NCBI GenBank assembly: GCA_017430535.1
Contig: JAFRMR010000026.1
Coordinates: forward strand, 216,331 to 280,330
DNA: 64,000 bases
Source: Clostridia bacterium
GTDB taxonomy: Bacteria > Bacillota > Clostridia > Oscillospirales > Acutalibacteraceae
Direction: 5' to 3'
Shown here: positions 1 to 64,000 of the stretch, in pieces
Layout: each line of letters starts with the position of its first letter
How positions within the stretch are numbered: position 1 is the stretch's first letter
The notes under the pieces: model-generated
The model's input: only the letters and a program-made list of their open reading frames with translations
Told to the model about the DNA's origin: nothing
Database searches by the model: none
Position numbers and translations under genes: made by a program

Positions 1-1
1 C

Positions 2-1849
2 AAAAAATCTCTCATTTCTTTAATACTTGCTTTTATTATGCTTTTCGCAGCCGTTACCCCCGCGTTTGCCGCCGGGGGAGCCGGTATTGCCCAGCCCGCA
101 GTAACGGAAGAAAAAACCAATGAAGATGGGTTTACCGCATTTTTCCGGGGAATATATGACCGGATTATGGCAATATGGAACCGTATTAAAACATACTTCG
201 AGGTGAAAAACGAAAAAGTGATTAACACAATGAACAGAAACGCAATTCATATGCTGAAATCTGTTACGGATACTATCTGCGACAGCTTTATTATTACCAC
301 CGAGGACGGCAAGGTTATTGTGATTGACGGCGGTCACAGAACCGAAACGGATTATTTTGTTGAATACCTCAAAGCGGCAACAGGGCAAAGCAAACCCCAT
401 ATAGATGCCTGGTTCCTTTCGCACGCTCACGATGATCACTGCGAGGTGTTTCTTGAGGTAGCCGAAAACCGCAGCAGTGAGGTGACCTTCGGCAAAGTAT
501 ATGCCAATTTCCCCGAAGCATCCTTTTATGACGGATATGATGAGTGGGGAGTTTATGTGATAAACGAATTCAATCGCCTTATGCCCTTGTTTGCGGATAA
601 GGTTGCCTCCCTTAAAGAAGGGGATGTTTTCAATATCGGCAAAGCAAAGTTTACCGTTTTTTATACTTTTAATCCCGAGTGGAAAAATGTAAACGAGGGC
701 TCAACCATAATGCGTATGGACCTCGGTGATACAAGCGTTATGTTTACCGGTGATGCGGGCGTGAATGCAGGCAATTATGTTGTTGAAAAATACGCATCCG
801 GTGGTCTGCTGGATTGTGATTTCTGCAAAATGGCCCATCACGGGCAGGACGGAGTTGACAGAAACTTTTATGAGGCTGTTTCTCCCGAAATCTGTCTGTG
901 GCCTACTCCCACCTGGGTATGGGATAACCGGGGCGGCAATCTCAAAACCCTTGAGGTCCGCGGCTGGATAGAAGAAATGGGAGTTAAGCAGAATTATGTT
1001 TCAATGGACGGTTCCCGTATGCTTTATCTTGTGAACCGCCGCATTGTTACCACAACCGATGTTTTTGAAGAAGGGTATCCGGCAGAAAAAGCCGTGGACA
1101 GGCTTGCAAAATTAGGATACACCGGTATTGATATGGGCTTTGATTACTGGGTTTATTCTCAGGAATCACCGTTTTTAAAAGATGATTATCTCGAATGGGC
1201 AAAAGGGCTGAAAGCCCGCGCGGATGAAGCAGGCATTGCCTTTACCCACGCCCATGCTCCCGGGGAGGCCGATGCCGGGGAGGTTATCGGGCGCTCCATA
1301 AAAGCAGCGGCAGCTCTCGGTGCAAAATACTGTGTTATCCATCCTGTATGGAGGAATAAAAACGGAGACACCATAGAGAATAAATCAGAGTTTATTTCGG
1401 TCAACGCCGCCGCAATAAAAGAGTGGCTGCCTTTAGCCGAAAAATGCGGCGTTATTCTCCTGTCGGAGAATATACTCTGGGGTGCCTCGGCAGATCCGCG
1501 CATAATTGCCGATCTGGTTAAAACAGTTGATTCCGAATGGTTCGGCTGGTGCTATGATACGGGTCACGCCCATTGCAGCGGATACAAACAGAACATCCTG
1601 AAAAAATGCTCAGTTGTGCCTCTTTCGCTTCATATACAGGATAATGACGGCGGCGGTGACGGCCACCTCATTCCCGGCGACGGCACCATTGACTGGGATG
1701 TGTTTATTAAAACTCTGAGAGAAATCGGCTATATGGGCGATTGCGTTATGGAAGCGCACCACCAGTCCCTTGAAGCTCCCGATAACCAAAGGGATGCAAT
1801 CCTTGCCCGCCTGCTTGATTCTGCCGAAAAGCTTCGTGAGCAGATGTAA
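2..1849 (+). CDS. Exported MBL-fold hydrolase / TIM-barrel epimerase-like fusion (5' partial)
   Basis: The frame is open from the left edge and the first residues (KKSLISLILAFIMLFAAVTP, then AFAAGG) read as a signal peptide, so the true start lies just outside the window. The N-terminal half has the metallo-beta-lactamase motif HAHDDH (codons at 421-438), with downstream GDAG and MAHHGQ metal-site segments as in ComEC-type MBL domains. From about position 1060 the protein becomes a sugar-phosphate isomerase/epimerase TIM barrel (AP endonuclease 2 superfamily): VIHPVW, LSENILWG, YDTGHAHCSG and LHIQDNDG carry the likely metal-binding E, D and H residues. Each domain is well supported; the fusion and its export are unusual, because barrels of this family are normally cytoplasmic. 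Substrate unknown. A bidirectional terminator follows. Confidence 0.85.
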   Translation, partial: KKSLISLILAFIMLFAAVTPAFAAGGAGIAQPAVTEEKTNEDGFTAFFRGIYDRIMAIWNRIKTYFEVKNEKVINTMNRNAIHMLKSVTDTICDSFIITTEDGKVIVIDGGHRTETDYFVEYLKAATGQSKPHIDAWFLSHAHDDHCEVFLEVAENRSSEVTFGKVYANFPEASFYDGYDEWGVYVINEFNRLMPLFADKVASLKEGDVFNIGKAKFTVFYTFNPEWKNVNEGSTIMRMDLGDTSVMFTGDAGVNAGNYVVEKYASGGLLDCDFCKMAHHGQDGVDRNFYEAVSPEICLWPTPTWVWDNRGGNLKTLEVRGWIEEMGVKQNYVSMDGSRMLYLVNRRIVTTTDVFEEGYPAEKAVDRLAKLGYTGIDMGFDYWVYSQESPFLKDDYLEWAKGLKARADEAGIAFTHAHAPGEADAGEVIGRSIKAAAALGAKYCVIHPVWRNKNGDTIENKSEFISVNAAAIKEWLPLAEKCGVILLSENILWGASADPRIIADLVKTVDSEWFGWCYDTGHAHCSGYKQNILKKCSVVPLSLHIQDNDGGGDGHLIPGDGTIDWDVFIKTLREIGYMGDCVMEAHHQSLEAPDNQRDAILARLLDSAEKLREQM

Positions 1850-1863
1850 CTGAACAGTATAAT

Positions 1864-1897
1864 AAAACCCGCTGCAGAATTCTCTGCGGCGGGTTTA
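1864..1897. terminator. Bidirectional intrinsic terminator
   Basis: Hairpin with arms AAACCCGC-TGCAGA and TCTGCG-GCGGGTTT around a short AATTC-type loop, flanked by A- and T-rich sequence. It lies between two convergent genes (stops at 1849 and 1914) and can serve both. Confidence 0.75.
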
Positions 1898-1913
1898 AAA
1901 CTATTCAGAACTT

Positions 1914-3119
1914 TTAAATCAGGAACAAAAGTCCCATCATCATTGCACCGCCCAATACCATAAGCAGGGTGATGAACATACCGAAAAGTGTAACAAACGA
2001 GAATGCGGCAATGCCGGTTTTTACGGGCATGGTGCTTTCAGCTTCTGAAATATTCTGCCAGCTGTAGTATACATCCGTGCCATCAATGTAATAGGTATCC
2101 GGATTCATTTCTTTTACCGATTCTGCTTTTTTGAATCTGCATTCTTCCAGGCCCTCGGCAAAGAGTTTTGCCATTTCCTCATTATCAAATGAGATTACTC
2201 CGGTCTGGCGGAGCTCTGATGCAGGCTCGGTTCTTCTCAGGTGACCGGGTTTAAAGCCGGTGCTCCACCAGGTCTGCTCATAAGGAGTTGAGAATACTCT
2301 GCTGTAGTTTCCGGAAAGGTTGGCATCGTGGTAAAGGGTTGTCTGCATATAGGGCATATTTCCGCCGGTTGCATGGCTGTAGGTGGTTACAACAGAATCG
2401 TCTTTGCCTGAAGCAGCTTTGTTATATATACCTGCTTCACAGCCGTAAAATACAAGGCCGTACTGTCCTTTCCACAGCTGAACCATCCAGTCCTTGTTTT
2501 TATATGTGAAATATACTCTCACATAATCATATTCCAGCATCAGATACGGGGCAACAAGGTCATAGGCCTGATTGTAGCCGAAATTACCCTGCCAGGCGTT
2601 GTTTTTATCCACATAGAAGTAGCTGTCCCGTTTGCTGTATCTGTAACCGGCTACAGAAATATTTTCCGGGAAAGCGGATTTGCTGTTTTCTTCCACAACC
2701 TGAATCGCACAGCTTCCTTTTACCGAGTTACCTTTGTCATCGGTAAGTTCGGCTGTAATTACAGCTCTGCCCGGCTTTTTGCCGGTTACCGTACCATTCC
2801 GGTCAACGGCGGCAATATCCGGATTATCTGAATCCCAAATAACTCCTTTTTCGGAGGCAGTCATTTTCACCGTTTTGCCTACATTAACACTTTTCGATTT
2901 GCAGGTAACCTTGATTTCTTTAGGAAGGGTTACATTTGAAGCGGATGCAGCAGTTTCACCGGTGTTTTCTGTATCGGTGCTGGTTATATCCGTAGCCTCC
3001 GGGTTATTATCGCCTTCAAGTGCAAATGCAGTCAGGCAAGGTGCGCACAGTAAAGCAAATACCAGTGCCAGAAAAGCGGAAAGAGCTTTTACTGCTGTTT
3101 TTCTGTGTTTGTGGTGCAT
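1914..3119 (-). CDS. Secreted Big_2 (Ig-like) protein with C-terminal membrane anchor
   Basis: The ATG at 3119 is chosen because GAGGAG lies just before it; a longer frame to 3149 has no ribosome site. The protein of about 401 aa starts with a basic stretch and a hydrophobic signal (AFLALVFALLCAPCLTAFA). A Thr/Glu-rich linker and one bacterial Ig-like Big_2 domain follow (VTCKSKSVNVGKTVKMTASE... AVDRNGTVTGKKPGRAVIT). The central part is of unknown fold and rich in aromatic residues. The C-terminus is a hydrophobic helix (FVTLFGMFITLLMVLGGAMM) that should anchor it in the membrane. A cell-surface role is likely; no catalytic motif was recognised. Confidence 0.8.
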   Translation of the reverse strand: MHHKHRKTAVKALSAFLALVFALLCAPCLTAFALEGDNNPEATDITSTDTENTGETAASASNVTLPKEIKVTCKSKSVNVGKTVKMTASEKGVIWDSDNPDIAAVDRNGTVTGKKPGRAVITAELTDDKGNSVKGSCAIQVVEENSKSAFPENISVAGYRYSKRDSYFYVDKNNAWQGNFGYNQAYDLVAPYLMLEYDYVRVYFTYKNKDWMVQLWKGQYGLVFYGCEAGIYNKAASGKDDSVVTTYSHATGGNMPYMQTTLYHDANLSGNYSRVFSTPYEQTWWSTGFKPGHLRRTEPASELRQTGVISFDNEEMAKLFAEGLEECRFKKAESVKEMNPDTYYIDGTDVYYSWQNISEAESTMPVKTGIAAFSFVTLFGMFITLLMVLGGAMMMGLLFLI

Positions 3120-3190
3120 GGCAATCTCCTCATCAATTCTTTTACGCAATAACTAATTATATATTTTGAAAAGAAAAAAGTCAACAAACA

Positions 3191-3225
3191 AAAAGGTCAG
3201 GCATCAATCAAATGCCTGACCTTTT
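3191..3225 (-). terminator. Intrinsic terminator of the carbohydrate-binding lipoprotein gene
   Basis: Perfect 14-bp arms (AAAAGGTCAGGCAT and its complement) around a 7-nt loop. On the minus strand the stem is followed by TTTTTGTTTGTTG. It directly follows the stop at 3236. Confidence 0.85.
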
Positions 3226-3235
3226 CGGCTCTGTA

Positions 3236-4528
3236 CTATATTTCGCTTGTGCTGTTATTTCCATCTTCAGGTGGTTGAGGAATATCTCCGTTTTCCGGCC
3301 TTTCGGGCATAGAGCCGTCTTCCGGCAATCTTCCGGACTTTCCGCGTTCAAATCCGCCGCTGCCTTCTGCCTGCCTGTTTCCGAATTGACCGCCCCGCAT
3401 ACCTGCTCCGAACTGGTTCTGAAGCTGTGATACCTGCTGACCGTTTACGTAAACCTCACCGCCGTTTATTTCGCCTTTTCCGTCATAATCAAATCCGGAT
3501 TGACCGGTGATGCTGATTTTTCCTCCGTTTATTATTATATCTCCGTTGGCGTCAATGCCGTCTGTATCACCCTGAGCCATGGTTATTGTTATTTCACCGC
3601 CGTTTATTTCAACCGAAGGTGTTATACCCTCTGTTTTTTGCGCGGCGTTTATTCCGTCATCGGAGGCTGAGATGTTTATTATGCCGCCGTTTATTATTAC
3701 TGCAGTTCCCTCAATTCCTTCATGTGCGGTAATATCTGTTTTTCCGCCGTCAATGGTAACGGTATTGTCGGCGTGGATGGCATCATCCTCGCATTCGATT
3801 GTTATGGTACCGGAGCTTACAGTTACATTGCTGTTTGAGTGAAGAGCATCGCCGCCTGCTGTTATATTAAGCGCGGATTCGCTGACTGTAAGTCCGTCGC
3901 TGCCTGTAATGCCGTTGTTTTCTGCAAAAACTGTAATGTCGCTGTTTTCAACGGTAAGCGTGTCCTTGCTCTTAATTCCGTTTTTGAAGCTGCCGTTAAC
4001 GGTAAGCCTGCCTTTTCCTGTTATAATAAGATCTGCTTTTGAGAATACACACGCGTCCGGTTCCTCCTCAGCTTTGTCTGAGTAACTGTTATCATAGCTG
4101 TACTGAGCCGAATCGCTCAGTGTGTTTTCTGTGCCGTCTTTTACACTTATTGTTACGCTTTTTGCCTTGACGGTGTTTATTGCGGCGGAATCCGGCGAAG
4201 TGATTTTTACGCCGTCAAGTATAAGGGTAACATTTTCATTATCCGCGTCAACTGTTATTTTGCCGCTAAACTCACCGCTCAGCGTGTAGGTACCGCCCCC
4301 GGTTATTATGATGTTTCCGTTTTCATTTTTTGCTCCGTCACCGGTTATCACGGCGGTGGTTTCGCTCAGCTTTATTACTGCAGAGCTTTCCTGTGTCTGC
4401 GATTTTGCCAATGAACCGATTTCAGGCTGAGATGCGGTGCTTTGCTCCGCTTTTCCGCAGCCGGCCAGCGCCGGGCATATCAGTAAGGTAATTAATAAAG
4501 CTGTAAAAATAATGTTTGTTTTTTTCAT
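3236..4528 (-). CDS. Carbohydrate-binding domain lipoprotein (Cthe_2159-like)
   Basis: Lipoprotein: MKKTNIIFTALLITLLI then a PALAGC lipobox. The body (about residues 60-370) is a run of short beta-strand repeats such as GNIIITGGGTYTLSGEFSG, VTLILDGVKI and GINAAQKTEGITPSVEINGG. This pattern is typical of the beta-helical carbohydrate-binding family named after Cthe_2159, which binds polysaccharide. The C-terminal 60 residues are low-complexity, rich in Gly, Pro, Glu and Arg. It is transcribed divergently from a VTC protein and DUF4956 gene, a partnership often seen with this family. The ribosome site AAAGGAG precedes the ATG. Its divergent promoter shares the TTTAGG repeats described below, so it is probably controlled by the response regulator at 6156. 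Confidence 0.85.
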   Translation of the reverse strand: MKKTNIIFTALLITLLICPALAGCGKAEQSTASQPEIGSLAKSQTQESSAVIKLSETTAVITGDGAKNENGNIIITGGGTYTLSGEFSGKITVDADNENVTLILDGVKITSPDSAAINTVKAKSVTISVKDGTENTLSDSAQYSYDNSYSDKAEEEPDACVFSKADLIITGKGRLTVNGSFKNGIKSKDTLTVENSDITVFAENNGITGSDGLTVSESALNITAGGDALHSNSNVTVSSGTITIECEDDAIHADNTVTIDGGKTDITAHEGIEGTAVIINGGIINISASDDGINAAQKTEGITPSVEINGGEITITMAQGDTDGIDANGDIIINGGKISITGQSGFDYDGKGEINGGEVYVNGQQVSQLQNQFGAGMRGGQFGNRQAEGSGGFERGKSGRLPEDGSMPERPENGDIPQPPEDGNNSTSEI

Positions 4529-4569
4529 ATTATTTGTCTCCTTTCGGCTTTGTTATTGCCTTTGAACGG

Positions 4570-4601
4570 ATTATAGTAAACGAACCTAAAGGTAACCTAA
4601 A
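4570..4601 (-). promoter_or_regulatory. Promoter with paired TTTAGG boxes, leftward
   Basis: On the minus strand TTTAGG boxes occupy 4596-4601 and 4585-4590 (11-bp period), followed after 9 nt by TATAAT (4575-4570). There is no TTGACA; the second box sits where the -35 should be. This is the geometry of promoters activated by OmpR/PhoB-family regulators. Confidence 0.7.
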
Positions 4602-4619
4602 GGAAAAATGATTAATATC

Positions 4620-4651
4620 TTTAGGTTCTCTTTAGGTCCCCGGATTATACT
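4620..4651 (+). promoter_or_regulatory. Promoter with paired TTTAGG boxes, rightward
   Basis: TTTAGG at 4620-4625 and 4631-4636 (11-bp period), then 9 nt, then TATACT at 4646-4651. Box period and distance to the -10 are identical to the leftward promoter, so the two halves are mirror images. The adjacent winged-helix response regulator is the obvious candidate to bind both. Confidence 0.7.
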
Positions 4652-4678
4652 CGGGTCAAAGAAAAGGAGGTGCCTGAT

Positions 4679-5416
4679 ATGAGCAAAACAATTATTACAA
4701 GTTTCAGAAGGTATGAAAAAAAGTATTTTCTCACAAAAGAGCAGTATGGTTTATTCAGGCAAAGCACAGCTCCCTTTGTCAGTGCCGATGAATACGGAAA
4801 ATACTCAATATGCAATATATATTATGATACCGATGATTACAGGTTGATAAGGGCGTCTTTGGAAAAACCTGTTTATAAAGAAAAACTCCGGGTAAGAAGT
4901 TACGGTGTTCCCGGCCCGGATGACAGAGTTTTTGCAGAGATTAAGAAGAAATATGACGGAGTGGTTTACAAAAGGCGCATAACTATGACCGATGCCGCAG
5001 CTGAATCATTTCTCAGAGTAATCAGGTGCAGTGAGAGCCGCAACCAGATTGCGGCCGAGCTTGAGTATTTTCAGCAGTTTTACAAAACAAAGCCGAAAGC
5101 ATTTATTGCCTATGACCGTGAGGCGTTCAAAGGGAACGAAAACCCGGAACTGAGGATAACCTTTGATACCAACCTCCGTTACCGCCTTGACCGCCTGAGC
5201 CTCAGGGAGGGGGATGATGGCAGAGCGCTTATTGACGGTGACCTTATACTTATGGAGATAAAAATTCCCGAATCCTGTCCGCTCTGGCTGTGTAATCAAT
5301 TGAGTGAACTGAAAATACAGCCGGTTTCGTTTTCGAAGTACGGCACCTGTTATAAAAAGTTTATCCTCGGAAACAATCATCAATCATTAAAAAAGGAGAT
5401 GCGTTTAAGTGCTTGA
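4679..5416 (+). CDS. VTC-domain (polyphosphate polymerase-like) protein
   Basis: ATG at 4679 follows AAAGGAGG; an upstream in-frame GTG at 4670 overlaps the ribosome site. The 245-aa protein shows the VTC tunnel motifs in order: RRYEKKYF near the N-terminus, KEKLRVRSYG, FAEIKKKYDGVVYKRRI, LRITFDTNLRYR, then LMEIKIPESCPLWL and SFSKYGTCY. The basic residues and the Glu-x-Lys pairs line the NTP/polyphosphate tunnel in yeast Vtc4; in bacteria the stand-alone domain is only predicted to act on polyphosphate or another anionic polymer. It overlaps the next gene by 8 nt, so it is probably co-translated with DUF4956. Confidence 0.9.
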   Translation: MSKTIITSFRRYEKKYFLTKEQYGLFRQSTAPFVSADEYGKYSICNIYYDTDDYRLIRASLEKPVYKEKLRVRSYGVPGPDDRVFAEIKKKYDGVVYKRRITMTDAAAESFLRVIRCSESRNQIAAELEYFQQFYKTKPKAFIAYDREAFKGNENPELRITFDTNLRYRLDRLSLREGDDGRALIDGDLILMEIKIPESCPLWLCNQLSELKIQPVSFSKYGTCYKKFILGNNHQSLKKEMRLSA

Positions 5417-6089
5417 ATCCATATTTGATTTTTCATCCGTAATAGAAGGAACAATTACATTGAAATCCTTCCTTATCTGTACCGCTGTGTCAATTATTCT
5501 GGGCGTTTTAACTGCTCTGGTTTTCAGGTTCCGCAACAGATGTTCCCGCGGCTTTGCCGTAACCCTTGCCCTGTTGCCTGCCGTGGTTGAAATGGTTATT
5601 ATGCTGGTAAACGGCAATATCGGGGCAGGTGTTGCCGTGGCCGGAGCTTTCTCTCTTGTGCGTTTCCGTTCCGCTCCCGGTACTGCCGGTGAAATAGTTT
5701 CAATATTCCTTGCTATGACCATAGGTCTCGCCACAGGTATGGGCTACATTGTTCCTGCGATAGTATTCTTTATTATTATGGCGGCATTTATGCTTATACT
5801 CAACGGGCTCAATTTCGGCAAAGGCGATGAATCACTGCGCACGCTTAAAGTAACAATACCCGAAAACCTGGATTATGACGGAATTTTTGACGATTTATTC
5901 AGAATATACACCGCGGGGCACGAGCTGGAGAAAGTTAAAACCACCAATATGGGCACCCTGTATGAGCTGCAGTATATGATCAGCCTTAAGGGAAAAGAAG
6001 TTCCCAAGGAATTTATTGACGAAATCCGTGTAAGAAACGGCAACCTGAATATTACCTGTTCAAAATACGCGGTAAAGGATTCACTTTGA
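5409..6089 (+). CDS. DUF4956 membrane protein
   Basis: GTG start preceded by AAAGGAG. The 226-aa protein has about four hydrophobic helices in its first 135 residues (FLICTAVSIILGVLTALVF, VTLALLPAVVEMVIMLV, VSIFLAMTIGLATGMGYIV, IVFFIIMAAFMLILNG). The signature segment AGAFSLVRFRSAPGTAGEI lies between helices, and a soluble C-terminal domain follows. DUF4956 is repeatedly found beside VTC-domain genes; its function is unknown, probably a membrane partner of the VTC enzyme. The start overlaps the VTC stop. Confidence 0.9.
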   Translation: MLESIFDFSSVIEGTITLKSFLICTAVSIILGVLTALVFRFRNRCSRGFAVTLALLPAVVEMVIMLVNGNIGAGVAVAGAFSLVRFRSAPGTAGEIVSIFLAMTIGLATGMGYIVPAIVFFIIMAAFMLILNGLNFGKGDESLRTLKVTIPENLDYDGIFDDLFRIYTAGHELEKVKTTNMGTLYELQYMISLKGKEVPKEFIDEIRVRNGNLNITCSKYAVKDSL

Positions 6090-6109
6090 TTATCGGTCAA
6101 ATCAGATTA

Positions 6110-6138
6110 TTGATTTTGCCGGGTTTATATAATATAAT
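6110..6138 (+). promoter_or_regulatory. Sigma-A-type promoter for the two-component genes
   Basis: TTGATT at 6110-6115, 17-nt spacer, TATAAT at 6133-6138, 18 nt before the response-regulator ATG. No TTTAGG box is present here, so this promoter looks independent of the upstream pair. Confidence 0.6.
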
Positions 6139-6155
6139 TCAATCGGGGTGATAAT

Positions 6156-6836
6156 ATGCGCCTGCTTATTGCAGAAGATGAAACCGACCTTGCCGAAGCA
6201 CTTGCGGCATTTTTTGAAAAAAACCGTTTTACGGTTGATACGGTAAATGACGGCCTTTCCGCCTACGAATATGCAGGGGCGGATGATTATGACGCAATTA
6301 TTCTGGATGTTATGATGCCTAAAATGGACGGCATAGAGGTTCTTCGCCGTATCAGGGCGGACGGTAATAAAACCCCGGTTATGATGCTTACCGCCAAGGC
6401 GGAAAAGAATGACAGAATAACAGGCTTTGATACCGGAGCAGATGATTATCTGCCAAAGCCCTTTGATACAGATGAACTGCTCAGCAGGTTAAGGGCCATA
6501 TTAAGAAGGCGCGAGGAGTATAAGCCTCCCGTTTTGTCTTATGCTGATATTACCCTTAATCCGGTCAGCGATATGCTGCAGTGCTCTGCCGGCAAATCCG
6601 TGCGCCTGAGCGGCAGGGAGTTTCAGGTAATGGAACTGCTTTTGCGCGCCCCCAACACAGTTTTTTCAGCTGAAAAAATAATGGAACGTGTGTGGGGATG
6701 GGATTCCGAATCCGAGATAAATGTGGTTTGGGTGCATATTTCAAACCTGAGAAAAAAGCTTAAATCCATAGGCTCATCTGTTACAATACACGCCAACAGG
6801 GGCCTTGGATATATTCTGGAGGCAGAAAATGATTAA
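6156..6836 (+). CDS. OmpR-family response regulator
   Basis: 226 aa. The receiver domain (1-115) has the acidic pair E7/D8, phospho-acceptor D51 in ILDVMMPKMDG, T79 and K101 in LPKPF. The C-terminal winged helix (about 130-224) carries VRLSGREFQVMELLL and WVHISNLRKKL. It is translated from GGGGTGATAAT-ATG and overlaps the kinase gene by 8 nt. The TTTAGG direct repeats of 11-bp period in the divergent promoter at 4570-4651 match the half-site spacing this DNA-binding fold uses, so control of the carbohydrate-binding protein and the VTC operon is inferred. Confidence 0.95.
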   Translation: MRLLIAEDETDLAEALAAFFEKNRFTVDTVNDGLSAYEYAGADDYDAIILDVMMPKMDGIEVLRRIRADGNKTPVMMLTAKAEKNDRITGFDTGADDYLPKPFDTDELLSRLRAILRRREEYKPPVLSYADITLNPVSDMLQCSAGKSVRLSGREFQVMELLLRAPNTVFSAEKIMERVWGWDSESEINVVWVHISNLRKKLKSIGSSVTIHANRGLGYILEAEND

Positions 6837-8085
6837 ACGGCTTCGGAAAAAATTTATTGTTATTTCAATAGCCGCGGTAACCTCGGTAATGATTCTGCTG
6901 TGTGCCGGGGTTAATATTGCAAATTATATTTCGGAGTTTTCAAAGGTGAATAATACCCTTGATACATTAACCGTGAATCAGGGCATAATGCCGGAGCCTG
7001 CCGAAAAGGAGACACCCTACCGGGAACATGTGCCCGGCTTCGGTCAAAATGACCGCCGTTTTGAAAAAGAAACACCTTTTATGACACGCTTTTTTGTTAT
7101 ACGCTTTGATGAAAACGGTGAAATACTGAAATATAATCTTGATAAAATTGCCGCTGTTGAGCTTGATGATATTGATGATTATGCCGAGGTGGCTTATGAG
7201 CGCGGCGAAGGGCGCGGTTATGAAGACGGCTATGCCTACAAGGTTACAAAACAGCAGGGCGGGGAGTATATGGCAGTGTTTCTTGACTGTCACAGAGAGA
7301 TTAACTCCGCTTTTACTCTGCTTATTGTTTCCCTGTGCGTTACCGCCTTTTGCATAGCCCTTATATGCATAATTATCATATTGTTTTCAAAAAGAGCCAT
7401 GGAGCCCGTTATTGAAAGCGACAGAAAGCAAAAGCAGTTTATCACCGACGCAAGCCACGAGCTGAAAACTCCCATTACGGTTATAAATACCTGCCTGAGC
7501 GTGCTTGAAATGGAAGTCGGCAAGCAAAAGTGGATTGATAAAGCTGCCGCCCAGACCGAAAAGCTGAAAAATCTTGTAAACTCTCTTGTTACCCTTGCAA
7601 AATCCGATGAGGGCAGAGTGCCCGATGCCGTCAGGTTCAGCATAAGCGATGCAGTAAGCGAAACTATAGATTCTTTTTCTGATTTTGCCAGTGAACAGGG
7701 GCACACTATAAATGCAGATACTGAGAAGGGTATTGAAATGCGGGGGGATGAGTATGCTGTCAGGCAGCTGGTTTCAATCCTTATTGATAATGCCGTAAAA
7801 TACGCTTCCCCCGGCAGTGAAATACATTTTTCAATGAAGCGGCATAAAAAAGGCGTTGAAATAGTCTCATCAAATAAATGCGAAAATACAGATGCCGTTG
7901 ATATACCCCACCTGTTTGACAGGTTTTACAGAGCCGATAAATCAAGAAACTCAGGCACGGGAGGATTCGGCATAGGCCTCTCGGTTGCAAGGGGAATATG
8001 CGAAAACCATAAGGGAAGCATCAGCGCATCCCTTAAAGATGACAGTACAATAGTGTTTACGGCTTATTTAAGCAGCCTGAAATAA
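6829..8085 (+). CDS. Sensor histidine kinase
   Basis: ATG at 6829 has GGAGG five bases upstream; a longer frame from 6805 lacks one. The 418-aa protein has a transmembrane helix near residues 10-32, an extracytoplasmic sensor of about 125 residues, and a second helix near 160-185. The HisKA domain has H210 in TDASHELKTPITV. The HATPase_c domain has its N box (LIDNAVKYA) and its G boxes (GTGGFGIGLSVA). It pairs with the response regulator upstream. The signal is unknown, but the regulon suggests the cell surface or a polysaccharide or phosphate-related cue. Confidence 0.95.
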   Translation: MIKRLRKKFIVISIAAVTSVMILLCAGVNIANYISEFSKVNNTLDTLTVNQGIMPEPAEKETPYREHVPGFGQNDRRFEKETPFMTRFFVIRFDENGEILKYNLDKIAAVELDDIDDYAEVAYERGEGRGYEDGYAYKVTKQQGGEYMAVFLDCHREINSAFTLLIVSLCVTAFCIALICIIIILFSKRAMEPVIESDRKQKQFITDASHELKTPITVINTCLSVLEMEVGKQKWIDKAAAQTEKLKNLVNSLVTLAKSDEGRVPDAVRFSISDAVSETIDSFSDFASEQGHTINADTEKGIEMRGDEYAVRQLVSILIDNAVKYASPGSEIHFSMKRHKKGVEIVSSNKCENTDAVDIPHLFDRFYRADKSRNSGTGGFGIGLSVARGICENHKGSISASLKDDSTIVFTAYLSSLK

Positions 8086-8089
8086 AAAA

Positions 8090-8118
8090 CAGTCTTCCCG
8101 AGGGAAGACTGCTTTTTT
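8090..8118 (+). terminator. Intrinsic terminator after the kinase
   Basis: CAGTCTTCCC-GA-GGGAAGACTG stem followed by CTTTTTT. It lies between convergent genes, with A-rich sequence on the left that allows use from either side. Confidence 0.85.
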
Positions 8119-8132
8119 ATGCTTTCTGTTAA

Positions 8133-8861
8133 TCAGACTATATATTCATCCGTTTTTGATTCTTTTGAAACAACTATGTAGGATACAACAAACAGAATTG
8201 AAACAAAAGCGATAAAGTACAGCCCGAATACGGTTTCCTCCATAGTGGCAATGAAATCATATGTGCCGTGAAGAAAAACCGGTATAATAACCGACATTAC
8301 GCGGCAGATTTTTGAAAGCGAGTATTCTCTCCTGTTGTAATACATCCTTGCAAGGCCGTAAAATACGCCCATAAACACCCCGAAGCAGGCGTGGCCCGGT
8401 ATTGCGGTTACGGCCCTTACTATTGCCACCCTGAAGCCGTAGGTCATAACATAACTTATGTTTTCCCAAAGGGCAAAACCCAGGGAGGTGAATACCGCGT
8501 AAACAACACCGTCAAACCTGCTGTTGAATTCAACTGAATTCCAGGAGTTCCTCCTGAGGAAAATATACTTTGAGCTTTCCTCGGAAACCGCAACCACAAT
8601 AAAATACAGGATGATATTGTAAAGCAAAGTCTTTTCGTCAACCATTCTGCCCAGAACCGCGCTCAGTATTCTTTCCTCAACCAGCGCCAGCAGTGAGGAA
8701 AGTATTCCTCCCCTTACAAGGCGGAGCAGCAGGCCTCTGCTCTCTTTTTCCAGCCTGTCCGAGCGGTAAACCTTCAGCATAAGGAATACAGCCGGTATTA
8801 CCGCCGCGGCAATAAGGATAAAGTTAAAGGTCATTATGGGTTTAAGCAAAAAGTAAAACAT
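8133..8861 (-). CDS. PrsW-family intramembrane protease-like protein
   Basis: 242 aa with about seven hydrophobic helices. The PrsW family motifs are present: VAVSEESSKY (Glu-Glu pair with Lys), FDGVVYAVFTSLGFALWEN, HACFGVFMG and HGTYDF. The conserved Glu and His residues are the proposed metal-site or glutamic-protease residues. In Bacillus, PrsW cleaves the anti-sigma factor RsiW; no anti-sigma gene is next to this one, so the substrate is unknown. It is downstream of the VanX-like gene and 24 nt from it, probably co-transcribed. Confidence 0.85.
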   Translation of the reverse strand: MFYFLLKPIMTFNFILIAAAVIPAVFLMLKVYRSDRLEKESRGLLLRLVRGGILSSLLALVEERILSAVLGRMVDEKTLLYNIILYFIVVAVSEESSKYIFLRRNSWNSVEFNSRFDGVVYAVFTSLGFALWENISYVMTYGFRVAIVRAVTAIPGHACFGVFMGVFYGLARMYYNRREYSLSKICRVMSVIIPVFLHGTYDFIATMEETVFGLYFIAFVSILFVVSYIVVSKESKTDEYIV

Positions 8862-8885
8862 ACTCTATTCCTCGGTTAAATATAT

Positions 8886-9542
8886 TTATCGCCTGAGATA
8901 TGCGCAGGAAACGGGAAAATCAAAGTAAGTATCCGGGTAGGGCTCATCCTTTAATGTAAAGTGCCACCACTCGCAGTTCAGGGTATTGAAACCGTTGCGC
9001 ACCATTGCGCCCTGAAGCAACATGCGGTTGTAATACTGCTCTTCGGTAACCGCCCTGCACCCGGGGTGCGAAAGCTCGCTGAAAAGGTCAAAGGGTCCGC
9101 CCATATCCAGTTCCTTGCCGGTGCTCATATCAAGCAGCGTAAGGTCCACAGTGCTGCCCCGGCTGTGGCTGGATTGCTTTGCAATATATCCCTGCTCAAA
9201 CAGCTCGTGCTTTTCAAGCTCCGGGTAAAAAAACGGCTTCATCCTTTTATCCAGGTCTTCAATTCCCCACAGCACAAAGTGCCTTACGGCCCTTGCCGGG
9301 CGGTAGGCATCAAAAACCTTTAATCTGTAGCCCTGGGCGTTCATTTCGTTGCTCACGGTTTTAAGAGCCCTCGCCGCCTCTTTGGTGATAAGGGCAACGG
9401 GTTCCTCGTAGCCGTCAATGCGATCCCCTACAAAATTGTATGTGGAGTGGTAGCGTATTTCCTGTATTATTCCCGGCACATAATCTGCCAGTATAACAAA
9501 ACCCGATGAATCCATTTCGGCCTGCTTTTTGAAATCAGTCAT
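8886..9542 (-). CDS. D-Ala-D-Ala dipeptidase, VanX/DdpX-like (peptidase M15D)
   Basis: 218 aa. It has the zinc-site signature SSHSRGSTVDLTL (first His and Asp ligands) and CEWWHFT (catalytic Glu, last His), plus the substrate Arg in DAYRPARAVRHF. It has no signal peptide, so it is cytoplasmic. VanX enzymes hydrolyse D-Ala-D-Ala. No vanH or vanA neighbours are present, so recycling or nutritional use of the dipeptide is more likely than glycopeptide resistance. Confidence 0.9.
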   Translation of the reverse strand: MTDFKKQAEMDSSGFVILADYVPGIIQEIRYHSTYNFVGDRIDGYEEPVALITKEAARALKTVSNEMNAQGYRLKVFDAYRPARAVRHFVLWGIEDLDKRMKPFFYPELEKHELFEQGYIAKQSSHSRGSTVDLTLLDMSTGKELDMGGPFDLFSELSHPGCRAVTEEQYYNRMLLQGAMVRNGFNTLNCEWWHFTLKDEPYPDTYFDFPVSCAYLRR

Positions 9543-9569
9543 GTTCCTCTGCCTTTCGCAAGGTTATTA

Positions 9570-10709
9570 TCAGTCTATCCTGTAAATTCTGCCGTCTTTT
9601 CTTCCGGCGGCCGCCGGCATATCGCCGTCAATAAAGCCAAGGGCGCAGTGGCCTATGCCCTCCCATTCGCCTTCAATGCCCAGTTCTTTAAGCATAGCTT
9701 TGTATTCCGGCATTTCAAACTCTTCTTTGGCCCTGTGAATCCATATGCTTCCAAGGCCCAGGCTGTGGGCGGCAAGCATAAGGTTGCCCATCATAAGGCT
9801 GCCGTCATAAATATAAGTGGGGCAGCTTTTATCTGCCAGCACAATAATTATAACAGGGGCGCCGTAAAAGGGGTCAAAGCCTTCGGCCCAGCCGCCTATT
9901 CTGCGGTTTATATCGGCAAGTTTATCCCTCTGCTCTTTGTTTGTTACAGCAATTGCAATTGCCGCCTGCATACCTCTGCCGTTTGCGGCATAAAGCCCGG
10001 CATTCAGTATCTCATCAATCTGCTCTTTTGCCGGCATATCCGGCCTGAATTTGCGTATGCTCCTGCGCTCTTCCATTGCTTTGATTATTTCGTTCATCTT
10101 TGTTTTCTCCTTATCCTGATTATTTATTATCCATTTATCAAGAAACGCCATTTGCTCCTGTGTATGGAACCAGTGCTCTCCGCCTTCCATTACAGTCAGC
10201 TTTGCGTTTATTTTATTTGCAAAGGCTTTTACAGTTTCAATATCCGTCAGGTTATCGCCGCTGCCGTAAAGAATTTCCGCCGGGCCGCTCCAGTTTACGG
10301 GATTTTCTCTTACATAGGTAAGGTAATCCCATGAGAGTATTTCGCCGCTTTTCGTAATCACTGTTCCTTTTTCTTTCAGCTCATCTTCCGTAACCCCTGC
10401 CTGCAGCATCATGCCCAATATAAGCTTTTCCATATCAATTACAGGGGATATGAAGTATGCCTTGTCTGTCAGCGAATCGGCGCCGGAGTGCAAGGCAAAA
10501 AATGCGCCTATGCTGTTTGCAATAAGGGTTATGCCGCCGTATTGTTTTTTTAGTTTCATTACGGCTTCTTTTATTTCTTTACCTGCATCCCAAGGGGTTG
10601 CGGATTGATAATCAAGCCCGGTAACAAAACAGCCTGGGAAAAGAGCTTTATAATGCTCCGCCTCTCCCGGGCTGCCGCCCCGGCCGTGAATATACAGTAC
10701 AGCTTTCAT
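9570..10709 (-). CDS. Alpha/beta-hydrolase / nitroreductase fusion
   Basis: 379 aa in one frame. Residues 1-200 are a small alpha/beta hydrolase: AVLYIHGRGGSPG oxyanion region, ANSIGAFFAL (G-x-S-x-G-like elbow) and a late EGGEHWFH histidine. Residues 205-379 are a complete nitroreductase-family protein beginning MNEIIKAMEERRSIRKF, with the FMN-binding Arg-Ser-x-Arg-x-Phe and GLGSIW. Between them (10098-10140) the DNA still has AAGGAG correctly spaced before the internal ATG at 10097. A one-base shift would place a TAA in the linker. This looks like two genes joined by loss of the first stop; the second can probably still start on its own. The start overlaps the TfoX gene stop by 4 nt. Confidence 0.85.
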   Translation of the reverse strand: MKAVLYIHGRGGSPGEAEHYKALFPGCFVTGLDYQSATPWDAGKEIKEAVMKLKKQYGGITLIANSIGAFFALHSGADSLTDKAYFISPVIDMEKLILGMMLQAGVTEDELKEKGTVITKSGEILSWDYLTYVRENPVNWSGPAEILYGSGDNLTDIETVKAFANKINAKLTVMEGGEHWFHTQEQMAFLDKWIINNQDKEKTKMNEIIKAMEERRSIRKFRPDMPAKEQIDEILNAGLYAANGRGMQAAIAIAVTNKEQRDKLADINRRIGGWAEGFDPFYGAPVIIIVLADKSCPTYIYDGSLMMGNLMLAAHSLGLGSIWIHRAKEEFEMPEYKAMLKELGIEGEWEGIGHCALGFIDGDMPAAAGRKDGRIYRID

Positions 10710-11029
10710 TGCTTTTTTGCTTTCTTCTTCGGCTCCGGGAGCTCATTGTATATTGCCTCAATCAGTTCCCTGAGGAAATCTTTATTTTCAATATTTTCCA
10801 CAAGCAGCATTTCCTTTGCCCCTTCGTAGGGGAGCTCTTTTTCCGCCTCAGGCATAAGCGCCGCGGCGGATTTAACGGGTTTAACCAGAAAACGGTTATC
10901 ATAAATGCCGCCTATTACCTTACCACGGCAGTAAATTATGTATTCACCCATCATAGCTCTGCAGGTTATCCCCTCGGTTTCGGAAAGCTGCTCCAGTATA
11001 TAATCAAGGTATTCCTTATCCGATGCCAT
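10706..11029 (-). CDS. TfoX N-terminal-domain protein
   Basis: 107 aa matching the TfoX_N fold: CRAMMGEYIIYCRGKVIGGIYDNRFLVKPV followed by PYEGAKEMLLVEN and a helical, lysine-rich end (PKKKAKKQ). The C-terminal half of true TfoX/Sxy is missing, as usual for these short Firmicutes versions, whose role is unknown. The ribosome site GGAGG precedes the ATG. The stop overlaps the hydrolase start (ATGA), so the two are translationally coupled. A hairpin array begins 50 nt upstream. Confidence 0.85.
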   Translation of the reverse strand: MASDKEYLDYILEQLSETEGITCRAMMGEYIIYCRGKVIGGIYDNRFLVKPVKSAAALMPEAEKELPYEGAKEMLLVENIENKDFLRELIEAIYNELPEPKKKAKKQ

Positions 11030-11079
11030 TTTTTCCTCCGAAATAATATGGTGCTTGTTTACTTAATATCCTTCTTTTG

Positions 11080-11262
11080 TCGATATATCTCGCTGTGTGC
11101 GATTCGATATATGAGGCATTCGCCTCATTCGATATGTTTGCATAGCAAACGAGTTTTCTCGATAAACCCTTTCTTATCGCGGAGCGATATATCGAGCCGC
11201 TTTTGGCGGCATATCGAACTTTTTCAAAAGCATATCGAAAATCCGGAACGGATTTATCTCGA
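11080..11262. repeat. TCGA-punctuated mini-hairpin array, copy 1
   Basis: TCGA recurs at 11080, 11104, 11129, 11159, 11192, 11214, 11235 and 11259, marking seven units of 21-33 bp. Most units contain a different small palindrome: TGAGGC/GCCTCA, GTTTGC/GCAAAC, CGATAA/TTATCG, ATCGC/GCGAT, GCCGC/GCGGC, CTTTT/AAAAG and AAATCCG/CGGATTT, with loops of 2-8 nt. The second copy at 12654-12860 is nearly identical. It is not a CRISPR: the stems all differ and only the short TCGATAT punctuation is shared. Confidence 0.9.
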
Positions 11263-11282
11263 CAGACTATACAAGTTTTGAA

Positions 11283-12251
11283 TTATAAGTTTTTTATATA
11301 TCTGCACTTAGGGAAACCTGAACACCCGTAAAATTGGTTTCCGGTATTTGTTCCCTTTTTTGCAGTTCTCAGCACGAGTTCTTTCCCGCACCACGGGCAG
11401 ATTAAAGTTTCATCATCCGATGATTGATTTATAGAATCCGATTTGTCATTTTTTAAACTTTCAGTATTTGATATTTCTTCCGTCTCTGTAAGAGCTTGAT
11501 TGTTTTCATCAACAAATTTTTGAAACTTTGCAATGTATTCTTTTCTGTTTTCCCTGTTCAAAGCAAGATAGTTATTACCATAGGAAATCATTTCTTTTTT
11601 ACTGCTCTTAAACTCATTTTTCAGTCCCTTAAGAACGTTGATAAGTTGGTCTCCTCTTATAACTTTATTTCTTATTTCTTTCGGAGCGTATTTATCATTT
11701 ACAATTGTTTTTGGATTGGCTAAAACTACTAAAGATTTGTTAAATGTTTCAAAACTTTTATCTGCTAAAGCGCGTTTAAAAATATTTTTATTTTCAGTTC
11801 TGCAATTCTTAAACACAGTTAAATGCCGCTCATTTTGTGTAATAGGGCTGTAAATACCTTCTTTTATCCAATGGCCATTGTATTGAAAGGAGCGTATAAA
11901 CTCGCCTTTGCTGTTTATTTCAATATTACCGAAAAGATTTTTGCATTCAATCAGCACATTAACATAAGGTGTAATAACCAAATAATCAATTTGTGCGCCT
12001 CTTCCGTCCGATGTTTCAATATATAAGTCATGCAATACAACAAGATCCATACCGCTGTTTTTCAGTTCAAACATTATGGATTCTTCGCCGATTATTCCTG
12101 CTTTGGTTATTGCGATTTCTTTATCTATTTTACTTGCAAACTCAGTATTATCGGTAATTTCTTTTCTGAGCGTTTCAAGCTTTTCAAGATAGTCTTTTGC
12201 ATCACTGGTTTCTTTCAGGATTGTAACTTCCGGTTTATCAAATAATCCCAT
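11283..12251 (-). CDS. NERD-domain nuclease-like protein with topoisomerase-type zinc ribbon
   Basis: 322 aa starting after GGGAGGAATAATAC. The NERD core has the restriction-endonuclease-like residues in order: E56 (IGEESIMFEL), D89 (QIDYLVITP) and E102-x-K104 (LIECKN). A charged, helical middle follows. The C-terminus is a four-Cys ribbon of the DNA topoisomerase I type: C285-x2-C288 and C310-x5-C316 (CPWCGKELV, YGCSGFPKC). NERD proteins are suspected nucleases of DNA processing or defence; the ribbon would give nucleic-acid contact. It is downstream of the four-helix gene with 27 nt between, and the pair is bounded by hairpin arrays. Confidence 0.85.
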   Translation of the reverse strand: MGLFDKPEVTILKETSDAKDYLEKLETLRKEITDNTEFASKIDKEIAITKAGIIGEESIMFELKNSGMDLVVLHDLYIETSDGRGAQIDYLVITPYVNVLIECKNLFGNIEINSKGEFIRSFQYNGHWIKEGIYSPITQNERHLTVFKNCRTENKNIFKRALADKSFETFNKSLVVLANPKTIVNDKYAPKEIRNKVIRGDQLINVLKGLKNEFKSSKKEMISYGNNYLALNRENRKEYIAKFQKFVDENNQALTETEEISNTESLKNDKSDSINQSSDDETLICPWCGKELVLRTAKKGTNTGNQFYGCSGFPKCRYIKNL

Positions 12252-12278
12252 GTATTATTCCTCCCTATAGTATAGCTT

Positions 12279-12635
12279 TTATTTCTCAGCATTGTTTTTT
12301 GCCGTAGTGATTGAAGCAATCAGTTTTCGCTGAATTGTTCCTCTGGTTGAATTTAGCTTATTAAACTGTTCAGTACTTATCTTATTCTTTCTGTGTAATA
12401 ACACAAGCCAGTATTCTGTTTCTGAGCATTCTTTCAACGATATTTCAAGCTTATGAATAAAATCAGCTCTGCTTTGGGCATACTTTGCTTCAAAAAGGTT
12501 AGCTCCTATTGATGAAGAAGAGCGTATAATCTGTTCAACATATGAGTGGCAGCCTTTAATATTGTCGCATAAATCCGATACTTCAAGTGCAAAAGAAATT
12601 GTCAGTTCGCGAAGTTCGTTTTTGTTAGTTTCCAT
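12279..12635 (-). CDS. Four-helix-bundle protein (S23/IVP, Avd-like)
   Basis: 118 aa with the family pattern: LTISFALEVSDLCDNIKGCHSYVEQIIRSSSSIGANLFEAK, then a helix containing FIHKLEISLKECSETEYWL. Members are encoded in intervening sequences of 23S rRNA genes, and the Avd protein of diversity-generating retroelements has the same fold; they bind nucleic acid. GGAAGG precedes the ATG. Its start lies 18 nt from a hairpin array, so its promoter must be inside the array or the rlmD transcript must read through. No rRNA or reverse transcriptase lies nearby. Confidence 0.9.
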   Translation of the reverse strand: METNKNELRELTISFALEVSDLCDNIKGCHSYVEQIIRSSSSIGANLFEAKYAQSRADFIHKLEISLKECSETEYWLVLLHRKNKISTEQFNKLNSTRGTIQRKLIASITTAKNNAEK

Positions 12636-12653
12636 TCAGTTTTCCTTCCTTTG

Positions 12654-12860
12654 TCGATATATCCCGCTGTGCGCGATTCGATATATTTTCCTCAGACAAT
12701 TCGATATATGAGGCATTTGCCTCATTCGATATGTTTGCATAGCAAACGAGTTTTCTCGATAAATCCTTTCTTATCGCGGAGCGATATATCGAGCCGCTTT
12801 TGGCGGCATATCGAGCTTTTTTCAAAAGCATATCGAAAATCCGGAACGGATTTATCTCGA
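12654..12860. repeat. TCGA-punctuated mini-hairpin array, copy 2
   Basis: Nine TCGA marks (12654, 12678, 12701, 12726, 12756, 12789, 12811, 12833, 12857) define eight units, one more than copy 1. The additional 23-bp unit lies between 12678 and 12701 and has no obvious stem. The other units match copy 1 with a few substitutions and one added T. The end at 12860 supplies the last codons and stop of rlmD. Confidence 0.9.
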
Positions 12861-14219
12861 TGCGAAACTTCGCGTCAGGCACGCGACAGTTTCACAATGC
12901 CCCGTTCTCGGAAACATATCGCAGGCTGCCGCCTTCACTGTTTCATAACCGAGCTCCCTGAATATTCCGCAGTCTCTGGCAAGGGTTGCGGGGTCGCAGG
13001 AAACATAAACTATTCTCTCCGGCTTCATTTCCGCCACGGTTTCAAGCACTTCCCGGGCACAGCCCTTACGGGGCGGGTCAAGTATTACAACATCCGGTTT
13101 TATTCCTTCTGTTTTCAGCTCTTCAGCCGCCTTGGAGGCATCGGCGCATATAAACCGGGCATTTTCAATGCCGTTTGTTTCCGCATTTATTCCGGCATCT
13201 TCTATTGCCTCAGGTATCACTTCAACCCCGATAATACGCCCGGCATTTTTTGCCATTGTCAGGCCTATGGTCCCCGTGCCGCAGTAAAGGTCCAGCACGG
13301 TTTCTTTCCCCGTCAGGCAGGCGTATTCGGCGGCTTTGCCGTAAAGCCGCTCCGCCTGGTCACGGTTAACCTGATAAAATGAGAGGGGAGAAAGGCGGAA
13401 TTCAAGGCCGCAGAGGGTGTCGGTTATATATCCCGGCCCGTAAACCGTTCTGCACTTTTCGCCCGTAACAACATTTGTGCTTTCCGGGTTTTCATTTATA
13501 ACAACGGTTTTTATGCTTTCACAGCAGGCGGTCAGCATTTTTACAAGCTCATCCTCTGCAGGCAGAGATTTTCCGTTTATTACGGGGCACACTGCAATTT
13601 CTCCGCTGGCGGTGCCTTTTCTCAGGTATATGTGGCGTATAAGGCCTTTGCCGCTTTCCTCATCATATACCGGCACATTAAATTCATTTATGTAGTTTTC
13701 AAAAACTCCCAGGATTTTTTCAAACTCCGGCGGCTGAAGCAGGCAGCCCGGGCAGTGAATAACCCTGTGGGTGCGGGGGGAATAAAACCCCATAAGCAGT
13801 TTATCCCCGTCTTTTCTAACGGGGAACTGCGCTTTGTTTCTGTAGCCGTATATTTTTTTTGCCGCCAAGGTTTCCTCAAATTCCGGGTTCAGGCCGCCTA
13901 TGCGGCGGAAGCACTCTTTAACGTGATTCTCCTTTGCTCTGATTTCCGCCTCATATTTCATATGGCCGAAGGAACAGCCCCCGCATCTGCCGTAAACGGG
14001 GCAGGGGCTTTCAATTCTGTCCGGCGAAGAAACAATTATTTCTTCAATTTTGCCTGCGGCATAGTTCTTTTTTGCTTTGATTATGTGGGCGCGTATTTTT
14101 TCGCCGGGTATTGCGCAGCGCACAAAAACCGCCATACCCTCATAACGGCCAACGCCGCTGCCGTCAAGGCCGCAGCTGTCTATATCAATTTCAATTTTGT
14201 CGTTTTTATTCAGCAGCAT
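12852..14219 (-). CDS. rlmD: 23S rRNA (uracil-C5)-methyltransferase, RlmD/TrmA family
   Basis: 455 aa. It has an N-terminal TRAM domain (DKIEIDIDSCGLDGSGVGRYEG) and a 4Fe-4S cysteine cluster CPVYGRCGGCSF. The Rossmann methyltransferase domain has VLDLYCGTGTIGL (SAM), VILDPPRKGC and the catalytic Cys in VYVSCDPATLARD. The enzyme methylates a uridine of 23S rRNA with SAM; whether it is RlmC, RlmD or dual-specific cannot be told. The last codons and TAA fall inside hairpin array 2, so the native C-terminus was altered by the insertion, beyond the conserved CETVACLTR. It follows the CPBP gene with 3 nt between. Confidence 0.9.
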   Translation of the reverse strand: MLLNKNDKIEIDIDSCGLDGSGVGRYEGMAVFVRCAIPGEKIRAHIIKAKKNYAAGKIEEIIVSSPDRIESPCPVYGRCGGCSFGHMKYEAEIRAKENHVKECFRRIGGLNPEFEETLAAKKIYGYRNKAQFPVRKDGDKLLMGFYSPRTHRVIHCPGCLLQPPEFEKILGVFENYINEFNVPVYDEESGKGLIRHIYLRKGTASGEIAVCPVINGKSLPAEDELVKMLTACCESIKTVVINENPESTNVVTGEKCRTVYGPGYITDTLCGLEFRLSPLSFYQVNRDQAERLYGKAAEYACLTGKETVLDLYCGTGTIGLTMAKNAGRIIGVEVIPEAIEDAGINAETNGIENARFICADASKAAEELKTEGIKPDVVILDPPRKGCAREVLETVAEMKPERIVYVSCDPATLARDCGIFRELGYETVKAAACDMFPRTGHCETVACLTRSFASR

Positions 14220-14222
14220 AGG

Positions 14223-15203
14223 TTATACCCTGGAAATGTAGTTTGCGGTAATTATAAGCATAATAATCAGTGAAATAATCATAGGTATATTGCCGAAAAA
14301 AGCCCCGGCTTTTTTGCCCGCTGTGTTGTAGGTGGGCAGTTTGTTCAGCGAGCGCCTGCCTTTTATAAAAACAAATATCACGGAGCCCAGAATGCTTACG
14401 GCATAAAGGGAATAAAGGGTAACGGTAAACACGGTGTTCAGCTTTTCCGTATCCGTAATATCTGTCATCATAAAAGCCGTAATGCAGGAGTAGACGTTAT
14501 TAAGGCAGTGTATTATAATCGAAGGCCACAGGCTTCCCGTTATGCAGGCAGCGTAGCCGAGTCCGAGCCCTGCAATCAGCGCAAAGGGAAACTGCACAAG
14601 GTTGCCGTGAAGTATTGCAAACACCAGCGATGAAATAATAATTGCAAACTTGTCGCCGTAACGCCTTAAAGGCTGCATAACAGCGCCCCTTACCGCCGCC
14701 TCTTCGCACAGGGCAGGCACAACTGCGATAGTGAGAATATAGTACAGCCTGCCGATTATTCCGTCGGGTGTTGCAAAATCCGGCTGAGAAAGCTTGAAGC
14801 CCGTTTTTTCAATAAGCCCGGTAAACTGGCCGGTGATGTAGTCCCCGATAAGGCAGATGAAAAAGCCGAGAAAAACCACAAACACCGCAAGGCGCATGTC
14901 ATAGGGCTTTTCAAGGGGGAAGGCGTTTACATTCAGTTTTTTTTCAAGCCGCTTTCCGCCCACGGCAAAGGGAATAAGCAGGCCGAGAACAGAAAGGAAA
15001 ATGGTAACCGAATCCTGAAAAAGGGAATTTGTCTTGAACAGCTCTCTTACATAGGGAAACAGCAGGGGCAGGGTAAGAGCATTCTGTATTATCACATAGG
15101 CAATTATGCAAAGGCCCGAGGTTTTGCCTATCAGGCCGATATTTATTTTTTCTTCCGCCGTGTTCCTGTATGTTTCGGAAGCGCCGGGAAACTGATTATA
15201 CAT
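14223..15203 (-). CDS. CPBP-family intramembrane protease (Abi/Rce1-like)
   Basis: 326 aa with about eight hydrophobic helices. The catalytic motifs are present: VPALCEEAAVRGAVM (Glu-Glu-x3-Arg), FAILHGN (His) and SLWPSIIIHCLNN (His-x3-Asn). CPBP proteins are membrane glutamic proteases related to CAAX processing; bacterial members act in bacteriocin immunity or maturation or in unknown roles. The substrate here is unknown. It is upstream of rlmD in one transcript and divergent from glgP. Confidence 0.88.
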   Translation of the reverse strand: MYNQFPGASETYRNTAEEKINIGLIGKTSGLCIIAYVIIQNALTLPLLFPYVRELFKTNSLFQDSVTIFLSVLGLLIPFAVGGKRLEKKLNVNAFPLEKPYDMRLAVFVVFLGFFICLIGDYITGQFTGLIEKTGFKLSQPDFATPDGIIGRLYYILTIAVVPALCEEAAVRGAVMQPLRRYGDKFAIIISSLVFAILHGNLVQFPFALIAGLGLGYAACITGSLWPSIIIHCLNNVYSCITAFMMTDITDTEKLNTVFTVTLYSLYAVSILGSVIFVFIKGRRSLNKLPTYNTAGKKAGAFFGNIPMIISLIIMLIITANYISRV

Positions 15204-15291
15204 ATTTTAACCTCAAATTCATCAATTTTACCTATTATAATTAAATTTCTTTTATTATACAAGTAATAAGTTACAAAAATAACACACGCTG

Positions 15292-15320
15292 TTGTTTTTT
15301 GCCCGGGAAAGTCGTATAAT
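15292..15320 (+). promoter_or_regulatory. Sigma-A promoter of glgP
   Basis: TTGTTT at 15292-15297, 17-nt spacer, perfect TATAAT at 15315-15320, 33 nt before the glgP ATG. Confidence 0.7.
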
Positions 15321-15352
15321 TCCACTTGATTAAGTTTAAAAAGGAGATATTT

Positions 15353-17752
15353 ATGAGCGAAAAAGTAACCATCAAGCAGCTCAAAGAGGATATAATCGCA
15401 AGGCTCAGCCACCTTTACGGAATATCACCCAAAGAAGCTACCGATGAGCAGTTTTACGAGGTCCTTGCCGGCATCAGCCGCGATATGGCAAGAACTAAGA
15501 GAAGAAAGTTTGATTACAAGGGCAAAGCCAATAAGGAAAAGAGGATTTTCTATATCAGCATGGAATTCCTTATGGGCAGAAGCCTTAAAAATACTCTCTA
15601 TAACCTGAGCATCACAGACCAGGCAAGGAAAGCCCTTGATTCCTTCGGCGTTTCCCTTGATAAGCTTTATGAGCTTGAGCCGGATGCGGGTCTCGGTAAC
15701 GGCGGCCTCGGCCGTCTTGCCGCCTGCTACCTTGATGCCATTGCCAATGAGGGCTATCAGGGCATAGGCTATTCAATACTTTATGAGTACGGTATTTTCA
15801 AGCAGAAGCTTGTTGACGGCTGGCAGACCGAAATGCCGGATTTCTGGCTCCCCGGCGGCGATGTATGGCTTATCCCCCGTGAAGAAAAAACAGTTGAGGT
15901 CAAGTTTGAAGGCCGCCTTGAAGAGAACTGGAATGAGGGCTACCTCAGCGTTGACCTTGTGGACTGCAAAACAGTCAAGGCCGTGCCCTATGATATGATG
16001 GTGCCTTCCAAGGACCGCGAGGGCGTTGCCGTTTTGCGCCTGTGGAGCGCAAAAGCCGACGGTATTGATATGACCTCCTTCAACGAGGGCAACTATATGC
16101 GCTCTATGGAAGAGAAGGCCATGGCCGAGGTTATCAGCAAAGTGCTTTACCCTGCAGATAACCATCAGGAGGGTAAGAGCCTTCGTCTCAGGCAGCAGTA
16201 TTTCCTCGTTTCTGCTTCAATTCAGGATATAGTTCAGTGGCATCTGCGCCAGTACGGCACCCTTGATAATTTTGCGGAAAAGAATGCTATTCATATTAAC
16301 GATACCCATCCCACCCTTGCTATCCCCGAGCTTATGAGGATTTTCCTTGATGAGTGCGGCTACGGCTGGGATGATGCGTTTAAGATTGTTGAGAAAGTCT
16401 GCGCATACACAAACCATACCGTTATGTCCGAGGCTCTTGAATGCTGGAGCGAGGATCTGTTCAAGAGACTCCTTCCCAGAATTTATCAGATAGTCAAAGA
16501 GATAGACAACCGCTTTAGAAGCAAAATCTGGAACCTTACCGGTGACGCCGGCAGGGTTGAGAGGATGGCAATAGTTTCCGACGGCGCCGTAAGAATGGCC
16601 AATATGTGTGTGGCTGTCTGCCATAAGGTAAACGGCGTTTCCGCCCTTCACAGCGAGATTCTCAAGGAATCCACCTTCCACGATTTCTATACCATCGAGC
16701 CCGGCAAGTTCACCAATGTTACCAACGGTATTGCTTACCGCAGATGGCTCTGCCAGGCCAACCCCCGCCTGAGCGGCAAAATTGAGGAGCTTATAGGCAA
16801 CGGATTTATCCACGATGCTTCCGAGCTTAAAAAACTCTCAAAGTTCAAAAATAACAAAACTGTTCTTGAAGATTTCGGCAAAATCAAAACAGCAAATAAA
16901 GAGGACTTTGCCGCCCTCATCAAGCGCACCACCGGTGAAACCCTTGACCCGCAGTCACTCTTTGATGTTCAGGTAAAGAGGCTTCACGAGTATAAGCGCC
17001 AGGAGCTCAACGCCCTGAATATCCTTGCAAAATATCTTGAAATCAAGAATAACCCCAACGGGGATTATGTGCCCCATACCTATATTTTCGGCGCAAAGGC
17101 GGCCCCCGGCTACTATGTTGCCAAAAAGATAATTGAGTTTATCTGCTACCTGGGCAAGCTTATTAACAGCGATCCTCAGGTCAACGATAAGCTGAAAGTT
17201 GTTTTTGTTGAGAATTACAGCGTTACAAAGGCAGAGGCCCTTATGCCCGCCGCCGAAATAAGCGAGCAGATTTCCCTTGCCGGCACCGAGGCCAGCGGCA
17301 CGGGCAATATGAAGCTTATGATCAACGGCGCCGTTACCCTTGGCACAATGGACGGCGCAAATGTAGAGATTTACGATGCCGTAGGCAAAGACAATATCTT
17401 TATTTTCGGCATGACCACCAAAGAGGTAAATAACCTCAAGAAAGACGGCTACAATCCTCAGAATTACTATAACAACAACGCAGAAATCCACGATATGGTT
17501 GAGTTTATCAATAAAGGTATCTGCGGCAAGAACTTCGGCGAAATAGGCGGCACCATCATTCACCACGATCCCTATATGGTGCTTGCGGACTTTGCAGATT
17601 ACAGGCAGGCCCAGAGAGATGTTGAGCAGGCCTGGCTTGACAGCAAGGCCTGGAATAAAATGTCCCTTATAAATGTAGCAGGGGCAGGCATATTCAGCGC
17701 CGACAGATCCATTGATGATTACGCAAAGAAAATCTGGGGACTTAAAAAATAA
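15353..17752 (+). CDS. glgP: Glycogen/maltodextrin phosphorylase
   Basis: 799 aa; the ATG at 15353 has AAGGAG at the right distance, unlike an upstream in-frame start. GT35 family signatures: LEPDAGLGNGGLGRLAAC near residue 110, NDTHPTLAIPELMR, NVTNGIAYRRWL, and the pyridoxal-phosphate lysine K654 in the TEASGTGNMKLMINGA segment. The enzyme releases glucose-1-phosphate from alpha-1,4-glucans. The sequence has few gaps relative to MalP/GlgP. It leads a three-gene operon with tadA and a TRIC-type channel; tadA starts on the last base of its stop codon. Confidence 0.96.
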   Translation: MSEKVTIKQLKEDIIARLSHLYGISPKEATDEQFYEVLAGISRDMARTKRRKFDYKGKANKEKRIFYISMEFLMGRSLKNTLYNLSITDQARKALDSFGVSLDKLYELEPDAGLGNGGLGRLAACYLDAIANEGYQGIGYSILYEYGIFKQKLVDGWQTEMPDFWLPGGDVWLIPREEKTVEVKFEGRLEENWNEGYLSVDLVDCKTVKAVPYDMMVPSKDREGVAVLRLWSAKADGIDMTSFNEGNYMRSMEEKAMAEVISKVLYPADNHQEGKSLRLRQQYFLVSASIQDIVQWHLRQYGTLDNFAEKNAIHINDTHPTLAIPELMRIFLDECGYGWDDAFKIVEKVCAYTNHTVMSEALECWSEDLFKRLLPRIYQIVKEIDNRFRSKIWNLTGDAGRVERMAIVSDGAVRMANMCVAVCHKVNGVSALHSEILKESTFHDFYTIEPGKFTNVTNGIAYRRWLCQANPRLSGKIEELIGNGFIHDASELKKLSKFKNNKTVLEDFGKIKTANKEDFAALIKRTTGETLDPQSLFDVQVKRLHEYKRQELNALNILAKYLEIKNNPNGDYVPHTYIFGAKAAPGYYVAKKIIEFICYLGKLINSDPQVNDKLKVVFVENYSVTKAEALMPAAEISEQISLAGTEASGTGNMKLMINGAVTLGTMDGANVEIYDAVGKDNIFIFGMTTKEVNNLKKDGYNPQNYYNNNAEIHDMVEFINKGICGKNFGEIGGTIIHHDPYMVLADFADYRQAQRDVEQAWLDSKAWNKMSLINVAGAGIFSADRSIDDYAKKIWGLKK

Positions 17753-18225
17753 TGACCGATAAGGATTTTATGCTTATTGCCCTTGAGCAGGCGGCCCTTT
17801 CCGCAGCGGAAACCGAGGTGCCCGTAGGGGCGGTAATAACAAGAAACGGCGAGGTTGTCTCCACAGGCAGAAACCGCCGGGAAGCCGGCAAAAATGCCCT
17901 TGCCCATGCGGAAATTGAGGCCATTGACAAGGCCTGCAAAGCTCTGGGGGGCTGGCGGCTCTGGGAGTGCGAAATGTATGTAACCCTTGAGCCCTGCCCT
18001 ATGTGCACCGGGGCAATTATCAACTCCCGCATAAGGCGCCTTGTTTACGGGGCGGCGGATCCCAAATCCGGCTCCTGCGGCTCGGTGATAAACCTTTTTG
18101 ACCTGCCTTATAATCATAAGCCGGAGGTTGTTTCCGGTTTTATGCAGGAGGAATGCTCCGCCGTTCTCAAAAAATTCTTTTCGGAATTGCGTGAAAGTAA
18201 AGCGGAAAAAGAAAATGAATCTTGA
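17752..18225 (+). CDS. tadA: tRNA-specific adenosine deaminase TadA
   Basis: 157 aa. The zinc and catalytic residues are H52-A-E54 and P81-C82-P-M-C85 in LEPCPMCTGAI. TadA deaminates A34 to inosine in tRNA-Arg(ACG) and is normally essential. The start overlaps the glgP stop (TAATG), so it is translationally coupled to an unrelated metabolic gene. The C-terminus is charged (ESKAEKENES) and overlaps the next gene by 11 nt. Confidence 0.93.
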   Translation: MTDKDFMLIALEQAALSAAETEVPVGAVITRNGEVVSTGRNRREAGKNALAHAEIEAIDKACKALGGWRLWECEMYVTLEPCPMCTGAIINSRIRRLVYGAADPKSGSCGSVINLFDLPYNHKPEVVSGFMQEECSAVLKKFFSELRESKAEKENES

Positions 18226-18883
18226 CACTTTGTTTTTTGCTCTTGAAATAGTGGGCACGGTTTTCTTCGCAATTTCCGGCGCCATAACCGCAGTGCAGAA
18301 AAAACTGGATATTCTGGGCACCGTGGTGCTGGGTCTTGTTACCGCAGTGGGCGGCGGAATTTTCCGCGATATAATTCTCGGTTACCTGCCCCCGGCGGCT
18401 TTCAGAAAGCCCGTTTATTCAATTACCGCCGTTATTGTTTCGGCGGCTGTGTTTGCGGCGGTTTATTTTGCAGGCACCGAAATAGAGCACCACATGGACC
18501 GCTACTCCCTTATTATCAATATATTTGATGCGGTGGGTCTTGCCATATTTACCGTAGGTGGAGTGGAATGGGCCCACAACTGCGGATTCCTTAACGGCAC
18601 CTATCTGTGTGTATTTGTAGGCACGGTTACAGGCGTCGGCGGCGGAGTGCTCAGGGACCTTATGGCGGGCAAAATACCCGTAATTCTCTCAAAACGCATT
18701 TACGCCCTGGCCGCAATTATAGGCGCCCTGATTTATCAGCTCCTTACCGAGTATAAAGTCACCGGCAATGTAACAGCCATTGTTATCGGCGCATTTTCAA
18801 TCTGGGTTATTCGCCTGCTGTCTATGGCTTTCCGATGGAATCTGCCCAGAATCAAAAAAGATTTTACCGAAAGCGGTTCGTAA
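18215..18883 (+). CDS. TRIC-family cation channel (UPF0126/YadS-like)
   Basis: 222 aa from the ATG at 18215, inside the end of tadA; no strong ribosome site is visible, so coupling to tadA is likely. Seven hydrophobic helices form two repeats, each with the family motif: AVGGGIFRDIILG near residue 45 and GVGGGVLRDLMAGKIP near 132. Prokaryotic TRIC channels conduct K+ or other monovalent cations. The stop codon sits in the loop of the terminator hairpin. Confidence 0.9.
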   Translation: MNLDTLFFALEIVGTVFFAISGAITAVQKKLDILGTVVLGLVTAVGGGIFRDIILGYLPPAAFRKPVYSITAVIVSAAVFAAVYFAGTEIEHHMDRYSLIINIFDAVGLAIFTVGGVEWAHNCGFLNGTYLCVFVGTVTGVGGGVLRDLMAGKIPVILSKRIYALAAIIGALIYQLLTEYKVTGNVTAIVIGAFSIWVIRLLSMAFRWNLPRIKKDFTESGS

Positions 18884-18896
18884 GAACCGCTTTTTT
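18871..18896 (+). terminator. Terminator overlapping the TRIC gene stop codon
   Basis: AAGCGGTTC-GTAA-GAACCGCTT followed by TTTT. The TAA stop (18881-18883) lies in the four-base loop, so a ribosome finishing the gene covers the stem. Confidence 0.9.
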
Positions 18897-18897
18897 G

Positions 18898-18926
18898 TTT
18901 ACACAGGAGGCAAAAGATAGTATAAT
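18898..18926 (+). promoter_or_regulatory. Sigma-A promoter of larE
   Basis: TTTACA at 18898-18903, 17-nt spacer, TATAAT at 18921-18926, just after the terminator and 26 nt before the larE ATG. Confidence 0.65.
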
Positions 18927-18951
18927 TATAAAAAATATGCGGAGAAGAGAA

Positions 18952-19761
18952 ATGAAACCTGAGCTTGAAGGAAAGTATGAAAAACTGAAGAATAATCTGT
19001 CCCGGCGCGGCTCAGCCGCCGTGGCTTTTTCCGGCGGAACCGATTCCTCCCTGCTGCTGTATGCCGCAAAAGAGGCCCTCGGCGAAAGGGCTGTTGCTGT
19101 TACCGTAATATCTCCCTTTTTCCCCGGGCGCGAAAAGCGGCAGGCACAGGATTTCTGCAGGGAATACGGCATAAAACAGATTGAGCTTGAGTTCAATCCT
19201 CTTGCAGATGCTGCCATATCCCGTAATCCGCCGGACAGATGCTATATATGCAAAAAGAAGCTTTTCGGCTTTATCCTTGAAAAGGCGGAGAAAGAAGGTA
19301 AAAAAACCGTTATTGACGGCACAAATGCCGACGATGTTTCCGATTACCGCCCGGGTATGAGAGCCCTTGAAGAGCTGGGCATCATAAGCCCGCTGAAAGA
19401 GTGCGGAATAACAAAAAAAGATGTTTATTCACTGTCCGCAGAGCTGAATCTCCCAACAAAAGATAAGCCGTCCCTTGCCTGCCTTGCCACCCGCATCCCC
19501 TACGGCGAAACCTTAACGGCGGAGAAACTCAGGATGGCTGAGCAGGGGGAGAGTATTCTTTACGGCCTTGGTTTTTCCGGGCTCCGGGTACGGGTTCACG
19601 GCGATACTGCCAGAATTGAACTTGACCCTGCCGATTTCAGCCTGCTTGCAGATGAAAAACTCAGGAAAGAAATATATGAAAAATTCAGAGAAGCCGGCTT
19701 TGCCTATACCGCCCTTGACCTTTTGGGCTACAGAAGCGGCAGCATGAATGAAACCCTGTAA
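18952..19761 (+). CDS. larE: ATP-dependent sacrificial sulfur transferase LarE
   Basis: 269 aa from the ATG at 18952 (GGAG upstream). It has an N-terminal PP-loop (AVAFSGGTDSSLLLYAA), RCYICKKKLF, VIDGTNADDVSDYRPG and PSLACLATRIPYGE, the segment bearing the conserved cysteine. LarE supplies sulfur to the nickel-pincer cofactor of lactate racemase. larA, larB and larC are not in the window, so it either acts with distant genes or serves another acceptor. It is followed 11 nt later by udp. Confidence 0.88.
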   Translation: MKPELEGKYEKLKNNLSRRGSAAVAFSGGTDSSLLLYAAKEALGERAVAVTVISPFFPGREKRQAQDFCREYGIKQIELEFNPLADAAISRNPPDRCYICKKKLFGFILEKAEKEGKKTVIDGTNADDVSDYRPGMRALEELGIISPLKECGITKKDVYSLSAELNLPTKDKPSLACLATRIPYGETLTAEKLRMAEQGESILYGLGFSGLRVRVHGDTARIELDPADFSLLADEKLRKEIYEKFREAGFAYTALDLLGYRSGSMNETL

Positions 19762-19772
19762 GGAGTGATAAT

Positions 19773-20531
19773 ATGAGCGAAAAAGAGTATCATATCGGCC
19801 TTGACAGTTCGGTAAATGCAAAATACGCAATCTTACCCGGAGATCCGGGCAGAACAGAACAGATTGCCTCCTATTTTGACAATCCCCGTGAGGTAATGTT
19901 CAACAGAGAGTTCAGAACCTTCGAGGGAACATTAAACGGCGAAAAAGTGCTGGCGGTTTCCACGGGCATCGGCGCACCTTCTGCCGCAATATGTATTGAG
20001 GAGCTTGCCCATATCGGCGTAAATACTTTCATAAGAGCCGGTACCTGCGGCGGTATGCAGCTCAGTGTGAACCCCGGGGATCTTGTTATAGCCACGGGAG
20101 CTATCAGAATGGACGGCACCTCAAAGGAATATATGCCCATAGAGTTTCCCGCCGTTGCTGATCTTGATGTAACCAACGCTCTTGTCAGAAGCGCTAAGCA
20201 GGGTGGTGTACCTTACCACACCGGCATAGTTCAGGCAAAGGACAGCTTCTACGGCCAGCATAACCCCGATTCAATGGGCAGCAGCGAAGAGCTTAAAGCC
20301 AAGTGGCAGGCCTGGATAAAAGGAGGCTGCCTTGCGTCTGAAATGGAAAGCTCCGCTCTGTTTATAGCCGGAGCCTTGCGAAGGCTGAGAGTGGGCGCAG
20401 TATTCCACTGCGTCTGGAATCAGGAGCAGGTGGACTGCGGTATGCCGGCACAGAGAGTTACCGACCTTGAGCCCATGATAAAAACCGCCGTAAACGCCCT
20501 GAAAATCCTGATTGACCAGGACAGAAATTAA
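19773..20531 (+). CDS. udp: Uridine phosphorylase (nucleoside phosphorylase family)
   Basis: 252 aa with family signatures: YAILPGDPGRTEQIA (phosphate-binding Gly-Asp and Arg), STGIGAPSAAICIEEL, RAGTCGGMQ and the ribose/base region CLASEMESSALF. It splits uridine or a related nucleoside with phosphate to the base and ribose-1-phosphate. AAGGAGTGATA precedes the ATG. It shares a transcript with larE, and a strong terminator follows. Confidence 0.9.
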   Translation: MSEKEYHIGLDSSVNAKYAILPGDPGRTEQIASYFDNPREVMFNREFRTFEGTLNGEKVLAVSTGIGAPSAAICIEELAHIGVNTFIRAGTCGGMQLSVNPGDLVIATGAIRMDGTSKEYMPIEFPAVADLDVTNALVRSAKQGGVPYHTGIVQAKDSFYGQHNPDSMGSSEELKAKWQAWIKGGCLASEMESSALFIAGALRRLRVGAVFHCVWNQEQVDCGMPAQRVTDLEPMIKTAVNALKILIDQDRN

Positions 20532-20543
20532 ATAATAACAAAA

Positions 20544-20578
20544 CTCCCGCAGCAGCTGCAGCTGCTGCGGGAGTTTTC
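20544..20578. terminator. Bidirectional terminator, 30-bp perfect palindrome
   Basis: Positions 20544-20573 are a gap-free palindrome built of CAG/CTG triplets (CTCCCGCAGCAGCTG and its complement), followed by TTTT on the + side and preceded by AACAAAA on the other. It separates convergent udp and the SH3 gene. Confidence 0.9.
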
Positions 20579-20581
20579 ATT

Positions 20582-22201
20582 TTATATCTTATTGTATTTT
20601 TCCTCGTCCTGCTTATCCCGTTTCTTGATATATATTGCAATCCCGGCAACAGCGCCGGCGGCAATAAGGGCTGCAGGTACGGCAATCATGGTAATAATTT
20701 TTGTAAAACTAGGCGGGTTCTTTTCCTTCTTTGTAGGTTCAGGGGCTGTGGACTGGGTTATTACCTCCGGCTCAAACTCTTTTTTATCAAATTCTTCATC
20801 GGAGAAGTTTACTTCCATTCCTACTGAAACTGAGCCGTCGTCATTCAGCCTCAGCGCCGTTATGGCGGTCTGGCCAACCCAATTATAATCCTCGTTATCA
20901 ATTATCCAGCCCCATTTTCCGTTATTGTAAACATAGAGCCAGTTAACATTTTTCCTTGTGGTGGTCATAAACACCCTGAAATCGTTATCGGGGGTCACCT
21001 GTCCCACTACTTCGGATTCTTTATCGGTATCGGCATACATATCCGCCGTTGTGCCTATGGAATCAAGCTGAGAATATCTGCCGGAGCACATAGTGACATT
21101 TGCGGTTCCGCCGGTTTGTATCCAGTATTCCGAGCCGCCGTATTCTATCAGCAGTTTAACATTATATCCGGAGTTTTCTTCGGCATCAAATTCTTCCAGG
21201 GCATCAATATAAATTGCGTTTATGTTGATTTTTGTGCCGGCAGGTACGGTGCCCTCCTCTTTTTTAATATCAAAATCAGAGTATAGAGGCATCTTTTCAC
21301 CTATATAACCCACATCTCTTACATAGCAGATGCAGTTGTAATCTTCCGGCTCATCATAGTTTTCCTCAAAATACAGCCAGCCTTTGCTGCCGCCGTATTC
21401 GGTAAGGGCCGCATAAGTAGCTCCCATATCAACATAATAGTCAAATTTCAGCTCTGTGCCGGCAGGGATTTTTTCCGATGTAACCTTGTAGGAATCGTTT
21501 ATAATTTCATTCAGGTCCGTAAGTTCCTGCCCTTCCTTTACCACGGTAAGCTTTCCTGTATAGTAGGAGTTTTCATCTATAATATTAGCAAGGGGAGCTT
21601 TACCGGTGTAGGGGTAAATATAAACCCAGCCTTTTATATTATTGTATTCCGTGTAAGCATAGGAATAATACTCATAGCTGTCAATATAATTTGTCTCAAA
21701 CTCGCCGCCGCAGGGAATCTGCCCCAGTTCCTCATAAACTCTTGAGGGGCCGGCATAGATTTTTACCCCTTCTTCAGCGATAACATGAAACTTAACCGGG
21801 TATGTGGTTTTTGCGCCTTCGCTTATACCAACGGATTTCTTAACCGGAGAAAGGTCCTTTATATTCACATATCCGGTTCTTTCATTGTCTTCATCATCCC
21901 TGGCGGTGATGTGGGCGTAAAGGATTCCGTCGGTTTTGTAACCGTTTTCCGTGAGCAGTTCCGGGTCCGTCGCTTCGCCGTCAAGGGTAACTTCTGTTTT
22001 GTATTTAAGTGTCAGCTCCTCGCACAGGGCGTGGTCGTGAGCCCGTCCGTCGGCGTAATCCGCAATGAAAGTGCATCCTTTTTTTGCGCTTACGGTGCAG
22101 GGTGTTGCAATATTACCTGTTGAGAAGTAATATGCGTAAGCAAAAAATGAAGAAAAAAACATCAAAGTTGCCGACAATATAAGAGATACCGCTTTTTTCA
22201 T
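20582..22201 (-). CDS. Exported SH3-like repeat protein with C-terminal anchor
   Basis: 539 aa. It has a signal peptide (MKKAVSLILSATLMFFSSFF), then several SH3b-like segments, e.g. VKIYAGPSRVYEELGQI with GGEFETNYIDSYEYYSYAYT, and MYADTDKESEVVGQVTPDNDF with GWIIDN. A Pro/Thr/Lys-rich spacer and a helix follow (IITMIAVPAALIAAGAVAGI) before a KKRDKQDEE tail. SH3b repeats usually bind peptidoglycan; no enzyme domain is visible. The start overlaps the DUF805 gene by 4 nt. Confidence 0.8.
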   Translation of the reverse strand: MKKAVSLILSATLMFFSSFFAYAYYFSTGNIATPCTVSAKKGCTFIADYADGRAHDHALCEELTLKYKTEVTLDGEATDPELLTENGYKTDGILYAHITARDDEDNERTGYVNIKDLSPVKKSVGISEGAKTTYPVKFHVIAEEGVKIYAGPSRVYEELGQIPCGGEFETNYIDSYEYYSYAYTEYNNIKGWVYIYPYTGKAPLANIIDENSYYTGKLTVVKEGQELTDLNEIINDSYKVTSEKIPAGTELKFDYYVDMGATYAALTEYGGSKGWLYFEENYDEPEDYNCICYVRDVGYIGEKMPLYSDFDIKKEEGTVPAGTKININAIYIDALEEFDAEENSGYNVKLLIEYGGSEYWIQTGGTANVTMCSGRYSQLDSIGTTADMYADTDKESEVVGQVTPDNDFRVFMTTTRKNVNWLYVYNNGKWGWIIDNEDYNWVGQTAITALRLNDDGSVSVGMEVNFSDEEFDKKEFEPEVITQSTAPEPTKKEKNPPSFTKIITMIAVPAALIAAGAVAGIAIYIKKRDKQDEEKYNKI

Positions 22202-22800
22202 TGGTTTTCTCCGCTGTTGTTATTTACGGCAGGGCCGTATTCGTTATCCGGTGCGCTTTGGCCTGCAAAGGCAATAATCAGTATAATCCAGCCCACAAGG
22301 GGGATAAGCCCTATAAGCAGATATGTGCCTTTTCTGCCTGTATCGTGCAGCCGCCTTACGGATACAGCAATGCCGGGTATAATAGTTGCAAGGCCCCATA
22401 AAACGCTGGTAAGGGCCAGAACTCCGAATTGAAATCTGCTTGAAAGATAGCTGAGACCTGAGGTTACAATAACCTCCATAATTACGGCGTACCAGAACTC
22501 CGTAAGCCCTGATCTTCCCCGGAAATCCGTGTAGCGCCTGAAAAACAGAGCAATGGCATCGGTAAAGGATATGCTGCTCTTTGAATTTTCGCCTTCGGGG
22601 GCGGGGGAGGAATAATCGGGAGCCGGCTGACAAACAGCAGGCTGCTCATTTTCCTGCACGGGAGCGGGATCGGTTACCGCCTGCTCCGGTTCGCTTTTTA
22701 TAGTTTCGGGTTCGTTTTCCGCTTCGGGTATTTTTGCGCCGCAGTTGGGGCAGAATTTAATGCCGGGCTCCAGAGGGCTTCCGCATTCAGCACAGAACAT
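22198..22800 (-). CDS. Zinc-ribbon DUF805 membrane protein
   Basis: 200 aa. It has an N-terminal zinc ribbon (MFCAECGSPLEPGIKFCPNCG, two CxxC pairs), a Glu/Pro-rich spacer to about residue 75, then a DUF805 membrane domain (YTDFRGRSGLTEFWYAV, four helices, VSVRRLHDTGRKGTYLL). The function is unknown. It lies 9 nt after hisIE in the same direction, so it may be read from the histidine operon. Confidence 0.85.
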   Translation of the reverse strand: MFCAECGSPLEPGIKFCPNCGAKIPEAENEPETIKSEPEQAVTDPAPVQENEQPAVCQPAPDYSSPAPEGENSKSSISFTDAIALFFRRYTDFRGRSGLTEFWYAVIMEVIVTSGLSYLSSRFQFGVLALTSVLWGLATIIPGIAVSVRRLHDTGRKGTYLLIGLIPLVGWIILIIAFAGQSAPDNEYGPAVNNNSGENQ

Positions 22801-22809
22801 ATTTATACC

Positions 22810-23460
22810 TCACTTTGTCATTTTTTCCTGTTTTACTTTATGGTCAATCACATGCCTTGAGGCAAGCTCATTGTAAATATCATCAAGGGATATTCCCATT
22901 TCAATCATCATTACCATTATGTGATATGTCAGGTCGGATACTTCATATATCGTCTCTTTTTTATCCCCGGCCTTGGCGGCAATTATAACCTCTGTGGATT
23001 CCTCGCCCACCTTCTTGAGTATCTTGTCTATTCCCTTTTCAAAAAGGTAAGTGGTGTATGATCCTTCTTTTTTCTCCGTTTTTCTGCCCTCAATCAGCTT
23101 CATAAGCGATTCAAGGGAAAAGGCGGAGTTTTCATCGCTCTGCCAAACGGGGTTTTCAAAGCAGGATGTCGTGCCCAGATGGCAGGCAGGGCCGTCGGGT
23201 ATAACCTCAACCCTCAGGGCATCCTTGTCGCAGTCCGCGGTAATAGAAACTATATGCTGGTAATTACCGCTGGTTTCTCCTTTTAGCCAAAGCTCCTGCC
23301 TTGAGCGGCTCCAGAAGCAGGTGAGCCCCTTCTGCATTGATATTTCAAGGCTCTCCTTGTTCATATAAGCAAGGGTCAGCACATTTTTTGTTACGGTGTC
23401 AACCACAATTGCGGGGATAAGCCCCTTTTCGTCAAATTTAAGCTCGTTAATGACAATCAT
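22810..23460 (-). CDS. hisIE: Bifunctional phosphoribosyl-AMP cyclohydrolase / phosphoribosyl-ATP diphosphatase
   Basis: 216 aa. The HisI part (1-115) has [20 protein letters not shown], the metal residues in [12 protein letters not shown] and [12 protein letters not shown]. The HisE part (about 120-216) has [15 protein letters not shown] and [14 protein letters not shown]. It catalyses steps 2 and 3 of histidine synthesis. Last biosynthetic gene of the operon. Confidence 0.95.
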
Positions 23461-23481
23461 ATTTTTCTCCTTATATCCCCG

Positions 23482-24240
23482 TCAGATTCTTACGGGAATA
23501 CCGTTTTCTTTAAGCAGTTTTTTAAGGTCCTCAATTTTGACCTCACCGAAGTGGAATATCGAGGCCGCAAGTCCCGCATCCACCTTGGGCAGGGTTTTGA
23601 AAAGGGTTACAAAATCTTCGGCACAGCCGGCTCCTCCCGAGGCAATAACAGGCACGCTTACGGCGTTGCACACCGCATCCAGCATTTCAAGGTCAAATCC
23701 CTTTTTTACGCCGTCGGTGTCAATGGAGTTGAGCACAACCTCACCTGCGCCGCTGTCAACACAGCGCTTTATCCACTGCACCGCTTCCATGCCGGTATTC
23801 TCTCTGCCGCCTTTGGCAAATACCCTGAAAACCCCGTCAACTCTTTTTACATCAGCGGATATAACCACGCACTGGTCGCCGTAGAGCTTGGCAGCCTGTT
23901 CCACAAGGCCGGGGTTTCTTATGGCGCCGGAGTTTACGCTCACTTTATCCGCGCCGCATTTCAGCACTCTGTCAAAATCCTCAACTGTGTTTATACCTCC
24001 GCCTACCGTCAGAGGGATAAACACTTTTTTTGCGGTTTCGCACAGTATATCGGTAAAAATCTTACGGCCGTCCGATGAGGCGGTGATATCGTAAAATACC
24101 AGCTCATCCGCGCCGCATCTTGAGTAAAAATCCGCAAGCTCCACCGGGGATGAAACATCATTTAGTCCGCCGAAATTAACGCCTTTTACAACTCTGCCGT
24201 CTCTTACATCAAGGCAGGGTATAATTCTTTTTGTAATCAT
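23482..24240 (-). CDS. hisF: Imidazole glycerol phosphate synthase, cyclase subunit
   Basis: 252 aa TIM barrel beginning IIPCLDVRDGRVVKGVNF with catalytic Asp11, and a second Asp in VVISADVKRVDG. C-terminal phosphate sites: IASGGAGCAEDF and GLAASIFHFGE. It forms IGP and AICAR with HisH. The start overlaps the hisA stop by 4 nt. Confidence 0.96.
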   Translation of the reverse strand: MITKRIIPCLDVRDGRVVKGVNFGGLNDVSSPVELADFYSRCGADELVFYDITASSDGRKIFTDILCETAKKVFIPLTVGGGINTVEDFDRVLKCGADKVSVNSGAIRNPGLVEQAAKLYGDQCVVISADVKRVDGVFRVFAKGGRENTGMEAVQWIKRCVDSGAGEVVLNSIDTDGVKKGFDLEMLDAVCNAVSVPVIASGGAGCAEDFVTLFKTLPKVDAGLAASIFHFGEVKIEDLKKLLKENGIPVRI

Positions 24241-24950
24241 TTTGCCGCTTCAACCGCTTCCTTTATTGAGATTGCGCCGGTGTAATAAGCTTTGCCTATT
24301 ATGGCGCCGTAAATGCCGAGCCCTGCAAGTTTTTTCACATCCTCAAGGGAGGAAACCCCTCCCGAGGCAGTAACATTTATTGTGAACCGTTCTGATATTT
24401 CCTTATAAAGAGAAAAGTTTGTGCCCTGCATGGCTCCGTCTTTTGAAATATCCGTAACAATAAGGGTATCAACGCCCAGGTTCTGCATTTTTTCGCAGAA
24501 ATCAAATACATTTATTTCCGTATCCTCGGTCCAGCCTTTTACGGATACAAAACCGTTTCTTATATCCACGCCCACGGCAACCCTGTTTCCGAATTCGCTT
24601 ATTGCTTCTTTCAGGAAGCCTTCGTCCTTTACCGCCGCGGTGCCCATAATTATCCTGTTTACTCCCGCCTTTATGTATTTTGAGGCGGTTTCCATATTTC
24701 TTATGCCGCCGCCTATTTCCGTAAACATTCCGGAACAGGCAGCAAGTGATTTGACTGTTTCAATATTCGGCGTCTCGCCGGATTTTGCTCCTTCAAGGTC
24801 AACTATATGAAGGTGGGTCGCTCCCTGATTTCTGAAATCTTCAGCCACGGCAAGGGGATTATCATTATAGACGGTCATCTGATTATAGTCACCCTTGTAC
24901 AGTCTTACGGCTTTACCGGAGTATAAATCTATGGCGGGGAAAATAAGCAT
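24237..24950 (-). CDS. hisA: ProFAR isomerase
   Basis: 237 aa; the ATG at 24950 has GGAGG upstream and overlaps the hisH stop (TAATG). A longer frame to 24971 is not needed. TIM barrel with FPAIDLYSGKAVRL (Asp8), AVGVDIRNGFVSVKGW and IVTDISKDGAMQG (second catalytic Asp). It performs the Amadori isomerisation of ProFAR. Confidence 0.95.
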   Translation of the reverse strand: MLIFPAIDLYSGKAVRLYKGDYNQMTVYNDNPLAVAEDFRNQGATHLHIVDLEGAKSGETPNIETVKSLAACSGMFTEIGGGIRNMETASKYIKAGVNRIIMGTAAVKDEGFLKEAISEFGNRVAVGVDIRNGFVSVKGWTEDTEINVFDFCEKMQNLGVDTLIVTDISKDGAMQGTNFSLYKEISERFTINVTASGGVSSLEDVKKLAGLGIYGAIIGKAYYTGAISIKEAVEAAK

Positions 24951-25570
24951 TAAACCGCCTCCGTTTCGCAAAAAGCTTTCAGAATTCTCAGGCCCGTTTC
25001 TCCGCTTTTTTCCGGATGAAACTGGCAGCCGTAAACATTTCCTTTGGCAACCGCCGCCGTAAGGGGAGCGCCGTATTCTGTTACGGCCGCAACGGAATCA
25101 TCGCAGTTTGCCGCATAAAAAGAGTGAACAAAATACACATAGTCACCCTCACGGGAGTATTTGAGAAGGCTGCAGTTTTCCTGAGTGAAATGCAGTGAAT
25201 TCCAGCCGATGTGGGGTATCTTGTAACCGGAGGGGATAACATCCGCTATGGGCCTTATTTCTCCTCTGAGAAGCCCCAGACCGTCAAATTCACCGTATTC
25301 GTAGCTTTTGTCAAAAAGCAGCTGCATTCCGAGGCATATACCCATAAGGGGCTTGCCTTTTGCAACCTGCTCCTTGAGAACCGTATCAAGGCCCGTTGCC
25401 GCCAGTTTCTTTGCGGCATCCTCAAAAGCGCCTACGCCGGGCAGTATTATGTGCTCCGCTTTTTCAAGCTCAAGCGGGTCCGATGTAACCGTTGCCTCTT
25501 CGCCTATGGCGCCGAAGGAGCTTTTAAGGGAAAACAGATTGCCGACTCCGTAGTCAATTATGGCAACCAT
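24950..25570 (-). CDS. hisH: Imidazole glycerol phosphate synthase, glutaminase subunit
   Basis: 206 aa class I amidotransferase. The nucleophile Cys is in GICLGMQLLFDKS and the His-Glu pair in GCQFHPEKSGETG. The N-terminus IIDYGVGNLFSLKSSF is typical. It supplies ammonia to HisF, and hisB ends at its first base. Confidence 0.96.
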   Translation of the reverse strand: MVAIIDYGVGNLFSLKSSFGAIGEEATVTSDPLELEKAEHIILPGVGAFEDAAKKLAATGLDTVLKEQVAKGKPLMGICLGMQLLFDKSYEYGEFDGLGLLRGEIRPIADVIPSGYKIPHIGWNSLHFTQENCSLLKYSREGDYVYFVHSFYAANCDDSVAAVTEYGAPLTAAVAKGNVYGCQFHPEKSGETGLRILKAFCETEAV

Positions 25571-26157
25571 CAGAGAACCCCCTTGGTGGAAGGAATCTCA
25601 TCTGCAAAGTCTTTGTCTATTGCAACAGCTTCTTTAAGGCAGCGGGCAAAGGATTTGAATGCGCCTTCCGCTATGTGGTGGGCGTTTCTGCCCTCCGGCT
25701 GCCTTATGTGCAGCGAGCAGGGGCAGTTCCGCACAAAGGCGGCAAAAAATTCTTCAATAAGCTCGCTGTCAAATTCACCGATTTTTTCCGTGGGTATATC
25801 AAGGCCGTAAACAAGGCAGCTTCTGCCGGAAATATCTATTGCTGTGAGTATAAGGGCCTCATCCATGGGTATTATCGCGCTGCCGTAACGCACAATACCC
25901 TTTTTATCGCCCAGGGCCTGAGCGAAAGCCGCACCGAGGCAGATGCCTATATCCTCTGCGGAGTGGTGAAAATCAACATCCGTATCGCCCTTGCAGGTTA
26001 TCTCGAGGTCAAATCTGCCGTGCTTTGCAAAAAGGGTAAGCATGTGGTTAAGGAAACCTATGCCCGTGTCAATTTGGCTTTCGCCTTTTCCGTCAAGGTT
26101 AAGGGCAAGGTATATGTCTGTTTCTCCGGTTTTTCTGTTAATGGAAGCTGTTCTCAT
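25570..26157 (-). CDS. hisB: Imidazoleglycerol-phosphate dehydratase
   Basis: 195 aa, monofunctional form without a phosphatase domain. Manganese-site His clusters: DVDFHHSAEDIGICLG and GRNAHHIAEGAFKSFAR; conserved GFLNHMLTLFAKHG. No histidinol-phosphate phosphatase (hisN/hisJ) is visible in the window, so that step is encoded elsewhere. Confidence 0.96.
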   Translation of the reverse strand: MRTASINRKTGETDIYLALNLDGKGESQIDTGIGFLNHMLTLFAKHGRFDLEITCKGDTDVDFHHSAEDIGICLGAAFAQALGDKKGIVRYGSAIIPMDEALILTAIDISGRSCLVYGLDIPTEKIGEFDSELIEEFFAAFVRNCPCSLHIRQPEGRNAHHIAEGAFKSFARCLKEAVAIDKDFADEIPSTKGVL

Positions 26158-26159
26158 TT

Positions 26160-27218
26160 TTATTCCTCCGTTATTTCTTTAAGTGCCTGAATAAGTTTTT
26201 CCATTTCGTAAGCCGTGCCTATGGTTATTCTGTTCCAGTCGCATATTGCCGGCTTTGTGAAGTGCCTTACAAGTATGCCTTTTTCACGAAGGCGGGTGTA
26301 TATGTATTCTCCCGTGTATGCGGGGTGGCGGGCAAATACAAAGTTTGTGTTTGAATCCGGCAGCTCAAAGCCCAGCTTGCGCAGCTCTCTCTGGGTGTAA
26401 GCCCTGTTTTCAATTATTGTTTTGCAGTTTGCCTTCATATAAGCGTCATCCTCTATGGCGCCTATGCCTGCCGCCGCCGTCATACGGTTTACATTATAGG
26501 GGTTTGTGGAAAATTTAACCGTATTCAGGTCTTCAATTATTTCCCTGCCGGCAAAGCCCATGCCCAGCCTTGCCCCTGCAAGGGAGCGGGATTTTGAGAA
26601 AGTCTGGGTAACAAGCAGATTGCTGTAATCATTCACCAGTGAAACCGCGCTTTCATTTCCGAAATCCACATAGGCCTCGTCAATCACCACTATTCCCTGC
26701 GGGTTGCTTTCCGCAATTCTTCTTATATCATCAAGTGATATTTTAAGGGTAGTTGGGGCGTTGGGGTTTGCAAGGAAAATAACTTTGTTAAGGCCCATAT
26801 AGTTCTCAACATTCAGCGTAAAATCACTGTTCAAAGGTATTTCCTCATAGGGTACGCAGTTTACATTCGCAAAAACCGGATAAAAGCCGTAGGTGATATC
26901 CGGGAATACCGCAGGTCTTTCCTTATCGCAGAAAGCGATGAACGCAAGGTTCAGCACCTCATCGGAGCCGTTGGTTACAATAACCTGCTCCGGCTTAAGG
27001 CCGTAATAGCCTGCAACCTTTTCAATAAGCTCCGTGTTGTCCGGGTCCGAATAAAGGTTCAGGTTTTCTGCAGCCCGGGCTGCATAGCTTACAGCTTTTT
27101 CCGAAGGGGGAAAGGGGGATTCATTGGTGTTGAGTTTTATATACTTCTGATTTTTCGGCTGTTCCCCCGGCACATAGGGCTCAAGGGCGGAAAGCTTGCC
27201 GCTTAAATATCTGCTCAT
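26160..27218 (-). CDS. hisC: Histidinol-phosphate aminotransferase
   Basis: 352 aa fold-type I PLP enzyme. KLNTNESPFPPS opens the domain; VTNGSDEVL, FLANPNAPTT, VIDEAYVDFG and the Schiff-base lysine in TQTFSKSRSLAGARLG follow; the C-terminus has GILVRHF. It transaminates imidazole-acetol phosphate with glutamate. Two bases separate it from hisB and none from hisD. Confidence 0.95.
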   Translation of the reverse strand: MSRYLSGKLSALEPYVPGEQPKNQKYIKLNTNESPFPPSEKAVSYAARAAENLNLYSDPDNTELIEKVAGYYGLKPEQVIVTNGSDEVLNLAFIAFCDKERPAVFPDITYGFYPVFANVNCVPYEEIPLNSDFTLNVENYMGLNKVIFLANPNAPTTLKISLDDIRRIAESNPQGIVVIDEAYVDFGNESAVSLVNDYSNLLVTQTFSKSRSLAGARLGMGFAGREIIEDLNTVKFSTNPYNVNRMTAAAGIGAIEDDAYMKANCKTIIENRAYTQRELRKLGFELPDSNTNFVFARHPAYTGEYIYTRLREKGILVRHFTKPAICDWNRITIGTAYEMEKLIQALKEITEE

Positions 27219-28496
27219 TTACTTTTCCTCTGATCTTATTACAGCGCTTTTTGCGTGGCCGGTAAGGCCTTCGAGTGTTGCAAACTTTGCAACATCCTGC
27301 GCCGCTTTATTCAAAGCATCCTTTGTGTAATATGTATACTGTGTCTTCTTTACAAAATCATCAACCGAAAGAGGGCTTGAAAATTTTGCCGTGCCGCCTG
27401 TGGGGAGTGTATGGTTGGGGCCTGCATAATAGTCGCCCAAAGCTTCCGGGCAGTTTCTGCCCATAAAAACGGAGCCAGCGTGCCTGATGGAATCAAGGTA
27501 ATCAAAGGGGTTGTCAAGGCAGAGCTCAAGATGCTCCGGAGCGATGTCGTTTGCAATCTCAATGGCGGCCGTAAGGTTTTCGGCCACTATGATTTTTCCG
27601 TTGTTATCCACAGATACTCTTGCAATTTCCTCTCTGTCAAGCAGAGCAACCTGTTTTTCTATTTCATCCCTTACCTTTTCCGCAAGGTCCATGCTGTCGG
27701 TAACAAGTACGGCGCTGGCATTTTTATCGTGCTCCGCCTGTGAGAGCATATCAGCTGCAACATAAGCCGGGTCCGATTTGCCGTCCGCCACTACCAGTAT
27801 TTCACTGGGGCCTGCAATCATATCTATAGAAACGGTACCGAAAACCTGTTTTTTCGCTTCCGCCACATAGGCGTTGCCGGGGCCCACTATTTTATCAACC
27901 TTGGGTATGCTTTCCGTTCCGTAGGCGAGGGCGGCTATTGCCTGAGCTCCGCCCACTTTGAATATTTTATCTATGCCTGCAACCTTGGCTGCCGCAAGTA
28001 TTGCCGGGTTAACCTTTCCGTCTTTGCCGGGAGGCGTAACCATAACAACCTCTTTTACCCCCGCAATTTTAGCAGGAATTGAATCCATAAGCACGGTGGA
28101 AGGGTAGGCGGCGGTGCCTCCGGGCACATACAGGCCGGCCCTGTCAACGGGTATCACCTTCTGCCCCATAACTATACCCGGCATATCGTTTATTATGAAG
28201 GAGTTTCTAACCTGTTTTTTATGGAACTTTCTTATATTCCGGGCAGATTTTTCAAAAATCTCCATCATATCTTCGCCTGTCAGGCGGCAGGCTTCTTCAA
28301 TCTCTTCCGGGGTTACCGCAAGGGAGGTAAGGTCCGCTTTGTCAAATTTAAGGCAGTATTCAAACAGAGCTTTATCGCCCCTCTGCCTTACATTTGCTAT
28401 TATATCGGCAACAGTGTCCCTTATATCCGGCGTGGTTGTGGAGCGGATAAAAATATCGCTGTGGGATATTTCGCCGTATTTCATTATCCTTATCAT
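27219..28496 (-). CDS. hisD: Histidinol dehydrogenase
   Basis: 425 aa. Family features: VDRAGLYVPGGTAAYPST, VGPGNAYVAEAKKQVFG, DMIAGPSEILVVAD (zinc-site region), DMLSQAEHDKNASAVLV, and the signature NCPEALGDYYAGPNHTLPTG. It oxidises histidinol to histidine with NAD+. The ATG at 28496 has AAAGGA upstream; a second ATG four codons later is less well placed. Confidence 0.95.
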   Translation of the reverse strand: MIRIMKYGEISHSDIFIRSTTTPDIRDTVADIIANVRQRGDKALFEYCLKFDKADLTSLAVTPEEIEEACRLTGEDMMEIFEKSARNIRKFHKKQVRNSFIINDMPGIVMGQKVIPVDRAGLYVPGGTAAYPSTVLMDSIPAKIAGVKEVVMVTPPGKDGKVNPAILAAAKVAGIDKIFKVGGAQAIAALAYGTESIPKVDKIVGPGNAYVAEAKKQVFGTVSIDMIAGPSEILVVADGKSDPAYVAADMLSQAEHDKNASAVLVTDSMDLAEKVRDEIEKQVALLDREEIARVSVDNNGKIIVAENLTAAIEIANDIAPEHLELCLDNPFDYLDSIRHAGSVFMGRNCPEALGDYYAGPNHTLPTGGTAKFSSPLSVDDFVKKTQYTYYTKDALNKAAQDVAKFATLEGLTGHAKSAVIRSEEK

Positions 28497-28498
28497 AC

Positions 28499-29122
28499 TT
28501 ACTGTCCTTTTATCTCAAAAAGTTTTTCGTTTATGGTTTCGATTATTTCACTGTTGAATCTGTAGCTTGATTTGTTTGCAATCAGCCGGGCGCTTATGGG
28601 CACCACGGTTTCAATCACTTCGAGGTTGTTTTCTTTAAGTGTGGTTCCTGTTTCAACTATATCAACTATCACATCGGAAAGCCCCAGAATGGGAGCTATT
28701 TCAATGGAACCGTTCAGGTGGATAATATCAATATCACGGCCCTTTGATGCGTAATACTTGCCTGCTATGTTTGAAAACTTTGTTGCAACTCTCAGGGTTC
28801 TCGAGGGGCTGTCCCTGAATCCTTCCGGGGCTGCAACCGCCATACGGCATTTGCCTATGTCAAGGTCCAGCAGTTCAAATACATCCGGCTCATATTCCAG
28901 CAGTATGTCCTTGCCCGCAACCCCGATATCCGCGGCGCCTCTCTCAACATATATGGCAACATCCGAGGGCTTTACCCAGAAGTATCTTACGTTCTTTTCC
29001 GGTTTTTCAAAAATCAGTTTACGGCTGTTTTCCTTAATGGCAGGGCATTCAAAGCCGGCCTTTTCAAACATATCGTAAACCTTTTCTCCCAGCCTGCCCT
29101 TGGGCAGAGCAATATTAAGCAT
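28499..29122 (-). CDS. hisG: ATP phosphoribosyltransferase, short-form catalytic subunit
   Basis: 207 aa from the ATG at 29122 (GGAGG upstream, overlapping the hisZ stop as TAATG). It starts LNIALPKGRLGEKVYDMFE and has VAGKDILLE and the PRPP loop DIVETGTTLKENNL. It lacks the C-terminal regulatory domain of long HisG, so it needs HisZ, encoded immediately upstream. First step of the pathway and site of histidine feedback. Confidence 0.95.
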   Translation of the reverse strand: MLNIALPKGRLGEKVYDMFEKAGFECPAIKENSRKLIFEKPEKNVRYFWVKPSDVAIYVERGAADIGVAGKDILLEYEPDVFELLDLDIGKCRMAVAAPEGFRDSPSRTLRVATKFSNIAGKYYASKGRDIDIIHLNGSIEIAPILGLSDVIVDIVETGTTLKENNLEVIETVVPISARLIANKSSYRFNSEIIETINEKLFEIKGQ

Positions 29123-30216
29123 TATTCTCCGCCTCCTTCGCACAGGTTTATAATGCGCCTGTATTTAAGCTTACCGGGCTTTGATTTAAGGGCAGTTACG
29201 GTTACTCCCGTATCGGCGGTTTTTTTCACTTTTTCCGAAACAGCGGCAATATCCGTATCCGGGCCGTAAAGAATAACCGTATCAACATCATAATCGCTGT
29301 CGGTTTTTACAAGCCGCTCAACGGTGCCCAGGTAAACCGCAAAGCCTACTGCGCCGTCGCTTCTGCCCATTCTTTTCATAAGGCCGTCATACTGGCCGCC
29401 GGAGAGTACGCTTTCGGGTATTCCCTGCACATATCCTTTGAATACAATACCGTTATAGTATTTGATATCTCCGGAATAGGAAAAGTCAATTTCCGTCATA
29501 TTTTTAAGGGAGGAATGCATTGCCTCAACGGTTTTCTCAAAAGCGTCAATCAGCTTGCAGCCCGGCAGCAGCTTACGCAGCTCGGGGAATACATCCCCGG
29601 CTTTTCCGTGAAGCTTTGCAAGGCCGCAGAGGGCTTCACATCCTTCAGCGGATATATTTTCTTTTTTGCACAGCGCCGTAATGGCATTCACATTTTTTTC
29701 GCCTGTGAGTGAAATAAGCTGCTTCTTTATTTCCGGCTTTCCGGTATAAAGATCAACCGCATAGGAAATAATATCAAGGTTTGATATGCTCAGTATGCTG
29801 TTTTCGGAAATAAGCTTCAGGCTGGAAGCCGCCAGCGAAAGAATCTCCGAAACACAGTAGGCATCAATATCGCCTATGCACTCCACTCCGGTCTGCATAA
29901 TCTCCCTGAAAGTGCGGCTGTTTTTTGAAACACGGTATACATTCTCATTGTAATATACCTTCCGCCTCTCTCCGGGGATGTCCTCTGTATTCTTTATGAT
30001 GGAAAGGGTAACATCCGGCTTCATGGCCATAAGCTTGCCGTTTGTATCGTTAAAGGTGATTATACTGTCCGAAACAAGGAAATCCTTGTTTCTTGAGTAA
30101 AAATCATACTCTTCAAACTTCAGCATCTTATATCTTGAATAACCGTAAGCTTCATAAAGCTCCCTGAGGGAAAACATTATCCGTTCTTCATCATTTACTA
30201 TTTTACTTTTTGCCAT
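29122..30216 (-). CDS. hisZ: ATP phosphoribosyltransferase regulatory subunit
   Basis: 364 aa class II aaRS-like protein related to HisRS without an anticodon-binding domain: YSRYKMLKFEEYDFYSRNKDFL, MKPDVTLSIIKNTED (motif 2-like), FREIMQTGVECIGDIDAY and VLSGGQYDGLMKRMGRSDGAVGFA (motif 3). It forms a hetero-octamer with short HisG and binds histidine for inhibition. It overlaps yerC by 14 nt. Confidence 0.93.
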   Translation of the reverse strand: MAKSKIVNDEERIMFSLRELYEAYGYSRYKMLKFEEYDFYSRNKDFLVSDSIITFNDTNGKLMAMKPDVTLSIIKNTEDIPGERRKVYYNENVYRVSKNSRTFREIMQTGVECIGDIDAYCVSEILSLAASSLKLISENSILSISNLDIISYAVDLYTGKPEIKKQLISLTGEKNVNAITALCKKENISAEGCEALCGLAKLHGKAGDVFPELRKLLPGCKLIDAFEKTVEAMHSSLKNMTEIDFSYSGDIKYYNGIVFKGYVQGIPESVLSGGQYDGLMKRMGRSDGAVGFAVYLGTVERLVKTDSDYDVDTVILYGPDTDIAAVSEKVKKTADTGVTVTALKSKPGKLKYRRIINLCEGGGE

Positions 30217-30496
30217 TGTTATTCAGCCTTTCAATAGCGGCTTTGTATCCGCCGGTTCCGTAGTTGAGGCATTTGCTTACACGGCTTATGGTAGCGGTGC
30301 TTATGCCCACCTCTTTTGATATGGTAAGATAGTTATGCCCTTCGTTCAGGCGGCAGGCGGCCTCAAGCCGCTGAGCCATATCCTTTATTTCCTTAACTGT
30401 GCAAAGGTCTTCAAAAAAGTCGTAGCACTGGTCTGTGGTTTCAAGGCCCATAATTGCCTCAAAAAGGCGGTCGATGGTTTCACTCCTGAAATTCAT
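30203..30496 (-). CDS. yerC: YerC/YecD-type TrpR-superfamily regulator, probable histidine-operon repressor
   Basis: 97 aa, all helical, with a TrpR-like helix-turn-helix: LCTVKEIKDMAQRLEAACRL, then YLTISKEVGISTATISRVSKCLNYG. As first gene of the his operon it fits the described Firmicutes HisR regulators, which repress his genes with histidine as co-repressor; the assignment here is by context. GAGGAGG precedes the ATG. A candidate operator overlaps the promoter at 30518-30554. Confidence 0.88.
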   Translation of the reverse strand: MNFRSETIDRLFEAIMGLETTDQCYDFFEDLCTVKEIKDMAQRLEAACRLNEGHNYLTISKEVGISTATISRVSKCLNYGTGGYKAAIERLNNNGKK

Positions 30497-30517
30497 GAGT
30501 ATTCCTCCTCGTTTATT

Positions 30518-30554
30518 ATGATATCACATTATCACATCATCATACTAAAGTCAA
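30518..30554 (-). promoter_or_regulatory. Histidine operon promoter with candidate operator
   Basis: On the minus strand TTGACT (30554-30549), 17 nt, then a weak TAATGT (30531-30526). A 23-bp element at 30518-30540 with ATGAT/ATCAT ends and two TATCACAT direct repeats overlaps the -10, the place for a repressor such as the product of yerC. Confidence 0.5.
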
Positions 30555-30658
30555 TGAAATCCGTGCTTTTTGTATATTTATCCTGTATATGAAGCCAAAG
30601 TGTGTAAAACTTGTGCAGTTTCACATATATTTAACATATTTTTAATTCCGTATTCTTA

Positions 30659-31582
30659 TCAGCCTTCCATAATATGCATGTTCCTGAGTTCCGGGTTTCT
30701 TATTTTATCCCGTATTTCATAAGCGTGGGGTTCGAGGAAGTTTTCCGGTGAAGCGGAAAGACTGTTTTCTCTGAAATAATCCGCAAACACACCGCATATT
30801 TCTTCTATTGATTCTGTTTGCCCGGGGTCTGTTTTCTCTGTAACAAGTTTTTCTGTTTTTTCCGCAATATCCGCAAACAGGGTAAGCTCTCTTGCTCCCC
30901 TGAAAACCCACTTATAAAAAGGCGCGTATTTTCCGTTCAGCAGATAAATAAGGGACATTGTGCTTTTCGCAAACTCATCAAGTGCAAGGGCGGCGGCTCC
31001 GGTTTCACCGTGCTTTATGCACCTTTCAAAGTTGTACTGGCCGCTCTGAGCCATGGATATAACCCTTGCGGCAATCTTTTTAAGCCGTACATCTTCCGGC
31101 ATACCGCTTTGTATTCTGTTTCTTATTGCAGTAAAAGTGCCGAGGTCATCCCTGAATACTTCTCCGTTTACCGCGGCGGCAAGGGAGCTTTCCGGGGTAT
31201 AGAGCCACTGCAGGTCGGTTTCCGGCGCTCCCGGGGTACCGGTCAGGGGCAGATAAAAATCAGATATTTTCTTGACCCCGAAATGGCTGCTGCCGTAGGG
31301 CGTTTCTTTGAGCTTTTTATATCCGTCAATCTCATTCGGCAGAGCTGCATAAGCTCTTGAAAGAGAAAAACCGATTTTTTCGTAATCCTCATCCGTCAGC
31401 CACAGGCAGAAGCCCGCTCCCGTATCGTGGTCGCGGCTTGTTTCGTCATCAAAACCGAAACAGTCCGAGCCCGGCCCGGCAATTCCTGCGGCAATGCGGT
31501 TTTCATATTCGCCGAATTCTTTGTGTATCATCTCTGTGCCGAAACGCTCATAGTAAAGCTTGCTCAGCTGTATTCCGTTCAT
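30659..31582 (-). CDS. DUF4037 nucleotidyltransferase-like protein
   Basis: 307 aa from the ATG at 31582 (MNGIQLSKLYYERFG); the frame is open further upstream inside the TPR gene but without a start signal. It has a nucleotidyltransferase-like core: AGIAGPGSDCFGFDDETSRDHDTG (Gly-Ser and Asp-x-Asp), then a helical DUF4037 C-terminus (LKKIAARVISMAQSGQYNFERCI). The nucleotide and acceptor are unknown. The start overlaps the TPR gene end by 35 nt, suggesting joint translation. Confidence 0.8.
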   Translation of the reverse strand: MNGIQLSKLYYERFGTEMIHKEFGEYENRIAAGIAGPGSDCFGFDDETSRDHDTGAGFCLWLTDEDYEKIGFSLSRAYAALPNEIDGYKKLKETPYGSSHFGVKKISDFYLPLTGTPGAPETDLQWLYTPESSLAAAVNGEVFRDDLGTFTAIRNRIQSGMPEDVRLKKIAARVISMAQSGQYNFERCIKHGETGAAALALDEFAKSTMSLIYLLNGKYAPFYKWVFRGARELTLFADIAEKTEKLVTEKTDPGQTESIEEICGVFADYFRENSLSASPENFLEPHAYEIRDKIRNPELRNMHIMEG

Positions 31583-32303
31583 ATCCGTTTTGTGCCCTTT
31601 CTTTAAGAGACTTTTCATCAAATATGCGGCCGAAGAACCCGAAGGAGGGGGCGCATTTTTCACAGGTGAAAGCGTATTTGCCGAAGCCGGAGTAATATGG
31701 ATCATTCAGTATTTCAAAAGCTCTGTCAAGCAGAGAATCAATCTCTTTATCAACCGGGTTGTTATCAAACAGCAGATGGGCAAGGTTTACGCAGGTAACT
31801 GCGGTTTCAAGGCCCAGATCTCTGTCTTTTTCCGTAATGTTCAGGGCTTTTCTGAAATATTGCTCCGCTTTTTCCGCTTCATTTATATCCTGCAGCGCAA
31901 GGGCCATATTATTGCAAAGGCCCGCTATCAGAGGATGGTCGCTTTTAAGCGATGAATAAAGCAGGTTTTCCGCCTTTTCATAGTATGGTATCGCTTCCCG
32001 GCTGTTTCCGAAGGCCTTCATTGTGGTGGCGGCGTTAAGGTAAACCGTGCCGGCGGTAACAGGGGAGGGATTAAGGGAATCCGTAACCGAAAGGGCCTCT
32101 TTTATTGCGGCAAAGCCCTTATCTTTTTCCATAGTCTGCCGGTAAAGCCCTATCATTTCGTTAAGGATTGTCAGGGTTGCGGCAGGGTTGCCCTTTTCCT
32201 CGGCGTATACAGCTTCCAGATACTTTTCCGCGCTGTTCAGGTCTCCGGCATTCAGAAAACCATCCAGTTTTTTTATGAATTTTTCGGCAGAGAATAATTC
32301 CAT
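31548..32303 (-). CDS. Tetratricopeptide-repeat protein
   Basis: 251 aa of helical hairpins. Clear TPR units: GTVYLNAATTMKAFGNSREAIPYYEKAENLL and AGLCNNMALALQDINEAEKAEQYFRKALNI, with weaker ones before and after. Soluble, no signal peptide. It probably scaffolds or serves the DUF4037 protein with which it overlaps. Confidence 0.85.
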   Translation of the reverse strand: MELFSAEKFIKKLDGFLNAGDLNSAEKYLEAVYAEEKGNPAATLTILNEMIGLYRQTMEKDKGFAAIKEALSVTDSLNPSPVTAGTVYLNAATTMKAFGNSREAIPYYEKAENLLYSSLKSDHPLIAGLCNNMALALQDINEAEKAEQYFRKALNITEKDRDLGLETAVTCVNLAHLLFDNNPVDKEIDSLLDRAFEILNDPYYSGFGKYAFTCEKCAPSFGFFGRIFDEKSLKERAQNGYERNTAEQALL

Positions 32304-32385
32304 TACTTTCCTTTCCTCGTTGCAAAATACGCGGCGATATGGTAAAATAAAAAAGTAATATTGTTTCCGGCGCGGAGGTGAATTT

Positions 32386-32970
32386 ATGAAAAACGGTTTC
32401 TACGCAATGATTTCACGCATGAAATATATCAACCGCTGGGCTCTTATGAGAAATGAGCACAGCGAAAATCTGGCTGAGCACTCCTTTGAGGTTTCCGTAA
32501 TAGCTCACGCCCTTACGGTTATCGGCAACAAGCGCTTCGGCAAAAACCTCGATTGCAGCAGAGCCGCACTTCTGGGCCTTTATCACGATGCCCCCGAAAC
32601 CCTTACCGGTGATTTGCCTACCCCCGTCAAGTATTACAGCGATGAAGTCCGGCGGGCTTATAAAACGGTGGAAAATGTTGCCTGCGACAATCTCCTTGAT
32701 ATGCTGCCGCCGGAGTTTTATGATGAGTATAAGCCCCTGTTTACGGCGGAGCCCGGGGATGAGGAACTTTACAGGTATGTCAAGGCGGCGGATAAAATCA
32801 GCGCGCTTATAAAATGCCTTGAAGAAAAGAAAGCCGGCAACAGCGAATTCCGCCTTGCGGGGGAGAGCACCCTTAAAGCCATACACAAGCTTAACCTGCC
32901 GGAAGCGGAGGTCTTCCTTGAGGATTTCCTGCCCGCTTATGAGCTCACACTTGATGAGCTTAAAATGTAA
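32386..32970 (+). CDS. yfbR: 5'-deoxynucleotidase, YfbR-like HD-domain protein
   Basis: 194 aa. HD phosphohydrolase metal ligands: His in ENLAEHSFEVSVIAH, His-Asp in LLGLYHDAPETLTGDLPTP, and Asp in VKAADKISALIKC. YfbR removes phosphate from deoxynucleoside monophosphates. The N-terminal MKYINRWALMRN is typical of the family. GGAGGTGAATTT-ATG start. No partner gene in the same transcript is evident. Confidence 0.9.
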   Translation: MKNGFYAMISRMKYINRWALMRNEHSENLAEHSFEVSVIAHALTVIGNKRFGKNLDCSRAALLGLYHDAPETLTGDLPTPVKYYSDEVRRAYKTVENVACDNLLDMLPPEFYDEYKPLFTAEPGDEELYRYVKAADKISALIKCLEEKKAGNSEFRLAGESTLKAIHKLNLPEAEVFLEDFLPAYELTLDELKM

Positions 32971-33027
32971 ACCAAGGTTCATTATAATATATTATTTTAA
33001 ATATATCAACCGAGCGAGGTGTTTTTA

Positions 33028-34386
33028 TTGAATAAAAAACGAGTTGCGGCACTTGCCGCCGCCTGCCTTGTGGCTGCGGGTCTTCTTTCCTCCTGCGGCA
33101 GGCAGGAAAAGCCGCAGGAAACCTCCTTAACCGAAACCACCACCGCCCCTCCGGATTTTGACAGCTGGAGCAGCGCTTATGAAGAATATATGCTTTCCGT
33201 TGTTGCGGGGGGCGATAACCTTGAGGGCTATAAATATGAGCCGGAGGAGTGCCGGTTTGGTATAATAGATCTTGATAACAGCGGCGTGCCCGAGCTGCTT
33301 ATATCCGAGGGCGAATACCCCGCCTCAAAAGTCAATATCTATATTTATGACGGCTATAATGTCAAATCCGCAGGCTCTGCCGGTTCCGGCGGCGAAATAA
33401 GATACGAGCCGGAAAAAGGCCGCCTTTATTCCTATGAGCTTCTTGAAGATTCTGAGCTTTATCAGGAAACCAGGGTTGCCTATATGTTTACCGGTGATGA
33501 AGTGGTAAAAACCTGGCAGGGTACCACCCGCACAGCCGATGAATCCATTGTGCCTGTCGGTTGCGAAGAAGATTACGGCGATAAGGTCACATATCTTTCC
33601 GGAGAAACCGAAACCGATGCCGCCGAATACCGCCGGCTTTATGAAGAAAACATACCCGCTGATGATGAAACTTTCGGCAGAAACGGCTTTAAGTTTGACA
33701 GGGACAATATTATTTCCGTTTGCGAAAACGGAGTGGTTTCCGCAGGAACAGAGGAAAGCACAGCTGAGCAGAATACAGAGGGATACGCATTTGACGGTGA
33801 AATTGATGCCGCGGCAAGGGATGCTTACAAAAAGGTGCTTACGGATTATTATAATTCTGCCGACAGCACCCCCGAAAGCGTATTCAGCTTTGCATATATT
33901 GACGGTGATGATGTTCCCGAGCTTCTTGTAGCCGAATCCGATTCCCGGTCCTCCGGAGTCAGGATTTATACCTTCGGTGAAGATGGCGCGGTGCTTGCCT
34001 GCACTGCCGGCGAATACGGAGTTGTGGGCTATGCCGAAAAAGAGGGGATTATCCTCAATACCTACTCCGGCTCCGGCGTAACGAGCATCACCGTTTACAA
34101 ACTTGAAAACGGCGCCGCAACCGTAGTATGGGAAGGCACCGAGATAACAAACTATGATGACGGCGGTAACGAAACCGGCAAGGAATATGAAGCCGCCGGA
34201 GTATCCGTTACCAAAGAGGAGTTTGACAGCCAGTACGGTCAGTACAGTGCCTTGAATCTTAAATACAATACCGATGACGGTGAAAAAGGAGCCGATGCTT
34301 ACGGCTACGAGCTTACGGATGAAAATATAGAGGCAGCTCTGGGCACAGCAAGCGAAGAGATTACCGGAGAAATAACTGTTATATAA
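33028..34386 (+). CDS. Lipoprotein with two Asp-rich (EF-hand-like) repeats
   Basis: 452 aa; a TTG at 33028 is preferred because GAGG lies 8 nt before it and the product then starts with a compact signal (NKKRVAALAAACLVAAGLLSSC, lipobox LSSC). Two homologous regions each contain a calcium-loop-like motif: FGIIDLDNSGVPELLISEG near residue 75 and FAYIDGDDVPELLVAESD near 290. A Thr/Glu linker separates them. The family is common among Clostridia but uncharacterised. Confidence 0.82.
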   Translation: MNKKRVAALAAACLVAAGLLSSCGRQEKPQETSLTETTTAPPDFDSWSSAYEEYMLSVVAGGDNLEGYKYEPEECRFGIIDLDNSGVPELLISEGEYPASKVNIYIYDGYNVKSAGSAGSGGEIRYEPEKGRLYSYELLEDSELYQETRVAYMFTGDEVVKTWQGTTRTADESIVPVGCEEDYGDKVTYLSGETETDAAEYRRLYEENIPADDETFGRNGFKFDRDNIISVCENGVVSAGTEESTAEQNTEGYAFDGEIDAAARDAYKKVLTDYYNSADSTPESVFSFAYIDGDDVPELLVAESDSRSSGVRIYTFGEDGAVLACTAGEYGVVGYAEKEGIILNTYSGSGVTSITVYKLENGAATVVWEGTEITNYDDGGNETGKEYEAAGVSVTKEEFDSQYGQYSALNLKYNTDDGEKGADAYGYELTDENIEAALGTASEEITGEITVI

Positions 34387-34401
34387 TCAAAACAAAAGGA
34401 A

Positions 34402-34434
34402 AAGCCACCCGTTTTATCACGGGTGGCTTCTTTC
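34402..34434. terminator. Bidirectional terminator
   Basis: AAGCCACCCG and complement around an 8-nt loop, with CTTTC on the right and TTTTCC on the left strand. It separates the convergent lipoprotein and zinc-ribbon genes. Confidence 0.85.
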
Positions 34435-34442
34435 AGGCTTAA

Positions 34443-34730
34443 TTATTCTTCAGCCTGTTCTTCCTTCATCTTCGCAAAGCATTCGCTGCAGTAAACAGGC
34501 TTGTCCTCACGCGGCTCAAAGGGAACCTTTGCAACTCCACCGCAGGAAGCACAAACAGCCTCATGCATTACACGCTCGCCACGCAGTGCGTTTTTACGCG
34601 CGTCACGGCATGCCTTGCAACGCTGGGGCTCATTTACAAAGCCTTTCTCAGCATAGAATTCCTGTTCACCGGCGGTGAAAACGAATTCGTTTCCGCATTC
34701 CTTGCAGATGAGAGTTTTGTCTTCGTACAT
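34443..34730 (-). CDS. Double zinc-ribbon protein (zf-trcl type)
   Basis: 95 aa from the ATG at 34730 (GAGG upstream). Four CxxC pairs: CKECG, CKACRDARKN, CASCGG and CSECF. The first half (KTLICKECGNEFVFTAGEQEFYAEKGF) is the known 'probable zinc-ribbon' domain; a short acidic tail ends it. Likely a small nucleic-acid or ribosome-associated protein, function not known. It lies downstream of sigH. Confidence 0.88.
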   Translation of the reverse strand: MYEDKTLICKECGNEFVFTAGEQEFYAEKGFVNEPQRCKACRDARKNALRGERVMHEAVCASCGGVAKVPFEPREDKPVYCSECFAKMKEEQAEE

Positions 34731-34825
34731 GTGTCTTAACCTCGCTAAAAATATTTTTGCCCTTGGACGGAATTGCACCGTCACCTTTGTTATGTACAAC
34801 GCTCACTTTAAGCTACGGGGGCATA

Positions 34826-35395
34826 TTATCGTTTTTTGATTTTGTTTCTGATGCGCTGAACCGCATTGTCAACGGATTTTTCATCACAGCCCAGTTTTTC
34901 CGCAATCACGGCATAGGAGAAACCCTCAAGCCTTAAATTCAGCACATCCTTTTCAAATGCCGAAAGGCTCTCATCAATAAATTCCGAAAGCCGTGCTGCT
35001 TCGTCATTGCCTGCCACAAGGGCGGCCGGGTCCTCACCGGATATTTCCTCTGCTCTCTCATCAATTGAAACAGCGGAGGTAAGGGCTATGTTTTTGCTGT
35101 TGGAGTTTTTGCGCAGGGCGGAAATAATGCGGCTCTCAATGCACAGGCCCGCATAGGCGCGGAAAGGCACTCCCTTGGAGGAATCGTACCTTTTAACCGC
35201 TTCAAGGAATCCTATCATCCCTTCCTGCACCAGGTCCTCGTCCGAAATCCTGGCGTAATCGGAATTAAGCTTTGCAGCTTTGGCTTTTGCCGCCGGCATT
35301 ATCACCTCAACAAGCTCGGCCATGGCTTTGTCATCGCCTTCTGAGGCCTTCTTTGCCAATGAAGCCAACGCTTCTTCATTGATTTCAGCGGACAT
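34826..35395 (-). CDS. sigH: RNA polymerase sigma factor, SigH-like
   Basis: 189 aa. Region 2: DEDLVQEGMIGFLEAVKRYDSSKGVPFRAYAGLCIESRIISALRK. Region 4: LSAFEKDVLNLRLEGFSYAVIAEKLGCDEKSVDNAVQRIRNK. The size and region-2 pattern fit the Spo0H/SigH group that starts sporulation and stationary-phase transcription. AAAAGGAG precedes the ATG. No anti-sigma gene is adjacent, as expected for SigH. Confidence 0.85.
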   Translation of the reverse strand: MSAEINEEALASLAKKASEGDDKAMAELVEVIMPAAKAKAAKLNSDYARISDEDLVQEGMIGFLEAVKRYDSSKGVPFRAYAGLCIESRIISALRKNSNSKNIALTSAVSIDERAEEISGEDPAALVAGNDEAARLSEFIDESLSAFEKDVLNLRLEGFSYAVIAEKLGCDEKSVDNAVQRIRNKIKKR

Positions 35396-35614
35396 CGCAA
35401 ACTCCTTTTACACCAATTCCCAAGTATCTTATATCAAAAAAAGAAATTTGTCAATAAAATTTGTTATTTAAGTATATATAGCACAATTAAAAATAAAATC
35501 TTTTGTATGATATATACAAAAATGATAAAAAATAGTATTTCATATATTGATATTTCGTAACAGGATGTTGTTATGCAATTTTTTCCGATCAGCAGAAAAG
35601 AAGCTGAATAATAA

Positions 35615-35655
35615 ACAGGAGCCGGGTTGTAAAAAAAGCAACACATAGCTCCTGT
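35615..35655. terminator. Terminator after the zinc-ribbon hypothetical gene
   Basis: ACAGGAGC ... GCTCCTGT with an inner GTTG/CAAC stem, followed by TTTTAT on + and TTTATTATT on the minus strand. The surrounding 35396-35663 has no gene: apart from this hairpin and the sigH leader it is AT-rich with nothing recognisable. Confidence 0.65.
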
Positions 35656-35663
35656 TTTATATT

Positions 35664-36290
35664 TCATTTTACTTTTCCGCACTCGGTGCAGAATTTGTGG
35701 TTTGCGTTGTTTTTGTTTCCACAGTCGCTGCAAACCCATCCATCCGCATCTGTTCCGGGCATATCACCGGCGTTACCGGCTATATGGTTTTTCATTTTTT
35801 CAAGCCCTGCGGATATGCTCATGGCCGCCTCCACCGGACTGTAAGAGGGGCTCGTGGTATCCTGGCCGAAGGTGTTTTCAAATACCGGGTTTCCGCATTC
35901 TTTTTCAAGCTGCCGGATTGCGGCAACAAGCTCCCGGGCTGCAGGGGGCAGGAAATTTATGATAATCGTTATTCCGTTTGCCGCAAATGAGATACCTTCG
36001 TTTTCAAATCCTCCGGCCACAGGAGGCATCTGCGGAGCGGGCTGCGAATTGAATTCCGATTTAATGTAATCAATAATATTCAGCTCTTCAAACATGGAGG
36101 CAATTTTACCGTATTGCTCCTGTGTTACAGTATAAATTCTGTTTTCGGAAAGTCCGTTGCGGTATTTATTTACGGCAAGTTCTCTGTTGCCGTCGGGTTT
36201 TGTCCTCAGGTCATATTCCTCCGAAGTGTTGGTGGGAGGGTTTGTGCTGGCGTATCTGCTGTGATTGCAGCGGATGTTTGTAATGTTCAT
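35664..36290 (-). CDS. Hypothetical protein with C-terminal zinc ribbon
   Basis: 208 aa, not recognised as a named family. The first 70 residues are polar (DLRTKPDGNRELAVNKYRNG). The middle has a short hydrophobic strand pattern (ISFAANGITIIINFLPPAA). The end is a zinc ribbon, VCSDCGNKNNANHKFCTECG. GGAAAAAGAAA-ATG start. It lies 18 nt downstream of hydF but probably has its own role. Confidence 0.7.
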   Translation of the reverse strand: MNITNIRCNHSRYASTNPPTNTSEEYDLRTKPDGNRELAVNKYRNGLSENRIYTVTQEQYGKIASMFEELNIIDYIKSEFNSQPAPQMPPVAGGFENEGISFAANGITIIINFLPPAARELVAAIRQLEKECGNPVFENTFGQDTTSPSYSPVEAAMSISAGLEKMKNHIAGNAGDMPGTDADGWVCSDCGNKNNANHKFCTECGKVK

Positions 36291-36308
36291 TTTCTTTTTC
36301 CTTTCATC

Positions 36309-37493
36309 TCAAATCTTAAACGGCTCAAGGGCTCTGTCAAGCATATTTCTCATCTTTGCTATGGCAATGCCGTAGTTAACTATGGGTACGCCGCTCGCTT
36401 TGCAAATATTTATTCTGCTTTTCATCGCTCTTTCATTAAGCATACAGCCGCCGCAATGAACAACCAGTTCAAACCCTTCAAGGTCATCCGGGAATTCGTT
36501 GCCGGAGGTGAAGGAAAATTCCGGCTCCGATCCCGAGTATTCCCTTATCCATCCGGGCATAAGCACGGTGCCTATATCCGCGCACTGCCTGTGGTGTGTG
36601 CATCCTTCCGAAATAAGAACCTTACTGCCGTTACTGAGCTTTGAAAGCTTTTCGGCTCCCTTCACAAGCTCACTGAGTTCGCCCTTGTAGTTTGCAAACA
36701 GCACTGAGAAAGAAGTGAGCATTATATCCTTTGGCACAATCTTATTAACATAGCCGAAAACTTTTGAATCCGTAACAACGATTTCCGGCTTATCCTTAAG
36801 CATATCAAGTGCTTTTTCAAGTTCGGTTTCCTGCACAACCGCTGTAACGATATTTGAGTCAAGCATTTCCCTTAAAACCTGCTGCTGGGGCAGAATCAGC
36901 CGCCCTTTCGGCGCAGAGCCGTCGCAGGGGGTTACAAGTATCACACTGCCGCCGCCTTTTATCAGATGGCGAAGGATATATTTTTCCTCTTTGAATTTCG
37001 GCGCAAATGAGCCGAGAAGTTCTTTCAGCTCATTTATTCCTTCCCCGGTCAGCGAGCTGACTTTCACATAAGTATAACCGGCAGGCGGAGTGTAATCCGC
37101 GAGGTCGGATTTTGTGCAGGCAATAACAAAAGGTATTTCCGCTTTTTCAAGCTTTTCAATCAGTTCGTAATCCGGGGCGGAAAGGCCTGCGGTGCTGTCC
37201 ACGGTGAGCACTGCAATATCCGTACCGGAGAGGATTGAAAGCCCTTTTTTTACCCTCTTTTGTCCCAGTTCCCCTTCATCGTCAAGGCCGGGGGTGTCAA
37301 TTATCACAACGGGCCCGAGAGGCAGTAACTCCATAGCTTTTTTCACCGGGTCCGTGGTTGTGCCCTTTGTGTCGGATACAACGCTTAAATCCTGCCCGGT
37401 TACTGCGTTAACCAGGCTGGATTTTCCTGCATTGCGTATGCCGAAAAAGCCGATATGCACTCTTTCGGCGGAAACGGTTTCATTAAGTCCCAT
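36309..37493 (-). CDS. hydF: [FeFe]-hydrogenase maturation GTPase HydF
   Basis: 394 aa. The GTPase domain has GIRNAGKSSLVNAV (G1), VIIDTPGLDDEG (G3) and ACTKSDL (G4). The C-terminal cluster domain has ligands in SEGCTHHRQCADIG and VVHCGGCMLNERA, the Cys-x-His and Cys-x2-Cys set that holds the 4Fe-4S cluster. HydF is the scaffold on which the 2Fe subcluster is assembled and passed to the hydrogenase. Third maturase in the operon; no hydrogenase gene is in the window. Confidence 0.95.
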   Translation of the reverse strand: MGLNETVSAERVHIGFFGIRNAGKSSLVNAVTGQDLSVVSDTKGTTTDPVKKAMELLPLGPVVIIDTPGLDDEGELGQKRVKKGLSILSGTDIAVLTVDSTAGLSAPDYELIEKLEKAEIPFVIACTKSDLADYTPPAGYTYVKVSSLTGEGINELKELLGSFAPKFKEEKYILRHLIKGGGSVILVTPCDGSAPKGRLILPQQQVLREMLDSNIVTAVVQETELEKALDMLKDKPEIVVTDSKVFGYVNKIVPKDIMLTSFSVLFANYKGELSELVKGAEKLSKLSNGSKVLISEGCTHHRQCADIGTVLMPGWIREYSGSEPEFSFTSGNEFPDDLEGFELVVHCGGCMLNERAMKSRINICKASGVPIVNYGIAIAKMRNMLDRALEPFKI

Positions 37494-37506
37494 AAGTTTA
37501 TCCTTA

Positions 37507-38964
37507 TCAGAATCTGAAATCTCTGCTGTTTGAATTTTTTATATCTTCAATGTGCTGCGCAGCTATTTCCCTTACCTTATCTTTGGGTATGCGTTTAAGC
37601 TCCTGCTCAACCATCCTGTAACCGATTTCTTTTGTGGCAGGGGAGGCGTAGTCCACAAGGTACTCGGTTAAGGTCATAAGGGCGTTGGGGTGGCAGCAGT
37701 TGAGAATCTGCCCGTTTTTGCAAAGGCTCATAAACCGGTCACCGGTTCTGCCCTCCCTGTAGCAGGCGGTGCAGAATGAAGGAATGTGGCCGTTTTCCAT
37801 AAGCCAGCGCACAACCTCGTCAAGGGAGCGCTGGTCGGAAACGTCAAACTGCTCCGTGTCGTGAGGCCTTTCTTCAGGAGTATAGCCGGCATAGCCGCCC
37901 ACAGATGTTCTTGAGCCGCCGCTTACCTGAGAAACACCCACCCTGAGCATCTTTGTGCGCACCGCCTCATTTTCACGGGTGGAAACTATCATACCCGTGT
38001 AGGGTACGGCAAGGCGGATACAGGCGGCTATTTTGATAAATGTCTCGTCTTCAATTCCATTATCAAAAGCGTCCGGGTCAATATCGTCCGCCTTCTTTAC
38101 TCTGGGCACACTTATGGTATGGGGACCGACTCCGTGCACCGCTTCAAGATGCTCCGCGTGCATAATAAGGCCGGCAAATTCATATTTGTATTTATCAAGG
38201 CCGAAAAGAACGCCCAGGCCCACATCGTCAATGCCGCCTTCCATGGCCCTGTCCATTGCCTCTGTGTGGTAGTCATAATCGTGCTTGGGGCCTGTGGGGT
38301 GAAGGGTAAGGTAGCTTTCCTTATGGTATGTCTCCTGGAACAGGATATATGTGCCTATGCCGGCGTCTTTGAGCTTTTTATAGTTTTCAACTGTTGTGGC
38401 GGCAATGTTCACATTGACCCTGCGTATATCCCCGTTTTTATGGTGAACTCCGTAAATCGTATTTATGCATTCAAGTATGTATTCAATGGGGTTCATTTTC
38501 GGGTCTTCGCCGGCCTCAATGGCAAGGCGCTTGTGGCCCATATCCTGCAGGGCGATAACCTCCTGCCTTACCTCTTCCTGTGTCAGCTTTTTGCGGGCTA
38601 TGTGTTTGTTCTTGAGGTGATAAGGGCAGTAAAGGCAGCCGTTTACGCAGTAGTTTGAAAGGTAAAGGGGAGCAAAAAGCACAATGCGGTTGCCGTAAAA
38701 TGCCATCTTTATTTCTTCGGCAATTTCATAAATCTTTTTTATTACTTCCGGGTCCTCGCAGGCCAGCAGCACGCTTGCCTCCCTGTGGGTAAGTCCTGCG
38801 CATTTGCAGCCGTTTTCCGTTTTAACCGGGCGGGCCTTTTCAAGTATGGATTCAATCAGCGGAATATCGTTTTTGTGCTCCTCGGCATAAGCCAGGGTTT
38901 CCATTATTTCCTCGTGGTTTATAAATTCTTCCGCTTTAAGTGATTTGGGGTTATACTCTGCCAT
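37507..38964 (-). CDS. hydG: [FeFe]-hydrogenase maturation radical SAM enzyme HydG
   Basis: 485 aa; the ATG at 38964 follows AGAGG, and a frame to 38982 has no need for the extra residues. The radical SAM cluster is CVNGCLYCPYH (Cys-x3-Cys-x2-Cys). The C-terminal second cluster is CTACYREGRTGDRFM with a later Cys in LCKNGQILNCC. HydG cleaves tyrosine to make the CO and CN ligands as an Fe(CO)2(CN)-cysteine synthon. It overlaps nothing but sits 14 nt from hydE. Confidence 0.95.
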   Translation of the reverse strand: MAEYNPKSLKAEEFINHEEIMETLAYAEEHKNDIPLIESILEKARPVKTENGCKCAGLTHREASVLLACEDPEVIKKIYEIAEEIKMAFYGNRIVLFAPLYLSNYCVNGCLYCPYHLKNKHIARKKLTQEEVRQEVIALQDMGHKRLAIEAGEDPKMNPIEYILECINTIYGVHHKNGDIRRVNVNIAATTVENYKKLKDAGIGTYILFQETYHKESYLTLHPTGPKHDYDYHTEAMDRAMEGGIDDVGLGVLFGLDKYKYEFAGLIMHAEHLEAVHGVGPHTISVPRVKKADDIDPDAFDNGIEDETFIKIAACIRLAVPYTGMIVSTRENEAVRTKMLRVGVSQVSGGSRTSVGGYAGYTPEERPHDTEQFDVSDQRSLDEVVRWLMENGHIPSFCTACYREGRTGDRFMSLCKNGQILNCCHPNALMTLTEYLVDYASPATKEIGYRMVEQELKRIPKDKVREIAAQHIEDIKNSNSRDFRF

Positions 38965-38978
38965 GTTTTTTCCTCTTT

Positions 38979-40022
38979 TCATCTGATTATATCACCGCGC
39001 TCGCACGAGAGCTCAAAGCCGGTGCTTTTGATTCTCGTTTCAAGGCATTTTATGCAGCGGGCGGATTCCTCGCCCGTGCAGATTTTGTTATTGTAAAGCT
39101 CGTATTTTTTTCTTACGCTCACCGGCGACAGGTTTGGCATTACCACGTTTGCGCCTGCAAGCAGACCTTTTTCCCTGCCGTCATTTTCCACTGTTCCCAA
39201 AGCCGTGGTGGCCGGCAGCAGAATGTTGGGCTTTATAAGGCGTATTACGGAAAGCAAAAAACAGGTAAGCTCTGCGGAGCCTGCTTTTTCATGCGCAAAG
39301 GGTGTATCCCTGTGAGGGATAAACGGACCTATGCCGCACATTTCCGGTGAAAAGTTTTCAATAAATTTAAGGTCTTTGGCAATATGCCGGCTTGTCTGGC
39401 CCGGTGAACCCACCATAAATCCGCAGCCTGTCTGGTAGCCGATTTCCTTTAAATCCCGCAGGCATTTCATCCTGCTGTCAAAAGACATCTCCGCCGGGTG
39501 CAGGTTTTCGTAGTGGGGTTTGTCCGCAGTTTCGTGCCGCAGAAGATATCTGTCGGCTCCTGCGTCAAACAGAGCCTGATAGCTTTCTCTACTTCTTTCG
39601 CCCAACGAAAGGGTTACGGCGCAGTCCGGGTAAAGCATTTTAATTTTGCTTATAAGCCTCGAAAGCCTCTCATCGGTATAGTAACCGTCCTCGCCGCCCT
39701 GCATCACAAAGGTACGGAATCCAAGTTCATATCCCGATTTGCAGCAGCCCAGTATTTCTTCTTCCGTAAGCCGGTAGCGCCGGGCATTGAGGTTGCTCTT
39801 TCTTATGCCGCAATACAGGCAGTCGTTTCTGCATATATTGCTTATCTCAATCAGGCCCCTTATGAAAACTTTGTTTCCGTAAACGGCCTTACGCACCTTA
39901 ACCGCCTCCCGGGCAAGGAACCGGGCACTTTCTTCATTCCGGTTATCAATCAGAAAGGCGTATTCTTCTTCCCTCAGAGAGTGCTCACGGGCAAGTTTTT
40001 CACATAATCTCAGGCTGTTCAT
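38979..40022 (-). CDS. hydE: [FeFe]-hydrogenase maturation radical SAM enzyme HydE
   Basis: 347 aa. The radical SAM motif is ICRNDCLYCGIRKSN. FVMQGGEDGYY, YLLRHETADKPHYENLHP and GCGFMVGSPGQT are typical of HydE. It processes the HydG product on the way to the 2Fe centre. The start overlaps the upstream TM1266 gene by 4 nt. Confidence 0.95.
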   Translation of the reverse strand: MNSLRLCEKLAREHSLREEEYAFLIDNRNEESARFLAREAVKVRKAVYGNKVFIRGLIEISNICRNDCLYCGIRKSNLNARRYRLTEEEILGCCKSGYELGFRTFVMQGGEDGYYTDERLSRLISKIKMLYPDCAVTLSLGERSRESYQALFDAGADRYLLRHETADKPHYENLHPAEMSFDSRMKCLRDLKEIGYQTGCGFMVGSPGQTSRHIAKDLKFIENFSPEMCGIGPFIPHRDTPFAHEKAGSAELTCFLLSVIRLIKPNILLPATTALGTVENDGREKGLLAGANVVMPNLSPVSVRKKYELYNNKICTGEESARCIKCLETRIKSTGFELSCERGDIIR

Positions 40023-40264
40023 CTGTTTGAAAGCGAGGTTTTTGAGCTTACGCCGTCAATGCTTCCGGTTTTGCCGGCAAGGGCTGAAATCACATCCTGA
40101 GGCGCGTCAAGCACAATACTTATTACGCTGAGATTTTTCTCTTTGTAGGGAATCCCCATACGGCCTATAATGTATTCGCTGTAATCGTGAAGCACAGAGT
40201 TCAGCTTCGCTGTACTCTCCGGGTTTTCAACTATCATACTTATTACCGCTACTCTTTTATCCAT
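40019..40264 (-). CDS. TM1266-type iron-only hydrogenase system regulator
   Basis: 81 aa from the ATG at 40264 (GGAGGTAAT upstream). A small ACT-like fold related to NikR C-termini: RVAVISMIVENPESTAKLNSVLHDYSEYIIGRMGIPY and SVISIVLDAPQDVISALAGKTGSIDGV. The family is found with HydEFG and is a putative regulator or sensor, without a DNA-binding part. First gene of the maturation operon. Confidence 0.88.
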   Translation of the reverse strand: MDKRVAVISMIVENPESTAKLNSVLHDYSEYIIGRMGIPYKEKNLSVISIVLDAPQDVISALAGKTGSIDGVSSKTSLSNR

Positions 40265-40279
40265 ATTACCTCCGCAAAA

Positions 40280-40309
40280 CAGCCGGGCAGAGATACCCCT
40301 GCCCGGCTG
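40280..40309 (-). promoter_or_regulatory. Strong hairpin in the leader of the hydrogenase-maturation operon
   Basis: Perfect 11-bp arms CAGCCGGGCAG/CTGCCCGGCTG with an 8-nt loop. On the minus strand it lies about 70-100 nt after the promoter and is followed by TTTTGCGGAGG, i.e. a four-T run directly before the ribosome site of the TM1266 gene. It could attenuate transcription or shield the ribosome site. Confidence 0.6.
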
Positions 40310-40377
40310 AAAATAATAATAAATCAATATTTCATCGGCCTTTCAGTCAGCAAAAGCTTTGTGTCAGGGTAATAATT

Positions 40378-40406
40378 ATTTTAGCATATTTCAATTTCTG
40401 TTTCAA
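40378..40406 (-). promoter_or_regulatory. Promoter of the hydrogenase-maturation operon
   Basis: On the minus strand TTGAAA (40406-40401), 17-nt spacer, TAAAAT (40383-40378). The resulting leader before the first ATG (40264) is about 105 nt. Confidence 0.6.
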
Positions 40407-40441
40407 TACAATTTTTTGCTGTTTTACAATCTCGGTTCCTA

Positions 40442-40471
40442 TTGCAATTTTTATAAAATATGTGATATAAT
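40442..40471 (+). promoter_or_regulatory. Promoter of the CAP/Big_2 gene
   Basis: TTGCAA at 40442-40447, 18-nt spacer, TATAAT at 40466-40471, divergent from the hydrogenase promoter 35 bp away. Confidence 0.6.
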
Positions 40472-40534
40472 ATAAAAAATTATTGTCGGAAGTTAAACCG
40501 TTTAATATTGTATATTATGAAAAGGAGATTTGGT

Positions 40535-42163
40535 ATGATTACAAAAAGCATGAAAAAGGGCATAAGCATTCTGCTTGTTCTCATTATGTCTCTGGGGCTT
40601 TGCACCGCTGTTTTTGCTTATTCAAATGATTTCGCAACAAACAAAAACTGGGTTTCCTCCACTATGGATACCGTAGATGCAAAGTACAATAACGACAACA
40701 AGTTCATCATTTACTATTACCGCCCGGAAACCTGCAGCAACAGCGCCACCATCGGCAACGGAATTATCAAAAGCTGGATGGAAGACGGCGAGAAGATTTA
40801 CGGCCTTGACTGTGATAAGCTTACATACTGGACAGATTGGTTCAAAACCGCGGTTAAAAATGTCACCACCCTGCCTGCAGTTATTTTTGTCAACAACAAA
40901 ACCACCAAGACCATTGCGGCAAACAGCTATACTAACCTGACCGCTATGCAGACTGCTCTTACAGCAGAGTACAATTCATATAAAGGCACGCCGGCAAAAC
41001 CCGCAGCGGATACCGATACCTATACTTATAAAGTTAAGTATAACCAGACCGATGCAAGAACTATGCTGAGCTCTGTCAACAATCTGAGAAAGGCCGGCAA
41101 TGCCTGGTACTGGAACAAAGATAATACTACCAAGACCGAGCCCAAAGACCTTAAAGATCTGGTTTATGACTATGATCTTGAGAAGACCGCTATGCAGAGA
41201 GCGGCGGAGCTTGTTGCTCTTTACAACCATACAAGACCTGATGACACCGACTGGTGGACTGCTCTGAGCACTTATACCGGCGCCGGCGAAAATATAGCTT
41301 ACGGTTACAGCACCGCCTCCGCAGTTCAGACCGCCTGGGAGGAAGCAGACCAGAAGTATGATAATCAGGGCCACAGAAGAAATATGCTTTCAACCAATAC
41401 GGCATTTGCCGCCGCCTGCGTTGAGTATAACGGCGTTAAATTCTGGGTTCAGGAGTTCAGAACTCCTGTCGTCAGCACAAACTCTGTTGCCGCCAACGAT
41501 AAAGAGACTGAGGTCAGTGTCAAGATTCTGCCCAAATATATAAAGAGCAAAACCATTGAGGCTGAAACCAAGTCCATAGCCGTTAAACCCGGCGATTCCA
41601 AAGCCCTGCCCACCGCTGCTGAAAAGATTACTATGGACGGCAAGCCCGGCTATACTATCAGCACTGTAACCACCCCCAAATGGGTCAGCAGCGATACCAC
41701 CGTTGCCACGGTTTCCGATAACAAAGTTACCGGTGTTAAAGAAGGCACGGCAAAGCTCACAATATCCGGTGAGACCGGCGGCCCCGAGGTTACCGTTACC
41801 GTGTCCAATTCCGGCACATCTGATATACCCTATGTAATGTTTTCAAGTAGCACCGCCGAGGTTAATATTGGCGAATCCAAAACCCTTACGGTGAGTTCCT
41901 CCGGCGGAACCGTTAAATTCACATCCTCCGACCCGGCGGTTGCCACCGTTGATGATACCGGCAAGGTTACCGGCGTTGCCGCGGGCAAAGCCACCATTAC
42001 CGCAGCCATTGAGGATAAGAATGTTAAAGATATCTGCACTGTTACCGTAACCGACGGCGCAGGCACCTTTGAGGGTATGGGTTCCTTCCTGCAGGCATTT
42101 ATCAATATTTTTAAAGCCCTGATTCAGGCTATTATGAATATGTTTGCAGGCGCAACAACCTGA
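40535..42163 (+). CDS. Exported thioredoxin-like / CAP / Big_2 protein
   Basis: 542 aa; the ATG at 40535 has AGGAGA upstream. After the signal peptide (GISILLVLIMSLGLCTAVFA) comes a thioredoxin-like domain: FIIYYYRPETCSNSATIG, with one Cys and Ser in place of the CxxC pair, and the cis-Pro strand TTLPAVIFVNN. A CAP/SCP domain (about residues 180-320) shows HTRPDD, GENIAYG and GHRRNMLS. Two Big_2 domains follow (TTVATVSDNKVTGVKEGTAKL and VATVDDTGKVTGVAAGKATI). The C-terminus is an amphipathic hydrophobic helix, SFLQAFINIFKALIQAIMNM. Surface or spore-related function; enzymatic role unproven. Confidence 0.85.
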   Translation: MITKSMKKGISILLVLIMSLGLCTAVFAYSNDFATNKNWVSSTMDTVDAKYNNDNKFIIYYYRPETCSNSATIGNGIIKSWMEDGEKIYGLDCDKLTYWTDWFKTAVKNVTTLPAVIFVNNKTTKTIAANSYTNLTAMQTALTAEYNSYKGTPAKPAADTDTYTYKVKYNQTDARTMLSSVNNLRKAGNAWYWNKDNTTKTEPKDLKDLVYDYDLEKTAMQRAAELVALYNHTRPDDTDWWTALSTYTGAGENIAYGYSTASAVQTAWEEADQKYDNQGHRRNMLSTNTAFAAACVEYNGVKFWVQEFRTPVVSTNSVAANDKETEVSVKILPKYIKSKTIEAETKSIAVKPGDSKALPTAAEKITMDGKPGYTISTVTTPKWVSSDTTVATVSDNKVTGVKEGTAKLTISGETGGPEVTVTVSNSGTSDIPYVMFSSSTAEVNIGESKTLTVSSSGGTVKFTSSDPAVATVDDTGKVTGVAAGKATITAAIEDKNVKDICTVTVTDGAGTFEGMGSFLQAFINIFKALIQAIMNMFAGATT

Positions 42164-42187
42164 CAGGCAATCATTTAGGATGGTTCA

Positions 42188-43267
42188 ATGAAGTTACTTA
42201 AAAAAGCAGTTACCCCTGCTCTGGCCCTTGTGCTTGTTCTTTGCGTTTTCAGCACATCGGCCTTTGCAAAAACCTGGTATGATGAAGTATCCGGCGGCAG
42301 TTATGCTCCCATTGTTGGTGAGCCCTATGTGGCGGATACCTTCTGCGGGGTGCAGTCCCTTTACAGCCTGACCACCGCCAAATACCAGTGCAATGAGCTT
42401 ATTATGAGGTTCTATAAGCAGGCCTACAGCCTTGATGTTATGGCCTATATGAATATAGGGCTTGTAATGCTTACGGAGGGTTATGAGTTTGTAAATCCCG
42501 CTCAGCCCAAAAAGGGGGATATTATCTATTCCCCGGCAAAGTTCCGCAATAACAAAAGCGACCACTGGGCTATTGTCAAGGATTATTCCGCCGGCAAAAT
42601 CACCCTGTTTGAGCAGAATGTTATGTGGAACGGCAAGGCCGGCACGGGCCGCAAGCTTAATTTTCCTTCAGACCAATATTATCTTTACACCCCGGTAGCA
42701 AAGGCAGGTTACCCGGACCCCGTGCTTAAAGGGGCCGGCTCCGAGCCGGAAACAACGGTAACAGAAACTGTTACCGAAACCACGGCTACTACCACGGCCG
42801 CCACCACTCAGCCCACTACCGAAGCGGGCACTAATCACAAGTATACAAGCACTCAGCCGGAAACCTCTGTTACCGAAAAAACGGAGGCAGAAACGGTCAA
42901 GGTTACCGAACCCGTTACAGAGCCCTCCTCTGAGGCAAAAACCCGGAAGCAGGAAACTACACTGCCTTCAACCACGGCTGCTCCCGTAACCGCAAGGGCG
43001 CTTACCACTGTTGCAACAACTTCGGCACCGGCAGAAACCTCTGCCGAAGAAACGGAAAGCGCTTATTCCGGGGTTTCAGAAACAGAGACCTTTACCGAAG
43101 AAGAGACTTTTTCCGAAACAGAAACGGAAACCGAACCCGAAACGGAACAAGCCCCGCAAAAAAGAAGCCCGGCCGCAAAGGGAGTGCTCATAGGCGCAGC
43201 GGCTGCCGCTGTTGCTGCCTGCGGCGGAATAGCCGCAGTAATTATCAAAAAGAAAAAAGAAACATAA
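42188..43267 (+). CDS. Exported CHAP/NlpC-like domain protein with anchored Thr/Glu stalk
   Basis: 359 aa. Signal peptide (LALVLVLCVFSTSAFA). Domain at 30-180 resembles a papain-like amidase (CHAP): Cys in KYQCNELIMRFY, a PKKGDIIYSP strand, and His in SDHWAIVKDYSAGKITLFEQN. Residues about 190-320 are a Thr/Glu/Pro stalk. The end is a helix (GVLIGAAAAAVAACGGIAAVI) with a KKKKE stop. It probably trims or binds peptidoglycan at the membrane. 24 nt after the CAP gene and probably co-transcribed. Confidence 0.78.
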   Translation: MKLLKKAVTPALALVLVLCVFSTSAFAKTWYDEVSGGSYAPIVGEPYVADTFCGVQSLYSLTTAKYQCNELIMRFYKQAYSLDVMAYMNIGLVMLTEGYEFVNPAQPKKGDIIYSPAKFRNNKSDHWAIVKDYSAGKITLFEQNVMWNGKAGTGRKLNFPSDQYYLYTPVAKAGYPDPVLKGAGSEPETTVTETVTETTATTTAATTQPTTEAGTNHKYTSTQPETSVTEKTEAETVKVTEPVTEPSSEAKTRKQETTLPSTTAAPVTARALTTVATTSAPAETSAEETESAYSGVSETETFTEEETFSETETETEPETEQAPQKRSPAAKGVLIGAAAAAVAACGGIAAVIIKKKKET

Positions 43268-43272
43268 GCAAC

Positions 43273-43322
43273 GCCGACCGTTCAGCAAACCGAGTAATAC
43301 CGCTCCGCTCTGTCCGGTCGGC
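43273..43322 (+). terminator. Long-loop inverted repeat after the CHAP-like gene
   Basis: GCCGACCG (43273-43280) pairs with CGGTCGGC (43315-43322) across a 34-nt loop that itself contains GC-rich segments; TGTTATTT follows. It may end the upstream transcript or fold in the leader of the next gene. Confidence 0.4.
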
Positions 43323-43343
43323 TGTTATTTACAGGGGAAAAAT

Positions 43344-44870
43344 ATGAATGAAAATCCGGTAAAAATCACGGTTATAAGTGAAGAGGGGCCAAAGACCATC
43401 GCGGCGGATCCCGGCAGGGATTTGCTCTCGGTGCTGAGAACCCACGGCTATTTTGTGCCTGCGGTTTGCTCCGGCAAGGGCTTTTGCGGCAAGTGCAAAG
43501 TGCGCTGCGGCAGGGGCACCCCTGCATCGGATCTTGACCGCCGTTTTCTTAAAGAGGGGCAGCTTCTTTCCGGCATAAGGCTCGCCTGCGCCCTTGAGGT
43601 TTATGACGGCCTTACTGTTTATGCCGAAAAAGAGCAGGACCTTTCCGCCGGGGAGGAGGATGAAAAAATCTGCCCCGCAGATGATGAGGTTTACCTTGCC
43701 GTAGATATAGGCACCACAACCGTGGCCCTAAGAGCCGTGAACCCTGACGGCAGCTTGGCCGGCTCGGCGGTTTTCAACAACCCACAGCGGAGCTACGGCG
43801 CCGATGTTGCCTCCCGCATTACCGCAGCCTGCGGTGAAAAAGGGGAGGAGCTTACCGCCCTTATCAGGGAAGAGATTAAGAATCAGACGGATTTGCTCCT
43901 TGAAAAATACGGCATAAACCCCGGCAGTGTTAAAAAATGCGCCGTTGCCTGCAACACAACAATGGGCCATATCCTTATGGGCTACAGCTGCGCGGGGCTT
44001 GGGGTTTATCCCTTCAAGCCGAAAAACCTTGACCCGGTCAGCTTTAAATTCAATGATATTTTCACAGGCAGCCCCGTTACCGCGGAGTCGGTGCTTTTGC
44101 CCGGGGTTTCCGCTTATATAGGCGGGGATATCACCGCTGGCATTTATGAAACCGGCATGGCTCAGAGTGAAGAAATAAGCCTGCTTATTGACCTTGGCAC
44201 AAACGGCGAAACAGCCCTGGGCAATAAGGATAAAATATTAACCACATCCGCCGCCGCAGGCCCTGCTTTTGAGGGGGGCAATATCGTTTGCGGCACGGGC
44301 AGCGTGCCCGGGGCAGTCAACAGCGTGGTGATTGCCGGGGGCAGGGCCCTTTGCTCCACCGTAGGGGGCTTCCCGGTTTGCGGAATCTGCGGCACCGGCG
44401 TTATTGATATTACCGCCGCCCTTGTGCAAAACGGTATTGCGGATAAATCCGGCTTTTTAAGGGATGAATACAGCGAATACGGCTTCCCCTTCAGCCGTGA
44501 TGGCAGGTACCGTTTCACACAGGAGGATGTAAGGCAGGTTCAACTTGCCAAGGCTGCCGTAAGGGCAGGCATTGAAACCCTGATTGAACGGTACGGCTGC
44601 GAAAAAGAAGATATTAAGAATATTTACCTTTCCGGCGGCTTCAGCCGGAGCATAAATATAGCTTCGGCCGTAACCATCGGCCTTTTGCCGGAAGAGTTCA
44701 GGGGCAAAACCATTTGCTCGGGCAACACCGCACTTATGGGCGCAGTTAAGTATCTGCTCAGCCCGGATGGTGATGAAAATCTGGCGGCAATCCGGGGGCT
44801 CTGCAGTGAAATTCAGCTTGCAGATGACGATATTTTCAATGAAAAATTTATGGATAGTATGACTTTTTAA
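43344..44870 (+). CDS. RACE protein: 2Fe-2S ferredoxin + ASKHA ATPase (DUF4445)
   Basis: 508 aa. The N-terminal ferredoxin domain has CSGKGFCGKCKVRCG and a later Cys in GIRLACALEV. The C-terminal ASKHA fold has VDIGTTTVALRAV, LLIDLGTNGETALG and GIETLIERYG-KEDI-type helices with IYLSGGFSRSINIA. The family (RamA, RACo) uses ATP to reduce Co(II) corrinoid proteins of methyltransferase systems back to Co(I). No corrinoid protein or methyltransferase gene is near. GGGGAAAAAT-ATG start. Confidence 0.9.
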   Translation: MNENPVKITVISEEGPKTIAADPGRDLLSVLRTHGYFVPAVCSGKGFCGKCKVRCGRGTPASDLDRRFLKEGQLLSGIRLACALEVYDGLTVYAEKEQDLSAGEEDEKICPADDEVYLAVDIGTTTVALRAVNPDGSLAGSAVFNNPQRSYGADVASRITAACGEKGEELTALIREEIKNQTDLLLEKYGINPGSVKKCAVACNTTMGHILMGYSCAGLGVYPFKPKNLDPVSFKFNDIFTGSPVTAESVLLPGVSAYIGGDITAGIYETGMAQSEEISLLIDLGTNGETALGNKDKILTTSAAAGPAFEGGNIVCGTGSVPGAVNSVVIAGGRALCSTVGGFPVCGICGTGVIDITAALVQNGIADKSGFLRDEYSEYGFPFSRDGRYRFTQEDVRQVQLAKAAVRAGIETLIERYGCEKEDIKNIYLSGGFSRSINIASAVTIGLLPEEFRGKTICSGNTALMGAVKYLLSPDGDENLAAIRGLCSEIQLADDDIFNEKFMDSMTF

Positions 44871-44969
44871 AAAAATATTAAAAAACTGTGAAAAAACACT
44901 TTTATTTTCCGTAAAAACAATATATAATATTCTCGGTATTTGCTAAAAAGAATAATTTGCGGAGGGAAT

Positions 44970-45158
44970 ATGAGTAAAAAAACAATGGGCGGCGTATGCG
45001 CCGTAATCTGTATGGTTTCCGTGCTTGTTTACTTTATCTGGGGAACCCTGGCTCATTCCTATGAAAATTGCTGGCTCGTGTTTATGGCGGCCGGCATCGG
45101 CTGCGCCTGCGTCAGCATAATAGGCGGCATCAAAAAAGAAAAGGCGTTCAGTCAATAA
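44970..45158 (+). CDS. Small two-helix membrane protein
   Basis: 62 aa from the ATG at 44970 (GGAGGGAAT upstream). Two hydrophobic segments: GGVCAVICMVSVLVYFIWG and CWLVFMAAGIGCACVSIIGG, ending KKEKAFSQ. Small proteins of this shape are common in Ruminococcaceae; function unknown. Its last codons adjoin the broken LRR gene. Confidence 0.65.
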   Translation: MSKKTMGGVCAVICMVSVLVYFIWGTLAHSYENCWLVFMAAGIGCACVSIIGGIKKEKAFSQ

Positions 45159-46522
45159 ACAAGTATGCGTTTGCAGGCCTTACCGGCCTTAAGCGGGTTA
45201 CCATACCTGATTCTGTTGCCGTAATAGATGATGATGCGTTCAGATTCTGCACAAGCCTTGATACCGTAACAATCGGCAACGGAGTTAAATATATAGGCGA
45301 CGTCGCCTTCACTGTTGTTCCCACCGATGAGAATAAAAAAATGTACGCCGGGCAGCTGGGATTCATGCAGCAAATGATGGAAAGCCAAAGAGAGTACTAT
45401 GAAGCGGAACTGGAAGAAATAAATGACAGCCAGGAAGGCTACTTTGAGGATGTTTCCGATCAATTAGGCACGGAAGTAACAAGCTGGCAGGATATTTATG
45501 ATTTCGTTGACGGCCTTACTGACGAAGAGGCTCAGAACAAATTAGGCATAAGCAAAGATGAGTATAAAAATGAAATAAAAGAAGTAGAAACCAGTTATAA
45601 ACTCGCCGTTGCGGAAATGCAGTCAGAGTTAGATATTATTAACAACATGCCTGCTGTAGCAGAAGCTGTTGTAAACGCACAGGAAAATCCCCTTGAAAGG
45701 GTAATGTACGCAGGCAGCGAAGAGGACTGGAACGCTATAGTTATGGGCAAAGGAAACGAAGCCCTTAATGAAGCCCCCATACGCACCTTCAACGGCCAGG
45801 GCCTTTACTACGCCACCTTTGTTGCAGACGGCAAAGAGGTAGCAAAGGTTACCTTCACCTCAGGCCAGGCAAGTATTGCCGAGCCCGCAGTGCCCGCAAA
45901 GGCCGGCTACACCGGCAAATGGGAAGCATACACCCTGGGCAATGCGGATATTACCGTAAACGCGGTTTACACCAAAATTGCCGTTTACACCGCAACATTT
46001 ACCGTTGACGGCAAGGTTGTAAAGAAGGCAAATGTAGCCGCCGGCACTAAGATTCCCGTTCCTCCCGCGCCCACCAAGGCCGGTTACACCTTCAAGGGCT
46101 GGAACCCCAAGGTTCCCGCCAAGATGCCTGCAAAGAATATGACCTTCAAGGCCGTATTTGAAAGCGCCGCAAAAGTTACCTTTGAAAAGAGCGCAAGCGT
46201 TTCTTACCGCACCAAGGTAACAATTACTGCAACAGGCGAAAACCTGCCCAAGGGCACAGTGCTTGCCATCTATGAAAAGGGCGGCAGCAAACCTCTTGCA
46301 AAGGGCAGCGCAAAATCCGTATCCTACGAAGCAGGCGAAATGAAGAGCGCAAAGACCTATGAAGTAAGAGTAATCGACTCCAAGGGCAACGCTCAGAAGG
46401 GCCTCGGCGGAGAGATTAAGATTGATGTAACAGGCACCGGATTCTTCCAGAGAATCATCGCCTTCTTCAAGTACCTCTTCAGCCCCGTTCCCACCAAGAC
46501 CGTAGGACCGAAAGTAAAATAA
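45156..46522 (+). pseudogene. 5'-truncated LRR (BspA-type) / InlB B-repeat surface protein
   Basis: The frame begins in the middle of a leucine-rich repeat (NKYAFAGLTGLKRVTIPDSV, AFRFCTSLDTVTIGNGVKY) right at the end of the small membrane gene; no signal peptide, ribosome site or good start codon precedes it. The only in-frame starts lie inside the other gene (TTG at 45068). A coiled-coil-like, acidic middle (residues about 60-200) follows. Then come two Listeria-Bacteroides (InlB B) repeats, YTATFTVDGKVVKKANVAAG and AGYTFKGWNPKVPAK, a further beta domain and a hydrophobic amphipathic end, FFQRIIAFFKYLFSP. A deletion that removed the 5' part and joined it to the upstream gene is likely. Confidence 0.75.
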
Positions 46523-46536
46523 GAATAAAAAAAGAA

Positions 46537-46639
46537 CCTGCTCTGCTGGGTACGCATAACCCAGTATTTCGGCAGGCGCTCAATAAATATTGAAAAGTTC
46601 AATATTTTCAAGGAATTCGGCGTGATTTCGGTCACGCCG
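46537..46639. repeat. Three consecutive hairpins at the left end of the mobile element
   Basis: CTGGGT/ACCCAG nested in CCTGC/GCAGG (46537-46576), AAATATTGAA/TTCAATATTT (46585-46607) and CGGCGTGA/TCACGCCG (46618-46639). The third contains the recombinase stop codon. They may terminate the convergent genes, but also resemble the hairpin runs elsewhere in the window and mark the element boundary. Confidence 0.6.
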
Positions 46640-48473
46640 ATATTTCTTTGTCCATATTGTTTTTTGATTCATTGGCAAGTTTTATCAAAGCATTTATGGG
46701 AATAAAACCCACAAAATCATATTTGATGTGGATTTTGCGGATGCGCTGTTTCTTGGCCGTTGATGTTTTCGGTTTCTTTGTAATAACAATGATTTCACCT
46801 TCATCATCGTCAAGATCCGCCTCGATATTTCCATCGGAATCAACGGGCACATCTGCATTCTCAATATATATGTCCTGAATCAGTTCGTGAAGATTGTATC
46901 CGTTAAGACCGTCATCTTCAATATGAGATCTGACAAGCGAAACAAACCTGTCAATATTCTCTGTATTCTGTTCCTGTGTATCAATCTGTTTCTGTAACTG
47001 TATTGCTTTTGCTCTGAGCTCCTCTTGCTCGGAATCATATCTCTCAGATAACATTTGAAAGCGTTCGTCGGAAAGTTTTCCGGTTGCGTTATCCTCGTAA
47101 GTTTTAATGTAGAGAGTGTCAATCTCTTTAATGCGTCTCTCTGCCTGGGATAACTGCTTTTTGAGTGACTTCAGTTCTTCCCTGGAAATGCTTTCGGTAA
47201 CACTTTTCATGTATTCCCTGAAGAATCCTTCATATCTGTAAACATATGAAATAACGCTGCTTAAATGCTGCCATACCAAATTCTCAAGAATGCCGCACCT
47301 GATAAAATGCGTTTTGCATTCTTTCTTGTTTTTGTGATGAGCAGTGCACTCAAAAAAGTCCTGACTTGCATCAAATCCGCTTGTAGTGCAATAATACATC
47401 TTATCACCACAGTCATAGCAATACATCAGACCGGAGAAAATACTGCTTTTGCCTGTTTTGGTCCGGCGGTGTCTGCTTTCACGAATTTGCTGAACCTTTT
47501 CAAAGGTTTCCATGTCGATAATCGGCACATGGGTATCGGGAGTAATAACCTGATTCTCGATTGGATTTCGTCTCTGCTTTTTATCCCATAATGAATTGGT
47601 ATAGGTCTTGAAAGCAACTGTGCATCCCGTGTATTCTCTTCTCTCGAGAATACGAACAATGGTTGCACTGTTCCACTGATATGGGTTTTCATTGATCGGT
47701 GTGTTAACAGACATACCCTTTTCAAGTTTATATGCAGTTGGATTCAGAACACGCTCCTCAGTCAACTGGTTCGCAATCTGATTGGGACCTCTGCCTTCCA
47801 TACAAAGCGAGAAGATATGCTTTACAACCTCTGCGGCAGGCTCATCAACAACCCAGTGTTTTGGATCATCAGGGTCTTTCATATATCCATAGGGAATATT
47901 GAAAGTGAGAGTTTTGCCGCTGTTTCCCTTCATCTTGTTGACTGCTCTGATTTTACGGCTGGTATCAAGGGGAAGAAATTCATTGAAAATGTTTTTCAAT
48001 AAAGAAAGGTCGTAATCAAGCCCGGTGATATTTGCAGAATCATAATGATCTTCAACTGCAAGATATCTGACTTCAAGAGCAGGGAAAATATACTTCTGAA
48101 ATTCACCGACTTTGGTCGAGTCTCTGCCCAGACGGCTGAGGTCTTTGGTAATGATTGTTCCGACCTTGCCGGCCTGAGCATCCGCGAGCATCTGCTGAAA
48201 ACCGGGTCTGTCGAAATTGGTTCCGGTATATCCGTCATCAACATAGAAAACGGGATTTGAAAATCTGTTCTCTTTGGCATAGTTCAGAAGCATTTCTTTC
48301 TGATTCTGAATACTCATTGATTCGCCGAGACGTTCATCTTCCTGGGATAATCTGCAATACAGTGCTGTGATTTTAGTTTTTGCTGCCGTATTCACTTTTT
48401 CCTCCTTTTCTGCGGCAACTGTCATTGATACAGGGTTGGTTACTATATCATTACGGTCAGAGAGATTATTCAT
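46632..48473 (-). CDS. Large serine recombinase (site-specific integrase)
   Basis: 613 aa; the ATG at 48473 follows GAGGGTGAAAACA. The resolvase domain has nucleophile S43 in ALYCRLSQEDERLG, YVDDGYTGTNFDRPGFQQML, and Arg residues in TKDLSRLGRDSTKVG. The recombinase domain is GYMKDPDDPKHWVV and EEVVKHIF-like helices. The zinc ribbon is SGLMYCYDCGDKMYYC with FECTAHH and CKTHFIR. A long coiled coil (LKSLKKQLSQAERRIKEI) and a basic tail end it. It would insert or excise the element between att sites. It overlaps the upstream small gene by 8 nt. Confidence 0.93.
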   Translation of the reverse strand: MNNLSDRNDIVTNPVSMTVAAEKEEKVNTAAKTKITALYCRLSQEDERLGESMSIQNQKEMLLNYAKENRFSNPVFYVDDGYTGTNFDRPGFQQMLADAQAGKVGTIITKDLSRLGRDSTKVGEFQKYIFPALEVRYLAVEDHYDSANITGLDYDLSLLKNIFNEFLPLDTSRKIRAVNKMKGNSGKTLTFNIPYGYMKDPDDPKHWVVDEPAAEVVKHIFSLCMEGRGPNQIANQLTEERVLNPTAYKLEKGMSVNTPINENPYQWNSATIVRILERREYTGCTVAFKTYTNSLWDKKQRRNPIENQVITPDTHVPIIDMETFEKVQQIRESRHRRTKTGKSSIFSGLMYCYDCGDKMYYCTTSGFDASQDFFECTAHHKNKKECKTHFIRCGILENLVWQHLSSVISYVYRYEGFFREYMKSVTESISREELKSLKKQLSQAERRIKEIDTLYIKTYEDNATGKLSDERFQMLSERYDSEQEELRAKAIQLQKQIDTQEQNTENIDRFVSLVRSHIEDDGLNGYNLHELIQDIYIENADVPVDSDGNIEADLDDDEGEIIVITKKPKTSTAKKQRIRKIHIKYDFVGFIPINALIKLANESKNNMDKEISA

Positions 48474-48810
48474 TGTTTTCACCCTCTTGACCGGTAATGT
48501 CATTATCAGTCATTTTCAGATTATTTACAATGTTGTCAATAATCCTTTTCAGTTTATTATGAAGAAATGAATTTCCGTCGTATGTTCCGTCAACTACATA
48601 TTTAATGCTTTTCTCCTCATCCTCGATCTCTATTTCCGGCAGCCAGAACGCAGCATGATTCTTGACTGTAAGGTTTCCGTTCTCATCAAATGAAGCGAGA
48701 TTGTTTTTGTGCGGAGGCGACGGCACTGTGCCTTCATCGGGATTCTTGTAGTAATACTCCAGTATTTCGTCTGCTTTTTCGATTGCTTCGCTTAAGTCAG
48801 TTTCTTTCAA
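48466..48810 (-). CDS. Small acidic protein upstream of the recombinase
   Basis: 114 aa from a TTG with GAGGAG at the right distance. No family recognised. It is acidic with a possible winged or strand-rich centre (NGNLTVKNHAAFWLPEIEIEDEE) and ends GQEGENNE. Its stop is inside the recombinase start (8-nt overlap), so the two are co-translated and may function together, for example as a recombination directionality factor. Confidence 0.65.
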   Translation of the reverse strand: MKETDLSEAIEKADEILEYYYKNPDEGTVPSPPHKNNLASFDENGNLTVKNHAAFWLPEIEIEDEEKSIKYVVDGTYDGNSFLHNKLKRIIDNIVNNLKMTDNDITGQEGENNE

Positions 48811-48881
48811 TTATTATTCTCCTCGTATTCGTTAAAAAATATTCTTTCTTTTCAAGACTGCTGTTTTTTCGTGTTTTTTAT

Positions 48882-48895
48882 CGATACCGGTATCG
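48882..48895. promoter_or_regulatory. 14-bp perfect palindrome upstream of the recombinase operon
   Basis: CGATACCGGTATCG lies about 70 nt before the TTG start in an AT-rich leader. It is a plausible operator, perhaps for the S24 repressor at 49006, or a recombination site core. Confidence 0.4.
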
Positions 48896-49005
48896 GGTTT
48901 TTGATACTTTTTCCTTTCAGTTTATTAAAAACTGTATCCGACATCATAAAACATTTTCTATCCGATAAAAGTACAATTTATAATTTTTTTCAGATTTCAA
49001 TTATA

Positions 49006-49623
49006 TTATCCTTCCAGATTTTTAATAACCTTTACCGCAACACCCTGTATCTTTATTTCATTCTGATAAATGTCATCATACTTATCATTTTCCGGATGAA
49101 GATACGGGCGCTTTTTCTTTTTGTCATACATAAATCTTTTGAGAGTATTTTCATTATTCTCATCAATGGCAACTACAATCTTTCCGTATTCTGCGGAGGA
49201 TTGTCTTCTGACTATTACCAGATCATTCTCTTCTATTCCGGCATTAATCATAGAATCGCCATAAGCCTGAAGAACAAAGTATTCACCCGAACCGAGCAGT
49301 GCAATCGGGAAATCAATTGTTCCGATTCTTGTTTCTTCTTCAGTAACAGGATTACCGCAGGCAATCTTACCTACGATGTTTAACTCTTCAAACTTTTTTG
49401 ATGTTCTTTTCTCAATATATTCGGTAACTATTGTTCCGACTTTGCCGTCATATTTTAATATACCTTCTTCATCCATCCGCTTTAAATATCGCATAGAGGT
49501 TTGGCGGGAAAGACCGGTCTCGGTTTCTATCTCTCTCAGAGAAGGAGAGCGTAAATATTTATCATAGAATTCATTTACAAAGTCAATTATTATGCCATCA
49601 GTATTCGGCCTGGGCATGGTCAT
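49006..49623 (-). CDS. LexA-like S24 self-cleaving repressor
   Basis: 205 aa with the ATG at 49623 (GGAG upstream). It has an N-terminal helix-turn-helix (SPSLREIETETGLSRQTSMRYLKRM) and a C-terminal S24 domain with catalytic S124 (AYGDSMINAG) and K162 (NTLKRF). The cleavage site is C89-G90 in KIACGNPV, a Cys-Gly bond as in UmuD, rather than the Ala-Gly of LexA. It likely keeps the recombinase operon silent and is inactivated through RecA on DNA damage. A chromosomal lexA is expected elsewhere. Confidence 0.85.
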   Translation of the reverse strand: MTMPRPNTDGIIIDFVNEFYDKYLRSPSLREIETETGLSRQTSMRYLKRMDEEGILKYDGKVGTIVTEYIEKRTSKKFEELNIVGKIACGNPVTEEETRIGTIDFPIALLGSGEYFVLQAYGDSMINAGIEENDLVIVRRQSSAEYGKIVVAIDENNENTLKRFMYDKKKKRPYLHPENDKYDDIYQNEIKIQGVAVKVIKNLEG

Positions 49624-49662
49624 TTCAATCACACTCCTTTAGAATTATTGCCGACAATGACT

Positions 49663-49706
49663 ACTGTCACAGTTCATATATTATCATGTCCTGTTCCTGT
49701 TGTCAA
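49663..49706 (-). promoter_or_regulatory. Promoter and candidate operator of the S24 repressor
   Basis: On the minus strand TTGACA (49706-49701), 17 nt, TAATAT (49683-49678). Just downstream, at 49663-49673, is the palindrome ACTGT-C-ACAGT, at the position for autorepression. Confidence 0.6.
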
Positions 49707-49758
49707 TAGAACTTTTCAAAAAAAACCGGACATATTTTCTGAGACAATATGAAACAAA

Positions 49759-49795
49759 AATCACAGCTCCGGTCCGGGAACTGTGATTACTTTTT
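49759..49795. terminator. Terminator-like hairpin beside the repressor gene
   Basis: AATCACAG/CTGTGATT enclosing a CCGG-rich loop, followed by ACTTTTTATT on + and TTTTTGTTT on the minus strand. It isolates the repressor promoter from the hairpin array. Confidence 0.65.
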
Positions 49796-49815
49796 ATTAA
49801 GAAAAAACCTTTAAC

Positions 49816-50150
49816 CATAACAACTTGTTTGTTATGCGCAATTATACACCTTCGGTGCCATTGCGCCCTGCGGGAACATTCGGCTGTGCTCACTGAGATT
49901 GCTCCGCAATCGGAAAAGACTCTGTCCTTCGCAACAGGTTGCTACCTAATACAATCTGAAATGATTTATCATTTCCGTCTCATTGATTTCATCAATGTTG
50001 GGTGGGTCTTAGGGAAACTATTCCCTAACAAGCTGTAATGGTATATACCATTGCCTTGCTTGCCAAATCACTTTTGCGATAGTGCTTGCATGAAGGGGAA
50101 ATTCCCCTTATGAGCGAAGCGAGCTTAGTATGATAATTCCTTTTATCATA
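49816..50150. repeat. Second mini-hairpin array (variable stems)
   Basis: About ten adjacent palindromes with unrelated stems: CATAACAA (49816-49836), GCGCAAT enclosing CACC-TTC-GGTG (49836-49866), GATTGC-TCC-GCAATC (49897-49911), GAAATGAT-TT (49958-49975), CATTGAT-TTC (49981-49997), TTAGGGAA-ACTA (50009-50028), AATGGTAT without loop (50037-50052), AAGGGGAA-A (50093-50109) and TATGATAA-TTCCTT (50129-50150). Short loops are often TTC-like. It leads straight into the oriT hairpin. The stretch 49624-50931 has no gene; apart from the sites listed here it is AT-rich, apparently decayed sequence. Confidence 0.85.
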
Positions 50151-50159
50151 ACCGCACGG

Positions 50160-50202
50160 ATATTCATTTTTTAATATGAATATAGAAGTGCGCCCTTACG
50201 GG
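50160..50202 (+). other. MOBQ-type origin of transfer (oriT)
   Basis: An inverted repeat, ATATTCAT (50160-50167) and ATGAATAT (50176-50183), is followed after two bases by AAGTGCGCCCTTACGGG. Plasmids RSF1010/R1162 have the same order: inverted repeat then AAGTGCG/CCCT, nicked between G and C. By analogy the nick is after 50192. CCC-TTAC-GGG at 50193-50202 adds a small hairpin. The relaxase (MobA/MobL type) that would act here is not in the window. Confidence 0.75.
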
Positions 50203-50243
50203 AATACATAAGATTGCTCTTTTCATAAAAAGCTTTTTTCATT

Positions 50244-50350
50244 TCGGCAAGCAGGGCGTTTCCAACAAGAATTGTTCTCAACGCGTGATTGCCGATCATC
50301 ACTTTTTGCTTGCTTCGTGTAAAAACCATCTCGGCAAGCAGTGCATTTCG
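50244..50350 (+). repeat. Imperfect 20-bp direct repeats downstream of oriT
   Basis: TCGGCAAGCAGGGCGTTTCC (50244-50263) and TCGGCAAGCAGTGCATTTCG (50331-50350), 87 bp apart, may be relaxosome-protein sites. The bases between and after them up to 50931 hold no gene. Confidence 0.5.
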
Positions 50351-50931
50351 CCTCCCAAGCAGGCTTTATGCGTAATTCTGATTTTCAATTTCAATCATCT
50401 TGTCAGGGCAAATCCCTAAAACCCTTTAACAACATCCGCACTCAGTTTTGATGAATGGGCACATTTTGTGTAAAAATGCTTTAGGCAGAAAAGCGTGAGA
50501 TTGAAAATATTGAACCGGTCAAATCGCAAATTGCTTTTCAAAAGCTGAAAAAACTGAAATGAAATATTAAGAAACAAAATTCATAATTTGAAAAACATAA
50601 CCGCACAGCCCGTTGACGATTTTTCATTCTCATCATTTCAGGTTGCGCGGTAATAAATCCGATTTGGTTAATATCTGATTTTCAGTTTTCCGTCGTTAGC
50701 TTTGGCTCCGATAAAAGGAATCTGTCAAAGTCGCTTTCAAAAGGTCTGTCCTGAATTATGTCGCTTTTTTTCAATTCAATGTTTTTGTTATTTATACCAT
50801 AGCTTTGGTTTAAAATATATCTCGTTCACTTACTTTAATCATATAAAAATTAGCTGTTTTCATTTATTGATTCAAAAGTATTAAGCATTCCAAAAAATTA
50901 ACCAAAACATTTATCCGTTTGTACTAAAAAA

Positions 50932-51798
50932 TTATCGGACTTCGTGAATGGAGTGTGAGCGGATCGAATTGAAAAACGAGGCATATTTATTTTTGTATGA
51001 ATTCAGGCAGGCAATATAGAAGGCGGCGTGCGCTTCCGGCTCCTCAATCGGAATAACAACTCTGTTTCTTTCGTGCGGCGCAGGGTGAATGAATGCATCC
51101 GTTGTGAAGCAGGGAAAGTCCGTCCCGTTAATCAACTCTTCAAGTGATTCCATAGAATTCTGCACAAGGAAATTTGCACCCTTCATTTTGCTGTGACATA
51201 TATCCTTCCAGAAGCCGATATGTTCAAAAAGCAAAAAGCGCTCGCCGTCAAAATCTTTGTATTTAATAAATTTCCTCTTAGCGAGTCGGTGTGATTTCGG
51301 GACGGAAATATATAAATGCTCGCTGACAAACCGCTGACAGAACAATTCTTCGTTTTCTGTCGGCTTATTTAATATACCTATTTGATATGTATTATCAAGA
51401 AGTCCGTTTTCAATATCGTCGAGCTCGGCAAGCTCGCTTGTGATCAGCATACCGCCAAAGTATTCTTGAAGCAACGGCATCAATGCGTTCATCGGATACG
51501 GAGCACACGCACCAACATTGATGCTGCGCTGAGAGCGGTCAAACGCTTTTATTCTTCTTACCATTCCGTTGTTGAGGCTGAGCAGTTCACTTGCAAGCCT
51601 TGCTGCCAGTTCACCCGTTTCATTGAGCGAAATGCGTGCGTTTTCTCTGTTGAAAAGCGATACGCCGAGCTCCTCTTCGATTTTCTTCATTGAACGGCTT
51701 AAAGCAGGCTGTGAAATGTGGAGCGATTCCGCTGCCTTTGAGAGAGTACCGTATTCGGCAAAAGCACAGAGTTGTTCAAGCAAATAAATCTCTATCAT
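50932..51798 (-). CDS. LysR-family transcriptional regulator
   Basis: 288 aa. N-terminal helix-turn-helix: LEQLCAFAEYGTLSKAAESLHISQPALSRSMKKIEEELGVSLF. The effector domain begins near residue 90 (INVGACAPYPMNALMPLLQEYF). AGGTGATAAT-ATG start. It is divergent from the flavodoxin/alcohol dehydrogenase operon and most likely its activator; the inducer may be an electrophile or aldehyde but is not known. Confidence 0.93.
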   Translation of the reverse strand: MIEIYLLEQLCAFAEYGTLSKAAESLHISQPALSRSMKKIEEELGVSLFNRENARISLNETGELAARLASELLSLNNGMVRRIKAFDRSQRSINVGACAPYPMNALMPLLQEYFGGMLITSELAELDDIENGLLDNTYQIGILNKPTENEELFCQRFVSEHLYISVPKSHRLAKRKFIKYKDFDGERFLLFEHIGFWKDICHSKMKGANFLVQNSMESLEELINGTDFPCFTTDAFIHPAPHERNRVVIPIEEPEAHAAFYIACLNSYKNKYASFFNSIRSHSIHEVR

Positions 51799-51821
51799 AT
51801 TATCACCTATAAATCAAAGTT

Positions 51822-51873
51822 ATAGTACTATGCGTAATTGATATTTTACATTATCGTTATTTTATCATATAAT
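51822..51873 (+). promoter_or_regulatory. LysR-controlled divergent promoter region
   Basis: TTTACA (51845-51850), 17 nt, TATAAT (51868-51873) reads toward the flavodoxin gene. ATAGTACTAT (51822-51831), a perfect palindrome 14 bp before the -35, is a reasonable LysR recognition site. Confidence 0.6.
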
Positions 51874-51917
51874 TTAGTTGTAATCAATAGCAAATGATAT
51901 AACTTGGAGGTAACAAA

Positions 51918-52406
51918 ATGTCCAAAAATCTTGTATTATACTTTTCCGTTTACGGCACGGCAAAGGCAGTCGCCGAGGAAATTGCCAAGCAGACGGGCGC
52001 TGATATTCAGGAGATTATGCCCGTCCTTTCCTATGACAGCAACCGTGCAAATTACAACTCTCTTGCGGCCTTCGCAAAGAAGGAGCACGATGAGGATATG
52101 CGCCCTGCAATAAAGGATAAAATCAATATAGAGAACTATGATAATATTTTCATCGGCTATCCGATGTGGTGGTACACCTTTCCCATGATAATCTATACGC
52201 TGTTTGATAAATACGATTTCAGCGGCAAAACTATAATCCCGTTCAATACACATATGGGAAGCGGCGACGGCGGCACTTATAAAACAATAGCGAAGCTGGA
52301 ACCGAACGCAAAAGTATTAAAGGGATTGCCGGTTGAAATGTCCGCCGCAGAGCGCGGAAGTGAAAAAACCGTTTCAAAATGGCTGGAAAGTCTGGAGATA
52401 ATATAA
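51918..52406 (+). CDS. Flavodoxin
   Basis: 162 aa. FMN phosphate loop SVYGTAKAVAEEI and FMN ring loop FIGYPMWWYTFPM, then THMGSGDGGTYK. Belongs to the Flavodoxin_4 group of small NAD(P)H-linked or electron-transfer flavoproteins. GGAGGTAACAAA-ATG start. First gene of the operon; paralogue of the lipoprotein flavodoxin at 55193, with which it shares long stretches of DNA identity. Confidence 0.93.
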   Translation: MSKNLVLYFSVYGTAKAVAEEIAKQTGADIQEIMPVLSYDSNRANYNSLAAFAKKEHDEDMRPAIKDKINIENYDNIFIGYPMWWYTFPMIIYTLFDKYDFSGKTIIPFNTHMGSGDGGTYKTIAKLEPNAKVLKGLPVEMSAAERGSEKTVSKWLESLEII

Positions 52407-53165
52407 ATGGTATTTTATTTTACGGCAACAGGCAACTGCCTGTATATCGCCAAGGAGCTTGACTCCACGACCGTCAGCATACCGAAGGTAAAGCTCGGCG
52501 GTACATTTGAGGATGACAAAATCGGTATAGTTTCGCCCGTTTACGGCGGCGAGCTGCCGAATATCGTCTTGAACTTCATCAAGGCAAGCACCTTCAAAAC
52601 ACCGTATCTGTATCTGATTTTAACCTACGGGCACGACGCGACTGACAGCGCCGAATTTACCTACAATCTGTGCAAGTCACTCGGCAAAGAGTTTAACTAT
52701 GTCAACAACCTTTTGATGGTGGATAACTACCTGCCGAACTTTGATATTGAAAAGGAAAAGGCGATTGACAAGAAAATCCCCGAGCAGTTAGCGCAGATTA
52801 AAGCAGATATTGAGAGCAGAAAAGAGTATATACCGACTGCCTCCAAGCAGGCGAAAACGGGGCACAAAATGTTTCGAGCGGCAAGCAAATTGATGCCGGC
52901 GCTGATTGACGGCTCCGCACTGCAAATGACGGATAAATGTATCGGCTGCACGCTTTGCACAAAGGTTTGTCCGATAGGCAATATCGTTATGGAAAACGGC
53001 AAGGCAAAGCGAGTAAATAAGAAATGCGAATTCTGCCTTGCGTGTATCCATGCCTGTCCAAATAACGCCATTGCGCTTAAAAGGGAGAAGAACCCGAATG
53101 CAAGATTTCTTAACGAAAACATCAATATAAATGAAATAATCAATTCAAACAATCAGGAGGGATAG
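52407..53165 (+). CDS. EFR1-family flavodoxin-ferredoxin
   Basis: 252 aa. N-terminal flavodoxin-like part (FYFTATGNCLYIAKEL, SPVYGGELPNIV), basic linker, then two 4Fe-4S clusters: CIGCTLCTKVCPIGNI and CEFCLACIHACPNNAI. It can pass electrons between ferredoxin and flavin. It starts on the base after the flavodoxin stop. Confidence 0.9.
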   Translation: MVFYFTATGNCLYIAKELDSTTVSIPKVKLGGTFEDDKIGIVSPVYGGELPNIVLNFIKASTFKTPYLYLILTYGHDATDSAEFTYNLCKSLGKEFNYVNNLLMVDNYLPNFDIEKEKAIDKKIPEQLAQIKADIESRKEYIPTASKQAKTGHKMFRAASKLMPALIDGSALQMTDKCIGCTLCTKVCPIGNIVMENGKAKRVNKKCEFCLACIHACPNNAIALKREKNPNARFLNENININEIINSNNQEG

Positions 53166-53166
53166 T

Positions 53167-54303
53167 ATGAACAGCTTTACTTTTACTTATCCTACTAAGG
53201 TGTATTTTGGGGAGAACGCGGCAAAAGATAATCTCCCCGGGGAGATGGAAAAATACGGAAACACCGTACTGTTGACCTACGGTGGCGGAGCCATAAAGAA
53301 AAACGGAATCTATGACGAAATCGTTGCGATTCTGAATGACTGCGGCAAGCGCGTAGTGGAATTCAGCGGTATAATGAGCAATCCAACCTATAAAAAGGTC
53401 TGCGAAGGAATTGCTCTTGCTAAAGAGAAAAAGGTTGATTTTATCCTTGCTGTCGGCGGCGGATCGGTCATTGACGCGTCCAAGATTATTTCTGCAGGTG
53501 CAAAATTTGACGGTGATATGTGGGAAGCACAGTATGTCAAGCATATTATGCCGACCGAATTTATCCCGATGGGCGCTGTAGTTACCGCCTTCGGAACAGG
53601 CGCGGAAATGAATAATGGTGCCGTTATCACAAACGAAGAAAAAATGCAGAAGTCGCCGCTTTGGGGCGCTTCGTACGACTTTGCGGTGCTTGACCCTGTT
53701 TATACGATGACAATGCCGATGAAACGGGTTATCAGCGGTGCATTTGATACGTTATCACACTGTATGGAAACCTATTTCGGCACGCCGCGGGGTGATAACC
53801 TTTCGGACGAAATCAACGAAGCGGTAATGAGAAGTGTTATCCGCAACATCCGCATGACGTTGAAAGGCCCAGAAAGCCTACACGCAAGAAGCGAGCTTAT
53901 ATGGGCGGCAGCGATGGGAGAAAACGGTATTCTCAAAACCGGCAAGGTCACGGACTTTCAGTGCCATATGCTTGAACATCAGCTCGGCGCTTATACGGAT
54001 TGCAACCACGGCTTCGGTCTGGCAGTTATTCATCCGGTGCTTTACAGACATATTTACAAAAATGCAGAGGAACAATTTACTCGCTTTGCAAAAAACGTAT
54101 GGGGTAAGGCCACTGCCGAGGAGGGCATCAAAGCCCTTGCGGATTTTATCAAAGAAATCGGACTGCCGACCACGTTGGCGGAAATGGGAATTACGGACGA
54201 CAGCATCTTTAAGCCGATTGCAAAATCAACGATAAGAACGCCCGGCTGTTGCAAAAAGCTGACGGATGATGAGCTTATAGAAATCTTAAACGAATGTAAA
54301 TAA
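53167..54303 (+). CDS. Iron-containing alcohol dehydrogenase (BDH/YqhD-like)
   Basis: 378 aa. NAD(P) site VGGGSVIDASKII with LTYGGGAIKKNGIY; metal ligands in FDTLSHCMETYF and CNHGFGLAVIHP. Close to NADPH-dependent butanol/aldehyde dehydrogenases that reduce reactive aldehydes. It follows EFR1 immediately and has its own AGGAGGGATA-ATG-like start. Confidence 0.93.
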   Translation: MNSFTFTYPTKVYFGENAAKDNLPGEMEKYGNTVLLTYGGGAIKKNGIYDEIVAILNDCGKRVVEFSGIMSNPTYKKVCEGIALAKEKKVDFILAVGGGSVIDASKIISAGAKFDGDMWEAQYVKHIMPTEFIPMGAVVTAFGTGAEMNNGAVITNEEKMQKSPLWGASYDFAVLDPVYTMTMPMKRVISGAFDTLSHCMETYFGTPRGDNLSDEINEAVMRSVIRNIRMTLKGPESLHARSELIWAAAMGENGILKTGKVTDFQCHMLEHQLGAYTDCNHGFGLAVIHPVLYRHIYKNAEEQFTRFAKNVWGKATAEEGIKALADFIKEIGLPTTLAEMGITDDSIFKPIAKSTIRTPGCCKKLTDDELIEILNECK

Positions 54304-54326
54304 CAATAAGAAAAGGAGTATTTATT

Positions 54327-55181
54327 ATGGAATTCATTACACTTAACACAGGAGCAAAAATGCCGCTTGAGGGATTCGGAGTTTTTCAGATTCCCGACGC
54401 TGAGGAATGCGAAGATGTGGTTTACAACGCTATTAAAACCGGCTACCGTCTGCTTGATACCGCAGCGGCTTACATGAACGAGGAAGCACTCGGAAAAGCA
54501 GTTGCAAGAGCCATTGCCGACGGCCTCACTACCAGAGAAGAACTCTTTATCACAACAAAGGTCTGGGTTTCCGATATGAAGAACGAGGACACCGCATATG
54601 AAGCGGTAAAAATCTCTCTTGCAAAGCTGAATCTTCCGTATGTTGACCTTGTGCTTTTACATCAGCCGATGGGTGATTATTTTGCCGCATACAGAGGCAT
54701 TACAAAAGCATACAGGGAAGGTTTGACAAAGGCTATCGGCGTTGCGAACTTTTATCCCGCAATTCTGACGAACTTCTGCAAATTTGTTGAGGTTACGCCT
54801 GCCGTCAATCAGGTAGAGATTCATCCGTTCTTTGTTCAACAGGGCGCAATTGAAAATATGAAATCACTCGGCGTTGCGCCGCAGGCATGGGGACCGCTTG
54901 CCGAGGGCAAGCACGGCATTTTCACAGATCCCGAGCTTGTAGCTATCGGTGAAAAATACGGCAAATCCGCCGCACAGGTTGTTCTTCGTTGGAATGCACA
55001 AAGAGGCGTTTCCATCATCCCAAAATCCGTCCATGTCAATCGTATGGAACAGAACATTGACATCTGGGATTTCTCACTTACCGACGAGGAAATGACGACG
55101 ATTGCTGCAAAAGACCTTGGACACAGTGAAATCGTTGATCACAGCGACCCGAATTTTGTGAATTTTATTATCAATATGTAA
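54327..55181 (+). CDS. Aldo/keto reductase
   Basis: 284 aa with the catalytic tetrad: Asp in RLLDTAAAYMNEEALG together with Tyr, Lys in FITTKVWV and His in LVLLHQPMGDYF. NADPH-site IPKSVHVNRMEQN. Reduces carbonyls such as 2,5-diketo or methylglyoxal-type substrates. AAAGGAG start. In the aldehyde-reduction operon. Confidence 0.94.
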   Translation: MEFITLNTGAKMPLEGFGVFQIPDAEECEDVVYNAIKTGYRLLDTAAAYMNEEALGKAVARAIADGLTTREELFITTKVWVSDMKNEDTAYEAVKISLAKLNLPYVDLVLLHQPMGDYFAAYRGITKAYREGLTKAIGVANFYPAILTNFCKFVEVTPAVNQVEIHPFFVQQGAIENMKSLGVAPQAWGPLAEGKHGIFTDPELVAIGEKYGKSAAQVVLRWNAQRGVSIIPKSVHVNRMEQNIDIWDFSLTDEEMTTIAAKDLGHSEIVDHSDPNFVNFIINM

Positions 55182-55192
55182 AGGATGATATT

Positions 55193-55903
55193 ATGAAAAG
55201 AATAGTCGCTTTGCTTCTGTCTCTGATATTTATTTTTGTTCTTGTATCTTGTGGAACGCAAAATACCGAAGAACCACAGAGCGATAATAATTCCTCTGCA
55301 AACGGTTTGACCGGATCAACACCCGGCAATACTTCCACAGGGTTCGAACAATCTGAGAATCAACCGCTTTCGGATAAGAAAATACTGACCGTTTATTTCA
55401 GCTCAGCCAATACCGCAGGTGTGGACGCTGTTTCTTCCGCTACACCGAAGGTAAATAAAATGGGTTCCACAGAATATCTTGCCGAATATATCCACGGCAA
55501 AGTCGGCGGAGATATTGCAAAAATCACACCGGTCAAAGATTATCCCGAAAGCTATAACGGAACTGCGGATGCCGCGAAAGCGGAGCGTGACAATGATGAG
55601 CGCCCCGAATTCAAGCCTCTTGATGTGAATCCCGAGGATTATGATGTGATTTTTGTCGGTTATCCGATGTGGTGGTACACTCTTCCGATGATTATGTACA
55701 CCTTCTTCGATACCTACGATTTCAGCGGTAAGACCATAATTCCGTTCAACACACACGCCGGCAGCGGCGACGGCGGAACATACAGGGAAATTGAAGAATT
55801 CGAGCCCGGCGCAACCGTTCTTGACGGGCTTGCCGTCAGCGGAAGCAGGGCCGACAACTCAGACAGTGACATTGACGAATGGCTGGCAGGATTGAATTAT
55901 TAA
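55193..55903 (+). CDS. Flavodoxin-domain lipoprotein
   Basis: 236 aa. Signal with lipobox (LLSLIFIFVLVSC), Ser/Thr-rich linker to residue 65, then a flavodoxin domain: LTVYFSSANTAGVDAVSSAT, GYPMWWYTLPMIMYTFFD and THAGSGDGGTYREIEEF. Flavodoxins are usually cytosolic, so an exported, membrane-tethered copy suggests extracellular electron transfer, or FMN loading outside. Clearly duplicated from the operon's first gene. Confidence 0.9.
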   Translation: MKRIVALLLSLIFIFVLVSCGTQNTEEPQSDNNSSANGLTGSTPGNTSTGFEQSENQPLSDKKILTVYFSSANTAGVDAVSSATPKVNKMGSTEYLAEYIHGKVGGDIAKITPVKDYPESYNGTADAAKAERDNDERPEFKPLDVNPEDYDVIFVGYPMWWYTLPMIMYTFFDTYDFSGKTIIPFNTHAGSGDGGTYREIEEFEPGATVLDGLAVSGSRADNSDSDIDEWLAGLNY

Positions 55904-55910
55904 TTGACTG

Positions 55911-56759
55911 ATGAAAAGAATCGTTCCGTTACTGATTGTTTTTGCGTTTCTGTTTGCGGCGTGTTCTCACGGTGAATCGCTGAAAGCAGATACAACAACC
56001 GTAACAACAAATCAAACTGCTGCGGAAAATACAATGAACGAAATCACCTTCGGAACAAAGGAATATAAAGGCTTTATGCTTGATAATATCTATCACAGCG
56101 AAATCGGGGATATTCATTTCAATCTGTATATCCCCGATGGCTATGACGAAAGCGAAAAGTATGCTTTGTTCGTTACCTTGCCTGGTTGGGAAGGGCTGTA
56201 TTTTCAGGGCGTCGGCGAAAATCTGTATAACGAAGATTTCGGCTTTGAAGCGCAGAAATATAACGATAAAATGCTGATTGTTGCGCCGCAGCTCAACGAC
56301 TGGGGCGAAACCTCTGCCGATGAAGCGATTGCGCTTACCGAGTATTTTATTTCACACTATAGCATTGATGAAACAAAGGTCTATTTAAACGGCTATTCGG
56401 GCGGAGGCGAAACGCTATCCATAATGCTGGGAAAAAGGCCGGAGTTATTTGCAAAAGCGCTTCATGTTTCATCAAAATGGGATGGCGACCTTTTCGCGCT
56501 TGCAAAAGCAAAAACACCGCTGTATATATTCATCGGCGAAGGAGATGAATACTACGGCAGCGAATATGTGAAAAATGCATATAACGAATTGTTCCGCCTT
56601 TACAAACAGCAAGGACTGAATGAGAAAGAAATCAACGAGCTGCTGATTCTCGATGTAAAGGATCAAGCGTATTTTACCGAACACGGTATGAGTAATCAGC
56701 ATGGCGGCGGTAATCTTGCCGCGTTTGACGAAACAGTAATGAAATGGCTGTTTCAATAG
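55911..56759 (+). CDS. Alpha/beta-hydrolase lipoprotein (PHB-depolymerase/esterase-like)
   Basis: 282 aa with lipobox FLFAAC. The hydrolase nucleophile is in VYLNGYSGGGETLS; the oxyanion region is FVTLPGWEGL; acid and His are near EGDEYYGSEY and TEHGMSNQHGGG. Likely an extracytoplasmic esterase. 7 nt after the flavodoxin gene. Confidence 0.85.
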   Translation: MKRIVPLLIVFAFLFAACSHGESLKADTTTVTTNQTAAENTMNEITFGTKEYKGFMLDNIYHSEIGDIHFNLYIPDGYDESEKYALFVTLPGWEGLYFQGVGENLYNEDFGFEAQKYNDKMLIVAPQLNDWGETSADEAIALTEYFISHYSIDETKVYLNGYSGGGETLSIMLGKRPELFAKALHVSSKWDGDLFALAKAKTPLYIFIGEGDEYYGSEYVKNAYNELFRLYKQQGLNEKEINELLILDVKDQAYFTEHGMSNQHGGGNLAAFDETVMKWLFQ

Positions 56760-56768
56760 GAAATCACT

Positions 56769-57806
56769 ATGAAAAGCATTATATTAGTACTCTCTGTCTT
56801 ATTTATACTGCTCTGCTTTGTCGCTTGCGGCAGAGTGGAGCAAACTCCCACGGTGGCAACCGAAAAAGAAAACACTACGATAACAGAATTCCCGGCGGAA
56901 AACGATATGACAACAACGAAAACAAAAACACAGATTGCGCAGACAGGCAACACAAAAAGCGTTCCGTCCGAATATACAAAAGCGTGCGAGAAATCGGGCA
57001 CGGTGGAGCGGATTGACTATGCTTCCGTTGACTATGCAGGAAACAAGGAAGCAATCACAAAAACCGTCTATGTATATACTCCCTATGGTTATGATGAGAA
57101 CGACACGGCCACAAGATATAATATCATCTATCTGATGCACGGCTGGGGCGGTCACGCAGGCGAATACTTTGATTATTCAAAGAACGTGTTTGACAATATG
57201 ATTGCAAACGGAGATATTCCACCCGTTATTATCGTTTCGCCCAGTTTTTACAACGATAACAGCAGCACGGATTTCGGCGCGTCTGTCAGCGCACTTCGTG
57301 CGTTTCATAATGAGTTTGAAAACAACCTGATGCCTGCGGTAGAGGGCAAATATCACACCTATGCTTTATCAACCTTCGATGAGGATTTGAAGGCTTCACG
57401 TGACCACCGTGTTTTTGGAGGTTTCTCGCTGGGTTCGGTAACCACTTGGCAGATTTTTTGCTATGACTTTGACTATGTAAGATACTTTCTGCCGATGAGC
57501 GGTTCCAGCTGGTACTTTGGCGGTTACGGCGATTTTCAGACCGAAAAGAACGTCGATTTTATTGAACAGCTCGTAAAGGATAATAACCTTGATGAAAGAG
57601 GTTATTTTATCTATCACGCCGTCGGAACAAACGATGCCGTAAAAGAACAGACCTTAATGCAGGCAGAGGAAATGCTTGACAGAAAGGACGTATTCACGCC
57701 TGAACATTACGTCTTTTATCAGAAGCAGGGCGGCTACCATGATTTGAATGCCGTTCAGGAATATTTGTATAATGCGCTGCCGCTTTTCTTCGGCAGCAAC
57801 GGATAA
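56769..57806 (+). CDS. Esterase-family lipoprotein (Fes/XynZ-like hydrolase)
   Basis: 345 aa with lipobox LLCFVAC. Esterase D/Fes-type fold: YVYTPYGYDENDTATRYNIIYLMHGWGGHAGEY in segments, nucleophile in RVFGGFSLGSVTTWQ, and His in KQGGYHDLNAVQ. Homologues cut ester bonds on xylan (feruloyl esterases) or siderophores. Third member of the surface part of the operon. Confidence 0.88.
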   Translation: MKSIILVLSVLFILLCFVACGRVEQTPTVATEKENTTITEFPAENDMTTTKTKTQIAQTGNTKSVPSEYTKACEKSGTVERIDYASVDYAGNKEAITKTVYVYTPYGYDENDTATRYNIIYLMHGWGGHAGEYFDYSKNVFDNMIANGDIPPVIIVSPSFYNDNSSTDFGASVSALRAFHNEFENNLMPAVEGKYHTYALSTFDEDLKASRDHRVFGGFSLGSVTTWQIFCYDFDYVRYFLPMSGSSWYFGGYGDFQTEKNVDFIEQLVKDNNLDERGYFIYHAVGTNDAVKEQTLMQAEEMLDRKDVFTPEHYVFYQKQGGYHDLNAVQEYLYNALPLFFGSNG

Positions 57807-57810
57807 AACG

Positions 57811-58833
57811 ATGAAGAAGAACAGCTCAAAAATACTCTCTGTCTTTATGATACTGGTTTGCCTTGCCGCTTGCGGCAGGACGGAACAAACCTCTTTAACA
57901 ACAAAGGGAGAAAGGGCAGAAAAAATTGCTTCCGCAACAACAGCGGAAACGGAGGCGACAAAAACGGGATATACAAGAAATACAAAAATCAGCGAAATTG
58001 TAAAAGACTCTGTTTTTGAAGATTACGGCAAGCTTATTTTTCCTGTCAACACCTCTTATTACAGCGGCAATACACTCGGTGATTTAAGCCTTACCTGGTA
58101 CAGCGAAATCAACCCCGACAAAACGGTTGAAATCTGCAATTATTTCAGAGAACAGGCGGAAAAAGGTGAGCAAATCTTTTACGACATCTATTCCGATTCC
58201 GAAAAGAAGGACGACAGTGAGAAGAGAAATACGGGTTTGTTTTTCTTCAGAGGAAACAAGAATGCAAAGACGGCGATCTGTAACGCGGGCGGCGGTTTTG
58301 CCTATGTCGGCGCTATGCACGACAGCTTTCCGCACGCGCTTAAACTCAGCAAAAAGGGTTACAATGCCTTTGCTTTAATTTATCGTCCCGATGCTCAGAA
58401 GGCTTGTGAGGACCTGGCAAGAGCGATTGCCTATCTTCACGATAACGCAGACGAACTCGGTATTGATATGACGGATTACTCCTTATGGGGTGGCTCGGCA
58501 GGCGCAAGAATGGCAGCATGGCTCGGCTCTTACGGAACAAAGTCCTTTGGTGAAAAGGATTATCCACGCCCTGCAGCAGTGATCATGCAGTACACGGGAC
58601 TGAGCGAGGTTTACGGCAACGAGCCGCCGACTTATAACTGCGTCGGAACAAACGATTACATCGCTTCCTATCAGACAATGCAAAGCCGCATCAACCGCAT
58701 AAAAAAGAACGGCACCGATGCCGAAATAGAAATCTTTAAAGGCTTATCGCACGGGTTCGGACTTGGCGAAGGAACAGTCGCCGAGGGATGGCTTGACAAC
58801 GCCGTGAAGTTTTGGGAAAGGAACACAAAATGA
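57811..58833 (+). CDS. Alpha/beta-hydrolase lipoprotein (acetyl-esterase-like)
   Basis: 340 aa from the ATG at 57811; lipobox MILVCLAAC. Nucleophile motif YSLWGGSAGARMAAWL with helical lid, oxyanion region AICNAGGGFAYVG, catalytic His in GLSHGFGLGEGTVAEG. The GGSAGA elbow is that of acetyl-xylan/acyl-carbohydrate esterases. The stop overlaps the next gene (ATGA). Confidence 0.87.
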   Translation: MKKNSSKILSVFMILVCLAACGRTEQTSLTTKGERAEKIASATTAETEATKTGYTRNTKISEIVKDSVFEDYGKLIFPVNTSYYSGNTLGDLSLTWYSEINPDKTVEICNYFREQAEKGEQIFYDIYSDSEKKDDSEKRNTGLFFFRGNKNAKTAICNAGGGFAYVGAMHDSFPHALKLSKKGYNAFALIYRPDAQKACEDLARAIAYLHDNADELGIDMTDYSLWGGSAGARMAAWLGSYGTKSFGEKDYPRPAAVIMQYTGLSEVYGNEPPTYNCVGTNDYIASYQTMQSRINRIKKNGTDAEIEIFKGLSHGFGLGEGTVAEGWLDNAVKFWERNTK

Positions 58834-59330
58834 GTAAAACATTGATCGTTTATTATTCTTACACAAACGGCAACACAAAACGCATTGCCGAAATGATACA
58901 AAAGAAAACAGGTGCAGATATTATCCGAATAGATACCGCTGAGCCCTATAAAGGCACCTATCGTCAGATTTCCGACCAAGGAAAAAGAGAATGCGAAACA
59001 GGCTTTATGCCCGATATAACGCCGAGTGAAATCGACATCTCGCCGTATGATACTGTCATTGTCGGCACACCGACCTGGTGGTACACGATGGCGCCTGCTG
59101 TTCTGACCTTTATGCGCATTACCGATTTCAGCGATAAAACAGTGATACCCTTTATGACAAACGGTGGCTGGCGCGGTAAGGTAATTGAAAATATGACAAA
59201 AGAAGCAAACGGCGCAACCGTTAAACTTCCGTTTGAAGTAAAGTTTGACAGCGACGGCGGCGATATTCTTGAAACTCCGATGGAAGATATCGAAAAATGG
59301 ACTAACGATATTTATGGTATTGTGATATAA
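58830..59330 (+). CDS. Flavodoxin (third copy)
   Basis: 166 aa from the ATG at 58830, overlapping the esterase stop. FMN loop YYSYTNGNTKRIAEMI and VGTPTWWYTMAPAVL; MTNGGWRGKVIENM. It differs from the other two in sequence and is not exported. Last gene of the operon; a short region 59331-59453 with a CGCCG/CGGCG hairpin follows. Confidence 0.92.
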   Translation: MSKTLIVYYSYTNGNTKRIAEMIQKKTGADIIRIDTAEPYKGTYRQISDQGKRECETGFMPDITPSEIDISPYDTVIVGTPTWWYTMAPAVLTFMRITDFSDKTVIPFMTNGGWRGKVIENMTKEANGATVKLPFEVKFDSDGGDILETPMEDIEKWTNDIYGIVI

Positions 59331-59453
59331 TGAAATAACACGGTCGCCGATTGTCCGGCGGATGTGCTTTATTCGTTCGATATGCTATAATGAACTCGAT
59401 AAATTGAAATCTGTCGGGTAAAAATGAGAATATATATCAGAATTATTTTTCGT

Positions 59454-60875
59454 TTAATAATTAACCTTTTTCTCTGTGCTATGTTTGGTGTCTTCATTAA
59501 GCTCCTGATTTACCCTGAAAATGATGATTGCCGAAATGACAAAAGTCAGAATATCGGAAAGGGGCATAGAGTATAAAACGCCATCAAGGCCGAAGAAAAG
59601 CGGAAGCAAAAGCGCAAAGCCAACGCCGAACACAATTTCACGCACCATAGAAAGCACGGTTGAATAAACCGCTTTTCCCATCGCCTGGAGAAAGATGAAG
59701 CACGCTTTGTTAACGCAGGCAAATACCATCATACAAAGATAAACACGGAATGCCTTAATCGCAAAATCCGTATAATACTGACTTTCGTTTGCTGCGCCGA
59801 ATATACGGATAAGCTGCATTGGGAATACCTCAACGATAACGAGAGCAACGGCACCGACTGCCGTTTCGGATATCAGCAGCTTCTTAAACAGTTCCTTAAC
59901 CCTGCTTTTCTTTTCGGCGCCCATGTTGAAGCCCACAAGCGGAATACAACCTGCCGCCATACCGACTACGATGGAAATAACAATCTGGAAGAATTTCATC
60001 ACAATGCCGACTACTGCCATTGGAATTTGAGCATATTGCTCCTGCGAGAAAACAGTATCAAGCGCGCCGTATTTCCTTATCATATTATTAATTGCTGCCA
60101 TTGCCGCAACGAGCGATATTTGCGATAAAAAGCTGGTAACCCCCAGCACAAGCGTTCTTTTACAAATCGTTGTATCAAGTTTAAAGTCTGCCGTGGAAGG
60201 CCTTATCAATTTCATATGAACAATATACCAAACGGCAAGAACAGCGGTAACAATTTGTCCTATTACCGTTGCTACGGCAGCACCCATCATCCCCCACTTA
60301 AATACAAATATAAAAATGGGGTCAAGAATAATATTTGTTACGGCGCCGGAAAGCGTAGATACCATCGCAAAACGGGGACTACCGTCAGCTCTGATAATCG
60401 GGTTCAGCGCCTGACCGAACATATAAAACGGAATGCCAAGCGTAATATAAAAGAAGTATTCTTTTGAATGCTGAAAGGTTTGCGCGTTTACGGTTCCGCC
60501 GAACAGTGAGATGATCTGCTTACTGAAAATCAGATAAACAACGCTGAGCAGCAAGCTACTGACAAGTACCATAACAATGGAATTGCCAACGCTTTTCGTG
60601 GCGTTTTTTACTTCCTTTCTGCCTAGGCTCAGGCTGACAAATGCGCAGCAGCCGTCGCCAATCATGACGGCAATGGCAAGTGCAATGACCGTCAGCGGAA
60701 ACACAACAGTGTTTGCCGCATTGCCGTATGAACCGAGATAAGAAGCGTTTGCAATAAATATCTGGTCGACAATGTTATACAGTGCGCCAACGAGAAGCGA
60801 TATGATGCACGGCACAGCATATTGACGCATGAGCACGCCGATTTTTTCGTTACCTAAATGTTGATTATTTTCCAT
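59454..60875 (-). CDS. MATE-family efflux transporter
   Basis: 473 aa with 12 hydrophobic helices. Family traits: MRQYAVPCIISLLVGALYNIVDQIFI at helix 1, SVGNSIVMVLVSS, and RADGSPRFAMVSTLSGAVTNIILDPIFI. MATE proteins export cationic drugs or organic compounds with Na+ or H+. Substrate unknown. The gene is unlinked to its convergent neighbours and has its own promoter at 60973-61001. Confidence 0.93.
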   Translation of the reverse strand: MENNQHLGNEKIGVLMRQYAVPCIISLLVGALYNIVDQIFIANASYLGSYGNAANTVVFPLTVIALAIAVMIGDGCCAFVSLSLGRKEVKNATKSVGNSIVMVLVSSLLLSVVYLIFSKQIISLFGGTVNAQTFQHSKEYFFYITLGIPFYMFGQALNPIIRADGSPRFAMVSTLSGAVTNIILDPIFIFVFKWGMMGAAVATVIGQIVTAVLAVWYIVHMKLIRPSTADFKLDTTICKRTLVLGVTSFLSQISLVAAMAAINNMIRKYGALDTVFSQEQYAQIPMAVVGIVMKFFQIVISIVVGMAAGCIPLVGFNMGAEKKSRVKELFKKLLISETAVGAVALVIVEVFPMQLIRIFGAANESQYYTDFAIKAFRVYLCMMVFACVNKACFIFLQAMGKAVYSTVLSMVREIVFGVGFALLLPLFFGLDGVLYSMPLSDILTFVISAIIIFRVNQELNEDTKHSTEKKVNY

Positions 60876-60972
60876 AATCTCTTCCTTTCAAAAATAAAAA
60901 GTGTGATGTCAAAAGCCGGATTTACGCCTTTGGCAACACACTTAAATTTGTTTTATTCATTTTTCATTGCGT

Positions 60973-61001
60973 ATTATACACGATTAAAAATCGGTTTGCA
61001 A
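60973..61001 (-). promoter_or_regulatory. Promoter of the MATE gene
   Basis: On the minus strand TTGCAA (61001-60996), 17-nt spacer, TATAAT (60978-60973), about 100 nt before the ATG. The spacer contains the palindrome CGATTTTTAATCG. Confidence 0.65.
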
Positions 61002-61042
61002 GAAATTTTTTTGATTTTTCAATTGAAAAATTGTATAAAAAG

Positions 61043-61063
61043 TCGCCTTCGTTTTGAAGGCGA
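61043..61063 (-). terminator. Terminator of the HxlR gene
   Basis: TCGCCTTC-GTTTT-GAAGGCGA stem abutting the HxlR stop at 61064; on the minus strand it continues as CTTTTTA. The palindrome TTTTTCAATTGAAAAA lies next to it at 61015-61030. Confidence 0.85.
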
Positions 61064-61402
61064 TTATTTTGCATATCTCGCTTTGTATTCCTCACCCCAA
61101 GTCCATAGACTGTCAAGAATCGGCTTTATGGTCATTCCAAGTTCGGACAATTCATATTCCACTCTCGGCGGCACCTCTGCATAAACAGTACGAATAACTA
61201 ACCCGTCCGCTTCCATTTCGCGAAGCTGTGCGGTTAATACCTTTTGCGATACTAAACCGACGGAGCGCTTGAGCTCGCCGAAGCGCTTTTTGCCGTCAAT
61301 TAAATCCCTTAAAATCAACACCTTCCACTTGCTGCCGATGAGCGTTAAGGTTGTTTCAACAGGGCAAGCAGGGAGAGAATTGATGTCATTTTTTGCGTCC
61401 AT
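61064..61402 (-). CDS. HxlR-family transcriptional regulator
   Basis: 112 aa from the ATG at 61402 (GGAGG upstream). Winged helix: [57 protein letters not shown] in order, and wing [13 protein letters not shown]. The Cys near the start may be a redox or electrophile sensor, as in other HxlR proteins. Divergent from the reductase, with a shared palindromic operator. Confidence 0.92.
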
Positions 61403-61452
61403 TTTATTTTCCTCCAAAAAATTTTCAGCCGAAAAGCCGCATAAATACACAA

Positions 61453-61472
61453 TAGTTACTTTTTGGTAACTA
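61453..61472. promoter_or_regulatory. Palindromic operator, probable HxlR binding site
   Basis: TAGTTAC-N6-GTAACTA, perfect 7-bp arms, in the middle of the divergent region. HxlR proteins bind such sites, usually repressing until an electrophile is sensed. Confidence 0.7.
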
Positions 61473-61492
61473 CGGCACTTTATTGTGCTTAC

Positions 61493-61521
61493 TTTACAAA
61501 GTATACCACATGCGATACAAT
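61493..61521 (+). promoter_or_regulatory. Promoter of the NAD(P)-binding reductase
   Basis: TTTACA at 61493-61498, 17 nt, TACAAT at 61516-61521, 62 nt before the ATG; the operator lies 20 bp upstream of the -35. Confidence 0.65.
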
Positions 61522-61582
61522 TCAGTCAAGAGGTGAGAGCAAATTCACATCGAAAACAAATTTTATTTCGGAGGTCATTAAA

Positions 61583-62215
61583 ATGAAAATTGCAGTAGTA
61601 GCAGCCGCAGGTAAGGCAGGCAGAAAAATCGTTCGTGAGGCAAAGGATAGAGGCTTTGAGGTAACCGCATTTGTAAGAAAGGAAGCTGAAATTGACGGAG
61701 CTGATAAGGTTGTCGTTCGTGATATTTTTGATTTGACCAAGGATGACCTTGCAGGCTTTGACGCAGTGGTTGACGCCTTTGGCGCATGGACAGAGGATGT
61801 TCTTCCGCTCCACAGCACAACGCTCTCCCATCTTTGCGATGTGCTTTCGGGAACAGACACAAGACTCCTTGTTGTAGGCGGCGCAGGCAGCCTTTATGTG
61901 AATGCGGAGCACACGCTTTGCGTATCTGACGGACCTGATTTTCCCGACATCTTTAAGCCACTTGCAGCGGCAATGGCGAAAGCACTCGGAGAACTCAGAG
62001 AAAGAAACGATGTAAAGTGGACTTATATCAGCCCTGCAGGCGATTTCCAAGCTGACGGCGAAAGAACCGGCAAATACATCCTTGCAGGCGAGGAGCTCAC
62101 GCTCAATGCAGCAGGCGAAAGCATTATCAGCTATGCCGACTATGCTATCGCTATGGTTGACGAAATTGAAAAGGGCAACCACATTCAGCAGAGAATATCC
62201 GTTGTAAAAGAATAA
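61583..62215 (+). CDS. NAD(P)-binding reductase (SDR-a5/NmrA-like)
   Basis: 210 aa from the ATG at 61583 (GGAGGTCATTAAA). Rossmann start MKIAVVAAAGKAGRKIVREAKDRG; VVVRDIFDLTKDDLAGFDAVVDAFGAW; VVGGAGSLYVN. No clear catalytic Tyr-x3-Lys. Related HxlR-linked proteins protect against quinones or reactive carbonyls. Cofactor preference unproven. Confidence 0.88.
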   Translation: MKIAVVAAAGKAGRKIVREAKDRGFEVTAFVRKEAEIDGADKVVVRDIFDLTKDDLAGFDAVVDAFGAWTEDVLPLHSTTLSHLCDVLSGTDTRLLVVGGAGSLYVNAEHTLCVSDGPDFPDIFKPLAAAMAKALGELRERNDVKWTYISPAGDFQADGERTGKYILAGEELTLNAAGESIISYADYAIAMVDEIEKGNHIQQRISVVKE

Positions 62216-62225
62216 AAACACATTA

Positions 62226-62262
62226 ATAAATGCGTAACAGATGCAAGCTGTTGCGCATTTAT
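62226..62262. terminator. Long hairpin after the reductase
   Basis: 15-bp arms, ATAAATGCGTAACAG with CTGTTGCGCATTTAT (one G-T pair), around a 7-nt loop. There is no T-run after it on +, but a TATAAT (62265-62270) for the macrodomain gene begins just beside it. Terminator or promoter-linked structure. Confidence 0.45.
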
Positions 62263-62292
62263 GATATAATATAAGAACAAGGCGGTGACAGA

Positions 62293-63066
62293 ATGACTCA
62301 AAGGGAAAGACTGGTATTTTTAACAAAGCATCTTATCTGCGAAAGTGACAGATATAATATGATTGAAATACCTTCATCAGAGAAGGAACTGTTCATGCTT
62401 TATCGTTCGCTTGTTAATGTGCGTATGCCGAATACGATTGACGAAGAATATTTAAGGGTTGAGGACGAATATCTTAAAAACCTTATTGAAGAAAACGGTA
62501 TAACAAAGGTTGAGGATTTAACCGAATCAGAACCCGATATCTTTCTTTGGCAGGGTGATATTACCACACTTCGCTGTGATGCAATCGTTAATGCCGCAAA
62601 CTCACAAATGCTTGGCTGTTTTGTTCCCTGCCACAACTGTATTGACAATTGCATTCACACCTTTTCGGGCATAAGATTGAGGATGAAATGCGCTGAAATT
62701 ATGAAAAAGCAGGGGCACGAAGAGCCAACAGGAACTGCGAAAATCACATCTGCGTACAACCTGCCGTGCAAGTATATTCTTCATACTGTAGGACCGATTG
62801 TAAACGGAGAACTTACCGAAAATAATTGTATTAAACTTGAAAGTTGCTATCGTTCCTGCCTTGAACTTGCGGAAAAGCATGAAATAAAAAGCATTGCCTT
62901 TTGCTGTATTTCAACAGGTGTTTTCGGATTTCCGCAAAAAGAGGCTGCTGAAATTGCGGTCAAAGCCGTAAGGCGCTACAAGTCTGAAACAAAAAGTAAT
63001 ATAAAGGTTATATTCAACGTTTTTAAGAACAAGGATAAAATAATTTATGAAAACATACTCGGATAA
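62293..63066 (+). CDS. Zinc-containing macrodomain ADP-ribose hydrolase
   Basis: 257 aa. Macrodomain core WQGDITTLRCDAIVNAANSQMLGC, zinc-binding VPCHNCIDNCIHTFSGI, and the loop SIAFCCISTGVFGFPQKEAAEIAVKAV. The N-terminal helical region and the Cys/His cluster mark the zinc macrodomain class paired with SirTM. It removes ADP-ribose that the sirtuin adds, classically on a lipoylated GcvH-like protein. GGCGGTGACAGA-ATG start; overlaps the sirtuin gene by 20 nt. Confidence 0.92.
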   Translation: MTQRERLVFLTKHLICESDRYNMIEIPSSEKELFMLYRSLVNVRMPNTIDEEYLRVEDEYLKNLIEENGITKVEDLTESEPDIFLWQGDITTLRCDAIVNAANSQMLGCFVPCHNCIDNCIHTFSGIRLRMKCAEIMKKQGHEEPTGTAKITSAYNLPCKYILHTVGPIVNGELTENNCIKLESCYRSCLELAEKHEIKSIAFCCISTGVFGFPQKEAAEIAVKAVRRYKSETKSNIKVIFNVFKNKDKIIYENILG

Positions 63067-63892
63067 AATTAAAGAGATTAAAGGGCTGATTGACAGTGCA
63101 GACGCGGTGTTTATCGGTGCAGGCGCAGGACTTTCCACCGCTGCAGGCTTGACTTATTCCGGCGAGCGTTTTGACAAATACTTTTCCGATTTTAAGGAGA
63201 AGTACGGCTTTGATAATATGTACTACGGCGGCTTTATTATGGAAAAGTACAGTCCCGAGGAGCTTTGGGCTTTTTGGGCAAGAAACATTTATATCAACCG
63301 TTATATGCCGATTCCGAAGGATACCTATCAAAAGCTGTTTGAGCTTGTGAAGGACAAGGACTATTTTGTTCTCACCACCAATGTGGACCACTGCTTTCAG
63401 CGCGCAGGTTTTGATAAGAAACGGTTATTTTATACGCAGGGAGATTACGGACTTTTTCAGTGCAGCGAGCCGTGTCATCAGCAGACCTACGATAACGAAG
63501 AAATTATCAAAAAGATGTATGAAGCCGAAAAGGATATGAAAATCCCGAGCGAGCTTGTTCCGAAATGTCCCGTCTGCGGCAAGCCGATGACAACAAATCT
63601 TCGCTGTGACGACACCTTTGTACAGGACGAGGGCTGGTATGCGGCATATAATCAGTACGAGGATTTCATCCGCAGACACGAAGGAATGAAGGTTGCCTAT
63701 CTTGAACTCGGCGTAGGCTACAATACCCCCGTTATCATCAAATACCCGTTCCGGAAGTGGACGGCAGAAAACGAAAACGCCACCTATGTTTGTATTAATT
63801 TAGGCGAAGCAGATGCACCGACGGAAATCAAAAAACAGTCAATCTGCATTGACGGCGATATAAATACCGTACTCGAGGATTTACAAAAATGA
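63047..63892 (+). CDS. SirTM-type (class M) sirtuin ADP-ribosyltransferase
   Basis: 281 aa. NAD site AVFIGAGAGLSTAAGLTYSGERF; the catalytic His region is replaced by the QGDYGLFQCS loop of SirTM; TTNVDHCFQRAGF; the zinc quartet lies in CSEPC and CPVCGKPMTTNLRC. SirTMs ADP-ribosylate a target protein and respond to oxidative stress; partners GcvH-L and LplA2 are not visible to the right edge. The next gene starts within its stop (ATGA). Confidence 0.92.
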   Translation: MKTYSDKIKEIKGLIDSADAVFIGAGAGLSTAAGLTYSGERFDKYFSDFKEKYGFDNMYYGGFIMEKYSPEELWAFWARNIYINRYMPIPKDTYQKLFELVKDKDYFVLTTNVDHCFQRAGFDKKRLFYTQGDYGLFQCSEPCHQQTYDNEEIIKKMYEAEKDMKIPSELVPKCPVCGKPMTTNLRCDDTFVQDEGWYAAYNQYEDFIRRHEGMKVAYLELGVGYNTPVIIKYPFRKWTAENENATYVCINLGEADAPTEIKKQSICIDGDINTVLEDLQK

Positions 63893-64000
63893 ACTATCTT
63901 GAATATCTTGTCAATGAAATACACTCAACCGTTGTGGCAACCGTGGATGAAAACGGCTTGCCCGTTACCTGCGCCGTGGATATGATGGATGCAGACGAAA
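63889..64000 (+). CDS. Pyridoxamine-5'-phosphate-oxidase-like protein (3' partial)
   Basis: First 37 codons only: MNYLEYLVNEIHSTVVATVD, then ENGLPVTCAVDMMDADE, cut by the right edge. The strand-turn pattern STVVATVDENGLPVTCAVDMM is that of FMN-binding split-barrel proteins. Translationally coupled to the sirtuin, so a redox role with the ADP-ribosylation pair is suggested. Confidence 0.7.
   Translation, partial: MNYLEYLVNEIHSTVVATVDENGLPVTCAVDMMDADE

Follow-up and report, generated by a model that had tools for sequence, protein, structure and literature searches.

A four-helix-bundle protein gene and its upstream heptamer/hairpin array as likely parts of a small mobile element

A gene for a small four-helix-bundle protein (4HB) and an array of inverted heptamers and short hairpins upstream of it are, very probably, parts of one element. 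The case was found in the window, that is, the whole stretch of 64,000 nucleotides that was analysed (on contig C24 of genome G000), and was followed through related genomes. Computationally, we observed the association of array and gene, a defined array architecture, congruence between the heptamer word and the 4HB protein, a preference for certain sites and the dispersal of solo arrays. The explanation that we favour, and consider reasonably likely, is a mobile element in which the 4HB protein has the heptamer/hairpin array as its partner in cis.

Read along the minus strand, the order at the window locus is rlmD, array copy 2, 4HB, NERD, array copy 1 and a TfoX-like gene. The features are, in window coordinates:

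10706..11029, minus strand: TfoX-N-like gene, downstream (Pfam score slightly below the cut-off)
11069..11262, minus strand: array copy 1, TCGATAT/ATATCGA punctuators and hairpins, between the NERD stop and the TfoX-like gene
11283..12251, minus strand: NERD protein with a topoisomerase-type zinc ribbon, 322 aa (Pfam)
12279..12635, minus strand: 4HB, four-helix-bundle protein, 118 aa, PF05635/TIGR02436 (Pfam)
12643..12860, minus strand: array copy 2, upstream of the 4HB gene
about 12687..12709, minus strand: extra unit of punctuator and hairpin, 23 nt, in copy 2 only (from the alignment of the copies)
12852..12860, minus strand: end of rlmD (stop codon 12852-12854) overlapping the first unit of copy 2
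12852..14219, minus strand: rlmD-type RNA (uracil-5-)-methyltransferase gene, the host gene, with the insertion at its 3' end

The initial annotation had described two direct array copies that enclose a gene pair with gaps of 18-20 nt, and alignment of the repeats confirmed this. Three direct repeats connect the copies (11069-11112/12643-12686 with 93% identity, 11102-11229/12699-12826 with 96% and 11220-11262/12818-12860 with 100%), which are about 194 nt (copy 1) and about 218 nt (copy 2) long and also differ by a 1-nt offset near the far end. Copy 1 (end at 11262) lies 20 nt from the NERD stop codon (from 11283), and 18 nt separate the 4HB start codon (12635) from the first TCGATAT (12654). 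The rlmD stop codon indeed falls inside copy 2, and the gene identities proposed earlier were borne out by Pfam (NERD, E = 1.1e-15; Zn_ribbon_Top1, 1.7e-12; 23S_rRNA_IVP, 2e-20). The hairpin array, which had been described as punctuated by TCGA, is real but has to be redrawn: within each copy the repeats fall into two oppositely oriented blocks, TCGATAT followed by ATATCGA when read in gene sense, as shown for copy 2, where the order is LLLRRRR plus a degenerate first unit, TCGAGAT. The sequence TCGATATAT occurs 7 times in the window, every time within the two array copies (0.50 expected by chance; maximum of 3 among 100 shuffles). Copy 1 also contains a tract resembling a ribosome-binding site. 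Compared to shuffled sequences, folding of the gene-sense strand gave a z of -6.9 for copy 1 (as DNA) and of -3.8 for copy 2 (as RNA). In the predicted DNA fold of copy 1, distal TCGATAT pairs with proximal ATATCGA, with hairpins on both sides, resulting in a ladder. Rfam gave no match within the window at gathering scores. The reported absence of a transposase, integrase or reverse transcriptase holds for the interval between the two arrays, where no such open reading frame (ORF) was seen.

The association of array and gene was assessed at 60 PF05635 loci from 59 genomes, two in G000 and one in each of the others. For the latter we took the best listed match whose start lay 3 kb or more from the beginning of its contig; 70 genomes had a match, and those with only nearer or unlisted PF05635 matches were left out. 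A repeat array was present within the upstream 250 nt at 42 of the 60 4HB loci, compared to 10 of 157 gaps upstream of control genes in the same stretches. Downstream, an array was detected at 5 of 59 loci. The upstream signal was absent at 18 of the 60; some of these are of a flanking type, with heptamers on both sides of the gene, that the first array score used here misses, and others (e.g., L144) show nothing, which counts against the reading as one element. When upstream and downstream flanks were compared with each other, inverted similarity exceeded the 99th percentile of 486 control genes at 14 of 60 loci and direct similarity at 5 of 60. The second PF05635 gene of G000, on contig C27, has a different upstream array, located just after a tRNA cluster and a terminator. 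Most tested 4HB genes thus have arrays, and the opposite outcome, relatives that all carry the genes without arrays, was not found. Together with the congruence of word and protein described below, the upstream enrichment identifies the 4HB gene as the partner of the array.

The architecture was analyzed in a pooled set of 210 unique 4HB loci, obtained from 272 profile matches in the loci gathered by then. A lenient filter of at least two repeated upstream 6-mers retained 200 of these, and the other 10 were excluded from later counts. Many of the loci are mutually related and come from draft assemblies, and several of the counts rest on motif definitions that were set after inspection of the data. 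The typical order is about four heptamer punctuators followed by about four inverted ones, with differing hairpins in between. This two-block order was perfect in 99 of 124 testable loci, and blocks of at least 3+3 were found upstream at 115 of 200 loci and downstream at 8 of 198; the commonest block size was 4+4 (33 of 130). Punctuators are spaced by a median of 22 nt, and the last one lies a median of 33 nt from the start codon (13-74 nt, 5th-95th percentile). Since the stems are too divergent for a simple alignment, conservation of the hairpins was tested segment by segment: 72% of the segments between punctuators can form at least 4 bp, compared to 21% after shuffling, and 549 of 600 segment sequences were distinct. 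RNA folding of 115 elements gave a median z of -5.3, and the antisense strand a median z of -5.8. In 57 of 109 elements (3.3 expected) the first unit shows complementarity to the central part of the array as well, indicating that an alternative fold exists.

The heptamer word differs between clades of the protein. The clade of the window uses TCGATAT, its sister clade GCGATAT, and a large class TGAAAT/ATTTCA. A repeated 6-mer was common to 97%, 95% and 80% of locus pairs at 80-92%, 70-80% and 60-70% protein identity, and to 22%, 15%, 5% and 4% of pairs at 50-60%, 40-50%, 30-40% and below 30% identity. Shared hairpin stems averaged 22%, 13% and 8% in the three upper bins, a different measure that allows a rough contrast only. 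On a FastTree tree of 197 rows, of which 104 were labelled, each having one of ten listed words in four or more copies, the nine punctuator classes required 9 changes, compared to a mean of 48 and a minimum of 45 in 60 shuffles. The tree, pair and site tests share related sequences, and the 210 loci include 77 that belong to the closest relatives of the window protein. Paralogues within one genome shared the word in 4 of 14 pairs below 60% identity; at 60% or above they did so in 2 of 4 pairs, which counts against our explanation. Taken together, tree congruence and the differences between paralogues suggest that the heptamer word is tied to the element more closely than to the host. The same congruence argues indirectly for the earlier suggestion that the array may be a nucleic-acid ligand, although it could also stem from array and gene simply descending together.

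The elements prefer certain sites. At 68 of 186 loci the 600 nt upstream contain a tRNA gene, always on the same strand, compared to 1 of 184 control windows. By class, this applies to 38 of 47 TGAAAT loci and 23 of 93 unclassed loci, but to none of the TCGATAT (0/14), GCGATAT (0/16) and GTGATAT (0/6) loci. The 3' end of an rlmD-type gene precedes 7 of 14 TCGATAT and 9 of 17 GCGATAT loci (16 of 31 together) and 18 of 200 loci overall, so that insertion beside rlmD, first proposed for the window, proved to be recurrent in its clade. In 36 of 115 elements the distance from the end of an intrinsic terminator to the first punctuator is at most 25 nt, which is the case for 5 of 575 random positions. 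Three genomes of the same genus, G007, G029 and G039, carry a 4HB gene just after rlmD, and G021 and G042 have an array there and no 4HB gene at that site. The order in G007 is rlmD-array-4HB-array-TfoX, with arrays of another family that are 99% identical direct copies. As a series of empty sites, rlmD-TfoX synteny had to be abandoned: 0 of 30 rlmD loci gave a TfoX neighbour, with an end motif that missed about half, and the site comparison therefore uses only these five genomes. On the 4HB tree the site label required 38 changes, compared to 72 after shuffling (minimum 64), and is thus partly clade-bound.

Arrays are also found alone. G000 contains five near-identical dispersed solo copies, of which one deviates in its first hairpin, and a sixth that is built differently; G039 has seven sites, four of them near-identical. 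In G007, a complete two-block element without a gene follows a tRNA-Leu gene and its terminator, and the PF05635 matches of this genome lie on other contigs. No 4HB ORF was present in 44 stretches (L336-L379, pattern and follow-up stretches, up to 1.5 kb on each side). A triple CGATAT pattern matched 27 of 45 genus genomes, where many matches have no stems and look like chance matches in coding sequence. The scattering of arrays over genomes without the genes, named earlier as an observation that would speak against the system, was encountered in part: G014, G018 and G042 contain arrays and no PF05635 match, indicating that arrays can survive or disperse by themselves. Direct repeats spanning the 4HB unit were found at 38 of 209 loci, compared to 4 of 217 mock positions in the same stretches, and inverted repeats at 30 of 209, compared to 2 of 217. 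Examined as a possible target-site duplication of a transposon, the longest direct repeat per locus measured 27-272 nt over the 38 loci and varied in place, and a second array lay within 4 kb downstream at 7 of the 31 TCGATAT/GCGATAT loci. The enclosed cassette seen in the window is therefore a recurrent yet minority form.

Confirmed relatives, judged from the best 80 of 566, come from uncultured Clostridia, Ruminococcus and Oscillospiraceae assemblies, many from ruminants. Of 22 plasmid records with a tblastn match, eight were examined, from Cyanobacteriota, Bacteroidota, Chloroflexota and Spirochaetota. By eye, a heptamer tract precedes the 4HB gene in each of the eight, and seven have period-7 runs on both sides (the exception is L385). 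L383 and L387 carry slightly more than four copies per side in inverted orientation; in L384, four copies and a second heptamer word lie upstream and four inverted copies downstream, and the nearest downstream tract of L381 is direct. In the larger set, upstream period-7 runs were found at 57 loci (56 when only the 217 loci with sufficiently long flanks on both sides are counted), compared to 0-1 for periods of 5, 6, 8, 9 and 10. Runs on both sides occurred at 30 loci, most commonly with 4-5 copies upstream and 4 downstream. Away from 4HB genes, 24 of 3436 windows had a period-7 run, some of which belong, by position, to other 4HB genes. Among genes from other families of the phylum, 16 of 30 had at least three heptamers upstream and two inverted ones downstream, a result that we list against our explanation. 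The model of the window 4HB protein (pLDDT 94) matches 2rld and 2gsc, both five-chain entries. It matches Avd (4dwl, 8ub7) less well, with a TM score (query) of about 0.7-0.8 and a sequence identity of 13-15%. Xcc0516 is reported as a pentamer in PMC4990558.

The constant partner of the array is the 4HB gene, and NERD is one among several neighbours. Clear NERD homologues (E < 1e-12) occur in 7 of 200 family genomes, G000 included, and at one of six such loci that were inspected a 4HB-like ORF lies in the vicinity, on the opposite strand. Over the 31 TCGATAT/GCGATAT loci the gene after 4HB varies, with one NERD (the window), an AAA-type ATPase in L252 and a peptidase S51 in L231. The claim that NERD and 4HB form a fixed two-gene system was therefore rejected as a general rule, with NERD rare in the family and other 4HB genes followed by different genes. 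Nuclease-type neighbours do recur: Mrr-type restriction endonucleases occupy the NERD position in 3 of the 31 related loci (L206, L227 and L249; Mrr_cat E-values of 6e-32 to 7e-22), a point in favour of the two-gene claim. That NERD and 4HB form a module devoted to defence or RNA repair, for which the arrays would serve as a guide or ligand store, is nevertheless very improbable. The nuclease-type genes directly after 4HB would fit such a module, as would some plasmids in which 4HB genes adjoin cas genes or sit in helicase/methylase gene sets. Against it stand the rarity of NERD, the changing neighbours and PADLOC, which gave 0 families for both proteins. The NERD protein had a weak, partial NCBIfam match to MADS6 (21.7 bits compared to a cut-off of 460). 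NERD is probably a passenger.

An unlikely alternative is that the array is a structured 5' leader, or operator, of the 4HB mRNA through which the protein regulates its own synthesis, any movement being due to ordinary recombination only. The short distance between the blocks and the start codon, the agreement of punctuator and protein and the strong RNA folding would all suit a leader. The antisense strand folds equally well, however, and a leader accounts neither for the downstream heptamers of the flanking-type members nor for gene-less solo arrays and the recurrent, class-specific sites 3' of tRNA genes and rlmD. Less likely still, the arrays are ordinary palindromic repeats (REP/BIME/MITE-like) moved by another enzyme, with 4HB genes as passengers in repeat-rich sites. 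The dispersed, near-identical solo arrays of G000 and G039 have this appearance, and 26 of 45 genus genomes have a Y1 transposase match, G000 one. Passengers would not be expected to have a heptamer word that tracks the 4HB tree, same-genome paralogues with mostly different words or arrays far commoner at 4HB loci than in other gaps. In addition, G039 (assembly 87% complete) has arrays and neither a Y1 nor a reverse transcriptase match, and Y1 as an obligate mover is therefore not favoured. It is quite improbable that the element is an RNA retroelement copied by a reverse transcriptase in trans, with an Avd-like 4HB protein, and inserts, like group IIC introns, 3' of terminator hairpins. Such an origin would agree with the shared strand of element and tRNA gene (68/68), with the terminators preceding the elements and with the structural resemblance of 4HB to Avd (PMC10053308). 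No RVT_1 match was found in G000 or G039, both with dispersed arrays, although a reverse transcriptase could lie in an unassembled part, and such an enzyme in trans is not favoured. With the reverse transcriptase searched in G000 and G039 and Y1 in G039, no recombinase, reverse transcriptase or transposase could be tied to the element.

We therefore return to the mobile element with its array as cis-partner. The window would contain one member of a family of small mobile elements, each consisting of a PF05635 gene and a heptamer array of its own. The simplest members would be a 23S rRNA intervening sequence (IVS) and the cyanobacterial plasmid copies, in which about four tandem heptamers flank the gene on either side, mostly inverted. 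In the window type, short hairpins separate the heptamers, and both blocks (about 4 + 4, inverted) lie upstream of the gene. When the hairpins fold out, the left heptamers could pair with the right ones; the resulting ladder would measure about 28 bp, with one hairpin per side at every rung, and we infer that it may form in the cell. The 4HB protein, whose solved relatives have five subunits, reasonably likely binds the heptamers directly; as a ring, it would read the word of its own clade in folded RNA or single-stranded DNA and would be needed for keeping or moving the element. The elements often lie just 3' of a host hairpin (tRNA terminator, rlmD 3' end) and in host gene direction. The RNA of the element would derive from read-through of the host gene. 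That the whole element moves, or moved, as a unit is probable. Recombination between two arrays could have left the direct copies around 4HB and NERD, with genes such as NERD riding along. More tentatively, it is possible that PF05635 proteins define widespread minimal mobile elements in which a ring-shaped nucleic-acid-binding protein and a 4+4 heptamer code replace known recombinases or polymerases. The IVSs would then be a special case, and the hairpin-laced form a stacked ladder of four-way junctions, read heptamer by heptamer and guiding insertion beside host hairpins. TIGR02436/PF05635 is a widespread family with solved structures and no established function, and it would gain a testable partner, a clade-specific heptamer word of about four plus four copies. 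Ribosomal IVSs, plasmid heptamer tracts in cyanobacteria and other phyla and the hairpin arrays of gut Clostridia would be united as one class, with defined substrates for binding and mobility assays.

Several known systems share single traits with the window element. Group IIC introns insert just after terminator hairpins. The position just past such hairpins is similar here, but G000 has no reverse transcriptase match. Avd of the diversity-generating retroelements, described in PMC10053308 as belonging to a reverse transcriptase ribonucleoprotein, has the same fold as the window 4HB protein; unlike in these retroelements, no reverse transcriptase, template or variable repeat was seen at the window locus. 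REP/BIME sequences and their RAYT enzymes (PMC3733652, PMC2817692, PMC3116915) offer a comparison of how the system might work only: tagged short palindromes that are arrayed, dispersed and provided with a partner gene. According to PMC3733652, REP palindromes carry GTAG or CGTC tags, whereas the tag word of the window is TCGATAT/ATATCGA. The partner is a 4HB protein instead of a Y1 transposase (the sole Y1 match of G000 is on contig C12, not C24, and none is adjacent to the element), the heptamers come as about 4 + 4 inverted copies, and the sites are class-specific.

The closest comparison is with the IVSs of 23S rRNA, to which the initial annotation had already pointed. In the open-access literature searched, we found no account of heptamer arrays at PF05635 genes outside 23S rRNA; the association as a general rule, arrays laced with hairpins, the agreement between word and protein and the preference for sites were not found there either. 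IVSs sit in 23S rRNA genes and are removed from the transcript by RNase III. In PMC4990558, IVSs are termed selfish elements of Coxiella, Leptospira and others, and a minority is named without a stated S23p ORF. The Coxiella IVS is described there as having complementary ends that form a 28-bp stem and tandem heptameric repeats upstream of the S23p ORF. The window element differs in that it lies outside rRNA, between protein genes and 3' of rlmD. Hairpins separate its heptamers, and both complementary blocks are upstream of the gene; it has a nuclease-type neighbour, direct array copies and solo arrays. An enclosing stem of complementary ends is absent in the window, where the copies around the genes are direct; at L147, no inverted pairing between the upstream and downstream sides was found within 300 nt. 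Like the IVSs, the window element encodes a four-helix protein of the PF05635 family. The link is further supported by L092, a locus that, judged by eye, lies in a 23S rRNA gene and has TTAGAC-type heptamers at both ends, inverted, the same build as in the flanking type of the plasmids.

Within the window, a single ORF of 379 aa occupies positions 9570-10709; Pfam recognises the second half as a nitroreductase domain (6.6e-20). The first half had no Pfam match but reads like an alpha/beta-hydrolase.

Among the fetched PF05635 loci, several genes for the four-helix-bundle protein (4HB) were located near contig ends, as would be expected if the arrays break assemblies; only the 4HB genes themselves were considered here. 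On contig C25 of the window's own genome, a dense intergenic region with no clear gene (L018, 4300-5230) contains several intermixed array families, with the words TATATCGC, ATGATTTG, and AATGCGCAATTCGC. In another stretch (L112, 9400-15200), several repeated heptamer tracts with differing words are spread across a few kilobases in a single genome.

The L231 locus, one of the TCGATAT/GCGATAT loci, carries a pair of 4HB genes in tandem and a direct repeat of 272 nt that is 99% identical. At two other loci (L094 and L100), a tRNA-Leu(tag) gene immediately follows the 4HB element, and the 5' part of this tRNA gene recurs upstream of the element, forming direct repeats of 45-48 nt.

Heptamer-flanked 4HB genes were also found on plasmids. 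In two phyla, such a gene (L384, 1129-1527; L386, 1201-1566) is preceded by a helicase-related gene, and a DNA methylase gene comes next or one gene further on. On a plasmid of Anabaena cylindrica PCC 7122, the heptamer-flanked 4HB gene (L381, 1210-1557) is placed between cas2 and cas1, on the strand opposite to both.
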